From Clostridia bacterium (GTDB taxonomy: Bacteria > Bacillota_A > Clostridia > Christensenellales > Aristaeellaceae), in NCBI GenBank assembly GCA_017432405.1, contig JAFRJF010000084.1, forward strand, positions 1 to 38,266: DNA of 38,266 bases. The letters run 5' to 3'. Both the position numbers and the translations under genes were made by a program. Below are positions 1 to 38,266 of this stretch, one piece after another. How positions within the stretch are numbered: the first letter of the stretch is position 1; each line of letters opens with the position of its first letter. Under the pieces are notes generated by a model. It was not told where the DNA came from. It searched no databases and worked only from the letters and a program-made list of their open reading frames with translations.

Positions 1-36
1 CAGGGGAGCCCCTTATAGCCACTTGGGTATTTCTCC
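1..36 (-). tRNA. tRNA-Ser, partial (5' half, cut by window edge)
   Basis: Read on the minus strand from base 36, the sequence starts with a 7-nt acceptor strand GGAGAAA. It continues with TA, a CCC/GGG D-stem and the 5' strand of an anticodon stem (CTCCC), and then loop bases CTG at the window edge. The next anticodon bases are missing. G at position 34 fits Ser-GCT (or GGA), and the stem looks most like Ser-GCT. It starts only 5 nt after the CCA of the neighbouring tRNA-Ser, so the two are probably one transcript. Confidence 0.7.
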
Positions 37-41
37 ATATA

Positions 42-129
42 TGGCGGAGATGGTAGGATTCGAACCCACGGGCACTTGCATGCCGACGGTTTTCAAGACC
101 GCTTCCTTAGACCACTCGGACACATCTCC
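42..129 (-). tRNA. tRNA-Ser(TGA)
   Basis: This is a complete 88-nt class II tRNA with encoded CCA. The acceptor GGAGATG (129-123) pairs with CATCTCC near the 3' end, followed by discriminator G. The D-stem is TCC/GGA, the anticodon stem GCGGT/ACCGT encloses the loop CTTGAAA (anticodon TGA), a long variable arm (GGCA/TGCC) is typical of serine tRNAs, and the T-arm has the loop TTCGAAT. It has its own consensus promoter. Because its 3' end points away from the phage genes, it is not a standard attL. It may belong to the host or be phage-carried. Confidence 0.95.
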
Positions 130-164
130 GTGTTTTCGATGTCCCCCGCTTCCGTCCGATGGGA

Positions 165-193
165 AGTATACCAAACGCCATTTGAATTGTCAA
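165..193 (-). promoter_or_regulatory. sigma-70-type promoter of the tRNA-Ser genes
   Basis: On the minus strand, TTGACA (193-188) and TATACT (170-165) are separated by exactly 17 bp. The predicted start is near 158, about 29 nt before the tRNA 5' end. This is a near-perfect housekeeping promoter, as expected for a stable RNA. Confidence 0.85.
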
Positions 194-194
194 T

Positions 195-216
195 GGTTTT
201 CAAGATCGGTTTTCAG
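195..216. repeat. repeat of the tRNA-Ser anticodon-arm sequence
   Basis: GGTTTTCAAGA at 195-205 exactly repeats 88-98, the anticodon loop and stem of tRNA-Ser(TGA). The match extends to 14 bp with one mismatch (to 208). A second shorter copy, GGTTTTCA, follows at 208-215. Tyrosine integrases often use tRNA anticodon arms as attachment cores, so this could be an att remnant; that is inference and the repeat is short. Confidence 0.35.
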
Positions 217-284
217 TATTGGAGGGAGTACTATTTATTTGCCGGTGAAAACCAGGCGAAAAATAGCAGGAGGCTCCCCCGAAA

Positions 285-548
285 ATGCCACGCAAATCCC
301 CTCTTAGATTCCACGAAAGAAAACTGATAGAGCGCATGTACGAGAACGAGGACGCCACGTTCACCGAGATCGCGGCGGCTGTTGGTTGCTGCGCCGCTAC
401 GGTTTCTATCGAGGTGAAGCGCGGGGCCACCGGGAAGCTCAACCGATTCATGCGCCCCGAGTACAGCGCGGAGCTGGGCCAGCTCAGATACAGGGAGGCC
501 CGTGCCAGGTGTGGGCGCAAGAAAGCCAGCATCAAGGGCCTTGTGTGA
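285..548 (+). CDS. small helix-turn-helix protein (HTH_38-like)
   Basis: This encodes 87 residues. Residues about 8-45 look like the HTH_38 fold known from IS30 transposase N-termini and small phage regulators: basic HERK start, LIERMY, then TEIAAAVGC and TVSIEVKRG as the second and recognition helices. There is no transposase catalytic domain, so it is a DNA-binding protein on its own and not an IS30 fragment with a DDE core. The start follows AGGAGG with an 11-nt gap. It probably acts as a regulator at the left end of the early region; its target is unknown. The C-terminus is basic (CGRKKASIK). Confidence 0.7.
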   Translation: MPRKSPLRFHERKLIERMYENEDATFTEIAAAVGCCAATVSIEVKRGATGKLNRFMRPEYSAELGQLRYREARARCGRKKASIKGLV

Positions 549-569
549 GGCCGGGAAAGGAGAGGTGTT

Positions 570-785
570 TTGTATAAGTTCGTGAAAGATAAGCCCATCT
601 ACTTTGGCGCATATGTAGAGTTCGACCACGAGCCAACGCGGGAGGAAGTCGTGGAGAAGCTGACGGCGCAAGTCCAAGGCCTCCTCCCTGTATTGGTTCC
701 CGATTCCTACGACGAGGGGCGGCTCATTATGAAGCCAGCCAGCGACGACAGGGGGTGGACGGCGGCGATCAAGTTGCAGGTTTGA
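570..785 (+). CDS. hypothetical protein, 71 aa, TTG start
   Basis: The reading frame opens with TTG at 570, preceded by AAAGGAG at 7-nt spacing. No ATG gives a comparable protein, so TTG is the likely start. I recognise no family. The product is slightly acidic and hydrophilic, with no membrane segment. A helix around residues 22-40 (EEVVEKLTAQVQGLLPVL) suggests a small folded protein. Its last 17 bases overlap the 3' end of the oppositely oriented gene at 769-975, so the two transcripts converge. Confidence 0.55.
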   Translation: MYKFVKDKPIYFGAYVEFDHEPTREEVVEKLTAQVQGLLPVLVPDSYDEGRLIMKPASDDRGWTAAIKLQV

Positions 786-975
786 CGCCATCAGCCACGC
801 CGTATTCCGGGAACAGGTCGCATTTTTTGTCATCCGTTATGTGTGTACAGGAAACATCCGCATTGAACATTGGGCAGTCGATTCCAGAAATGACGCCATT
901 GCTGACCGATACAGAGACTTTGATGTATGGCATACGGACGAATGGGCAGGGGCCAGAGCGTTTTTCAAGCGACAT
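769..975 (-). CDS. hypothetical Cys-containing small protein, 68 aa, antisense to the early genes
   Basis: This is the only credible minus-strand gene in the early half. The ATG at 975 is preceded by AAAGGAGGTGA, one of the best Shine-Dalgarno sites in the window, and further upstream lies an extended -10 TGGTATAAT. A GTG at 984 is in frame but would overlap the ribosome site, so ATG is preferred. The protein has four cysteines (CPF, CPMF, SCTH, KCDLF), spaced like a small metal- or disulphide-stabilised fold, and no membrane segment. I do not recognise the family. Its divergent position next to operator-like repeats fits a control protein or an accessory (moron) gene. Confidence 0.6.
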   Translation of the reverse strand: MSLEKRSGPCPFVRMPYIKVSVSVSNGVISGIDCPMFNADVSCTHITDDKKCDLFPEYGVADGVKPAT

Positions 976-998
976 CAATTTCACCTCCTTTCCCCATG

Positions 999-1028
999 AT
1001 TATACCACGGGCGAGAGGACACGGGCAA
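999..1028 (-). promoter_or_regulatory. promoter for the 68-aa minus-strand gene
   Basis: On the minus strand, TATAAT (1004-999) is preceded by TGG, giving an extended -10. TTGCCC (1028-1023) lies 18 bp upstream as a weak -35. The predicted start is about 20 nt before the AAAGGAGG ribosome site. The -35 overlaps the inverted repeat at 1023-1039, so a protein binding there would be expected to block transcription. Confidence 0.65.
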
Positions 1029-1039
1029 CACTGTTGCCC
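1023..1039. promoter_or_regulatory. operator-like perfect inverted repeat
   Basis: GGGCAACA-C-TGTTGCCC is a 17-bp perfect palindrome with 8-bp arms. It covers the -35 of the minus-strand promoter. The same half-site (TGTTGC/GCAACA) recurs in the adjacent repeat at 1066-1087. No cognate repressor can be assigned from sequence; the XRE-RHH protein at 5882-6259 is one candidate. Confidence 0.5.
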
Positions 1040-1041
1040 CT

Positions 1042-1124
1042 CCCCATCGGCATCGGAGAATGTCAGTGTTGCTTTCAAAGGCAACACCCCCTTTCCCGCC
1101 GTATGAACCCCGGTGCCGATGGGG
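1042..1124. repeat. nested inverted repeats in the divergent intergenic region
   Basis: Outer arms CCCCATCGGCA (1042-1052) and TGCCGATGGGG (1114-1124) match over 11 bp. Inside lies GTGTTGC (1066-1072) with GCAACAC (1081-1087). No U-tract follows, so it is not an obvious terminator. It sits 34 bp upstream of the early operon's first large gene and may be an operator or a structured leader. The rest of 786-1158 holds the minus-strand gene and its promoter. Confidence 0.5.
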
Positions 1125-1158
1125 ATAGGCGACAGCATATCAGAAGGAGGCGCATCAC

Positions 1159-1830
1159 ATGAAACTATTTAAGGGGTTCACGAAAGACATGAAGTGCCGA
1201 GGCTTCCAGTACGCCGAAGGCGAAACCTACCACGAGGACAAGGCCGATCTTTGCAACGCTGGCTTTCATGCGTGTGAGGATGTGCTGGATTGCTTCGGCT
1301 ACTATGCTCCCGGCGGCAGCGTGTATCACGAGGTCGAGCTGGAAGATGTGTCCGACGAGCGCGACGATGATACTAAGCGCGTCGGCAAGACCATCAAGAT
1401 CGGCGCTGCCCTGGATGTGGCTGGTATCTGTAAGGCCCATTTTGAGTATGTGAACGAGCATTGCAATCCCGTTGACGGGCGTGTGGCGGGAGACAACGAA
1501 AGCGTATCCGTAGGCAACAGAGCCAGCGCCAGCGCCGGGGAATCCGGCAGCGCCAGCGCCGGGTATCGCGGCAGCGCCAGCGCCGGGGAATCCGGCAGCG
1601 CCGTTTCTCGCGGCTCCGCTTCCGTCGCCGCGAGTGGTGTGGCCGTCGTGCGTGGCAACGGCGTGATGGCCAAGGGTGGTCTCGGCTCGGTGCTGGTGAT
1701 CGCCATTGAGAACAACGACAACTTTGAGATTGCCAGCTGGAAGGCGGGTGTTGTGAATGGCGAGACCCTGAAGCCTGATACCTGGTACACCCTGAAAGAC
1801 GGGGAATTTGCGGAGGTGGCCGACGAATGA
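1159..1830 (+). CDS. phage protein with DUF7666-like N-domain and Ser-Ala-Gly repeats
   Basis: This encodes 223 residues starting 8 nt after AAGGAGG. The N-terminal ~85 residues (FKGFTKDMKCRGFQYAEGE, LCNAGFHACEDVLDCFGYY) match a domain common in phage early regions that I recall as DUF7666, function unknown. The middle (about residues 113-160) is a run of 8-residue units of the type SASAGESG/SASAGYRG, resembling left-handed beta-roll or adhesin-head repeats. The C-terminal ~55 residues form a compact, mixed-polarity domain. It heads the early operon. Its role is unknown; the repeats suggest an elongated or multimeric shape. Confidence 0.6.
   Translation: MKLFKGFTKDMKCRGFQYAEGETYHEDKADLCNAGFHACEDVLDCFGYYAPGGSVYHEVELEDVSDERDDDTKRVGKTIKIGAALDVAGICKAHFEYVNEHCNPVDGRVAGDNESVSVGNRASASAGESGSASAGYRGSASAGESGSAVSRGSASVAASGVAVVRGNGVMAKGGLGSVLVIAIENNDNFEIASWKAGVVNGETLKPDTWYTLKDGEFAEVADE
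1525..1596. repeat. three 24-bp tandem repeats inside the gene at 1159
   Basis: Three consecutive 24-bp units begin AGCGCCAGCGCCGGG; units 1 and 3 are identical and unit 2 differs in six bases (GAATCC versus TATCGC). The unit is a multiple of three and encodes eight residues per copy, so copy number could change by slippage without breaking the frame. Confidence 0.85.
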
Positions 1831-2156
1831 ACGACCTGGAATTTCAACGAGAAATGAGCCGCGTGACCGTCCGGGCTGGCGTGGTGGTCCTGTGTGTCCT
1901 GGGCGTGTGTGCGCTGGTGGCCTTCCTGCTCTGGCTGTACGAGCAGCACCAGAAGGAGGCGAATCGACACGCCGAGGCGCTCATGGACATCGAGAGTTCC
2001 CGAGACATTGGACAGACCGCATGGGCCAACACCAGCGTCCACAAGGACCAGCTCATTCGGAAGCAGGCGGCGGAGATCGCCGAGCTTCGGGCGTGGAAGA
2101 AGCGCACGGAGAACCGCATGGCGAAGCTGCACCTATCGGAGGTGCTTGACGCATGA
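1827..2156 (+). CDS. single-pass membrane protein with cytoplasmic-type coiled coil
   Basis: This encodes 109 residues and its ATG overlaps the stop of the preceding gene (ATGA). A strongly hydrophobic segment at about residues 17-40 (VVVLCVLGVCALVAFLLWLY) is followed by a charged helical region with heptad-like spacing to the end. The layout resembles phage inner-membrane proteins of early regions; a spanin-like role is unlikely in a Gram-positive host. I do not recognise a family. Tight coupling suggests co-expression with the replication genes. Confidence 0.6.
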   Translation: MNDLEFQREMSRVTVRAGVVVLCVLGVCALVAFLLWLYEQHQKEANRHAEALMDIESSRDIGQTAWANTSVHKDQLIRKQAAEIAELRAWKKRTENRMAKLHLSEVLDA

Positions 2157-2461
2157 GGTACAGGTGCGAGGACTGCGGGCACGTGTTCGATGCGGACGAG
2201 GCCCGCAAGTACTACGAGCCGGACACTGGCTGGCGGGAGCTGCAATGCCCCTCCTGCCGGTCCCCGGAGCTGGTCGAAGTGCGCGAGTGCAAGTTCTGCG
2301 GTGAGGACGAGGACGCCTACCGGCTCACCTCGGACGGCTACTGCCGGGCGTGTGTCCGTAAGACGCGGGAGAAATTCAACGCCTTCCTGGACAAGCACTT
2401 TGAGAAGGAAGAGCTGGAAATCCTGAAAGACCAGTGGGACATCTACCCTATCGACGACTAA
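2153..2461 (+). CDS. double zinc-ribbon protein
   Basis: This encodes 102 residues and overlaps the preceding stop by 4 nt. CxxC pairs are visible: CEDC near residue 5 with CPSC near 38, and CKFC near 51 with CRAC near 67. They fit two zinc ribbons in tandem. The C-terminal third is acidic and ends in IDD. Such proteins in phage early operons are usually nucleic-acid or protein-binding adaptors; no specific function can be given. Confidence 0.6.
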   Translation: MRYRCEDCGHVFDADEARKYYEPDTGWRELQCPSCRSPELVEVRECKFCGEDEDAYRLTSDGYCRACVRKTREKFNAFLDKHFEKEELEILKDQWDIYPIDD

Positions 2462-2478
2462 AAAGGAGGCATACATCT

Positions 2479-3126
2479 ATGGCAAAACTCATCTGTATCA
2501 TGGGCGAAAGCGGGGCCGGTAAGACGACGGCCATGCGGACGCTCCCCCCGGACCAGACCTACTACATTGACGCGGACCTGAAGGGCCTGAGCTGGAAGGG
2601 CTGGAAAGCCCAATATAACACGGACCGCAAGAACTACGCCGCCATCAATGACCCCATCCGGGTCCAGGTGCTCCTGCGGCGACTGAACGACGAGCGCCCC
2701 AACATCAAGTATATCGTGGTGGACACCCTCAACGGGATCATGGTGGCCGACGAGATGAGGCGCATGAGCGAAAAAGGCTACGACAAATGGGCGGACCTGG
2801 CCGCCTCCGTGTGGATGCTCATTGACGACGCGCTGACCTTCCGGGAGGATCTGACGATCATCTTCCTCTGCCACAGTCAGACGGACCGGGACGACAACGG
2901 GTATATGTTCACCAGGATCAAGACCTCGGGCCGGAAGCTGGACAAGATCGTGCTGGAGAGCAAGTTCACCACGGTCCTCCTCGCCAAGTGCGTGGATGGC
3001 CGCCACGTGTTCGAGGTCCACTCGGATCACAGCACAGCCAAGACCCCGCTGGACGCATACGACGCGGACACGAAGGAAGTCGCCAACGACATCATGGAAG
3101 TCATCAAGGTATTGGAGGAGTACTAA
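2479..3126 (+). CDS. Sak4/AAA_24-type ATPase (putative recombinase)
   Basis: This encodes 215 residues. The start at ATG 2479 is chosen because AAAAGGAGG lies 9 nt upstream; an earlier in-frame ATG has no such site. Walker A is GESGAGKT at residues 9-16. A Walker B-like strand YIVVDTLNG and a sensor-like strand IIFLCHSQ follow, as in RecA-like cores. The length and arrangement match the phage AAA_24/Sak4 family, which promotes single-strand annealing together with a phage SSB. The next gene is such an SSB, 3 nt downstream, which supports the pairing. The reaction is inferred from the family. Confidence 0.8.
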   Translation: MAKLICIMGESGAGKTTAMRTLPPDQTYYIDADLKGLSWKGWKAQYNTDRKNYAAINDPIRVQVLLRRLNDERPNIKYIVVDTLNGIMVADEMRRMSEKGYDKWADLAASVWMLIDDALTFREDLTIIFLCHSQTDRDDNGYMFTRIKTSGRKLDKIVLESKFTTVLLAKCVDGRHVFEVHSDHSTAKTPLDAYDADTKEVANDIMEVIKVLEEY

Positions 3127-3129
3127 GTC

Positions 3130-3687
3130 ATGCAGAAACCCAACGGATTCGACCAGGCAGCCGCCAGCCTGAACTATGAACCCCTCACCCTGGGCGGCCA
3201 TGTGTGCGTCATCAAGGGCGCGGAGGAGGCCAAGAGCAAGACCGGAAAGGATATGTACAAGATCGCCCTGGACATCACGGGCAACGATCCGCAGGCTGGA
3301 TACTACCAAAAGAAATTCGACAACGACACCCGTGAAAATCGCCGGTGGCCTTGTGTCTCTTATGTGGTCATCACGGACAACGAGGGCAACTGCTCCCGGA
3401 ACTGCGCCAGCTTCGTCACCTCTGTCGAGGAGAGCAATCCCGGCTTCTCCTTCCCCTGGGACAACGCTGCATACCTGAAGGGCAAGCGCGTCGGCGTGGT
3501 GTTCGGAGAGGAGGAATACAAGAACGACAAGGGCGAGATCAAGCGGGCCACCAAGCCCTTCTGGTTCAGGAGCGCGGACAAGGTTATGGACGCGCCGGTC
3601 CCGAAGCTGAAGGAGTACAAGGCGGCCATATCGCCCGCGAGACCTGGGGCATGGGCGGACATCAGCGCCGACGATATCCCGTTTTAA
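3130..3687 (+). CDS. single-stranded DNA-binding protein
   Basis: This encodes 185 residues, with GGAGGAG 9 nt before ATG. The body has beta-rich features of the phage OB-fold SSB/DUF669 type (LTLGGHVCVIKGAEEAKSKTG, KIALDITGN, RVGVVFGEEEYKND). The C-terminus ends in the acidic tip DISADDIPF, the signature tail through which SSBs recruit partner proteins. It is directly downstream of the Sak4-type ATPase, a common recombination pair. It should coat ssDNA during replication and recombination. Confidence 0.75.
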   Translation: MQKPNGFDQAAASLNYEPLTLGGHVCVIKGAEEAKSKTGKDMYKIALDITGNDPQAGYYQKKFDNDTRENRRWPCVSYVVITDNEGNCSRNCASFVTSVEESNPGFSFPWDNAAYLKGKRVGVVFGEEEYKNDKGEIKRATKPFWFRSADKVMDAPVPKLKEYKAAISPARPGAWADISADDIPF

Positions 3688-3752
3688 TAGGGCTGTTCCT
3701 CCTCCCCGAAAGGGCCTTGCCTGAGTAGGGGAGGAGATCAGGAGGATCACGC

Positions 3753-4418
3753 ATGAAGTATTTCAAGGTCTATATGGACTTCATAGATACCATAGGAGCC
3801 CTCGGTGACGCTGAGAGGGGGCGTCTGTTCACGGCCATGCTGGAGTATGCACGGACGGGCACAGAGCCAGAGCTCGGCGGGAACGAGAGATATATATGGG
3901 GCGCGGTGAAGTCAGCGTTAGACAAGCAGCGCAGCGCGTACGAGAATGTGTGCTCCATCAACAAGCGTATAGCAACGGAGCGTAACGGAGCGTCACGGAC
4001 CGTGACGAAGCGTAACGGAGCGTCACACGAAAGAGAAGCCTCCCCCCATACCCCCCTCAAAGAGAAAGATATATATATATCCCCCAGTAGTGGGAATGGT
4101 ATTGATTCTCTTACCGAGGATTGTAATGAGGTCATAGACTTCCTGAACCAAGTAGCTGGTACACAGTACAAGCATAGTGAAACCAGCAGGAAACCTATAC
4201 GAGCCAGGCTCAATGAAGGCTTTACTGTAGAGGACTGCAAGCAGGTGATCCGCAACAGGTGGAAGGCCTGGAGGGGTACAGAATGGCAGCAGTACATGAG
4301 GCCCGATACCCTGTTTAGGCCATCGAAATTTGAGGGCTACCTGAACGCCGGAGAGACCGCACAGCCTGGCAGATACGACAACTTGAAACGACTTATGGAG
4401 GAGACCCCGGATGAATAA
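3753..4418 (+). CDS. replication initiator (DUF6291-like N-domain, Phg_2220_C C-domain)
   Basis: This encodes 221 residues, with AGGAGGATCACGC before the ATG. The N-terminal ~70 residues (KYFKVYMDFIDTIGALGDAERGRLFTAMLEYA) match the small domain at the front of many Firmicutes phage initiators. After a low-complexity linker the C-terminal ~85 residues (EVIDFLNQVAGTQY, IRARLNEGFTVEDCKQVI, RPDTLFRPSKFEGYLN) match the Phg_2220_C domain of replisome organisers. The linker DNA contains 10-bp iteron-like repeats followed by an AT stretch, the lambda-O style arrangement of origin inside initiator gene. It probably binds these repeats and recruits the loader encoded next. Confidence 0.8.
   Translation: MKYFKVYMDFIDTIGALGDAERGRLFTAMLEYARTGTEPELGGNERYIWGAVKSALDKQRSAYENVCSINKRIATERNGASRTVTKRNGASHEREASPHTPLKEKDIYISPSSGNGIDSLTEDCNEVIDFLNQVAGTQYKHSETSRKPIRARLNEGFTVEDCKQVIRNRWKAWRGTEWQQYMRPDTLFRPSKFEGYLNAGETAQPGRYDNLKRLMEETPDE
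3972..4081. other. candidate replication origin: 10-bp iterons plus AT-rich stretch
   Basis: Six consecutive units of about 10 bp follow the pattern GCGTMACGGA from 3972 to about 4030; the first is 8 bp, one is CCGTGACGAA, and the last is degenerate. Ten base pairs is one helical turn, so the sites lie on one face of the DNA. About 40 bp later comes the alternating stretch GATATATATATATC (4068-4081), a good unwinding element. The units are not multiples of three, so the repetition is not simply a protein repeat. Origin function is inferred by analogy with phages whose origin lies in the initiator gene. Confidence 0.6.
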
Positions 4419-5049
4419 AAAAGAGACCGTTCTCCTGTTCGGACTGATCGCCGCCCTGTTCCCGCGTGATGATAAATTCACCAAATGCGACGAGCTGATG
4501 CGGGATGCCTGGGCGGAGATGCTGGCAGATTTACCCTTCGACCACGCCAAGGCAGCCGTGAAAGCCGCCGTTGCCACCTCCCCCTTCCCGCCCTCGATCT
4601 CCGAGATACGGGAGTACGCCACCAGGATCACCGCCCCGAAGCGGCTGACCGCTGACGAGGCATGGGGGATCGCTTGCGAGGCCATGCGGACCTACGGATT
4701 GAACACCGTCCTGAAAGACGGGTTTGTCCCACACCCCGTCACGGTACGCGAGGTCTCTGACGGCTGCCGCGTTTACAAGGTCGTGAGCCATCAGCCGTCC
4801 GGCCTGGAGTACGAGGCCAAGCGCCACGTGCCGCCGGAGGTGTGGGCGCTGATGGAGCGTATGGGCTACCGCGATATGTTCATGAGCGACAACCCGGATG
4901 TGGTGCGCGGCCAGTTCATGCGGGCGTGGGGTATGCACGACAGGGAAGCCACGGAGCGCCGGGTGCTGGGCGGCGTACTCCCCGAGTTCGTGCGGATGCT
5001 GAGCGAGACGATGGGCGGAGGACTACTGGACGAAGGAGGGAAAGCATGA
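4411..5049 (+). CDS. helicase loader/inhibitor (G39P-like)
   Basis: This encodes 212 residues; its start overlaps the initiator's end by 8 nt. The N-terminal ~70 residues follow the G39P pattern: KKETVLLFGLIAALFP, then a DAWAEMLADLPFDHAKAAVK helix and the hallmark PFPPSISEIREYA. G39P-type proteins load the replicative helicase onto the initiator-bound origin. No DnaB-type helicase is encoded in the window, so the host helicase is the probable partner. The C-terminal ~130 residues are longer than classic G39P and carry unrecognised sequence. Confidence 0.7.
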   Translation: MNKKETVLLFGLIAALFPRDDKFTKCDELMRDAWAEMLADLPFDHAKAAVKAAVATSPFPPSISEIREYATRITAPKRLTADEAWGIACEAMRTYGLNTVLKDGFVPHPVTVREVSDGCRVYKVVSHQPSGLEYEAKRHVPPEVWALMERMGYRDMFMSDNPDVVRGQFMRAWGMHDREATERRVLGGVLPEFVRMLSETMGGGLLDEGGKA

Positions 5050-5327
5050 ACGGAAGCATTGCCAAGTTTATCCCCAAGGGCAGAGAAAACGCCATCTCCC
5101 GGAAGGACCTGGTGCTGCTCACGAAGCTAGACGACAGGACGGTCCGGGCCAAGATCAGCGAGGCCAGGGAGAGCGGTGCGGCCATCTGTGCCAACACCGT
5201 CACCGGCGGCTACTACATGGCCGAGACCGAGGAAGACAAGCAGGCGCTCCTCGGTGAGCTGATGAGCCGGATGAAGAAGCTGTCCGCCTGCTATAACGCC
5301 GTGAGAAAAACGAGGCTCCAGGCATGA
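5046..5327 (+). CDS. small winged-helix-like protein
   Basis: This encodes 93 residues. The ATG at 5046 overlaps the previous stop and has GGAGGGAAAGC upstream; longer versions of the frame lack a ribosome site. Residues 18-60 (ISRKDLVLLTKLDDRTVRAKISEARESGAAICAN) look like a helix-turn-helix with a wing (TGGYYMA), a pattern common in small proteins next to Firmicutes phage replication genes. The C-terminal helix is basic. It is probably a DNA-binding accessory factor. Confidence 0.65.
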   Translation: MNGSIAKFIPKGRENAISRKDLVLLTKLDDRTVRAKISEARESGAAICANTVTGGYYMAETEEDKQALLGELMSRMKKLSACYNAVRKTRLQA

Positions 5328-5845
5328 ACATGATTCTGCTGGAAGATACCAGGAACCCGGCGGACAAGCACCGGAACGTGCACGAGTGGGCGGCGGCCAA
5401 TGGCGTGACGATCAAGCGGACGAAGCTCATGGTTGGGGACTACACCCTGCCGACGAACCAGTCCATTTGCATCGACACGAAGGCCGGACTGCAAGAGGTC
5501 TACTCCAACGTGATCCAGCAGCATGACCGCTTCCGTGCGGAGTGTGAGCTGGCACAGGAGGCGGGTATCTGGCTTGTGATCCTGGTGGAGGAGCCGAGCA
5601 TCAGCAGCCTGGAGGATGTGGTGCGGTGGAAGAACCCCAGGCGTGAGCGCTGGTTCCGGGTCCACGCCGCACACAAGGCGGGCAAGTTCCTGAAGCTGTC
5701 CATCCCGAAGGTCCCGCCGGTCAGCTCGGAGCAGCTGGCCGCTGCGATGGGCACGATGGGCGCGAAGTATGGCGTCACCTGGATGTTCTGCAACAAGGCG
5801 GAAACCGGGGCCAGGATATGGGAGCTTCTATACCGCCCGTTTTAA
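5324..5845 (+). CDS. ERCC4-type nuclease
   Basis: This encodes 173 residues and overlaps the preceding stop by 4 nt. The ERCC4 core is recognisable: ILLEDTRNPADKH near the N-terminus, VGDYTLP and then a strand ending IDTKAGLQEV, where GDY and DTK stand for the metal-binding GDX(n)ERK signature (the E is replaced by D). WLVILVEE forms the following strand. Phage proteins of this size act as structure-specific or resolvase-like nucleases in recombination. It follows the Sak4/SSB/initiator block, consistent with processing of branched replication intermediates. Confidence 0.7.
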   Translation: MNMILLEDTRNPADKHRNVHEWAAANGVTIKRTKLMVGDYTLPTNQSICIDTKAGLQEVYSNVIQQHDRFRAECELAQEAGIWLVILVEEPSISSLEDVVRWKNPRRERWFRVHAAHKAGKFLKLSIPKVPPVSSEQLAAAMGTMGAKYGVTWMFCNKAETGARIWELLYRPF

Positions 5846-5881
5846 CAGTTAAAACAGGCCTAATTTGGCCGGGAGGAAAAG

Positions 5882-6259
5882 ATGCTGGTAACTGGATGGA
5901 AAAAGGCGATGAAGAAAAATAACGCCAGCCAGAGGGGTCTGGCGACAGAGCTGGGCGTGAACCTGGTGGAGATGAATCTGGTGATAGCTGGCCGTGCGTT
6001 CCTGGATGAGCCGCGATTCGCCAAGGCCTGCCAGATACTGAATGTCCGAGCCACGGAACTGTACCCGGCGGAGACGCTGCTGCTCATGTACGGCACGGAC
6101 GAGAAGGCCCCGGCAAAGCGGCGCGTCGCCCAGGTACGGCTGGACGATGATGTGCGGGAGCTGGTGGACTTCGTGGCCCGGGACGAACACCTGAACCGGG
6201 CGCAGGCGGCCAACGCAATTATCCGTAGAGCATTTGAGACGAGGAGGATTGAGGCATGA
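5882..6259 (+). CDS. XRE-type HTH fused to a ribbon-helix-helix domain
   Basis: This encodes 125 residues, with GGGAGGAAAAG just before ATG. Residues 5-65 resemble a Cro/CI-type helix-turn-helix (WKKAMKKNNASQRGLATELGVN, KACQILNVRATELYP). Residues about 82-122 look like a ribbon-helix-helix (AQVRLDDDVRELVDFVARDEHLNRAQAANAIIRRAFE). Combining two independent DNA-binding folds in one short protein is unusual and suggests binding to composite operators. It may control early genes or the lysogeny decision; no cognate site is proven. Confidence 0.6.
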   Translation: MLVTGWKKAMKKNNASQRGLATELGVNLVEMNLVIAGRAFLDEPRFAKACQILNVRATELYPAETLLLMYGTDEKAPAKRRVAQVRLDDDVRELVDFVARDEHLNRAQAANAIIRRAFETRRIEA

Positions 6260-6429
6260 GCGTGATCGAAAGGGCCGAGCAACGGCTGAAAGAGGAGGAG
6301 CGGCAGAACAGCATGGGGGCACCGAACGAGTACACCCTGGCCTACTGGGCCGCATACCTGGACGGGGCACGGGCACAGATGAAGGAGCTGACGAGCTTTC
6401 CGTCGGCGAGGGGGAGGACACAGGAATGA
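6256..6429 (+). CDS. hypothetical protein, 57 aa
   Basis: This small gene starts at ATG 6256 within the ATGA overlap with the preceding gene and ends at 6429, overlapping the next start. The product is a charged N-terminal helix (IERAEQRLKEEERQNS) followed by a short aromatic-rich helix (EYTLAYWAAYLDGARAQMKEL). There are no cysteines or membrane segment. No family is recognised. The strict stop/start overlaps on both sides support it as a real gene. Confidence 0.5.
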   Translation: MSVIERAEQRLKEEERQNSMGAPNEYTLAYWAAYLDGARAQMKELTSFPSARGRTQE

Positions 6430-6575
6430 ACTTCATCGTTGATTATGCGAGGGCTAAGGAGTGCAGCAACCCCGATGCGTGGTATATGTGCCACAAGTGC
6501 GGTGGGTGTGGAAGGAAGTTCGAGGATGGCTTCATGGTAGACGATGGGGGAACGCATGAGGAGGACGAGGAGTGA
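6426..6575 (+). CDS. hypothetical mini zinc-finger protein, 49 aa
   Basis: The ATG at 6426 overlaps the previous stop. The short product holds CHKCGGCGRKF, a compact Cys cluster typical of a zinc knuckle, and a very acidic tail (EEDEE). It overlaps the next gene's GTG start. The acidic tail could help recruitment to basic partners; function is unknown. Confidence 0.5.
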   Translation: MNFIVDYARAKECSNPDAWYMCHKCGGCGRKFEDGFMVDDGGTHEEDEE

Positions 6576-6889
6576 GCGATCTAATTGACCGGCAGGCGTT
6601 GGTTGACCATTTCACAAATACATGGTGCAAGGATTGTGATGACTATGGCGGGATTAGGTGCCGAGCCTGCGCGACGGATGACGCCATTTTTGAAATAGAG
6701 GACGCTCCTGCCATAGATGCTGTACCGGTAGTAAGATGCGGAGATTGTCGCCATTATCTGTTTACGGGCTATGGCAAAAACAAGAAATGCTACCGTCCCA
6801 TGCGTGGAGGAAACGGCGGGCATCGCATGAAAGCGGATGATTTTTGCAGCTATGGAGAAAGGCGGGAAGAATCGGATGGCAACCCGTAA
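6572..6889 (+). CDS. conserved phage protein with Cys clusters, GTG start
   Basis: This encodes 105 residues. GTG at 6572 overlaps the preceding TGA and gives the N-terminus MSDLIDRQALVDHF, a start typical of this family in Clostridia phages. Cys-rich motifs (CKDCDDYGGIRCRAC; VVRCGDCRHY; CYRP; FCSYGERRE) suggest two zinc-binding modules. Proteins of this pattern, ending with a disordered C-terminal stretch, are abundant in Firmicutes phages and mobile elements, but no biochemical function is established that I know of. Confidence 0.6.
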   Translation: MSDLIDRQALVDHFTNTWCKDCDDYGGIRCRACATDDAIFEIEDAPAIDAVPVVRCGDCRHYLFTGYGKNKKCYRPMRGGNGGHRMKADDFCSYGERREESDGNP

Positions 6890-7064
6890 GAATCTGGTGG
6901 AGGCATGGCAGGGTATAGACACCCTGCTGTGCGCTCTCGATGGGAAGGGCCCGGAGATGACAGACAAAGAGGCGATCCGCGCCATCGCCCGTGCGCTGTG
7001 GGTGATCCTGGATTGGATCGTGAGAAGGATCGACAGAGAAAGGATGGAAAGACAGGATGTTTGA
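6876..7064 (+). CDS. hypothetical helical protein, 62 aa
   Basis: Start ATG 6876 lies inside the 3' end of the preceding gene, with a purine-rich ribosome site (GGGAAG). A frame extension to 6837 lacks support. The product is helical, with a hydrophobic segment (AIRAIARALWVILDWIVRRI) flanked by arginines, which could be amphipathic or membrane-associated. No family is recognised. Confidence 0.45.
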   Translation: MATRKNLVEAWQGIDTLLCALDGKGPEMTDKEAIRAIARALWVILDWIVRRIDRERMERQDV

Positions 7065-7305
7065 TTTGATCGTTGGACTGCTTGCCACCGCTGGAGAGGC
7101 TACACTCCTCACGGCCATGATGCGCGTAGGACTGCTGGAGAAGCTGGGGACGCCGCCGGATATCCCGGTGCCGTCCATCCGCAGCGACCCTAACCACGTG
7201 GCCGTTGTCGAGCTGGGGGATATGCCGGAGCATCTGGTCTTCGATGAGGACTTTGGCTGGCTCTGGTATAACGCCGTCGATGGTCCGGCGGACGAACAGG
7301 AATGA
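7057..7305 (+). CDS. hypothetical protein, 82 aa
   Basis: It overlaps the previous gene by 8 nt and the next by 4 nt. The N-terminal ~25 residues are hydrophobic (LIVGLLATAGEATLLTAMMRVGLLEKLG) and could form one membrane-associated helix. The rest is acidic and aromatic (FDEDFGWLWYNAVDG). It is not recognised. Operon position suggests early expression. Confidence 0.45.
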   Translation: MFDLIVGLLATAGEATLLTAMMRVGLLEKLGTPPDIPVPSIRSDPNHVAVVELGDMPEHLVFDEDFGWLWYNAVDGPADEQE

Positions 7306-7772
7306 CGCCACGGGAGCGCAGACAAATAGCCATGCGCCATGCCTTCCGATACCAGGCGTACAAGCGCGAGGTGCAGGAGTATAGAGAGCAGGCATTGGCC
7401 ATACGGGGGCAGCGGATCGACGCTGTCCCTGGCTCCACCTCTGCCGGTTCGCACACGGACCCGACACAGCAGGCGGCGATCCGGCTGGCCGATATGCCGG
7501 AGAGCCTGAAAGCCAAGGCCAAGTGGGTGAAGGCCGTGAACGACGCATGGGCGGATTGCCTGGCCGAGGACGCGGGCGAACCTCACGGTATGGCATTTCT
7601 GCTGGAGCGGAACTTCCGGCTGACCGGCGAGGAGACCGGCAAGGAGCAGAACGCGGCGGTGCGGGAGGAAATCATGCGGGAGGCGCATATCTCGATGAGC
7701 ACCTTCTACAATCGCCTGGAGACGGTGGCCGACATCCTGGTATACCACGCAGCGAAGCGCGGGCTACTGTAG
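7302..7772 (+). CDS. late-gene transcription activator (ArpU/RinA-like)
   Basis: This encodes 156 residues and is the last gene before the terminator that separates early from late transcripts. The N-terminal half is a basic, helical region with an alternate-polarity stretch (REVQEYREQALAIRGQRID). The C-terminal ~60 residues form a sigma-like helix-turn-helix (AAVREEIMREAHISMSTFYNRLETVADILVYHAAKRGLL). Both sequence pattern and position match ArpU/RinA regulators of Firmicutes phages, which switch on packaging and structural genes. The likely target is the late promoter or leader near 36164-36277. Confidence 0.65.
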   Translation: MTPRERRQIAMRHAFRYQAYKREVQEYREQALAIRGQRIDAVPGSTSAGSHTDPTQQAAIRLADMPESLKAKAKWVKAVNDAWADCLAEDAGEPHGMAFLLERNFRLTGEETGKEQNAAVREEIMREAHISMSTFYNRLETVADILVYHAAKRGLL

Positions 7773-7785
7773 GGCAAAAGAAATA

Positions 7786-7817
7786 GGCGGGGGATTCAGC
7801 GTCCCCCGCCCTCTTTT
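7786..7817. terminator. bidirectional intrinsic terminator between early and late operons
   Basis: GGCGGGGGA (7786-7794) and TCCCCCGCC (7802-7810) form a perfect 9-bp GC-rich stem with a 7-nt loop. On the plus strand CTCTTTTTCG follows, and on the minus strand TATTTCTTTTG, so it can stop both the early plus transcript and the late minus transcript that converge here. Confidence 0.9.
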
Positions 7818-7832
7818 TCGTTTTGGCAGCGA

Positions 7833-10800
7833 TCAGTCGAGCGCCCCGAGAATTTCCTTCCATCGGGTATTGACCGACTTCTGTGCCGCCTTCAACGCCT
7901 TCTCCAGCATGGCCGCCTTCTCCTCATCGGTGGCCCGCTGGTAGGCCGCGCTGCGCATGGTCTCCTTCAGGGCCGCATACGACGCTTGGCCGCGCTCCTG
8001 GGAGAACTCCGTGTACTGCCGGGCGTTCATGGTGAACTTCTGGCCGCCGACGGTGAAGTACTTGTTGCCATCGCTGGGCAGGAAGTCCACGCCGCCGGTG
8101 CTTTCTACCAACCGGATAAGCTCATCGTCCACCACATCCCGATTGGTGATCTTGATATTGGTGGGCAGGATGAGCTTGTTGAACACATCCAGGAGATACT
8201 CGCCAAATGTGTCTTTCACATCCGTGCGGCCCCACACATCCACATCCGGCTGGAGGACCGTCCCGAGACCGGGCACCTTCTTCGCAAGGCTTCGGGCATA
8301 GTAGTCCAGGTTGCTCCCCAGCGGAGAGGTGGCGTCGCTCTTGGTCGTCCGGCGTACCGGGTCGGCAAGCTGGCCCAGCTTGCTGGTGACGGTCGGGAGA
8401 TACTGGCTCCCGTAGTTCTCCGCAGCCGTGAGGATCGTGTTCCCCAGCGCCCCGCCGATGCCGTTGTTGTTGTAGTTCTGGAGGGCGCTGTTCAGGCTGG
8501 ACATGAAGCTCATCTCCATGAACGGGTTGAGCGTTCCGGCCATCGTGTCCGTGAAGGTGGACAGGTCGAAGGAGCTGCCGTCGTTCCGATCCAGCGCCTC
8601 CATGAGCGCGACGCCCATGAACAGGGGGATGGTGGCCGGGGCAATGGCGCTCATGTTGATAGATACATCGCCGAATTTCAGGCTGTAGGTCTGGTCGCCA
8701 GTGTCCTCCAGATAGGTCTCGTACTTCTTCTTATCCTCGCCGCCAGCGCGGATCACGCCAGCCTTTGCCAGGAACATACCGAGGGCCATGAGTGCCGTGC
8801 CGGTGATGCCGGAGGACAGGTTGTCAATGGCCTGCGCCGTCGTGACCTTCCCCTTCTTCACGCCGTTCGTGAGCTGGGCGATGCCCATGATGATCCCGGC
8901 GGGGCTGTACTCGATGCCCCGCTTGGCGATGTTGATGGGCGTTTTCTTGAAGGGCATTACGCCCTCTACCAGCAGGCGGCCGAAGGTGCCGGAATTGCTG
9001 ATCCTGTTCAGCATGGTCGCCAGGCTGGAGGCATCCCGGAACGTAGCCTTCCACGCCTGGTTGCTGGCCCACTCCACGGCTGCGTTCATCTGCGCCTGCG
9101 TGATGGCCGTGAACTCGCCCTTGGCATTGACCTTCCCGGCCTCACCCTTCTCGTTCAGGGTGTACCCCTGGGCCTTCATGTACTGCATGAGGGCGTTCTT
9201 GTAGGCGGGGCGGATGAAGGCAAGGTCCTCGCCCTCCAGGGCGTTAAAGTTGAACTTTGCCAGGGCATTGAGCCATTTAGTGTCGAAGCTCCTCATGTTC
9301 TGCTTCACAAAGGTCTCAAACCCCAGCTTGCCGCCACCCTGGAGGTTCCGCTGCTGATCCTCAAAGGAGGCCTGGGCGAAGCCACTCCAGGTGCTGCGAT
9401 CCTTCGCAGTCAGGATGGCATGGGAGCGATCCTCCTGCTTCACGCCGAGCGCCTTTTCAACGCCGGTAGCCACCGCGTCCTTGGCCGTGTTCAATCCGGC
9501 CATGAGCACGTTGCCCGTGATGTTGCGGAAGTGCGTGGTCGGGTTCGCCAGCATGGAGAAGTAGCGCCAGTTGGAGGCCCGGTCCGTGAAGGTCAGGGGA
9601 ATCTGCTCACCGATGTACTTGGCGACGGCTTCCTCGGCCTTCGTGATCTCCGCCGTAGTCTGTGCCTCGGCGAGCTGCTGCATGAGCGCCGGGTCAACGG
9701 TGATCTTCAGCATCTTGCCATCGGCGATCTGGTCCGAGTACTTGGCGTTCAGCCGGTCCACCACCTTCTGCATATACCAGGCGGATCCTACGCCGCCCAG
9801 CTCTTTCAATGCGGAGAATATCTGCACGGACTGTCCGGCTTCGGTTGCCAGGAGCTGGAGGTCGGTGGCGATATCCAGCACCGCCGCCTTGTCGCCGCGG
9901 TTCGCGGCTTCGGCCAGAAGCTGGAGGCCTATGGCGTTCGTCTTGGCCCCGAACTTGCCCTCCTTTACCATGTCGTGGAACTCGGCTTGGGCCTGTGTGA
10001 TCTGCCGCTGCGCGATGTAGCTGCGGGCACGGTCCATAGCCTCCTGGTTGGAGAGCTGCGTGTAGCTCATCCAGTCGCCGTCGGCGATCCGCTGCTGCAA
10101 GTCGGCCACCATGTCGTCCGCCGCCTTGTTGGATTCCAGGAAGCTCCGGGCAAAGTCGCTCACCCGCTTATCCTCGCTGACCCGTTCCGGCACCTGGATA
10201 TCGCGGGCGCGGGGGTTCATGCCCTGCGGCTTCGCCCCGTACTGCTGCACCAGGTCGTTATAGGAATTGCCGGTCGCATATCGAAGCTCGTTCCTGGCGG
10301 TGTTCCCGCGTTGGCTCAACGGGATGATGTTGCCATTGTTGTCGTAGGTAATGGCGTCGGCGGACTTGATATAGTTTGGGTTGAACGAGACCGTATCCGT
10401 TGCATTCCTCGGCCCACCGTCGCGCACATTGCGGACAATGGTGCCATCGTAACCGGCTTCCCTGTCACGAGCAGCCAGCGCGTCCGTGCTGGTAGTCTCC
10501 GCCTCCGGGAACAGCTCGGGGGAAACATACCGCCCGTTCTTGTCCCTGACACCAACCTTATCCAGCACCGCGCCGCCTTCGCCGTCCCACTCTGCGTAAT
10601 CCATGAAGAACTCGGCCACATCAGACTTCGGCCCAAACAATTCCGTAAAAGCGTTTTCCAGCTTCCAGGAATAGTCGAAGTCGTCCTCGGATGTGAATGT
10701 GACAGTCTTAGTGTTGCGCTCGGCTGCGGACGAGCTCTCCGCGTCCACAGATTCGTCAATGGGGTACGCAGACAGTGTGAACGATCCGCTCTCCCCGGCA

Positions 10801-13800
10801 TCAGGGGTAACCTCGATCCGGTACAGGGTGACACCCTTGGGGCCGTTCAAGTGAATTTTGTCCCACTCGTCGCCCCTGGCGTTGTACTCATTCGCATTGT
10901 CGAAGCGGACGAACAGGTCCAGGATTCTCCCGGCAAACGGGTCGTTGATGCTGTTGTAGATGTTCTGCGGATTTCCGCCGATCATCCGGGCAGCCTTCCT
11001 CTTGGCTGCGTCTGCCAGTGTAGTAAGCTCTGTGCTGTCCGCAAAAATATCGCCCGTGTTGACATCTCGCAACGCCCAGTGATGCTCCCGGCCTTTGCCG
11101 GGTTCCGTGAAGGTGTTGCCTTCATCGTCCATGTAGTACGATTCGGCCATAAGGTTCAAGCCTCGGCCAATGCGCTGGGCCACTCCGTCCGCAAACTCTT
11201 GGAGCACGGGCATCTCGTCGCCATACGAGAGGGGCTTGGTTTTCAGATCCTCCCTCGCGTAGCTGTGCGTGTACTCGGACGCCTGTGCGGTGGAGATGTC
11301 CGGACTGGCGAACATTCCGCTGGCCTTGAACTTGTCCATGTTTACTTCGGTCCAGGAGCCGGTGGCCTCCGGTTCACCACGATACACGTGCATCCAGCCG
11401 TTGCGCTCGTACATCTCGCGCACCATACGCCCGGCTGTCTCCCTGTCCCCGGACATGGCTGCCCGCATATAGGCCTCGTCCTGCTCGGCGGTCACGCCGG
11501 TGTTCGGGTTTGCCTGGCCTACATAATTCCCGCCCTGGCCGAATCGCTCAACGTACTCGTCGTAAGTGAGACCGGTAGCATAACGCCGATTTTCGGGGTT
11601 GACAGGGTTCCCGTCAGATGGTAGAGTACCAGTAGAAGCAGTCTCCAGACTATTGGCGCCAGCGTTCGCGTTGCCCAGTAAGGGAGACTGCTTCGTTTCC
11701 TTTTCCGCGAAGCTTGTAGGCTCAACCTTTACAACATCATAAAACAGGGCTTCGCCATTTCTGAGGTTTGCAATCACGACCTCTGCCGTATAGTCATTAC
11801 TTCCAATGCGAAGGAGAACGTTTCCGCGGGCAAAGCCGGTGATGTCGTCCTTGCGTTCGTGATCCGGCGCTTCATTTACATAGTCAGTCGATGCCTGCGT
11901 TATTTCGTCAATATTGGTAGAAGCACGTAGCTTGTCCGCGTACACATCGGGGGAGACACGATTGAGCCTATCTGTATCGTTGCCCCTCGTGTATTCGTTT
12001 GCGCTTTTCCCGGTCACATCTATATGCTGGCCGTTTACATCAAACCCGCCCTTGAAGCGTTTTTTGATTTCTGCCGCAACGGTTTTCTGCCACTGGTCCT
12101 GCGGAACACCGTCCAAAATGTCCTCGTCAATCTGGACGAATGGGGCGTTGTCCGTCGTTTTCCTGATCGAATAACTGATGTCACCGTCTCGCGCAATGCT
12201 GGCCGGGTTCATGTTGGCCGCACGGAACGCCTTGGCATACATACGCTCGGCGTTCAGGATCGCCAATGCTTCCGCGCTGCCCTTCTGCCTGCGGAGCTTT
12301 CCACGGTCAATGACATAGCGTAGCCAGTTATACAGCCGTGCCGCTGCGCCGCCCTGCTCCCGGACAAAGGAATCAATAGCCGTCTGCGAGGTGAACAGCT
12401 TATCCTCCGCGAACTTCGCGGCAAGCTCCATCTTCGCGTTCTGGTATCGCTCCTCGGCGGTGTTGCCAAGGCTGATGCCCTTTGCGGCCCGCTCCTGGAT
12501 GATGTGCTGGATGGCGTTGTTGTAGCCATTGGTTCCCATGTCGTTCATCTGGATGCGGGTCACGGCGTTCAAGTACTCGCTGTAGAACTTGCTGCCCTCG
12601 ATGTAGTGGGACCACTCGTGACGCAAGAGCCAAAAGCCCGGATTGCTGGCAAGGTCAGCTGCCTCCGCGCCGGTGATGTTGGCGCGGTTAATAGTGATCC
12701 TGCCGGTACTCTTGTCGAACCATGCGTCGCCTACGTTGTCGGGATCGTCAATGAAGTCGATGCCATACCGGAAACCGACCCGCTTGGCAATCCTCTGAAC
12801 ATCAGCCACTTCCGCATCCGTGAGTGCGCGGGTGTCGGGTACGTGCTCTCGCTGCTGATCCGGCGCTTGGGCGATCTGTCCCTCCACCGTTGCGGTGATT
12901 GGCCGCTCGATCGGGGCGGTCGCTTCGATCTCCGCATTGGCCGCCGCTTCCGCCGTCAGGTCCACGGTGTCGCCGTTCTGCCGGGCGCGGGCGTGGTTGG
13001 CGTTGAGGGTGTCGTAGTCGCGGGCATTGGCTGCGCTCTCGTTGCGGAGGTACACAGCCGCGTAATGCTCGGCCAAGGCCGCCTGGATATCGCCCCGCTG
13101 GGCCTGGGCGTTCAGTATGCGCTGCACACCTTCGGCTGTCGCCTTGGCGATGGCAGCGTCCCGTTCGGCCTTGGTGTTCTCCAGCGTGGTCTCCGCCGCC
13201 GAAAGCTGGTTGGTGAGGTTGGCGATCTTCGCCGCGTCGTTGCTGTTGTTCGCGTCCAGGGCGGCCAGCTTCCCGCGCAGGCCATCGGCCACCTTTTGGG
13301 CGTTGTCCACCTTGCCGTCCCACTTGGCCTGTAGCTTCTGCAAGTCCTGATTCACGGCGGAGACAACCTTGCCTTCGTCCACGATATCAAGCTGCATCAT
13401 CAGGTTGGCGAACTCAGACAGGGACTTGGCCTTGATGGACCCGTTGCGCCATTTCTCCTGATCCGCTTCCGAGGCGTTGTCCCACCAGGACTTCGCCACG
13501 GCATAGTCCAGGATGCTCCCCTTGATCTTGCCGTTGCTCTCGTAGTAGTCCTGGAGGATGGACCCCTCGTTGATGCTCCCGGCACTGATCCCAGCACCCA
13601 GGAAACCGGTCAAGAAGCCCATGCCTGCCTGCTCCGCCCATTCCTCGGCGCTCCATTCCGTGTCCTTGCCCCAGTCGCTATGAATCTTCCAGAAGGTCTC
13701 CGCCAGGTAGCTGGCCGTTTCCTCTGTCGCCTCACCGAGACCGGCGACGAGCATATTGATGACGCGGGCCTTGGCGACCACTCCGGCGTTCCTCCAGATG

Positions 13801-16800
13801 TTCGCGCCGTCCCACAGCATCTTGCCGAAGGCTTCCTGTCCCAGCACGTTCCCCCACAGCTTGTCGAAGTTGAGACCCTCCAACACGCCCTCCAGGGTGC
13901 CGGTCACGAGCGCGTAGGCTGTGGCCTCACCGTTGCCCGCGCCCATCATCTTGGCCTCCTCGAAGCCGTTGCCGATGGCGCTGACGACGAAGGGAGAAGC
14001 CTTGATGAAGTCCAGGGCGAAGCCTGCGATCTTCTGCACGGCTGCGCTGCCTGCGCTCCCCGCGGCGACGGAGGAAAGTCCCGTGACGCCGCCGACACCC
14101 TCACCGATGGCTCCGCCGATGCTGCCCAGGGCGTACATCTTCACCATCTCGGAGGTGGCGTCGCTGGCGATCCTGGCGATGGCAGACCCGTTGATGTTGT
14201 CGGTCACGTTGCCGAACCGGGCCACCTCGTCGTTGGCCTCCACGACCCGCTGCGTCACATCCCACAGCTCGTCCTTGCCGGTCACCCAGGTGCCGATCAT
14301 GTCCGCCGTGCCGATGGCACCGGAGGCAATGCTCGTGGCGACGGTGGGGAGTACCGCGAGGAACTGCTGGCCCCAGGTCTGCCCGGCGGTCCGGTATACA
14401 CCGGGGTCCAGCTTCCAGTTGTAGTCCTTGAATACCTCCGCCTGGCCTTCTGTGCCAAGGTCGTCCCACATTTCGCTGGCAATCGCGGCCTTCTCCTCGT
14501 CCGAGGCCTCATCCCAAAAGGCGCGTTGTTCGCCCTTTTCGGCCTCGAAGTACTGGGGCACATACCGCTCCTTGTAGATGGCTGCATGGAAGGCCTCGCT
14601 GTCGTATGCCTCAATCTCGTCCTGATACCCGAGAGCACACGCCGCATTGAAGGCCTCCAGCTCGGTCATCTCCCCGCTTGCCACCTGCTCCTGCATCCAC
14701 TCGCGGACGATCTCATACTCCCCTACATCCAAGGGCACACCGTCGCCTTTGGTGAAGGTGTCAATGAGCAGGTCCTCTGCTTTGCTTAGGGCTTCACCTG
14801 TGGAATATATACCGTTCTTTTTCTTCCCAAGATTGGCTGCCAGCGCCGTAATAGCCGCGCCGGGATTCACCAGCCCCATAATCAGATCGGCCAACACATC
14901 CTTGCGAGAGACTTTAACGGGCTTATACTCCACATCGCCGATCTCGTGGGTGTCGCCGAAAGAACGGCCCGCCCCGCCGCCGCTGAAGGTGGGAGCTTCC
15001 GACGGCGTGTTGGCGGACCGCTGGGACTGGCCGTACCCGGACCAGTTATACCCAGCGTTCCCGGAGACGGTGACGGGCTTGTCGTTGCTGTCCTCTACAT
15101 CGTCCAGGGTGTGCATCTCATTCCGCAATCGGTTGAGGAACGTGGTCTTTTGGGTGTCGGTCCAGCCTTCCGTCCACATGGCCGCGCTGCCGGTGAAATC
15201 GCCGTCCATAGAGAAGCCCAGGTCCACGAGCGCACGGCGGGCCGTGCCCGCGCCAGCCCAGCCCTGATTTGCCACGCCCTTTGCGATGCCGAACAGGACA
15301 TCCGGGGAAACGCTGCTGCCAACGCCGTCAATGGAATCCGTGATGATCGTCATGGCCTGGTTGACGGTATCGGTGTCGGCGGTCTCCTCCTTGCGGGCCT
15401 TTATGAAGGCGGCCAAGCTTGCAGCGTGATCCTTCCCCTTTTCGGCGGAGGTGCTGCTGTTGTTCTTGACGGTGTACCCGCCAACCGCTGCCGAGATTTC
15501 AGGGAATTCGGGCATATTCCCGTCCATTGCCTGGACGGAATACCCGGCGATCAGCTCCTTCTTGGCTCGTTCAAGGGTGCTCCGGGGGACGCCGAGGTCG
15601 TCATAGTACGCAAGCGCAGCCTTCACGTTGTCGGCGGTGATGCCGCCATGCTCGGTCATGTATCGCTCGACGCCGGAGATGACCTCGAAGGAGGAAAGCT
15701 CTGTCGTGTGCGTCTGCTCCCGGCGGGTCTGCTCGGTGGCCTGGTTCGCGGTCCTGGCCTCGTAGTACGCCGTACCGATGGCCCGCGCCTCTTTGCCGGA
15801 CTTCCCGGCCTTCAGCTGCCGCATTGCCTCTTTGACAAACTTATCGGCGATACCGTGGGCAAACATATCCGCGAACATCTGGCCGTGGGTCGCCGTCGGG
15901 TACATATCCTGATACCGCTTCACGAAGTCATCAACGCCGGACTGGTCCTCAATGCTGTCGCTGTGCTTGCTGGTGACGGTATAAAACGCCTTCTCACGCC
16001 GCTCGTCCTCCCGCATGGCAATCTCGTCCAGGGCCTTCGCTACAGTGTAGCCGTCGCCCAGGTCAGCCCCGGCGTAGTACTGTTGGTAGTAGCTGTCGTA
16101 TTTGGAGGCAAAGTCGTCATAGGAGAAGGCGTCGTACCGAGCGTAATCCTCGGCGGTGCTGTCCGTCTTCATACCGGCGGCGAAGGCCTTGCCGCGCTCG
16201 GCCACATAGTCCTTTTTCGGGTCGATCTCGGCGGTGGCGGTCCTGGGCTTGAACAGCCCACGGATGCCGTCATAGACAAATTTGCCGTCGTCGTCCTTGC
16301 GGTCAAGCTCCCCGAAGAAGGCGTCGGCGTACCACTTGGAGCCGGTCTGTGTGATTCCCGTCTCCTCGTCCGTGTACTCCTCGTCGTCGTTCTTGAAGCC
16401 GCGCAGCCGAAGGTTGGTCCACTCCCCGGCCACGTTTCGGTAGAAGCCGTCGATCCCCAGGTAGTTGTTGTACCGCCCAGCGTACTTCGCCATCTCAGCG
16501 GCGGAGGGCAGGCCCCGGGCCTGGAGATCATCGTCCAGCTCGGTGTCCGTGTACTTGGCCGCCAGCGCCGTGGGCATGAGGCCCCGGGCCTTGCGCCGCT
16601 GGTCCTCGGCGGTGTCCGTGTAGGTCCAGTCCTGCTTGTACAGGTCCTTGATCTTCGTCCAGGCCCCGGCAGAAACGGTGTTCCCGTACACTTCGGAGAT
16701 GCCGCCGGTGTGCCACTGGTTGTAGCTCTCCAGGTACTTCTCCAGATTCTTCTCGGACGGGAGCCCGAGCTCGGCGAGCTGCCGGTCCACGTTGCTGTTC

Positions 16801-17060
16801 TTGTAGGTCTTGAGCGCGGAGGCACTGAGCTGGCCGTTCCGCTTCGCAAGCTGGTCCGCATCGTCGAGGCCGTAGGAGCCAGCCATGTCTTGCTTGTACC
16901 GGCTCTTGACCCAGTTCACCGTGTTGTTGTCCAGCGAATACTGCTTGCCGGACGTGCCGGTGATAATCATGCTGGGGCTCTGGGTATGCGTAGTCCGAGT
17001 CGGCGAAGGGCTGGACGGGGTCATAGTCTGTCCGTTGGGGTTTTTAGTGAAAAAGCTCAT
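7833..17060 (-). CDS. giant polyvalent protein (zincin, BECR/LPD3-like, ART-like, LPD38-like), probable ejected virion protein
   Basis: This encodes 3075 residues, one quarter of the window; AGGGGG lies 8 nt before the ATG. N-terminal 86-residue repeats (YKQD at 55 and 141; GLPS at 99 and 183) precede unrecognised sequence. Residues ~895-1170 are Gly/Ala-rich and membrane-like; ~1237-1310 is coiled coil. H1481-E-W-S-H1485 is a zincin HExxH, with a downstream Glu motif (KMELAAKFAED). Residues ~1674-1785 resemble the BECR/LPD3 fold. Residues ~1885-2250 resemble the ADP-ribosyltransferase of polyvalent proteins (HVYRGE at 1891; SFNPNYIKSADAITYDNNGNI). From ~2490 an LPD38-like region (LANPTTHFRNITGN) has hydrophobic helices. 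Such proteins enter the cell with the DNA and act as effectors. Its place at the end of the late operon fits an ejection role; virion location is inferred. Confidence 0.8.
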   Translation of the reverse strand: MSFFTKNPNGQTMTPSSPSPTRTTHTQSPSMIITGTSGKQYSLDNNTVNWVKSRYKQDMAGSYGLDDADQLAKRNGQLSASALKTYKNSNVDRQLAELGLPSEKNLEKYLESYNQWHTGGISEVYGNTVSAGAWTKIKDLYKQDWTYTDTAEDQRRKARGLMPTALAAKYTDTELDDDLQARGLPSAAEMAKYAGRYNNYLGIDGFYRNVAGEWTNLRLRGFKNDDEEYTDEETGITQTGSKWYADAFFGELDRKDDDGKFVYDGIRGLFKPRTATAEIDPKKDYVAERGKAFAAGMKTDSTAEDYARYDAFSYDDFASKYDSYYQQYYAGADLGDGYTVAKALDEIAMREDERREKAFYTVTSKHSDSIEDQSGVDDFVKRYQDMYPTATHGQMFADMFAHGIADKFVKEAMRQLKAGKSGKEARAIGTAYYEARTANQATEQTRREQTHTTELSSFEVISGVERYMTEHGGITADNVKAALAYYDDLGVPRSTLERAKKELIAGYSVQAMDGNMPEFPEISAAVGGYTVKNNSSTSAEKGKDHAASLAAFIKARKEETADTDTVNQAMTIITDSIDGVGSSVSPDVLFGIAKGVANQGWAGAGTARRALVDLGFSMDGDFTGSAAMWTEGWTDTQKTTFLNRLRNEMHTLDDVEDSNDKPVTVSGNAGYNWSGYGQSQRSANTPSEAPTFSGGGAGRSFGDTHEIGDVEYKPVKVSRKDVLADLIMGLVNPGAAITALAANLGKKKNGIYSTGEALSKAEDLLIDTFTKGDGVPLDVGEYEIVREWMQEQVASGEMTELEAFNAACALGYQDEIEAYDSEAFHAAIYKERYVPQYFEAEKGEQRAFWDEASDEEKAAIASEMWDDLGTEGQAEVFKDYNWKLDPGVYRTAGQTWGQQFLAVLPTVATSIASGAIGTADMIGTWVTGKDELWDVTQRVVEANDEVARFGNVTDNINGSAIARIASDATSEMVKMYALGSIGGAIGEGVGGVTGLSSVAAGSAGSAAVQKIAGFALDFIKASPFVVSAIGNGFEEAKMMGAGNGEATAYALVTGTLEGVLEGLNFDKLWGNVLGQEAFGKMLWDGANIWRNAGVVAKARVINMLVAGLGEATEETASYLAETFWKIHSDWGKDTEWSAEEWAEQAGMGFLTGFLGAGISAGSINEGSILQDYYESNGKIKGSILDYAVAKSWWDNASEADQEKWRNGSIKAKSLSEFANLMMQLDIVDEGKVVSAVNQDLQKLQAKWDGKVDNAQKVADGLRGKLAALDANNSNDAAKIANLTNQLSAAETTLENTKAERDAAIAKATAEGVQRILNAQAQRGDIQAALAEHYAAVYLRNESAANARDYDTLNANHARARQNGDTVDLTAEAAANAEIEATAPIERPITATVEGQIAQAPDQQREHVPDTRALTDAEVADVQRIAKRVGFRYGIDFIDDPDNVGDAWFDKSTGRITINRANITGAEAADLASNPGFWLLRHEWSHYIEGSKFYSEYLNAVTRIQMNDMGTNGYNNAIQHIIQERAAKGISLGNTAEERYQNAKMELAAKFAEDKLFTSQTAIDSFVREQGGAAARLYNWLRYVIDRGKLRRQKGSAEALAILNAERMYAKAFRAANMNPASIARDGDISYSIRKTTDNAPFVQIDEDILDGVPQDQWQKTVAAEIKKRFKGGFDVNGQHIDVTGKSANEYTRGNDTDRLNRVSPDVYADKLRASTNIDEITQASTDYVNEAPDHERKDDITGFARGNVLLRIGSNDYTAEVVIANLRNGEALFYDVVKVEPTSFAEKETKQSPLLGNANAGANSLETASTGTLPSDGNPVNPENRRYATGLTYDEYVERFGQGGNYVGQANPNTGVTAEQDEAYMRAAMSGDRETAGRMVREMYERNGWMHVYRGEPEATGSWTEVNMDKFKASGMFASPDISTAQASEYTHSYAREDLKTKPLSYGDEMPVLQEFADGVAQRIGRGLNLMAESYYMDDEGNTFTEPGKGREHHWALRDVNTGDIFADSTELTTLADAAKRKAARMIGGNPQNIYNSINDPFAGRILDLFVRFDNANEYNARGDEWDKIHLNGPKGVTLYRIEVTPDAGESGSFTLSAYPIDESVDAESSSAAERNTKTVTFTSEDDFDYSWKLENAFTELFGPKSDVAEFFMDYAEWDGEGGAVLDKVGVRDKNGRYVSPELFPEAETTSTDALAARDREAGYDGTIVRNVRDGGPRNATDTVSFNPNYIKSADAITYDNNGNIIPLSQRGNTARNELRYATGNSYNDLVQQYGAKPQGMNPRARDIQVPERVSEDKRVSDFARSFLESNKAADDMVADLQQRIADGDWMSYTQLSNQEAMDRARSYIAQRQITQAQAEFHDMVKEGKFGAKTNAIGLQLLAEAANRGDKAAVLDIATDLQLLATEAGQSVQIFSALKELGGVGSAWYMQKVVDRLNAKYSDQIADGKMLKITVDPALMQQLAEAQTTAEITKAEEAVAKYIGEQIPLTFTDRASNWRYFSMLANPTTHFRNITGNVLMAGLNTAKDAVATGVEKALGVKQEDRSHAILTAKDRSTWSGFAQASFEDQQRNLQGGGKLGFETFVKQNMRSFDTKWLNALAKFNFNALEGEDLAFIRPAYKNALMQYMKAQGYTLNEKGEAGKVNAKGEFTAITQAQMNAAVEWASNQAWKATFRDASSLATMLNRISNSGTFGRLLVEGVMPFKKTPINIAKRGIEYSPAGIIMGIAQLTNGVKKGKVTTAQAIDNLSSGITGTALMALGMFLAKAGVIRAGGEDKKKYETYLEDTGDQTYSLKFGDVSINMSAIAPATIPLFMGVALMEALDRNDGSSFDLSTFTDTMAGTLNPFMEMSFMSSLNSALQNYNNNGIGGALGNTILTAAENYGSQYLPTVTSKLGQLADPVRRTTKSDATSPLGSNLDYYARSLAKKVPGLGTVLQPDVDVWGRTDVKDTFGEYLLDVFNKLILPTNIKITNRDVVDDELIRLVESTGGVDFLPSDGNKYFTVGGQKFTMNARQYTEFSQERGQASYAALKETMRSAAYQRATDEEKAAMLEKALKAAQKSVNTRWKEILGALD

Positions 17061-17078
17061 CTGCTTGCCCCCTGTTAT

Positions 17079-18440
17079 TTAATATGCGACGTAGTTCTTC
17101 GGATTGAGCACGCCTACCCCGTTTCCGCTTCCGCCGGTTGCTTTCTGCACCGTAGACAGAATATTGCCGATGCTGCTTTGTACGGCCTGCTGCGCGAGCT
17201 GCTGCGCGAGCGGGCTGGAAGATACCGTCTGCGAGATGGTGTTGTTCGCCGGGTAGGTGATGCCGCTGTTGTCAGTGCCTCCCCCGCCGCCTCCGCCGAG
17301 GTCTACCATGCCGCCGAGGTTCCCGGCGTAGCCCATAGCGAGCTGCATGAGCTGGGTGTAGAGGTCGCTGTTGTACATATCGGCCTTGAGCTGGTTCGCC
17401 GCGTTGTCCTGCGCGATGGCCAGCAGGTTCGAGATGTTGTACTGGTTCATGTCGTTGAGCACATTCGCGTTGTACTGGTCCACGCTCATCGCGTTCCCGA
17501 TGTTGAACTGGTCAGCGGCCATCTGGTTCGCGGCGTTCTGCTGGGCGATTGCCAAGAGAGTGTTGAGGTTGTACTGGTCAGCCTGCATCTGCCCCTGCGC
17601 GTTCGCCATCGCCGCATTGTAGGCCATCTGCGAATTGTACTGGTCCGCCGCCATCTGGTTGGCCGCGTTCTGTGCGGCCGCGTTGTACGCCATGTTCGCA
17701 TTGTACTGGTCGGCGTTCATCAGCGCATTGGCGTTGAACTGGTTGACCGCGAGCGCGTTGGAGGCGTTCGCCTGCTGGGCCGCGAGGTCGTTGGCGACGT
17801 TCTGCATGTTCGCCTGGAACGCTCTGTTGAGGTAGTTCTGGTAGGAGTTGAACACCTGCTGGCCGAGGTTGCCGAGGTACTCGTTCTCCATCGCGGCGAT
17901 GTCGGAGGCTTCGGCGGCGGCCATGCGGTTCTTCGCATCGGAGAGCCAGGTGGAGGCCCCCATGCCACGGGAGGCCGCATCTACGTCAGCGGCGGCCCGG
18001 TCCCTCCCGGTCTGCGTCCGCCGTGCGTTGATGGCGTTCTCGGTGTAGGGGCGAAGGTAGGCCGAGACCTGACGGGCCAGGTCCTCCTGCGTCTGCTCCT
18101 CCACGTTGATGGTCCCGGGCGTGATGGTGTTCGCCGCCGCAATCTGCTGGGCGTTGATGCTCGGCGCGTTGATGAGCTGCGCACTGAGCGTCTGTGGCGC
18201 CGCCACGCCCTGCCACGTGAGCTGGCCGGGGCTCTGAATCGCCTGCGCCTGGAGCTGGGTGGGATTCTGCATGAGCTGGGCCTGCGCCTGCGGGACCTGC
18301 GTGATGGCGTTGTACGAGACGGTGTTCGCGTTGTTGCCGCCGAGCTGGCTTATGAGCTGGTTGTAGTAACCGAGGTATTGATTCTGCGCCGCGTTCCCGT
18401 TGTCCAACGTGAGCGTCTGCGCCTGGGTGTTGTCGGCCAT
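17079..18440 (-). CDS. Asn/Gln-rich repeat protein, probable virion/ejection protein
   Basis: This encodes 453 residues; AGGAGG precedes the ATG. The N-terminal 130 residues are Gln/Ala/Asn-rich. Residues ~225-357 are a degenerate tandem repeat of about 16-18 residues, with core AADQYNxxMAYNAA or NAANQMAADQYN, predicted to be one long alpha-helical or coiled assembly. A Gly-rich linker (GGGGGGG) and a short hydrophobic C-terminal domain follow. There is no enzymatic motif. It lies 18 bp upstream of the giant protein gene and is probably co-translated. By analogy with podovirus core proteins it may be a helical channel or carrier for the ejected giant protein; this is inference. Confidence 0.55.
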   Translation of the reverse strand: MADNTQAQTLTLDNGNAAQNQYLGYYNQLISQLGGNNANTVSYNAITQVPQAQAQLMQNPTQLQAQAIQSPGQLTWQGVAAPQTLSAQLINAPSINAQQIAAANTITPGTINVEEQTQEDLARQVSAYLRPYTENAINARRTQTGRDRAAADVDAASRGMGASTWLSDAKNRMAAAEASDIAAMENEYLGNLGQQVFNSYQNYLNRAFQANMQNVANDLAAQQANASNALAVNQFNANALMNADQYNANMAYNAAAQNAANQMAADQYNSQMAYNAAMANAQGQMQADQYNLNTLLAIAQQNAANQMAADQFNIGNAMSVDQYNANVLNDMNQYNISNLLAIAQDNAANQLKADMYNSDLYTQLMQLAMGYAGNLGGMVDLGGGGGGGTDNSGITYPANNTISQTVSSSPLAQQLAQQAVQSSIGNILSTVQKATGGSGNGVGVLNPKNYVAY

Positions 18441-18455
18441 AGCTGGGCCCTCCTG

Positions 18456-18857
18456 TTATTCGATGATAGTATCGTCGTGCAGCTCGGCGATGAGCGCTTC
18501 GCCCGCGCTACGGATAAGGGCGTTCACGTCCACGGCTGCGGCCTCAAGGAGCTTGATGGCGGGCAGGCTCATCTGCTGCTTGGTCTTGTTGAGGAGCATG
18601 ATGGACAGCTCGGTGATTTCTTCCTCGGACAGCTTGCCGTCCTGAGCGGCGGCTTTCATGCCCTCCACGACGGTCTGCTGGAGCTCGAGGACCGTACGCT
18701 GTGCGGCCTCAACCAGCTCGTCCTTGGCCTTGTTGATGTTGGTGAGCTCCACGCGCTTGAGTACCTTTGCGGTCAGCCAGGTGCCGAGCACGCCGATGAG
18801 GGTGATGAGCAAGGTGGCAAGCACCTGCGTGATGACTTCGATGATAGCGTCCTGCAT
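18456..18857 (-). CDS. holin, LLH family-like
   Basis: This encodes 133 residues. One strong N-terminal membrane segment (residues ~4-30, IIEVITQVLATLLITLIGVLGTWLTAKVL) is followed by a charged helical cytoplasmic part with a duplicated helix pattern (AAQRTVLELQQTVVEGMKAAAQDGKLSEEEITEL). This is the layout of the phage LLH holin family. The start abuts the stop of the upstream membrane protein gene; its AGGAG lies inside that gene. Together with the endolysin it makes a lysis cassette; it should form the membrane lesion that releases the lysin. Confidence 0.7.
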   Translation of the reverse strand: MQDAIIEVITQVLATLLITLIGVLGTWLTAKVLKRVELTNINKAKDELVEAAQRTVLELQQTVVEGMKAAAQDGKLSEEEITELSIMLLNKTKQQMSLPAIKLLEAAAVDVNALIRSAGEALIAELHDDTIIE

Positions 18858-19169
18858 TTATTTCTTTTCTCCTCTCATTGAGTTCATTCTTGCGAGCGCG
18901 TCCTTGAGTGGGTCCAGGTCTCCGTTCCCGCCCAGGAGGTCGTGGTAGATGTAGTGGCCACGGTTCCAGTTCTTCCACTCGTCGTACGTTATGGCCCCCT
19001 TGGCCATGTACGCCAGGGCAACGTGCTCAAGCCTGTCCTGCATGAGCCACTTGATTCCTTGGCTCTCCCCGGTCTCTTTTTGCCTTGCATTGATGATGGC
19101 GGTCACAATGGCCGTCGATGCGCCCGAGCCAATCAGGGCGCATACAATAGGCACAATGATGCTGTCCAT
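18858..19169 (-). CDS. small membrane protein of the lysis cassette (second holin or antiholin candidate)
   Basis: This encodes 103 residues. One N-terminal membrane helix (IIVPIVCALIGSGASTAIVTAII) is followed by a soluble part with the pattern YMAKGAITYDEWKNWNRGHYIYHDLLGGNGDLDPL. I recall that pattern from Firmicutes phage proteins encoded between endolysin and holin. The upstream region has GAGGAG plus AAAGG before the ATG. It sits between endolysin and holin and is coupled to the holin by adjacent stop/start. A role in timing lysis is plausible but not shown. Confidence 0.55.
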   Translation of the reverse strand: MDSIIVPIVCALIGSGASTAIVTAIINARQKETGESQGIKWLMQDRLEHVALAYMAKGAITYDEWKNWNRGHYIYHDLLGGNGDLDPLKDALARMNSMRGEKK

Positions 19170-19237
19170 TTCCTTTCTTCTCTCCTCTCGGTGTAGAATA
19201 GTGATTATTCATGAATAAACGGGGCTTCCTGCCGTTT

Positions 19238-19981
19238 TCAGACGAGCCGCGTATATTTAGGCTTGTTCGTGATATAGGCCATCTGCGGGCCAATATCGAC
19301 GCAATACCAGCCGGAGGGCGCAACGCCCAGGAACGGGAGCAGGTCACCCTTGTGGACTATCTTCACGGTCTTGCCGGTCACGGAGTCTGTGGCCCTCACC
19401 CGCACGGACTTCCCGACGACCTCGACGTACTTGGCCGTGGGCACGGGCTCAGGTTCGTGGGCCTTGTCTCCGTCGTTGAGCACGATGGCCGTGTGCCCCT
19501 TCACCTTCGTGCAGAGCACATCCCCCTTCATGAGGTAGGCGCTTTGGTCCGTGTACTTCTTGTCCGTCAGCTCCTCAAAATCGCCGGTGGCCAGTAAGCG
19601 GGCAGGCTCGCTGGCCGTGTTGAAGTCCTTGACGATGATGCCAGCATACGCGAGGCACACGCGGACGAGGCTCGAACAGTCGCACTCGCTGGAGGTCGTG
19701 ACCTTTGCGCAATCGAAGCCGTAGGGCGCGGCCTCCTTGTACAAAGTGTTCCGCTGGTGCTGGTCATACCCTATGTGCTCGTTGTCGCAGGCGGCCATCA
19801 TGTCGCCTACGAGCTTGCTACGCACGTCAGCCGACTTTGCGCGGAATACCCGCCAGCCCTTCTTGTTCTTGTACCAAGGCTGGATTTTCAGTTCGCTCCC
19901 GGTCTGGTCCCCCGGTTCGCCGCCGCTGGCCTTGCCGTGTTCGTCACCTACGGCGTTTCCGATGTATACCGTGGTGCTCAT
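19238..19981 (-). CDS. endolysin, NlpC/P60-like peptidase with C-terminal SH3-like domain
   Basis: This encodes 247 residues. The catalytic region contains DCSSLVRVC (nucleophile candidate Cys102) and GHTAIVL (His163), the Cys-His order of NlpC/P60 and CHAP-like cysteine peptidases that cut peptidoglycan stem peptides. The N-terminus (DEHGKASGGEPGDQTGSE) is a conserved feature of this Clostridia-phage lysin group. Residues ~184-247 form a bacterial SH3-like wall-binding domain (VRVRATDSVTGKTVKIVHKGD, GWYCVDIG). No signal peptide is visible, so it depends on the adjacent holin. The start overlaps the preceding stop by 4 nt. Confidence 0.8.
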   Translation of the reverse strand: MSTTVYIGNAVGDEHGKASGGEPGDQTGSELKIQPWYKNKKGWRVFRAKSADVRSKLVGDMMAACDNEHIGYDQHQRNTLYKEAAPYGFDCAKVTTSSECDCSSLVRVCLAYAGIIVKDFNTASEPARLLATGDFEELTDKKYTDQSAYLMKGDVLCTKVKGHTAIVLNDGDKAHEPEPVPTAKYVEVVGKSVRVRATDSVTGKTVKIVHKGDLLPFLGVAPSGWYCVDIGPQMAYITNKPKYTRLV

Positions 19982-20256
19982 TCTTCTTCCTCAGGCTTGC
20001 GGACGATGCGAATCCTCTGCTCAAGACCGTGCCAGACGTTACCTTCCTCGTCCACTGCCCGGACTATGACCTCATCGCACTTCCCAAGCGCCGCATACAT
20101 ACATTTCTCATAGAACTTCGGAACGATTGTCGCATCGTCATCCGCATTGTACGGCTCAGAAACAGCGACCAAGAACGGGTGCTGTTCCTCGCCTTTCACG
20201 TTGTTCCATGATTGGAACTCAAGGATTCTCACATAGTGGACATATTCAGTTTCCAT
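19978..20256 (-). CDS. hypothetical protein, 92 aa, between tail fibre and endolysin
   Basis: AAGGAGG lies 8 nt before the ATG. The product is acidic, with a compact mixed alpha/beta pattern (VHYVRILEFQSWNNVKGEEQHPFLVAVSE, DEVIVRAVDEEGNVWHGLEQRIRIV) and a terminal EEEE. There is no membrane segment. It is not recognised. Its place after the tail fibre and overlapping the lysin suggests a tail-fibre accessory or chaperone-like role, but this rests on position only. Confidence 0.5.
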   Translation of the reverse strand: METEYVHYVRILEFQSWNNVKGEEQHPFLVAVSEPYNADDDATIVPKFYEKCMYAALGKCDEVIVRAVDEEGNVWHGLEQRIRIVRKPEEEE

Positions 20257-20269
20257 TGGTTATACCTCC

Positions 20270-23200
20270 TTATGTTACGCAAATAAAGCTACCATCAACA
20301 AGTGCATATCTGTCTGTGGAATATATATTTATGTCTCCCGAAGTCGAGATAGTGGCCCGTGCTGTTGCCGACCATGATTCTTGCCCTGAACCTCTCAATG
20401 CCATATAGTCACCCGGCCTGAATCCAACAGGCAAGGTGAATATGTATGTATTCGTGTTTGCTGTCAGGCCACTAATGTCGATATGTAGATAGCACACATT
20501 CCCAATTCTTGCATACCAACACGTTCTATATACAGAGCAGTTTGACGGAGTAAAGGTTATCTTGCCGCCAGTATTCGCAACGAAGGTATATAAAGCAAGT
20601 TGCGTTTCCCCGCTGGGCGATGAGGCAACAGGAGTAAAGTTCACGGCTGTCCACCATGATTCAAATTGGGCAGGAGTATAAGTGGCGTTATTGGTTTGTT
20701 TCACATCAAAATAGCAAGCCATATACCGTGTGTCACCCCATACTGCGGTGTAATGCACATCGATATATCCGTACCCGCCATTCTGCATATAGCGTATCTT
20801 GTCGAACATTTGCAAATAAGAAATGCTCTGCTCATTCGCAAACTTCAACGCACCAGCAACGCCCCACAAAGTAATTCTCGTGGCCTGTCTTGCCCAATCA
20901 AATAGGGTTATGTCAACGGTGAAACCTATACCGCCAGCAACCCACGATGACGAACCATCGAAGACCATAACCCTGTACCAGCCCTCGCTTGAAATTGGAG
21001 CATAGCAACGCCGGGGGACTACATCGACTACGCCCTTGAACGTCGCGTCCCAGTCGCACCAGAGGCCAGCACCCTCGGGCACACCGCCGAGCCCCAGCCG
21101 GTCGTTTCCCTTGCCGAACCAGATGCCCTGGACGGTGGGCAGGGTCACGGTGAGGGTGGTGTTATTGTCGTCTGCCGCTTGTACCGCATCGACCACGGTG
21201 ACGGTCACGTCGTATGCGTTCGTGAGAGCGACGGACCACTGGGTGCCAGTCGGTTTGTATTCTGTCCCGCTTGCGCAAGACTTTGAGCCGAGCGACGTAC
21301 TTGACCCATGAAGCGTGTACTTGAGTGTGCGAGAGGACCACGAGTTCTTGCTGTTTACAGAGCTCAGAGAGAATGTCGGTTTAATCCACAAGTATTCTCC
21401 GCCCGAATCGTTTATGGTCCCGTCGGCGTTGCATCGATGCACCGTTATGCCAGAGACGGTCGGAGGCGCATAGTCGTAGACGGTCACGGAGACTGTCTTT
21501 GATGCTGTCCGATTGCGGGAGTCGGTAACGGTGACGGTCCACGTACAGCTATTGTTTGGATATGGCGCCGTCAGCACGGACGTATTCGTTGACGTGGACG
21601 TGCCAGAGCCTGCGGTTACGCCAGGACCGCTGAACACGATTGACTTTAGTGTTGCTCCGCCTTTCAATGTATAGCCGTTTGCCACGGACAGAGTGGCATA
21701 GCTATACCCCTTCGTGTAGTTGCCAGCGCCTCCCCAGGATGCAGCGTTCACCGCTGAGTTGCTTGAGTGATGCGTGGCCGTGAAGGTTGAAACGCTCGGC
21801 CTATAATCAGCCGTGTCCGGGATTGTCAGCGTGCAGGTCGTGGTGGTCGTGCCGATGGTCGTGCTTCCGCTATTCGTCACGCACGTGATGGTGCACGTGC
21901 CGCTCGTTGCGTTCGGGAACCCGGCGGCGAGCGAAGGAGGAGGGGTCCAGCTAAACGACGTGCCGACGTCCGTCGCGAAGTCAGTAATCGTCTGCGTGCC
22001 GTAGGTGCAGGACAGATTGTGCGTGTACGACGAGCTGCTTCGCGTGATGGTAATGGTCTGTGCCGTACCGAGCGTGCCGTTGGTAGTGCTCACCGTAGAT
22101 GCGGTAGCCAACCAGATGGCGTAGAGCGTGACAGCCGCGTTTGCGGTGTAGCTTGCTCCGGCAGCATACGTCGTGCCCGTGCCGTCCGCTTTCGTGTTCC
22201 AGTGCTGGAACGCATAACCGGTCCTCGCAAACCCGTTTGCCCGAAGCGGAAGGGATTGGCCATAGGTCTTAGTCTGCGAGGCCGTCGTGCCAGAGCCGCC
22301 GTTCGCGTTGTATGTTACTGCATACGTGTTGGCGACCCAGTACGGGTACAGGGTTATGGCCGCGTTGTTGGTGTATCTGCCTCCGTTGCTCCCAAGCTCA
22401 TACGCCTTGCTGTTTCCTGCGGATGCCGTGCTCCAGCCCTGTTGCGTATAGCCGGTCCTCGTGAAGATGGCGTTCTTCAGCGTGAGGTCAACGCCGTAAG
22501 TCTTGGTGTCTGTCTGTTGGCTGCCTGTCGCGCCATCGGCCGTGCCCTTGTTGTACGTGACCGTGTACGTCACGGCCGTCCAGTACGGGTACAGGTTCAG
22601 TACGTCGGACGGGCCGGAGTACGTGGCCGATAGGTTATAGACCTTCGCCCCACCATCGCTTGTGGCCCAGCCGGTCTGCGTATAGCCTGTCCGCGTGTAT
22701 GTTGCTCCACGCAGGCTCCCGCCGGAAGCTATCACGTCTGTGACGTTGTTGCCGGTGCCGTTCGAGCCCTTGTAGTAATTGACCGTGAACTCGTTGGTGG
22801 TGACGTGTAACGTGGCCGAAGTAAACCGCCACCGGCCAGATACGAGCCGCCGAGGGCCAGCCACCAAACCGTACTTAGGAATCCCGCTAAACGGTCTTGC
22901 AACACCAGAGTCCGGGTCTGACCGATACAAATTGAATGTTTGCTGACCGGTCGATAGGCTCTGCGCAGGAATTTTGTACGCCAGCGTGTCGCCGGTATCA
23001 CTGGCACTTCCCGGGTTATCTACGTTAGTGCTTCTTGCCCACGCTGCCGAACTTGAATTGCCGGACGCCGTGCTGTTGTACTTGTAGCCGATGTAGGTCT
23101 CGCCGGTCATCGCCTGTGCGCATTGGACCGTGAGCGTAAGGCCAGTAACAGTGACCCCGTTGCTCACCTTCGTGCGCAAGGACGAGAGCGTAGTCGAGTT

Positions 23201-23362
23201 GAACAGTATGTTCGTGGCATAGTAACGCGGCGAGTCAAAGCCAGAGTAACCTACTGGGTCGTCCGAATTGTACCAAAAATTAGTCCACGCATCGGAGACC
23301 CAGTCGCTATTTGTTAGACGGCCAGTATGAAGTTCTCCTGTCAGGTCGTATGTTTTTGCCAT
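20270..23362 (-). CDS. tail fibre / minor structural protein (DUF859-like with Listeria-Bacteroides repeats)
   Basis: This encodes 1030 residues, with GGGAGG directly before the ATG (which overlaps the preceding TAA). After ~190 residues of beta-rich sequence come three repeats at ~190-417. Each has VTYNxGG, TRTGYTxxGWST and a closing LYPYWTA, the pattern of the Listeria-Bacteroides (InlB B-like) repeat. Ig-like sequence follows (~440-700), then a stretch ending KGNDRLGLGGVPEGAG, characteristic of DUF859 tail proteins. The last ~250 residues are beta-rich with an aromatic-rich tip, probably the receptor-contacting end. It is expected to bind the host surface. AT content is higher at the 3' end, as in exchanged receptor-binding regions. 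Confidence 0.75.
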   Translation of the reverse strand: MAKTYDLTGELHTGRLTNSDWVSDAWTNFWYNSDDPVGYSGFDSPRYYATNILFNSTTLSSLRTKVSNGVTVTGLTLTVQCAQAMTGETYIGYKYNSTASGNSSSAAWARSTNVDNPGSASDTGDTLAYKIPAQSLSTGQQTFNLYRSDPDSGVARPFSGIPKYGLVAGPRRLVSGRWRFTSATLHVTTNEFTVNYYKGSNGTGNNVTDVIASGGSLRGATYTRTGYTQTGWATSDGGAKVYNLSATYSGPSDVLNLYPYWTAVTYTVTYNKGTADGATGSQQTDTKTYGVDLTLKNAIFTRTGYTQQGWSTASAGNSKAYELGSNGGRYTNNAAITLYPYWVANTYAVTYNANGGSGTTASQTKTYGQSLPLRANGFARTGYAFQHWNTKADGTGTTYAAGASYTANAAVTLYAIWLATASTVSTTNGTLGTAQTITITRSSSSYTHNLSCTYGTQTITDFATDVGTSFSWTPPPSLAAGFPNATSGTCTITCVTNSGSTTIGTTTTTCTLTIPDTADYRPSVSTFTATHHSSNSAVNAASWGGAGNYTKGYSYATLSVANGYTLKGGATLKSIVFSGPGVTAGSGTSTSTNTSVLTAPYPNNSCTWTVTVTDSRNRTASKTVSVTVYDYAPPTVSGITVHRCNADGTINDSGGEYLWIKPTFSLSSVNSKNSWSSRTLKYTLHGSSTSLGSKSCASGTEYKPTGTQWSVALTNAYDVTVTVVDAVQAADDNNTTLTVTLPTVQGIWFGKGNDRLGLGGVPEGAGLWCDWDATFKGVVDVVPRRCYAPISSEGWYRVMVFDGSSSWVAGGIGFTVDITLFDWARQATRITLWGVAGALKFANEQSISYLQMFDKIRYMQNGGYGYIDVHYTAVWGDTRYMACYFDVKQTNNATYTPAQFESWWTAVNFTPVASSPSGETQLALYTFVANTGGKITFTPSNCSVYRTCWYARIGNVCYLHIDISGLTANTNTYIFTLPVGFRPGDYMALRGSGQESWSATARATISTSGDINIYSTDRYALVDGSFICVT

Positions 23363-24237
23363 TAGCTCCTCCCAGTGATGTGCAGGAAGTCTACGTTCGA
23401 GCCGCCGCTCAACGCCGTCACCACGTCGATGTCGAACTTGCCACCGAGCAGAGACGATTCGGTGTGAACGCTGTTCGCCACAAAGTGTCCGTCGGCGTCG
23501 AACCCAGCGAGAGCGTTAGGGTTGAGCTGTCCGTTCCTCTTCCACCAAGCGCTCGTGTCATCGCCCTTGTAAAAGAAGATGTCCGTTGCTTCGGCCTTGA
23601 GGCTCGCGGCGGCTTCGCTCTCACCGATGATGACGCCTGCCGGTACACCTGCGGTATTCGACGGACCCAGTATGCGGACCCACGAGCTTATTTCTTTGAC
23701 GGTCGTCTGGAACGGGAACGCGTCCGGGTTGTCGTTGTTGTTGAGTACGTTAATCGTGGACGTCAACCTGTTCTCGGTCTCTGTCGCCGTTTGCGAGATG
23801 CTGTTGATGTTCGTCTGCTGGGCGGTATACAACGCCGGGTATACCGGGTCGTCGTTTTCGTCCGTGGCGGTTCCGTCAACATATTCCTTGAGCCAGACGT
23901 AGCCAGCGTGTGACTCGCTGACAGCAGTGTTGATGCTGTCGGATAGCTGCTGTATGACAGACGTGTTCGTCTGTGTGTCAATCTGGAGTATGCCCCATAC
24001 CGTGTTGACGGATTGGTTAAGGGCCGCGAGACCTTCCTGGCTCGACGTAATGCGGGACGACATTACGTTTAGCTGCTGCTCGCCGCCCTCCCATATCTTC
24101 AAGAGCTCATTGGTGATGGTCCTAAAGTTGTCGTTGAGGCGCTCCTCATTCACGTCCTGCGCGATGCGTGCCGCGTCCGTCTTGTCGCCGGTCTTCGGCA
24201 GGATGATAGCGTATAGCGCTTTCATTCTGTTGCTCAT
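23362..24237 (-). CDS. tail-associated protein with helical stalk
   Basis: This encodes 291 residues, with GGAGGGA upstream. The N-terminal ~150 residues are helical, with heptad-like spacing (NEERLNDNFRTITNELLKIWEGGEQQLNVM, SSRITSSQEGLAALNQSVNTVWGIL), like trimeric fibre stalks. The C-terminal ~120 residues are beta-rich (GVIIGESEAAASLKAEATDIFFYKGDD), similar to domains at the end of minor tail proteins. It lies between the propeller-like tail protein and the fibre, so a fibre-attachment role is likely. Confidence 0.55.
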   Translation of the reverse strand: MSNRMKALYAIILPKTGDKTDAARIAQDVNEERLNDNFRTITNELLKIWEGGEQQLNVMSSRITSSQEGLAALNQSVNTVWGILQIDTQTNTSVIQQLSDSINTAVSESHAGYVWLKEYVDGTATDENDDPVYPALYTAQQTNINSISQTATETENRLTSTINVLNNNDNPDAFPFQTTVKEISSWVRILGPSNTAGVPAGVIIGESEAAASLKAEATDIFFYKGDDTSAWWKRNGQLNPNALAGFDADGHFVANSVHTESSLLGGKFDIDVVTALSGGSNVDFLHITGRS

Positions 24238-24243
24238 GCTTCG

Positions 24244-25932
24244 CTATCCCTCCATCTCGCTGATTGCGTAAAGGTTGATGCCGCCGTGGAACGTGAACGC
24301 GCCGCCGTCGATGTTCTCGAACTTGTACTGGATGAAGTACTGTCGGTCCGTCTGGAAATGGAGCATCGTGTAGCCAGCACGTGCTGTCAACGGCGTGAGC
24401 GTCTTGTTGTGCGAGAGGTAGTCGCCGATGACCGTGACCTTTGCACCGTCGCCCGTGATGTGCGAGTAGAGTGCCATCGCCTGATGCCGGTTCATCTTGC
24501 GGCCAAAGTCTGTCGGCTGCGTGAGCCAGTATGCCGCGATGGGCGTGCCGTCGTAGCTCGTGCCCTGCTCGAACTGGCAGACGTAGCGGTTGGGTGTCAG
24601 CACGTAGATGTCGGAGCCGATGGCGGCGATGTCGCACATCTGGAACCCGTCACGAATCATGTACGAGTTCCGCGTGATGTCGAGCATGATGATGGTGTCG
24701 TCGTAGGCGGAATTGGCGTCAACCTTGCAGCTCATGTAGAGTCGGTTGTTCCAGAACGCGCTGCGGCTGTTGCTCACGTCGGGCCCCGCATCGAAGAACC
24801 TCCGCAGGTACTTCACACCGTTGTCCACAGGCACGACGCTCACGGAGTTGTAGGTGTAGATTCCGTTCGGCATCAATAGGTACGGTGCGTCGTACTTGAC
24901 GATGACGCCGTCGTTGCTCATCAAGTCGGACTCGTTGTCCACGCGCTCAAGGGTGTAGGTCGAGGGCCGGTCGCCGAACAGACGCCAGACGGAGTAGCGC
25001 TTCCAGATGATGAGCTGGTTGGACAAGGCCGTCAGCCCGATGATGTTGTCGTCGGACCCGTCGCCCACTTCCACGTAACCGCCGGACGCGTCGTAGGAGC
25101 CGTCCACACTGAGCCAGTCCTCGATGGTCCTGCCGTCGCCAGGGACGGCCGACCAGTAGAGACGGTACGGTGCGTCGGGGTCTCCGGCCGCGAACAGTCT
25201 GTTCGAGTACAGCTCCGTGTACGCTACCTTCTCGTCTGAGCCGCCGCCCCGAATCGTAACGGTGTCACCAGCCTCGGGGGTGCGGACGAGCGCGGCCGTC
25301 AGTACCACGGTAGTGCTCGTCGGGACGTCGTACACGTCGTAGTAAACGTCCGCGATGGTGATGCCGTATACCTGCGCACGCCTAATGGCCTCGTCGCTCA
25401 TGGCGGTGCTTAGTGTAACGGTCATCGTGTCCGTGTCATAACTGACGACGGTGCCGTCCTCGCCCTCCGCCGGATAGGAGTAGAGACCAGCACCGAACGC
25501 CGACGCGTCGTCGGTGTCGGTATAGATTTTGACCATTTTGCTCTGGCCGGTTGCCACGAGGATTACGTCGCTGTCGCCGATGCGCGTCTGGAGTGCATCT
25601 ACCTGTGTTGACGTGAGCGCCGGGCTAAACGCGTACACCTGCGTCCACGCGGTCGGCGTGCTCGCGTTCCACGCGTAGATGTATTCCTGTGTCACGGCGT
25701 AGAACTTCTTGGTGGGGCCCCGTACGGCGATGAGCTTGAGGAGACGCGCTTCGCCCGGGACCGGGACCTCTACGAGCTTCTCGTAGCCCTTGGCCACGCT
25801 TAGGTTCCCGTCGCCGGTCTCCATGTTCCGGGCTTCGTACGCGGACGTGATGGGCAGCAGCGTGCCGTCGAGCTGCTGCTGGATGCCGTACCACTCGGGG
25901 ATGCTATACCATTGTCCGGGTTTATAGGCCAT
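24244..25932 (-). CDS. tail tube/stabilisation protein, beta-propeller-like (P22 gp10-type candidate)
   Basis: This encodes 562 residues, with AAGGAGG upstream of ATG. The sequence is built of repeated short beta blades (LLKLIAVRGPTKKFYAVTQEYIYAWNA; NRLFAAGDPDAPYRLYWSAVPGDG; LIIWKRYSVWRLFGD; LLMPNGIYTYNSVSVVPVDNGVKYLRRF; DIYVLTPNRYVCQF), the pattern of propeller-type tail proteins that close the portal vertex in podoviruses. Gene order (capsid, adaptor, this, fibre) supports the assignment. I cannot tell a P22 gp10 homologue from a T7 gp12-like nozzle by eye. Confidence 0.6.
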   Translation of the reverse strand: MAYKPGQWYSIPEWYGIQQQLDGTLLPITSAYEARNMETGDGNLSVAKGYEKLVEVPVPGEARLLKLIAVRGPTKKFYAVTQEYIYAWNASTPTAWTQVYAFSPALTSTQVDALQTRIGDSDVILVATGQSKMVKIYTDTDDASAFGAGLYSYPAEGEDGTVVSYDTDTMTVTLSTAMSDEAIRRAQVYGITIADVYYDVYDVPTSTTVVLTAALVRTPEAGDTVTIRGGGSDEKVAYTELYSNRLFAAGDPDAPYRLYWSAVPGDGRTIEDWLSVDGSYDASGGYVEVGDGSDDNIIGLTALSNQLIIWKRYSVWRLFGDRPSTYTLERVDNESDLMSNDGVIVKYDAPYLLMPNGIYTYNSVSVVPVDNGVKYLRRFFDAGPDVSNSRSAFWNNRLYMSCKVDANSAYDDTIIMLDITRNSYMIRDGFQMCDIAAIGSDIYVLTPNRYVCQFEQGTSYDGTPIAAYWLTQPTDFGRKMNRHQAMALYSHITGDGAKVTVIGDYLSHNKTLTPLTARAGYTMLHFQTDRQYFIQYKFENIDGGAFTFHGGINLYAISEMEG

Positions 25933-25946
25933 GAGGTATGCCCTCC

Positions 25947-26597
25947 TTACTCGAAGTGGTAGTTCTTGAACTGAAAGCTGTCGGGCGTAGCCAGCGTCTC
26001 ACGCTGGAGCTGGTAGACTTTCTGGTTGAACAGGCTGAAATACGCGCTGGACGTGCCCTGCGTGCTGGGGTCCTGGCCGCACTGCTCACGGGCCCGGACG
26101 TACAGGGGGATGAGCTCGTGAAGGTGCGTGGGCAGGTCCGGGGAGTCAGGCTCGGCTGGCGCCTCGTTCTCAAGCGAGCTCACGTCCATAGGCGTGGGCA
26201 CGTACAGGTACTCGACGGCCACGTAGTCTCCATCCTTGACGTCTTTGCCCCACACGTGGATGAAGGGGGCGCCGTGGACGAACTGCTCGAAATGCAGTGG
26301 CTTCTTGTCCCAGAGCACGGTGAACGAGGAATCGTCGCTGTTGTAGTCGGCGGGGAGCACCTTCGTGATGCGCTTGCAGGCGTGCGAGAAGTCGCTGGAC
26401 GTGATGTCGAAGCCGGGGTACTCGGGGCCCTCGAGCTGGGTGAAGTCAATCATGCACGCCTTGAACCTGCGAGCAATCTCGTTGACGGCCTCGTTGGCGT
26501 ACATGGTGAACTTCTTGGCGTACATGGCGACGGTGTCCGCCTCGGTGCCCCTGTCGAGCTCAATAAGCGTCGCCTCGATAATCTCTTTCAGGTTCAT
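25947..26597 (-). CDS. head-tail adaptor protein
   Basis: This encodes 216 residues, with AAGGAGAGATAC before ATG. The N-terminus (NLKEIIEATLIELDRG, YANEAVNEIARRFK) is helical, as in podovirus adaptor proteins of the P22 gp4 / T7 gp11 type that bind under the portal. A beta-rich middle and C-terminal helices (HELIPLYVRAREQCGQD, FNQKVYQLQRE) complete it. The position right after the capsid operon block fits. Family assignment is by layout, not by a diagnostic motif. Confidence 0.6.
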   Translation of the reverse strand: MNLKEIIEATLIELDRGTEADTVAMYAKKFTMYANEAVNEIARRFKACMIDFTQLEGPEYPGFDITSSDFSHACKRITKVLPADYNSDDSSFTVLWDKKPLHFEQFVHGAPFIHVWGKDVKDGDYVAVEYLYVPTPMDVSSLENEAPAEPDSPDLPTHLHELIPLYVRAREQCGQDPSTQGTSSAYFSLFNQKVYQLQRETLATPDSFQFKNYHFE

Positions 26598-26607
26598 GTA
26601 TCTCTCC

Positions 26608-26952
26608 TTAGTTCAGTTTCTTGCTGGTATTCTGGAACTCAGCTATGAACGGGCTCTTGCGCTCACGACGCATGAGCACATCGTTGATGGCCGCGTACAG
26701 GCTCTTCGGGTGCGTAAGGACTTCGCCGCGCTTGAAGCGGTAGTTGATGCCGTTGAGGCAATACTCGAAGAACTGGTCGCCGGAACTCAGCGACGGGTCG
26801 CGGGGGATTACATAGCTGACGGTCTCTTCTGGTTTCACAGGCTCGGGCTTGGTCGGGATAGCGTCTTCAATCTGCTCTGCGGTGCGAGCGGGGGCGACCT
26901 TCTTGGGTGCGCGAGTCGTTTTCTTGGTCTCGGTCTTCTTAGTCGTTGCCAT
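26608..26952 (-). CDS. small Lys-rich virion-associated protein, 114 aa
   Basis: AGGAGG lies 12 nt before ATG. The first ~30 residues are Lys/Thr/Ala-rich and disordered (KKTETKKTTRAPKKVAPARTAEQ), a nucleic-acid-binding type tail. The rest forms a small domain (FFEYCLNGINYRFKRGEVLTHPKSLYAAINDVLMRRE). Its place between major capsid protein and adaptor suggests a minor head protein. No family is recognised. Confidence 0.5.
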   Translation of the reverse strand: MATTKKTETKKTTRAPKKVAPARTAEQIEDAIPTKPEPVKPEETVSYVIPRDPSLSSGDQFFEYCLNGINYRFKRGEVLTHPKSLYAAINDVLMRRERKSPFIAEFQNTSKKLN

Positions 26953-26984
26953 CTTTTCACTTAGCCTCCTTGTATTCTTTTGCT

Positions 26985-27040
26985 ATAAAAATAGGGGAGG
27001 GGAGGGGGAAGGAGGCAACAAGAACCCCTGCCCCTCCCCT
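26985..27040 (-). terminator. intrinsic terminator/attenuator after the major capsid gene
   Basis: On the minus strand AGGGGAGGGG (27040-27031) pairs perfectly with CCCCTCCCCT (27002-26993). The stem is extended by further inner G/C pairs and is followed by ATTTTTAT. It lies 32 bp after the capsid stop. Partial read-through would give high capsid and lower tail gene expression. The G runs could also form a quadruplex. Confidence 0.75.
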
Positions 27041-27071
27041 CGGGTCTGAGAGATGTTGGGTTGGTTACAGA

Positions 27072-28280
27072 TTACGCATGAGCCGCGTGGTGGATGTTGA
27101 TAATCCAGAGCGGGTTGAGGACCTTGGCGGTGTAGCCCAGAATCTTCGCGCCGACGGTGCTGCGCTGGTCGAGGGGGTCAGCCGTGCCAGCGGAGCCACG
27201 GGGCTTGATGATGGTCTGGAGCACGCCAGAGCCAGCGATGTCGATGTCGCCGTAGGCGTCGGCACCGAAGATGAGGCTGTTGTGCAGCGTGACGCCAGCC
27301 TTGGTGGAAGCGTCGATGGCGCCGCAGTCGGTGGAGTAGACGATGGCGTTGGCGGTCAGGGACGCGGTGGCGGACAGCTTCACGGTCTTGGTCGCGGGCG
27401 TGTAGGAGCCGGTAGAGGCCAGCGTGTACTCCGTGGAGCCAATCATGATTTTGTTGCCGCCGGTGGAGAGGTACGCGACCTCAGCGTCGGTGGGGTCATT
27501 CTTCAGCACGAAGGTGGCGCTGGAGCTGGTGTTCGCGTTGACGGCGTTGAGGACGCTCTGGGAGTCCACCTTGCCCTCGGTGGTCTCCACGAACACGACG
27601 CCAAACAGGCGGCCAATCTCTCCGGAGTAAATCTGCTCCGCGTTGCTGTACTTGGACACATCCTGCCACAGGGAGTCGCTCTGGAGGTCGTAGGTGGCAT
27701 AGGGGTCCACGATGCAGACGAAGTGACCGGAGCGGCCATTACCGGAGAACCGGCGGGCCTTGTTGTTCTTCAAGGTACGCACGGCCTTCCGAATCTCGTC
27801 CACGGTCAGGTAGGACGTGGCGGTGACGGTGCCAGCATTGGCGCCACCACCAGCGAACTGGTCGGAGGCGTCGGCAATCATGGCGTCACGGGTCACGTTG
27901 TCGGCGACGATACCGAGCTGCTCACCCAGGAGCTCTGCGGCGTCGTCGATGACGGGGTCGTAGGCGGTCAGGTCGAGCAGGTCAGAGATTTCGACGTAGG
28001 CACCATACTGCTCGATGGTGGCCTCCACCTTGGTCTGGCCGAGGGACTGGCTGGAGGGGGTCACGCCCTCAGTGAGCTTCTGGGTCACTTTGTCGGGGGT
28101 GAACAGGGTCCAGCGGCGGAACTCGACGGTCTTGCCGTTGTTGCGGGGGACGGGCCGCTTCTGGCCGAACTGGGCGTAGACGAGCTGCGCCTTGGCCCAT
28201 TCGAGCAGGGTACGGTCATACCACGTTTTGTTCAGATACGTGGTCGGTGCGGCGGTGTTGATAGTGGTCTGGGTAGCCAT
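27072..28280 (-). CDS. major capsid protein, N4-gp56 family-like
   Basis: This encodes 402 residues, with AAAGGAG 8-9 nt before ATG. The N-terminal third carries the family's characteristic series: YLNKTWYDRTLLEWAKAQLVYAQFGQKRPVPRN, then GKTVEFRRW, LTEGVTP, and EQYGAYVEISDLLDLTAYDPVIDDAAELLGEQ. The fold is expected to be HK97-like. It forms the icosahedral shell with the scaffold encoded just upstream. Genes of this family are usual in N4-like and many gut podoviruses; here it accompanies a P22-type portal. Confidence 0.88.
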   Translation of the reverse strand: MATQTTINTAAPTTYLNKTWYDRTLLEWAKAQLVYAQFGQKRPVPRNNGKTVEFRRWTLFTPDKVTQKLTEGVTPSSQSLGQTKVEATIEQYGAYVEISDLLDLTAYDPVIDDAAELLGEQLGIVADNVTRDAMIADASDQFAGGGANAGTVTATSYLTVDEIRKAVRTLKNNKARRFSGNGRSGHFVCIVDPYATYDLQSDSLWQDVSKYSNAEQIYSGEIGRLFGVVFVETTEGKVDSQSVLNAVNANTSSSATFVLKNDPTDAEVAYLSTGGNKIMIGSTEYTLASTGSYTPATKTVKLSATASLTANAIVYSTDCGAIDASTKAGVTLHNSLIFGADAYGDIDIAGSGVLQTIIKPRGSAGTADPLDQRSTVGAKILGYTAKVLNPLWIINIHHAAHA

Positions 28281-28308
28281 AGGTTATTTCTCCTTTGTGA
28301 TTAGATTT

Positions 28309-29127
28309 TTAGGAGAGACGAACCTTCTTGTTATTCAGCACGGCCTGGCGGATTTCCGCCCTTTTCTTGTAGTAGTCGGCAGAGCTGATGGCGGAGTAGT
28401 CCGTCGGTGCACTCTGCTTGTTGGAAGAGGTCGGACGCATCGGCGCGGGGCCGGACTGCCGCCTCGCAAGCTCCTGCGCGGGACCGTGTTCAGCGGCCCA
28501 AATGCGCATGGCCGCCGGGGCGCCGTACTCAACGATGTTGTTGTACGTGTCCTGGTCGAGGCTCTGCTGGATGTCGAAGCCCTGCGGGAGCTGGCCCGCC
28601 TTGTACATGTTGGCGAGCTCTGCGCCTACGCACTGCGCCTGCGCCTCGGGTGTCTCTGCCTGCGGTGCCTGCTGAAAAGAGGGTTGTCTCTGTTGGGGGG
28701 TTGCGTTCCCACTGAGCAGGTCCTTGTAGAACTGCTTGGGGTCTCTGGCGTATGCGTCGGCTTTCGCGTCAAGGCGCTCCTGCTGGATGCGCTGGTACGC
28801 CTCGTTGCGGCTGATGCCGTCGCGCTTCGCACGCTCGTCAAGGTAGAGGGCACCGAGCTGCCACTCGGGGCTCTGCTCGTACTTCTCGCGCTCCTTGGCG
28901 AGGCGCTTGCCGAACGCCGCGTCAATGTCTTTCTGGCTCTTGAACTGCGTCCCGTCGGCGGGCGGATTTGCCGCGTTCGCGGCATCGACCGGATTATCAG
29001 AGCCAGTTTGTGAATCGCCCTGGGGCGATACGCTAATGGTCACTTCCTCGACAGGGGAATCCTGCGCGTCGGCCACAGCCATGTCGGGGGCAACACTTTC
29101 GACCGGGGTCTCGTAATTGTCAGGCAT
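28309..29127 (-). CDS. scaffolding protein
   Basis: This encodes 272 residues, strongly acidic at the N-terminus and rich in Gln/Ala/Glu, with long predicted helices (DIDAAFGKRLAKEREKYEQSP, RNEAYQRIQQERLDAKADAYARD) and a basic C-terminal helix (YYKKRAEIRQAVLNNKKVRL). Scaffolds usually bind the coat protein through such a short basic C-terminal helix. Position between portal and major capsid protein is classical. It should be lost from the mature capsid. Confidence 0.7.
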   Translation of the reverse strand: MPDNYETPVESVAPDMAVADAQDSPVEEVTISVSPQGDSQTGSDNPVDAANAANPPADGTQFKSQKDIDAAFGKRLAKEREKYEQSPEWQLGALYLDERAKRDGISRNEAYQRIQQERLDAKADAYARDPKQFYKDLLSGNATPQQRQPSFQQAPQAETPEAQAQCVGAELANMYKAGQLPQGFDIQQSLDQDTYNNIVEYGAPAAMRIWAAEHGPAQELARRQSGPAPMRPTSSNKQSAPTDYSAISSADYYKKRAEIRQAVLNNKKVRLS

Positions 29128-29181
29128 AAAATCCTTTCATGTCTCGCCCGTTGCGGTCGGCGTCACCGTGATTTATCAATA

Positions 29182-31053
29182 TCAGCCAATGCTCTGTGCG
29201 AGCGCGGCTGCATCGACCGGTTGTGCGGCAGGCGCCTGCGGAGCCGGGGCTTGCTCTCCCCCGCCCCCGAGCCCTGCCTGGATTTGTTTCATGGCGCTCT
29301 GGTACTGCCCGAGCTCCTCGCTCATCTGCTGGAGCTGCGCCTGCATCTGCGCGTTCTGCTGCTGGAGGGCGAGCATCCCGCCGTGCTGGGCTTTCCTGAT
29401 GGTGTCGAGAATCTGCTCCTTGTCGTCCATCTCGAGCGCCTCCATCATGATGAGCGGGTCGGCGGTCTGCTGGAACATGTTGATGAACTGGAGCACGAGC
29501 TCGTTGTGGGCCATGCGGGAGAAACGGGTCTGCCTGCTGGTCTTGATGCTTATGAGCGCCTCGATGGGAACGCGGCGGCCCTCGCCGTCGCCCCGGTAGA
29601 GGGACCTGGAGTCGAACGGGAGAATCTGCGGCTGGCCGCCCACGGTGATGACGACTTCCCTCGGCACGATGTCCTTCTCGCGCATAATCTCAATCATCAT
29701 CCTGACGCACTCTTTGAAGCCGCGCTGGAGCTCACGAGCTTCCATACGGCTCCTCTTCGTGCTCATGTCCTGGAGCGCGGTGATGGCGCTGGCGGCGGTG
29801 ACGCCACCGGCGGTCTGCCCACGCGACTGGTCGTTCGAGCCCGCCTCGTTCTTGATGCTCTGTTGCATCATCTGGGCGAAGTTCATGAGATAGCTGGGGA
29901 GGGGCTGGGTGTCCATCCACTTCACAGCGGCCTCGAGATTGCCCTGTACCTCGATGGCCTCGCGGGAAAAGTCCCTCACGTCCTCAATGTCGACCAGCCC
30001 CTCCTGGATGAACAGCCGAGGCGTCCGGGCCCTCAGCGCGTTCTCGAGCAGAATGGCGTTCAGCTTGTCGGCGTAACGCTGCGTGTCCTTGAAGAGGTCG
30101 CAAATGCCGAGCCCCAGGGCGCTGCCCTTCTGCGGGTACAGCACGCAAATCCTAAACGGGAACCTGCCGTTCTCGTAGTAGCCGTTGGGGTAGGTGAGCT
30201 TCGAGTCTTCGATGACCTGGTGCCCCGCGACCCTCACGAAATGCACGGCGGTGGTGCGTCTCTCCGCGTCGAACTCCTTGAGCCAAATCTCGATGAGTCT
30301 CAGGGACTTCGTGCGCTCTGGCTCTGTCGTGCTCTCGATACGGTCCGCCTCGATGAGCCCCTCGTCGCCGGTCATGAACGGGTAGATGTCGGGGTAGTGC
30401 TGCTTGAACCAGTCCCACGGCTTCACGTCGAGGACGAAGCACGCACGGCCGTCCTGCAAATTCGGGGTCTGCGGGTCGCACATGAAGTTCTTGTTCATGA
30501 CGTAGTTGGTGTACACGCCGCCGAGTCCGTTGTTTGCGAGCGGGTCGTGGCCAGCCTCGAACACGCACCAGCCGTCTTGCAGGAAGTCCTGCACGCCCTT
30601 GACGTACTCGCCCTCCCAGTCGCAGGCGTCGAGCTCCTGTTCGACGACCTTGGTGAGGACCTTGGCCGTGACCATCGGCGATTCACCAGCGGCGTCCGGG
30701 AGGATGACCGCCTCGGGCAGCTCGTCCATCAGGTCGGCCTTGATGTTCTCGATACAGCTCGTAATCATCGGCGTGGCCATGCGCGGTTTGCGGTCGCCAC
30801 GCACGACCTCGGCGTCGTTCTCGCCCCAGTACGTGCCCTCGTAGATGGTCACGTTGTCGTCGAGCCTTTGCCACTCGTCGCGGTAGTACGTCATGCGGTA
30901 CTCTTCAAAGAGCCCGTAGATGGCGTCGATGAACTCGATGTCGCCGGGGTCGCCGGGCTTGTGCTCGCGGCCAATGCCCGCGTAAATCTTTTCCATCCCG
31001 CTGAGGGGGATGATGGCTTCGGGTTCGTTTTGCTTTTTGCTCTGCTTCGGCAT
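29182..31053 (-). CDS. portal protein (P22-type)
   Basis: This encodes 623 residues. AAGGAGG before the ATG overlaps the stop codon of the downstream TerL half, so the two are translationally coupled. Features of podovirus portals are visible: an early RRDEWQRLDDN-like helix, PRMATPMITSCIENIKADLMDELPE, the central wing (CDPQTPN, VKPWDWFKQHYPD), PFRICVLYPQKGSALGLGICDLFKDTQRYADKLNAILLENALRA for stem and clip, and a Gln-rich C-terminal helix (~565-600) like the P22 barrel. It forms the dodecameric ring through which DNA is packaged and on which TerL docks. Confidence 0.85.
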   Translation of the reverse strand: MPKQSKKQNEPEAIIPLSGMEKIYAGIGREHKPGDPGDIEFIDAIYGLFEEYRMTYYRDEWQRLDDNVTIYEGTYWGENDAEVVRGDRKPRMATPMITSCIENIKADLMDELPEAVILPDAAGESPMVTAKVLTKVVEQELDACDWEGEYVKGVQDFLQDGWCVFEAGHDPLANNGLGGVYTNYVMNKNFMCDPQTPNLQDGRACFVLDVKPWDWFKQHYPDIYPFMTGDEGLIEADRIESTTEPERTKSLRLIEIWLKEFDAERRTTAVHFVRVAGHQVIEDSKLTYPNGYYENGRFPFRICVLYPQKGSALGLGICDLFKDTQRYADKLNAILLENALRARTPRLFIQEGLVDIEDVRDFSREAIEVQGNLEAAVKWMDTQPLPSYLMNFAQMMQQSIKNEAGSNDQSRGQTAGGVTAASAITALQDMSTKRSRMEARELQRGFKECVRMMIEIMREKDIVPREVVITVGGQPQILPFDSRSLYRGDGEGRRVPIEALISIKTSRQTRFSRMAHNELVLQFINMFQQTADPLIMMEALEMDDKEQILDTIRKAQHGGMLALQQQNAQMQAQLQQMSEELGQYQSAMKQIQAGLGGGGEQAPAPQAPAAQPVDAAALAQSIG

Positions 31054-31068
31054 TATCTGTCTGCCTCC

Positions 31069-31317
31069 TTACGCATAAAAAAAGCCTCCCTCGTTATTCT
31101 TACGGGGGAGGGGTGTCAATGGGTCAATGGCTATCAGCCGTTTCTTCTCGACCTCTTTGCGCTTCGCCGGTGAGGGCCGCGTCATCAGCCCGTAGCGGAA
31201 AGCCTCGCAGTTGTGAACGATGAATCCGCCGTTGATGGCGAAACAGTGCGTACCGTCCACCTCAAGGTTGTACACAGGCTCTTCGCCTATGCGTTTGACT
31301 GATATAACTCTTGCCAT
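31069..31317 (-). CDS. terL: terminase large subunit, C-terminal half: C-intein plus C-extein
   Basis: This encodes 82 residues. The ATG at 31317 is preceded by AGGAG at 9-nt spacing, located inside the HNH gene. Residues 1-36 are a C-intein: block F VYNLEVDGTHCFAINGG and block G FIVHN ending in the His-Asn that cyclises. Cys37 is the +1 nucleophile. The 46-residue C-extein begins CEAFRYGLMTRPS, the conserved end of a TerL nuclease domain. It cannot work alone and should be joined by trans-splicing to the product of 31900-33423. The two halves are in the same frame but separated by a stop and the HNH gene. Confidence 0.9.
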   Translation of the reverse strand: MARVISVKRIGEEPVYNLEVDGTHCFAINGGFIVHNCEAFRYGLMTRPSPAKRKEVEKKRLIAIDPLTPLPRKNNEGGFFYA

Positions 31318-31808
31318 TTTTCTGTTCTCCTGCGCCGTCTCAGCGCACGGGCTTTGCAGTTGTTTCCGCAATACTTCGCACCTTGCATGGCTCTCGATGT
31401 GAACCGCTTGCCACACATCTGGCACGTATACTCTTTGAACGTCGCGTTTTCCCACGCCCTGTTGAGAACGGCGCGGGAAACGTCCCTTGCCTCTTGCGTG
31501 TGATGCCACGCCTCCGTGAGCGGGCGAACCTTTTCGGCAAGCTCCCTCATTCTGGCTCGGTTTTCTTCTTTTCCGCTATGCTGGCTCAAATGGTCGGCGG
31601 CTGGCAACAGCTCAAGGTTCTCGATGCTGTTGTTGCTCCTGTCCTCATCCTTGTGATGGACGTGGTAGCCGTCCGGGATTGGCCCGTTGTGGTACTCCCA
31701 TACGGCGCGGTGAAGCCTGCGCCCGTTGTGCTGAAAGTAGAATCCGCAGAGGTAATAGCGCACGCCATTGAACTCTTGCTTCGTGTCGTCGATAATGATG
31801 GTTTCCAT
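31287..31808 (-). CDS. free-standing HNH homing endonuclease within the split intein locus
   Basis: This encodes 173 residues from ATG 31808 (AAAGGG upstream); an extension upstream to 31925 runs into the N-intein gene and lacks a ribosome site. The HNH_3 core is clear: LHRAVWEYHNGPIP, then GYHVHHKDEDRSNN (His51/His52, Asn60), IENLELLPAADHLSQH. The C-terminus has a zinc-finger-like CQMC/YCGNNC cluster (129, 132, 147, 151) and a run of arginines. It lies between the two halves of TerL in another frame and overlaps the start of the second by 31 nt. It should cut intein-free terL alleles and so spread the locus. Confidence 0.88.
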   Translation of the reverse strand: METIIIDDTKQEFNGVRYYLCGFYFQHNGRRLHRAVWEYHNGPIPDGYHVHHKDEDRSNNSIENLELLPAADHLSQHSGKEENRARMRELAEKVRPLTEAWHHTQEARDVSRAVLNRAWENATFKEYTCQMCGKRFTSRAMQGAKYCGNNCKARALRRRRRTEKWQELYQSNA

Positions 31809-31837
31809 TTGTCTCGCCCTTTCCCGCCCGTTGTTTG

Positions 31838-31897
31838 CCCACAAGAAAAGGAGAGGTGGGCGATACCTCTCCTCGGTTTGCAAGTCCGCTTGTGGGG
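31838..31897 (-). terminator. nested stem-loop and possible terminator between N-intein and HNH genes
   Basis: On the minus strand an inner perfect 9-bp stem AGGAGAGGT/ACCTCTCCT (31873-31865 with 31857-31849; 7-nt loop) is followed by TTTTC. Outer arms CCCACAAG (31896-31889) and CTTGTGGG (31845-31838) can close around it. The element fills most of the 91-nt gap after the N-intein stop. It could terminate or attenuate transcription before the HNH gene, or fold so as to limit HNH translation. Confidence 0.65.
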
Positions 31898-31899
31898 AT

Positions 31900-33423
31900 T
31901 TATACCATAACGATGCTATCCGCATCGGTAAGGTCCTTAACCTGTTTCCATGTCCCGTCCTCCAACAGGACTTTGTGGTCGCCGGTCGCTTTGAACGAGC
32001 CAGCGTCCGTCTGTACTTCGAAAACTTCCGCAGACGCCCGCGTCATGCGACAGTCGTGGAACCAACCAACGGAGCGATTCTTTCCGTTCTCCGTTGTGAC
32101 GATTTCCCCGTCCTTCCCCACGAGCTCGCGGATAGGAACAGGGCCGCTCAATGTTTCAACGAGCGTGTCTCCCGTCAAGCAAGCGTGGTCCTCGCAGTTG
32201 TCGGCCACGTCCTCGTGGTCGTGCTTGTCGTAGGTCAGGAGCGGCAAGGTCCGAATGAGGTCGCGGCAGGTCGAGAATATCTGGACGTAGGGCCGTCCAT
32301 CGGGCGCGACTTGCAGGTTCTCCCTTACGCGCATCCAGCCGTTCATGCGGTCGTTGTCCGCCTTGACGATGGGGACGCCGTTCGCTATGAACGTGTCCGC
32401 CACGGTCTCGCCGCCCATCGCGTCGCGGAGGCCGCGCTTCTGCCACATATCGGGAGAGGCCGCCGTGTACGTGATGTGCTCGGTGAACTGGTTGCCCTGC
32501 TCGTCAAAGGCGACGGAGCGCCGCTTCACGAGCTTCGCCATCTCCGATGCGGCGGTCTGGTTCTGGTAGATTTCCCGGTAGACATAGAGGTGAGAGTCGG
32601 GTGCCACCGCGAACCAGAGCACGCAGCACGGGTCGTTGTAGCCCCAGTCCATCGCACGGAAGCGCCGCCAGTCCCGGGGGATGGGGAACGGTGCGCAGAC
32701 GTGCACGGCCGGGTTGAACTCTGAGAAGTACTGCCCTTCGACGGCGTCCCAGCGCCCGTCAAGGTACGCTTTGCGCAGGTGTTCTGGCAGAGCTTCCAGA
32801 GTCTTGATGTAACCTGGGTTGGTCTCCATGAGGACCGTGTTGTCCGTGACCTTGGCCTGGATGAACACATAATCGTCTGGGTTCTCACCGTGCTCATAGA
32901 TACGGTCGATGAAGAGATGCTTTATGTAGTCATGGCCCGGGCCGCCCGGGTTACAAGTGTAGTAAATCCTCGGCGAGAAGTCCGTCCGCGTGCTTCTGCA
33001 CGACGTCGCTATGTACGTCAGCATACACTCGGTGAACGCGGTCGCCTCCTCGAAGCCGATAACGTCGTACTCCTGGCCCTGGTACTGGTACACGTCGTTG
33101 TCCGTGTCGCAGTAGCCGAGCTTGATGGTGGAGCCGTTCGGGAACGTGAAGGTCTTGTTGTCCTTCGTGTACTTGGCGAAGCCGTTGAGCTCTTTGAGGA
33201 GCGGCTGGGTGTGGTTCCCGTCGAGCTCGGCGAGGGTGCGGCGCAACAGCAGGAGCTTGAGGTGCGGGTAGCGGAGAGCCAGCAGGATGAACTTCCTGCG
33301 CAGGACCCACGACTTGCCGCCGCCCCGGGCGCCGCCGTATGCGATGCGGGGCGCCACCGCCCGGAGAAACAGGTCTTGCTTCGGGTTCGGGACGCCCTCA
33401 AGCCTCAGTGCTTTCTTTGCCAT
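31900..33423 (-). CDS. terL: terminase large subunit, N-terminal half: N-extein plus N-intein
   Basis: This encodes 507 residues from ATG 33423, 1 nt after the preceding stop (coupling; a longer frame to 33537 is unlikely). The ATPase has Walker A GGARGGGKS (30-38) and Walker B-type YDVIGFEEA. The RNase H-like nuclease starts at AMDWGYNDP. The extein ends at EDHA (414); Cys415 (codon 32181-32179) begins a 93-residue N-intein: block A CLTGDTLVE and block B GSFKATGDHKV. The stop follows DADSIVMV, the usual end of a split N-intein. Spliced with the half at 31069-31317 it gives a 460-residue terminase, restoring EDHA-CEAFRYG at the nuclease metal site. TerL drives DNA into the head and cuts it. 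Confidence 0.92.
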   Translation of the reverse strand: MAKKALRLEGVPNPKQDLFLRAVAPRIAYGGARGGGKSWVLRRKFILLALRYPHLKLLLLRRTLAELDGNHTQPLLKELNGFAKYTKDNKTFTFPNGSTIKLGYCDTDNDVYQYQGQEYDVIGFEEATAFTECMLTYIATSCRSTRTDFSPRIYYTCNPGGPGHDYIKHLFIDRIYEHGENPDDYVFIQAKVTDNTVLMETNPGYIKTLEALPEHLRKAYLDGRWDAVEGQYFSEFNPAVHVCAPFPIPRDWRRFRAMDWGYNDPCCVLWFAVAPDSHLYVYREIYQNQTAASEMAKLVKRRSVAFDEQGNQFTEHITYTAASPDMWQKRGLRDAMGGETVADTFIANGVPIVKADNDRMNGWMRVRENLQVAPDGRPYVQIFSTCRDLIRTLPLLTYDKHDHEDVADNCEDHACLTGDTLVETLSGPVPIRELVGKDGEIVTTENGKNRSVGWFHDCRMTRASAEVFEVQTDAGSFKATGDHKVLLEDGTWKQVKDLTDADSIVMV

Positions 33424-33424
33424 A

Positions 33425-34342
33425 TCAATCTGCGTAGCCGAGACTCGTCGGCGTGCCGGAGGTCGGCGCGTAAAACTCTTTCTCCACGAGGTCGTAGTAG
33501 CCGAGCTTGCTGTCGCTGACGCGCTCGCACGGGACAAGGTGCATGCGTCCGTCCACGATGATGTCCCCGAAGAACGAGCCCTTCATTTTCGCGCTGGAGG
33601 TGCTCGTCGAGGTCGTGCCGACGCAGAAGTCGATCGCGCTCGTGAACTCAAGCTCGGTCCACGTGGATTCCGTCTTCATGCCGGTCGTGCCCGTGGGCGT
33701 GATGACCACGTCGTAGCGCGTGTCAGTGTCAATGACGCTGTTGTACGCGCCGCCCTTGTACCGGAGGTAGTTGCCGCTGCCGCTGGTTGCCACGTACAGG
33801 GAGTAGTTGTTGCCCGAAGCGGTGCCGCTGTACGCGCCGATGACGTTGCACGCGGCCGTACAAGAGAACGAGAACCTGAGCGTGTCCGAGCCGTTCAGCT
33901 TGAAGTCGGTGAACTTCCAGTAGCAGTTGTCGTTGAGCGAGAACCCCTTGACGCGCTTGTAGGCGCTCGGGAGCGTGCCCTTCCAGTCGTCGGCCTCGTC
34001 GAAGATGCCCGAGAGCATTTCCTCGATGCGCCACGCAGGAGAGGGCACGGAGGCCCCGGTGGTGCCGTTCGCCGCGTCGTAGACGCCCTTCCAGAATTGC
34101 TCGATGCGGCAGGTGGGAGCGGGACAGCCCGGGTCGTCAAGACCGGCGGCCGCGCAGTACACCGCGTAGAGGACCTCGTCAAGGTGCCAGGACCTTGCGG
34201 GGAACTCCCGGGGGTCAGCCGCGCCAGTGACCGCGTCGTAGATGGCCGCGAGCATCTGCTCGTAGTGCCACACAGGGTAGTCGGGAGGAACTGCGCCATC
34301 AAGGCCCGCGATGGCTGCGAGCCATAATTCTTCACGGGTCAT
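33425..34342 (-). CDS. virion protein with internal repeats and LamG/head-fibre-like C-domain
   Basis: This encodes 305 residues, with AAGGAGG 11 nt before ATG. The N-terminal ~115 residues are four related units of ~30 residues, each with E-x3-IY/VY-A/D and a following Pro-x-W (EQMLAAIYDAVTG; DEVLYAVYCAAAG; EQFWKGVYDAANG; EEMLSGIFDEADD). The rest resembles carbohydrate-binding or LamG-like head-fibre domains of Firmicutes phages, ending in LVPCERVSDSKLGYYDLVEKEFYAP, a motif often seen in such proteins. It lies next to TerL on the upstream side, so a capsid decoration or fibre is likely. Confidence 0.55.
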   Translation of the reverse strand: MTREELWLAAIAGLDGAVPPDYPVWHYEQMLAAIYDAVTGAADPREFPARSWHLDEVLYAVYCAAAGLDDPGCPAPTCRIEQFWKGVYDAANGTTGASVPSPAWRIEEMLSGIFDEADDWKGTLPSAYKRVKGFSLNDNCYWKFTDFKLNGSDTLRFSFSCTAACNVIGAYSGTASGNNYSLYVATSGSGNYLRYKGGAYNSVIDTDTRYDVVITPTGTTGMKTESTWTELEFTSAIDFCVGTTSTSTSSAKMKGSFFGDIIVDGRMHLVPCERVSDSKLGYYDLVEKEFYAPTSGTPTSLGYAD

Positions 34343-34363
34343 GTGGTTTGCTACCTCCTTACG

Positions 34364-34822
34364 TTAAGAGGGGTAATACTCGAGATGAGAGCTGGTGTCC
34401 ATCGCCTCGAACGACCATTTTGTGACCCCGTTGTAAACCGGAGCGGCGAAGTACGCTTTGTACTCACCGAGCCCGTAGTCCGCATAAACGCCGAGGCATG
34501 TAACCTGAATCCCTTCACCGACGGCGAACACGGGCTTGCCTGCCGTCAGTGCCGTGTCGATGTCGTTGTAGCTCGCGTCGAGCTCGTAGTAGGAATCGCC
34601 GTCGTTGTCGTGGTAGGACAATTCCGCGACAAGGATGTTGTCGGAACCGCCACCACCACCACCGCCAGCGCTGTCCTCAGCGATGAGCTCGGCTGCCGCA
34701 GCCGCCCACATGGTAGCCGCCTTGTCTTCGCTCCACGGAAGCTCCGAGGGCCGGGGGGCGGGCTTCGCTCTCCCATCCAGCACGTCCTGGATCGCCTGCT
34801 TGTATTCGTCAATGAGTGCCAT
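34364..34822 (-). CDS. small virion-like protein with repeat unit and Gly linker, 152 aa
   Basis: Purine-rich AAAGGATAAGGA lies upstream of ATG. Residues 1-50 (LIDEYKQAIQDVLDGRAKPAPRPSELPWSEDKAATMWAAAAAELI) resemble the short helical unit that is repeated in the adjacent 305-aa protein. A poly-Gly linker (GGGGGGG) follows, then a beta-rich domain (NILVAELSYHDNDGDSYYELDASYNDI). The shared unit suggests that both proteins attach to the same virion component. Function is inferred from position and composition. Confidence 0.5.
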   Translation of the reverse strand: MALIDEYKQAIQDVLDGRAKPAPRPSELPWSEDKAATMWAAAAAELIAEDSAGGGGGGGSDNILVAELSYHDNDGDSYYELDASYNDIDTALTAGKPVFAVGEGIQVTCLGVYADYGLGEYKAYFAAPVYNGVTKWSFEAMDTSSHLEYYPS

Positions 34823-34856
34823 GATTGTATATCCTTATCCTTTCTCAGTTTGTTCT

Positions 34857-35279
34857 CTACTCGCTCCCGAGCATGTTCTTCATAGCCAGGTCGTAAAGGA
34901 GCGCCTGGATGGCCGCGACGCGCTGAGCGTTCTGTGCGTTGCCCTGGATGAAACCGTCGATGGTCGGCTGGCCCACGCCACGGGAAGCACCGGGAACAGC
35001 CTGCCCCCGCTGAACGGTCGCCCTGTTCCATGCGCCCACGTTCGGGGTCTTCTTCTTGCCGTGCCCCAGCTCCTCGGTGACGCCGCTCGTCCCCGGGCTC
35101 ATGTACCGGCCCGTCTCTTTCTCGTAGAGGGTGCCCGAGGTGAAGACCGGTAGACGCTTGCCGCCATGAGGGGTCGCCGGGTCAATCCAGTTGGAGGTCG
35201 GCCTGAGCTGCTCCAGCTCCCCGGAGCCCCGATTATCCGAACGCTTACTGTTCTGTTTCTTGAAATCTGCGATTGCCAT
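34857..35279 (-). CDS. hypothetical protein, 140 aa, start of the post-hairpin late genes
   Basis: Start ATG 35279 is chosen because GGAGAGAG precedes it and the longer frame (to 35396) runs through a hairpin. The product is basic and low in structure at the N-terminus (DFKKQNSKRSDNRGSGELEQLRP), with a helical C-terminus (AQNAQRVAAIQALLYDLAMKNML). It is not recognised; it may be a minor head protein. Confidence 0.45.
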   Translation of the reverse strand: MAIADFKKQNSKRSDNRGSGELEQLRPTSNWIDPATPHGGKRLPVFTSGTLYEKETGRYMSPGTSGVTEELGHGKKKTPNVGAWNRATVQRGQAVPGASRGVGQPTIDGFIQGNAQNAQRVAAIQALLYDLAMKNMLGSE

Positions 35280-35309
35280 AGTTCGTTCTCTCTCCGTAAG
35301 AAGGAGGGA

Positions 35310-35354
35310 GCCCTGGGATTGAGTAGTGTTGCTGTTCCTACTGAACCCCAGGGC
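35310..35354 (-). other. stem-loop in the leader of the gene at 34857
   Basis: Arms GCCCTGGG (35310-35317) and CCCAGGGC (35347-35354) match over 8 bp, with an inner AGTAG/CTACT pairing. No T-run follows on either strand, so it is not a standard terminator. It lies about 30 nt upstream of the ribosome site and could stabilise the 5' end of the mRNA. Confidence 0.55.
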
Positions 35355-35446
35355 CCACACATGAAGAAGCCGCAGTAAGCTCTGCTGCCTGCTCACTGCT
35401 GTGGTTATTCTGCTCTCAGTAGTATTATATATTATTATTTACTAAG

Positions 35447-35706
35447 AGCTCCAGGTTTTAACCTTGGTAGAGCTTGGTAGTATATCTATACCTATACTCC
35501 CCCAGGTGTACCTTATCCGCCTTTTGGAATTGGATTGTAAATCCAATTTCAAAAATAGACCCCCCCTATAATGTATATATTATTAAATAATATATACCAA
35601 AGAGGTTCCAAACTATTCGTTAAAGATGACTTTAACGAATAGTTGAAGGGAGAAGAATGTATATTCACTGCATACAGTAGTGTATACTACTGTATACTGT
35701 GAATAT
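35447..35706 (-). other. AT-rich intergenic array of consecutive hairpins after TerS
   Basis: The 429-base gap 35280-35708 has no gene. In it lie, in order: an imperfect stem 35447-35474; AATTGGATT/AATCCAATT (35528-35548, 9 bp); GTATATATTATT/AATAATATATAC (35573-35597, 12 bp); AACTATTCGTTAAAG/CTTTAACGAATAGTT (35611-35644, 15 bp); and a compound stem of 8 plus 10 bp (35661-35706) ending 2 nt from the TerS stop. All are perfect except the first and the 3x3 internal loop of the last. Possible roles are terminator for TerS, packaging (pac) site or structured RNA. Confidence 0.7.
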
Positions 35707-35708
35707 CC

Positions 35709-36131
35709 CTACACTGAATAAGCATCAGCATCGCCCTGTATAACGATATTCACCGTAGGTGAACTATCGTTTTGGGCTTCTCCCATAGCTGTAAGGAGCA
35801 TAGCTGCTATCTTAGCTTCAGCATCTCCAGAAAGAGATGCTTGTGCAAGATATGTGGCTATACGCTGTCTCGCATACGAAAGCGTGTCAGAGATTTCTTG
35901 TAGTGCCTCACTACTCACTCCCGTCTTACTCTCACCGTTCATGTAGCTATACACCGTTTCCCTGGTAACTCCAAGATGAACAGCGAGACCAGACATAGTA
36001 GGAAATTCCTGACGGATTTTCACATCACCATTCTTAAGATCATATATCTTTTTGCTCTCCTCACATCTGGTGAAGTACTCCTCCACTCTTTTCTTCAGGT
36101 CAACGGGATCATTGAACGATACAGGAACCAT
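35709..36131 (-). CDS. terS: terminase small subunit
   Basis: This encodes 140 residues from ATG 36131, which has AAGGGAGG 10 nt upstream. An ATG at 36164 in the same frame lies in the T-tract of a terminator and has no ribosome site, so it is rejected. The N-terminal region has helices of the gp3/TerS type (VEEYFTRCEESKKIYD, QEFPTMSGLAVHLGVTRETVYSYMNGE, a helix-turn-helix for pac recognition) followed by oligomerisation helices (DTLSYARQRIATYLAQAS) and a C-terminal beta strand (TVNIVIQGDADAY). It recognises phage DNA and starts packaging with TerL. Unlike its neighbours the gene is AT-rich, and TerL is three genes away. Confidence 0.75.
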   Translation of the reverse strand: MVPVSFNDPVDLKKRVEEYFTRCEESKKIYDLKNGDVKIRQEFPTMSGLAVHLGVTRETVYSYMNGESKTGVSSEALQEISDTLSYARQRIATYLAQASLSGDAEAKIAAMLLTAMGEAQNDSSPTVNIVIQGDADAYSV

Positions 36132-36163
36132 GTATTTGTGTCCTCCCTTCTGGAAAATTGGCA

Positions 36164-36198
36164 TAAAAAATAGGCCGTTCCGGTCGGAATAGGCCTAT
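36164..36198 (-). terminator. leader terminator (attenuator) between late promoter and terS
   Basis: Minus-strand ATAGGCC (36198-36192) pairs with GGCCTAT (36176-36170). Inside is a second TTCC/GGAA stem with loop GACC, and TTTTTT follows (36169-36164). It lies about 45-75 nt after the predicted transcription start and before the terS ribosome site. It would stop most late transcripts unless bypassed, implying antitermination or a short leader RNA. Confidence 0.75.
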
Positions 36199-36248
36199 GG
36201 CTTTTGGTCGGCTGGTTGATATTTCATATCAGCCTCCGGCCGATTATG

Positions 36249-36277
36249 ACTATACCATGTCAAGAACGGTCTGTCAA
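36249..36277 (-). promoter_or_regulatory. strong late promoter upstream of terS
   Basis: On the minus strand TTGACA (36277-36272) and TATAGT (36254-36249) are separated by exactly 17 bp. The start is predicted near 36242. Downstream, an outer TCGGC/GCCGA and an inner TGATAT/ATATCA stem precede the attenuator. It is the only consensus promoter seen for the whole minus-strand late region. Confidence 0.8.
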
Positions 36278-36384
36278 ATTTTGCAGCAAAAATCAGTGAA
36301 CAATTTGTGAACGGGTAAAAGCTGGAGAGAGGAACCATAGGGGGACAATAGGGGGTAAGGAGATACAAGGCTTACCCCTCGTCT

Positions 36385-36452
36385 CTGTCAAGGGGGAGTA
36401 AAAAATCTCCACCCCTACGGGGTAGTATTTTTTCCTCCTAATCCCTTGACAG
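36385..36452. repeat. 68-bp inverted-repeat element carrying divergent -35 boxes
   Basis: Outer arms CTGTCAAGGG (36385-36394) and CCCTTGACAG (36443-36452) are perfect. Further in, GGAG-TAAAAAAT faces ATTTTTT-CCTCC, and the tip is ACCCC-TAC-GGGGT. Each outer arm contains a TTGACA reading outward, so the element is symmetric both as a hairpin and as a promoter region. It could be an operator, a replication structure or both. The rest of the 565-base gap (36132-36696) holds the late promoter and leader to its left and two plus-strand promoter candidates to its right. Confidence 0.6.
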
Positions 36453-36473
36453 GCCGGTCCCCGCCGCTATGCT
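36446..36473 (+). promoter_or_regulatory. plus-strand promoter candidate P1 for the amidoligase operon
   Basis: TTGACA (36446-36451) and TATGCT (36468-36473) are spaced 16 bp. The -35 lies in the right arm of the 68-bp palindrome, so binding there would control it. Confidence 0.55.
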
Positions 36474-36521
36474 GACGGCGTCGGGTTGAGCGACCCACCG
36501 AAAACAAAACGCTACAGCACC

Positions 36522-36549
36522 TTGACAACAGCATACAAAGCCGTATTGC
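36522..36549 (+). promoter_or_regulatory. plus-strand promoter candidate P2 for the amidoligase operon
   Basis: TTGACA (36522-36527) and TATTGC (36544-36549) are spaced 16 bp. It is weaker at the -10 than P1 and lies closer to the gene, about 140 bp before its ATG. Confidence 0.45.
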
Positions 36550-36623
36550 CCCACTTGCGATAGAGCGATAACGACGCAGGGAAAAGGGAAAGACGAAAGA
36601 CAGAAACAGTCACCGGGCTTCCA

Positions 36624-36667
36624 CGGGTTCACCGTCAACACGAACCCGCCCATAGAAAAAACGGGTC
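36624..36667 (+). promoter_or_regulatory. leader with two mutually exclusive stems before the amidoligase gene
   Basis: GAACCCG (36642-36648) can pair with upstream CGGGTTC (36624-36630) or, in part, with downstream CGGGTC (36662-36667). Only one stem can form at a time. The downstream stem ends about 20 nt before the ribosome site (AAAGGAA), so the switch could affect translation. This is a structural possibility only. Confidence 0.3.
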
Positions 36668-36696
36668 GTGACCTACCACGAGAAAGGAATTTCCCC

Positions 36697-37518
36697 ATGA
36701 GTATTCACACCTACCACACTTCCCACCGTTCCCCCCGAACCTTCTACGCCCTGAAGCGTGGTGCTTCCGTGCCCACCCTGAAAACCGTTGCCGATCCCGG
36801 TGCCCGTGCCTTCGTGGGCGTGGAGCTGGAAATCGAAGCTGGCCGCGCTGACCGTCACGCACTCTCTGACGAGGTGGACGCGATCATGGGCAACCTGGCC
36901 ACGTGCGAGACTGACGGCAGCCTGAATGATGGCTTCGAGATCATCACGCAGCCCGCCACCGTGCCCGCTTTTCTTAAAGCCTTCAAGCTGGACGAGCTCA
37001 CCGACCTGCTCACCGCCAAGGGAGCCAAGAGCGCCAGCACCTCCACCTGCGGCCTGCACGTACACTACAGCCGGGCGGCCCTGGGTGCCTCCGAGCAGGC
37101 CCGGGACATGGTCTGTGCCAAGCTCCTTGTCCTGATGGACAAGTTCACTGACCAGCTGGTGAAGTTTGCCCGGCGTGACTGGACCAACCTTCACTACGCC
37201 AAGAAGTGGGACAACTTCAACGCCTCCGGCGAGAACAGCACCAAGAAGCTCCTGGGCAAGTACAAGCCCTGCAAGGATAGCGGGGACCGCTACCACGCCC
37301 TGAACCTGACCAACAGCGCCACCATCGAGTTCCGCATCTTCAAGGGAACCTTGAACCCCGTCACGCTCCGGGCCACCGTGGAGCTGGTCGAGGCGATGGT
37401 CGAGTACTGCAAGACGCACACCACCCCCGAGGTACAGGCGGCTACCTGGGCGGATGTGATCGGCATGAGCGCCTACCCCGAACTGGCCGAGTTCTGCACG
37501 GCCCGGGGCATCGCGTAA
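36697..37518 (+). CDS. amidoligase family enzyme
   Basis: This encodes 273 residues, with GAAAGGAA upstream of ATG. The amidoligase (glutamine-synthetase-like fold) signature is visible in order: FVGVELEIEAG near residue 50 (metal-binding Glu residues), CETDGSLNDGFEIITQPA near 70-88, CGLHVHYSRAALG near 117, RYHALNLTNSATIEFRIFKGTLN near 205-225. These enzymes form amide or peptide-like bonds with ATP and occur in phages and mobile elements, often in modification or conflict gene clusters. No adjacent glutamine amidotransferase is in the window. The substrate is unknown. It is followed by the J-domain gene. Confidence 0.75.
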   Translation: MSIHTYHTSHRSPRTFYALKRGASVPTLKTVADPGARAFVGVELEIEAGRADRHALSDEVDAIMGNLATCETDGSLNDGFEIITQPATVPAFLKAFKLDELTDLLTAKGAKSASTSTCGLHVHYSRAALGASEQARDMVCAKLLVLMDKFTDQLVKFARRDWTNLHYAKKWDNFNASGENSTKKLLGKYKPCKDSGDRYHALNLTNSATIEFRIFKGTLNPVTLRATVELVEAMVEYCKTHTTPEVQAATWADVIGMSAYPELAEFCTARGIA

Positions 37519-37588
37519 GGCAGGCACGTACCGGGGCGGGGAGCGCGGCCCACCCGCCCCACACCTACACGAGAGGAGGATCATCACC

Positions 37589-38089
37589 ATGTTTTTCACC
37601 CATTGCAACACCCTGGACGAACTGAAGGCCGAGTATCGCCGCCTTGCCATGCGGCACCACCCCGACAGGGGCGGCGACACCGAGACCATGCAGCGGATCA
37701 ACGCCGAGTATGAAGCCCGGTTTGAGACCCTGAAACACGCCCACAACACCACCCACGACGAGCACCACCAGACCAACGAGGCCCCCGCCGACTTCATCCG
37801 CATCATCGAGGCGCTGCTCCGGCTGGACGGCATCGAGGTCGAGCTGTGCGGCTGCTGGCTGTGGATCGGCGGCGACACGCGGCGTCACAAGGACGCGCTG
37901 AAGGCCGCCGGGTGCCGGTGGAGCGCGAACAAGGAGCGCTGGTACTGGCGGCCCGCGTACGGAACGAGCAGCTTCCACCGGGGCAATCAAAGCCTGGGCA
38001 CGATCCGGGCCAAGTACGGCTCCCAACGGTTCGCCGCCAACGGACACGAGGAGCGGACCGAGGCAAGTGCCGACCTGTTGACAGCCTGA
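37589..38089 (+). CDS. J-domain (DnaJ-like) protein
   Basis: This encodes 166 residues, with GAGAGGAGG upstream of ATG. The N-terminal ~50 residues form a short J domain: TLDELKAEYRRLAMRHHPDRGGDTETMQRINAEYEARF, with the diagnostic His-Pro-Asp. The C-terminal ~70 residues (GCWLWIGGDTRRHKDALKAAGCRWSANKERWYWRPA) match a small domain frequent in Firmicutes mobile elements next to J domains. It lacks the Gly/Phe and zinc-finger regions of a full DnaJ. It probably directs host DnaK to phage replication or protein complexes. Confidence 0.8.
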   Translation: MFFTHCNTLDELKAEYRRLAMRHHPDRGGDTETMQRINAEYEARFETLKHAHNTTHDEHHQTNEAPADFIRIIEALLRLDGIEVELCGCWLWIGGDTRRHKDALKAAGCRWSANKERWYWRPAYGTSSFHRGNQSLGTIRAKYGSQRFAANGHEERTEASADLLTA

Positions 38090-38145
38090 CCTAAACACTG
38101 AGCCGCCCGCCCGTGGGCATCATACGCGGGCAGAAAGGATTTGCC

Positions 38146-38266
38146 ATGCAAAAAATCAAGGCTTTTTACATCGACCCCGAGACCAACACCGCCGAGCCCC
38201 GTATGATCGAGGACAACCTGGACACGTTCTACGAGCTGCTGCGCTGCCGGACCATCGACATCGTGA
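38146..38266 (+). CDS. DUF3846-like protein, partial (cut by window end)
   Basis: Forty codons are visible from ATG 38146, with AGAAAGGA upstream. The start KIKAFYIDPETNTAEPRMIEDNLDTFYELLRCRTIDIV matches the N-terminus of DUF3846 proteins, common in Firmicutes phages and conjugative elements. The right end lies outside the window, so length and function cannot be judged. Confidence 0.6.
   Translation, partial: MQKIKAFYIDPETNTAEPRMIEDNLDTFYELLRCRTIDIV

Follow-up and report, generated by a model that had tools for sequence, protein, structure and literature searches.

A fractured phage terL gene as one form of an intein family with a predicted endonuclease encoded out of frame

The closest described systems include the "fractured genes" that Dassa et al. 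reportedly found in 2009 in phage-like environmental DNA, in which split inteins occur together with free-standing endonucleases; their host genes are said to be gp41, NrdA/NrdJ, IMPDH and similar genes, and their endonucleases to form a Vsr-like family. In the window, the whole stretch of 38,266 nucleotides analysed here, a split intein likewise divides a host gene in two, the break lying where an endonuclease usually sits, and an endonuclease gene separates the halves. Unlike in the fractured genes, the host gene is terL, the endonuclease is an HNH_3 protein with zinc fingers rather than Vsr-like, and nested out-of-frame relatives provide a link between split and unsplit forms. Pseudomonas phage MIJ3, as far as excerpts of its description go, carries a split PolB intein whose halves flank a free-standing HNH gene, orf154, as in the window, whereas its host gene is DNA polymerase B and the excerpts describe no nested out-of-frame relatives (PMC6892783). 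AceL-TerL, GOS-TerL and Cat-TerL are, like the window intein, naturally split inteins in phage TerL, with splits of 25/104, 37/115 and 30/104 according to partial text (PMC11766414). The window differs from them in its 93/36 split, its N-intein of 93 residues not being of the atypical kind cut after about 25-37 residues, and in the HNH gene between the halves, the comparison being one of split position. In ShiLan and Pacc40, out-of-frame HNH genes lie in phage methylases, for which the authors, in the accessible sections, find no splicing domain (PMC11855218). The relatives of the window resemble these in that an open host-gene frame conceals an HNH gene read in a different frame. Here, in contrast, a complete intein surrounds the HNH gene, so that splicing would remove the residues read out of frame, and the window itself is split rather than nested, its frame being interrupted ahead of the C-intein by four stops of all three kinds (TGA twice, TAA and TAG once each). 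In phage TaPaz, gp49 is also a TerL with an intein, which spans residues 35-388 and thus differs from that of the window in lying near the N-terminus rather than in motif III and in not being reported as split in the excerpted source, which names terminases as a common target (PMC8228797). An out-of-frame HNH gene inside an intein does not appear in the available portions of PMC11855218, PMC10448857, PMC11766414, PMC7090010, PMC6892783, PMC8228797 and PMC12350094; a preprint on actinobacteriophage inteins of "non-canonical architecture" (10.1101/2025.01.02.630785) may describe it. Precedents are the fractured genes, the split PolB of MIJ3 and the ShiLan insertion.

The locus lies on the reverse strand and comprises the following parts.

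31900..33423 (-), TerL-N as a whole, 507 residues (414 extein, 93 N-intein), from direct reading and translation
32182..33423 (-), TerL N-extein, 414 codons, with the ATPase domain and the nuclease as far as EDHA of motif III, from translation
31903..32181 (-), N-intein, 93 codons (CLTGDT...DADSIVMV), opening with Cys415 and closing with IVMV, from TIGR01445 and translation
31900-31902 (-), TAA stop of TerL-N
31809..31899 (-), spacer from the N-intein stop to the HNH start, with a hairpin and a T-rich tail
31287..31808 (-), predicted HNH_3 endonuclease gene, 173 residues, with C-terminal zinc-finger cysteines, from PF13392 and PHROG_15471
31327..31331 (-), AGGAG, putative ribosome site of TerL-C, 9 nt ahead of its ATG
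31210..31317 (-), C-intein, 36 codons with their own ATG, closing with VHN, from TIGR01443 and translation
31072..31209 (-), TerL C-extein, 46 codons from Cys+1 (CEAFRYG...), with its stop at 31069-31071, matched by the separate C-halves P0001-P0007

An earlier note on this DNA had read the TerL frame as stopping after a 93-residue N-intein at Cys415, and a separate ATG at 31317 with a ribosome site as opening a 36-residue C-intein that ends in HN before Cys+1. Both readings are borne out by translation and by the profiles TIGR01445 (intein_Nterm; residues 415-486, E=4.2e-6) and TIGR01443 (intein_Cterm; C-half, E=1.3e-6), each above its curated cut-off, and the Pfam profile Intein_splicing matches both halves below its cut-off (21.3 and 20.7 versus 35.8 bits). 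The intein is thus spread over two genes, divided 93/36 at the usual endonuclease site, the C-half having its own ATG and ribosome site; TerL-C, from the ATG at 31317 to 31069 (-), has 82 residues, 36 of C-intein and 46 of extein, and the first 31 bases of the C-intein overlap the 3' end of the HNH gene. The same note had the HNH_3 gene between the halves in another frame, which holds, with the addition that TerL-N and TerL-C share one frame and only the HNH gene is in a different one. Class 1 inteins carry Cys or Ser at position 1, TxxH in block B, a C-terminal HN and Cys, Ser or Thr at +1; all of these motifs are present in the window (C415, TGDH, VHN, Cys+1), and C1, T64, H67 and N301 are invariant in 22 nested relatives. 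The terminator-like hairpin 3' of the N-intein stop was rejected as a terminator, as both the number of such sites (3 versus 3.0 in shuffles) and the fold are at shuffle level.

The interrupted protein is a terminase large subunit. The window TerL matches PHROG_979 (E=2.6e-48) and, above cut-off, PF03237 and PF04466; its N-extein matches PHROG terminases and is 96% identical to the intein-free L001, and the two exteins sum to 414 + 46 = 460 residues, the length of uninterrupted L001. The N-exteins of the relatives are also TerL (PHROG_2 match in 59 of 75), with Asp259 and His413 each in at least 90% of the rows compared. In agreement with the earlier placement of the junction within the nuclease motif, the insertion point falls in motif III, between the conserved His and the next Asp/Glu (EDHA-CEAFRYG), a placement made by sequence only because AlphaFold modelled intact TerL (mean pLDDT 63; residues 357-460 below 50) too uncertainly in the nuclease domain.

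Comparison with intein-free homologues revealed an exact empty site at the intein point in L001 and L002, at 96% identity. Homologues lacking residues 415-507 had been listed earlier as speaking against an intein; they exist, but as the empty site they are evidence for it. At 37 TerL loci the junction reads through without an insert in 29, carries the insert in L025 and is unreadable in seven, and empty and filled alleles coexist among close TerL lineages. L025 repeats the layout, a split intein whose halves flank an HNH gene, in a TerL of only 44% identity. Separate C-half proteins occur in other assemblies (P0001-P0007, 62-98% identity), as does a separate 507-residue N-half, P0010, which is 92% identical over residues 400-507 and has the same final residue as the window. 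Because of the empty site at 96% identity, the separate halves elsewhere and the divergent L025 layout, the split in terL is, judging from these sequences, a real split intein rather than an assembly fault; together with the intein profiles, this upholds the earlier description of a fractured terL. No local dip or trend marking a co-conversion track was found beside the insert, DNA identity to L001 being 89% on both sides, and when the window's own N-intein was used as a search pattern, four stretches came up with just 9-10 matching residues, taken as chance. Rfam returned nothing for the terL region at E 0.1 and nothing at gathering score in the 16 HNH loci without intein; therefore, no group I intron was detected.

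The window's HNH protein matches HNH_3 (PF13392, E=9.7e-20) and PHROG_15471 (E=6.5e-33), and H51, H52, N60, N64 and H73 are invariant in 19 sequences; its start was set at ATG 31808 (173 residues) by comparison with L025, replacing a 212-residue ORF from 31925. From 114 loci with an HNH match (E<1e-6), 16 without intein and 8 on partial contigs were left out, giving 90 loci; the alignment scan comprised the best 80 of 519 relatives, and all proportions are therefore those of a sample. L156-L158 (genome contigs) and L159-L163 stand outside the classification. The nested form, an unbroken intein frame with the HNH gene inside in another frame, was found in 67 of the 90 sampled loci and a split around the HNH gene in 23 (21 sense, 2 antisense), so that 20 further loci beside the window have the fractured-gene layout on the sense strand. 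Near copies are included in these counts; removal at 95% HNH identity leaves 75 loci, 57 nested and 18 split. All nested inteins but one (66/67) start with Cys and end with Asn before Cys, Ser or Thr, and the N-intein match of nested L106 is only partial. None of the 90 loci with both intein halves has the HNH gene in the intein frame, as it is out of frame, on the other strand, or between separate halves, a zero that is valid for close relatives of the window HNH only, because L061 and L062 fell outside E<1e-6. These two loci have HNH in frame (HNH domain E=5e-6) and, judged by a GKGKT motif, encode ATP-binding proteins rather than TerL. One family comprises a free HNH gene beside intact terL, the nested form, the split form with HNH, the split form with HNH reversed, and the split form with zinc-finger remnants only (BL3); the fractured terL is one form of this intein family, in which the putative endonuclease is coded out of frame. 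Culturable relatives include Tetrasphaera phage TJE1 with the nested form and Lactobacillus phage CL2 and Brochothrix phage BL3 with the split form.

In the relatives, the intein frame is stop-free across the HNH gene in 67 of 87 testable loci, against 4.4 expected from synonymous shuffles. The 14 nested loci at offset +1 contain no stop where a mean of 9.8 each is expected, and many single loci at +2 do not reach significance by themselves (up to P0=0.56, L069). Where nested pairs have an HNH identity of 0.55-0.97, it is the HNH frame that is conserved (mean 0.65), the intein frame being far less so (0.39); in 70 such pairs, which are not independent of each other, differences at positions 1/2/3 of the HNH codons number 2873/2487/5396. 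N and C halves share a frame in 16 of the 21 sense-split loci versus 7 expected, and in 13 of 17 after 95% removal. Ribosome-site matches of at least 5 bases precede 10 of 42 nested HNH genes at +2 (3.9 expected) and 1 of 11 at +1 (0.9 expected); most nested HNH genes have no clear ribosome site. In the concatenated tree, which is unrooted, two changes between contiguous and split suffice, and the split forms fall into two well-supported groups (10 rows, SH-aLRT 97; 7 rows, SH-aLRT 96). The HNH-only tree, also unrooted, requires six changes with weak support versus the two of the concatenated tree, and many independent origins of the split are not claimed. Comparison of the relatives points to an unsplit intein with an out-of-frame nested HNH gene as the origin of the split state.

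With a probability of roughly 85%, a homing element sits in motif III of this terL, its intein split here and presumed to splice in trans, its HNH_3/zinc-finger gene out of frame, and its split form derived from a nested one. The splicing part of the element would be the intein, and the endonuclease would have its own out-of-frame gene where ordinary inteins have an in-frame endonuclease domain. TerL-N and TerL-C would be separate proteins that come together through their intein halves, trans-splicing would yield the 460-residue TerL, and the HNH protein would cut intein-free terL at motif III, repair then copying the whole insert. The split would go back to an unsplit intein in which the HNH gene was nested out of frame; after the C-intein had acquired a start codon and a ribosome site, an uninterrupted frame through the HNH gene would have become dispensable, and stops would have filled it.

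The split might instead be a control device that, as the earlier note proposed, keeps TerL nuclease and packaging off until both halves are made and joined, thus delaying DNA cutting. The junction does part the motif III His from the next Asp/Glu, so the N-half alone should be an incomplete nuclease, and the two well-supported groups of split forms indicate that the state lasts. However, no evidence for a delay was obtained here, the halves adjoin in the same direction as overlapping genes that show no hint of being timed separately, and the intein is missing altogether from very close relatives; because most relatives carry it unsplit (67/90 in the sample), regulation is not needed to explain the split, and this explanation appears quite unlikely. 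It is unlikely, too, that the HNH protein is a packaging helper acting with the terminase at cos, as in HK97 according to partial text (PMC10448857), rather than a homing endonuclease: in 6 of the 16 intein-less loci the HNH family does occur as a free gene next to a terL whose motif III is uninterrupted, but in the window it lies inside the intein, it is missing from the close relatives L001-L006, and BL3 retains the split intein with an HNH gene shrunk to zinc-finger remnants.

A decaying gene whose halves no longer join, in a dead or rescued phage, would fit the stops in the frame and a function that is so far predicted, but neither half has lost its catalytic intein residues, the same ends are kept in the C-halves and the N-half elsewhere, and L025 retains the layout at 44% TerL identity, which makes decay very improbable. 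Joining of the halves at the RNA level or by stop-codon recoding, with which their common frame would agree, is extremely improbable given the stops of all three kinds between them, the conserved intein residues at both junctions and the blank Rfam search of the region.

Beyond the homing element proposed for the window, there is a good chance that a widespread phage intein family centred on terL motif III has its HNH gene overprinted out of frame on a disposable linker, and that fractured genes derive from it. Splicing would discard a meaningless linker, and therefore the host frame need only stay stop-free; gain of a start by the second half would then produce a fractured split-intein gene, a possible route from contiguous to natural split inteins. 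The range of forms in one family makes such a route to natural split inteins and fractured genes testable. If the proposal is true, overlapping genes with one product serving only as a discardable linker would be numerous, some TerL annotations that are too short or too long, and some HNH genes that were overlooked, would be explained, and new natural split inteins would be available as ligation tools. In the model of the nested relative L079, the linker is of low confidence and the intein core is confident (block pLDDT >90, residues 1-80 and 271-301), with the DnaB and DnaE inteins as its best PDB matches.

In the window, as read by translation, terL consists of two minus-strand genes flanking an HNH gene:

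33423..31900, minus strand: TerL-N, 507 residues, comprising 414 of the terminase large subunit (TerL) and a 93-residue N-intein from Cys415
31808..31287, minus strand: HNH gene, 173 residues
31317..31069, minus strand: TerL-C, 82 residues, comprising a 36-residue C-intein with VHN at its end and a 46-residue portion of TerL that opens with Cys

The HNH gene and TerL-C share 31 bases, at the 3' end of the former, and AGGAG, a putative ribosome site, lies 9 nt 5' of the TerL-C ATG. Terminase models match TerL-N, and the HNH_3 profile matches the middle gene (E=9.7e-20). The N- and C-intein halves score above the cut-offs of the curated models TIGR01445 (E=4.2e-6) and TIGR01443 (E=1.3e-6), respectively; both are also hit by Pfam Intein_splicing, at scores under its cut-off. 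These results confirm the layout proposed in the earlier note, in which the TerL frame stops after the N-intein, a C-intein ending in HN and followed by Cys+1 has its own start at 31317, and an HNH_3 gene lies between. A hairpin followed by seven T (31075-31110, minus strand; dG -17.1, z -1.8) overlaps the last codons of TerL-C directly before the portal gene; the portal is of the P22 type.

With TerL-N as query, viral contigs yielded 37 relatives. The junction is uninterrupted in 29 of them, seven are too short or too distant to be read there, and one (L025) is interrupted by an insert at the position seen in the window. Two loci without the insert, L001 and L002, are 96% identical to TerL-N across residues 1-414 and run continuously through EDHA|PEAFRYG to give a 460-residue protein. 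Judged from these intein-free homologues, which are continuous exactly at the junction, the 972 bases in the window are an insertion at an exact site in terL. Residue +1 is Pro, Gly or Ala in the six relatives that are at least 90% identical, versus Cys, the residue required by splicing, in the window; Cys also occurs there in L028, a more distant one of the 29 uninterrupted loci. The TerL of Brochothrix phage BL3, which has a split intein of the same kind, aligns with the solved structure of the phage SPP1 terminase nuclease, 2wbn (E=7e-57). DKDNHTID of 2wbn corresponds to DKDNH|C of BL3, whose C-half resumes as C-IDATRY. His400 and Asp403 are active-site residues of the SPP1 enzyme, and the junction would fall between them. 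Among 75 N-exteins of the wider family, Asp259 (motif I) and His413 are the sole residues present in at least 90% of rows. The BL3 alignment and the conservation of His413 bear out the earlier placement of the splice point at the nuclease motif. PHROG_2 (terminase large subunit) is matched by 59 of these N-exteins at E 1e-5; 15 of the 21 PHROGs matched are named terminase large subunit and six are unnamed.

Fractured genes are a known arrangement, and the earlier note had considered that an assembly error might hide a single frame. Against this, seven separate C-halves (P0001-P0007, 62-98% identity; P0006 and P0007 start further upstream) are present among nine protein-search matches, the other two being intein-free pieces of the window's TerL lineage (P0008, P0009). 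Moreover, among 12 matches, P0010 is a 507-residue N-half with the same end residue and 92% identity over residues 400-507. L025 has the same order of N-intein, HNH and C-intein at identities of only 44% (TerL), 35% (N-intein), 48% (HNH) and 44% (C-intein). Recoding does not rejoin the halves, because all three kinds of stop codon lie between them and all three also terminate long minus-strand ORFs of the window. At the sequence level, the split terL is no artefact.

HNH relatives were drawn from phage records and viral contigs, the alignment scan giving the best 80 of 519, and L001-L155 and the window were searched in all six frames with N-intein, C-intein and HNH profiles. As a result, 114 loci had an HNH match at E<1e-6. 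In 67, the two intein parts share a single uninterrupted frame, and the HNH gene is nested inside it in another frame (offset +2 in 53, +1 in 14). In 21, including the window, the halves are separate and flank a sense HNH gene; in two (L046, IMG/VR 3300028887_000019; L057, 3300028914_000361), with a terL-type split intein, the HNH gene between the halves is on the opposite strand. Eight cut contigs and 16 loci without an intein make up the rest, leaving 90 complete loci. In none of these did six-frame profiles place the HNH in the reading frame of an unbroken intein; in the cultured split example CL2 (L038), the HNH is in frame with the N-half, as an ORF of its own. In the cultured nested phages TJE1 (L069), LS06 (L064) and Highwayman (L071), the annotated terL hides an unannotated HNH in another frame, inside an intein. 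Cultured BL3, outside the 114, is split, with the HNH reduced to zinc-finger remnants; in its record (L039, HM144386.1; 1936-2607), gp2 and gp3 look like split-intein TerL halves flanking these remnants. At 98 residues, gp3 is as long as PHROG_28563, a family of unknown function that is matched by the window C-half (E=2e-12). Among proteins from the searches, P0012 looks like an N-half continuing into zinc-finger remnants, and P0015-P0017 resemble unsplit mini-inteins that lack an HNH. In six of the 16 intein-free loci (L067, L068, L072, L139-L141), a free-standing HNH gene lies 98-150 bases downstream of uninterrupted motif III, suggesting that this nuclease family settles at the site also without an intein.

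The nested state was assessed with 1000 synonymous shuffles of the HNH codons per locus, in the 87 sense loci whose HNH frame differs from the N-intein frame. The intein frame is stop-free through the HNH in 67, versus 4.4 expected by chance; the other 20, all split, have 3 to 31 stops, close to shuffled means (window, 3 versus 5.9). Nested loci of one offset with HNH identity of 0.55-0.97 were also compared in pairs, which share members and are not independent. Across 70 pairs, identity is 0.65 in the HNH frame versus 0.39 in the intein frame, with 2873/2487/5396 differences at the first/second/third positions of HNH codons; the other offset gives a consistent picture in 36 pairs (0.64 versus 0.37; 1815/1500/3111). 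These patterns indicate selection on the HNH protein and an intein frame that is held open with its sequence hardly kept. Pfam Intein_splicing scores above its cut-off in all four nested inteins tested, and a structural model of the L079 nested intein shows a core of high confidence and a linker of low confidence (mean pLDDT 66); its best matches in the PDB are DnaB and DnaE inteins.

Of the 21 sense-split loci, 16 have N- and C-halves that share a frame, versus 7 expected (13 of 17 with near copies removed), although the HNH frame varies. Most sense-split C-halves have a ribosome site and a start codon at or adjoining the first residue of the C-intein; in L038 and L149 no such start was found there. 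Together, frame agreement and starts fit a course in which the C-half first gained its own start and the open frame was then lost. Under a criterion of at least five matching bases 5' of the HNH start, ribosome sites occur in 10 of 42 nested +2 loci (3.9 expected; start candidates were present in 42 of 46), 1 of 11 nested +1 loci (0.9 expected) and 13 of 17 split loci (4.2 expected). In a concatenated tree of 75 loci, split rows form two groups, one of 10 rows (SH-aLRT 97) and one of eight including the window (83; seven of them at 96). Changes between contiguous and split number two on this tree and six, with weak support, on an HNH-only tree. Because neither tree is rooted, the direction from nested to split is one that we infer.

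To the observed anatomy, site, conservation and open-frame constraint, established intein biology would add trans-splicing of TerL-N and TerL-C into a 460-residue TerL. By analogy with homing, the HNH may cut empty terL alleles, and repair would copy the insert into the cut allele. A split that delays nuclease activity or packaging, as the earlier note proposed, is possible and unneeded here. Pseudomonas phage MIJ3 also combines a split intein with an HNH, in PolB instead of terL (PMC6892783); known split TerL inteins have another split point (PMC11766414); and a known out-of-frame HNH lacks the intein present in the nested relatives (PMC11855218). A terL intein family with an out-of-frame HNH that joins these states was not found in the literature searched, one relevant preprint lying outside it.

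In addition, the C-half search returned intein-like regions in a hypothetical protein of Bacillus phage SP-15 (L040, 2472-3605) and in a terminase of Xanthomonas phage PhiXhv-12 (L041, 2259-3602), as well as a C-part match in DNA methyltransferases (Escherichia phage P1 dmt, H8). Elsewhere in the window, the minus strand carries a tRNA-Ser (tga) gene at 42-129 and, at 7833-17060, an ORF of 3075 aa that matches no PHROG at E 0.001.
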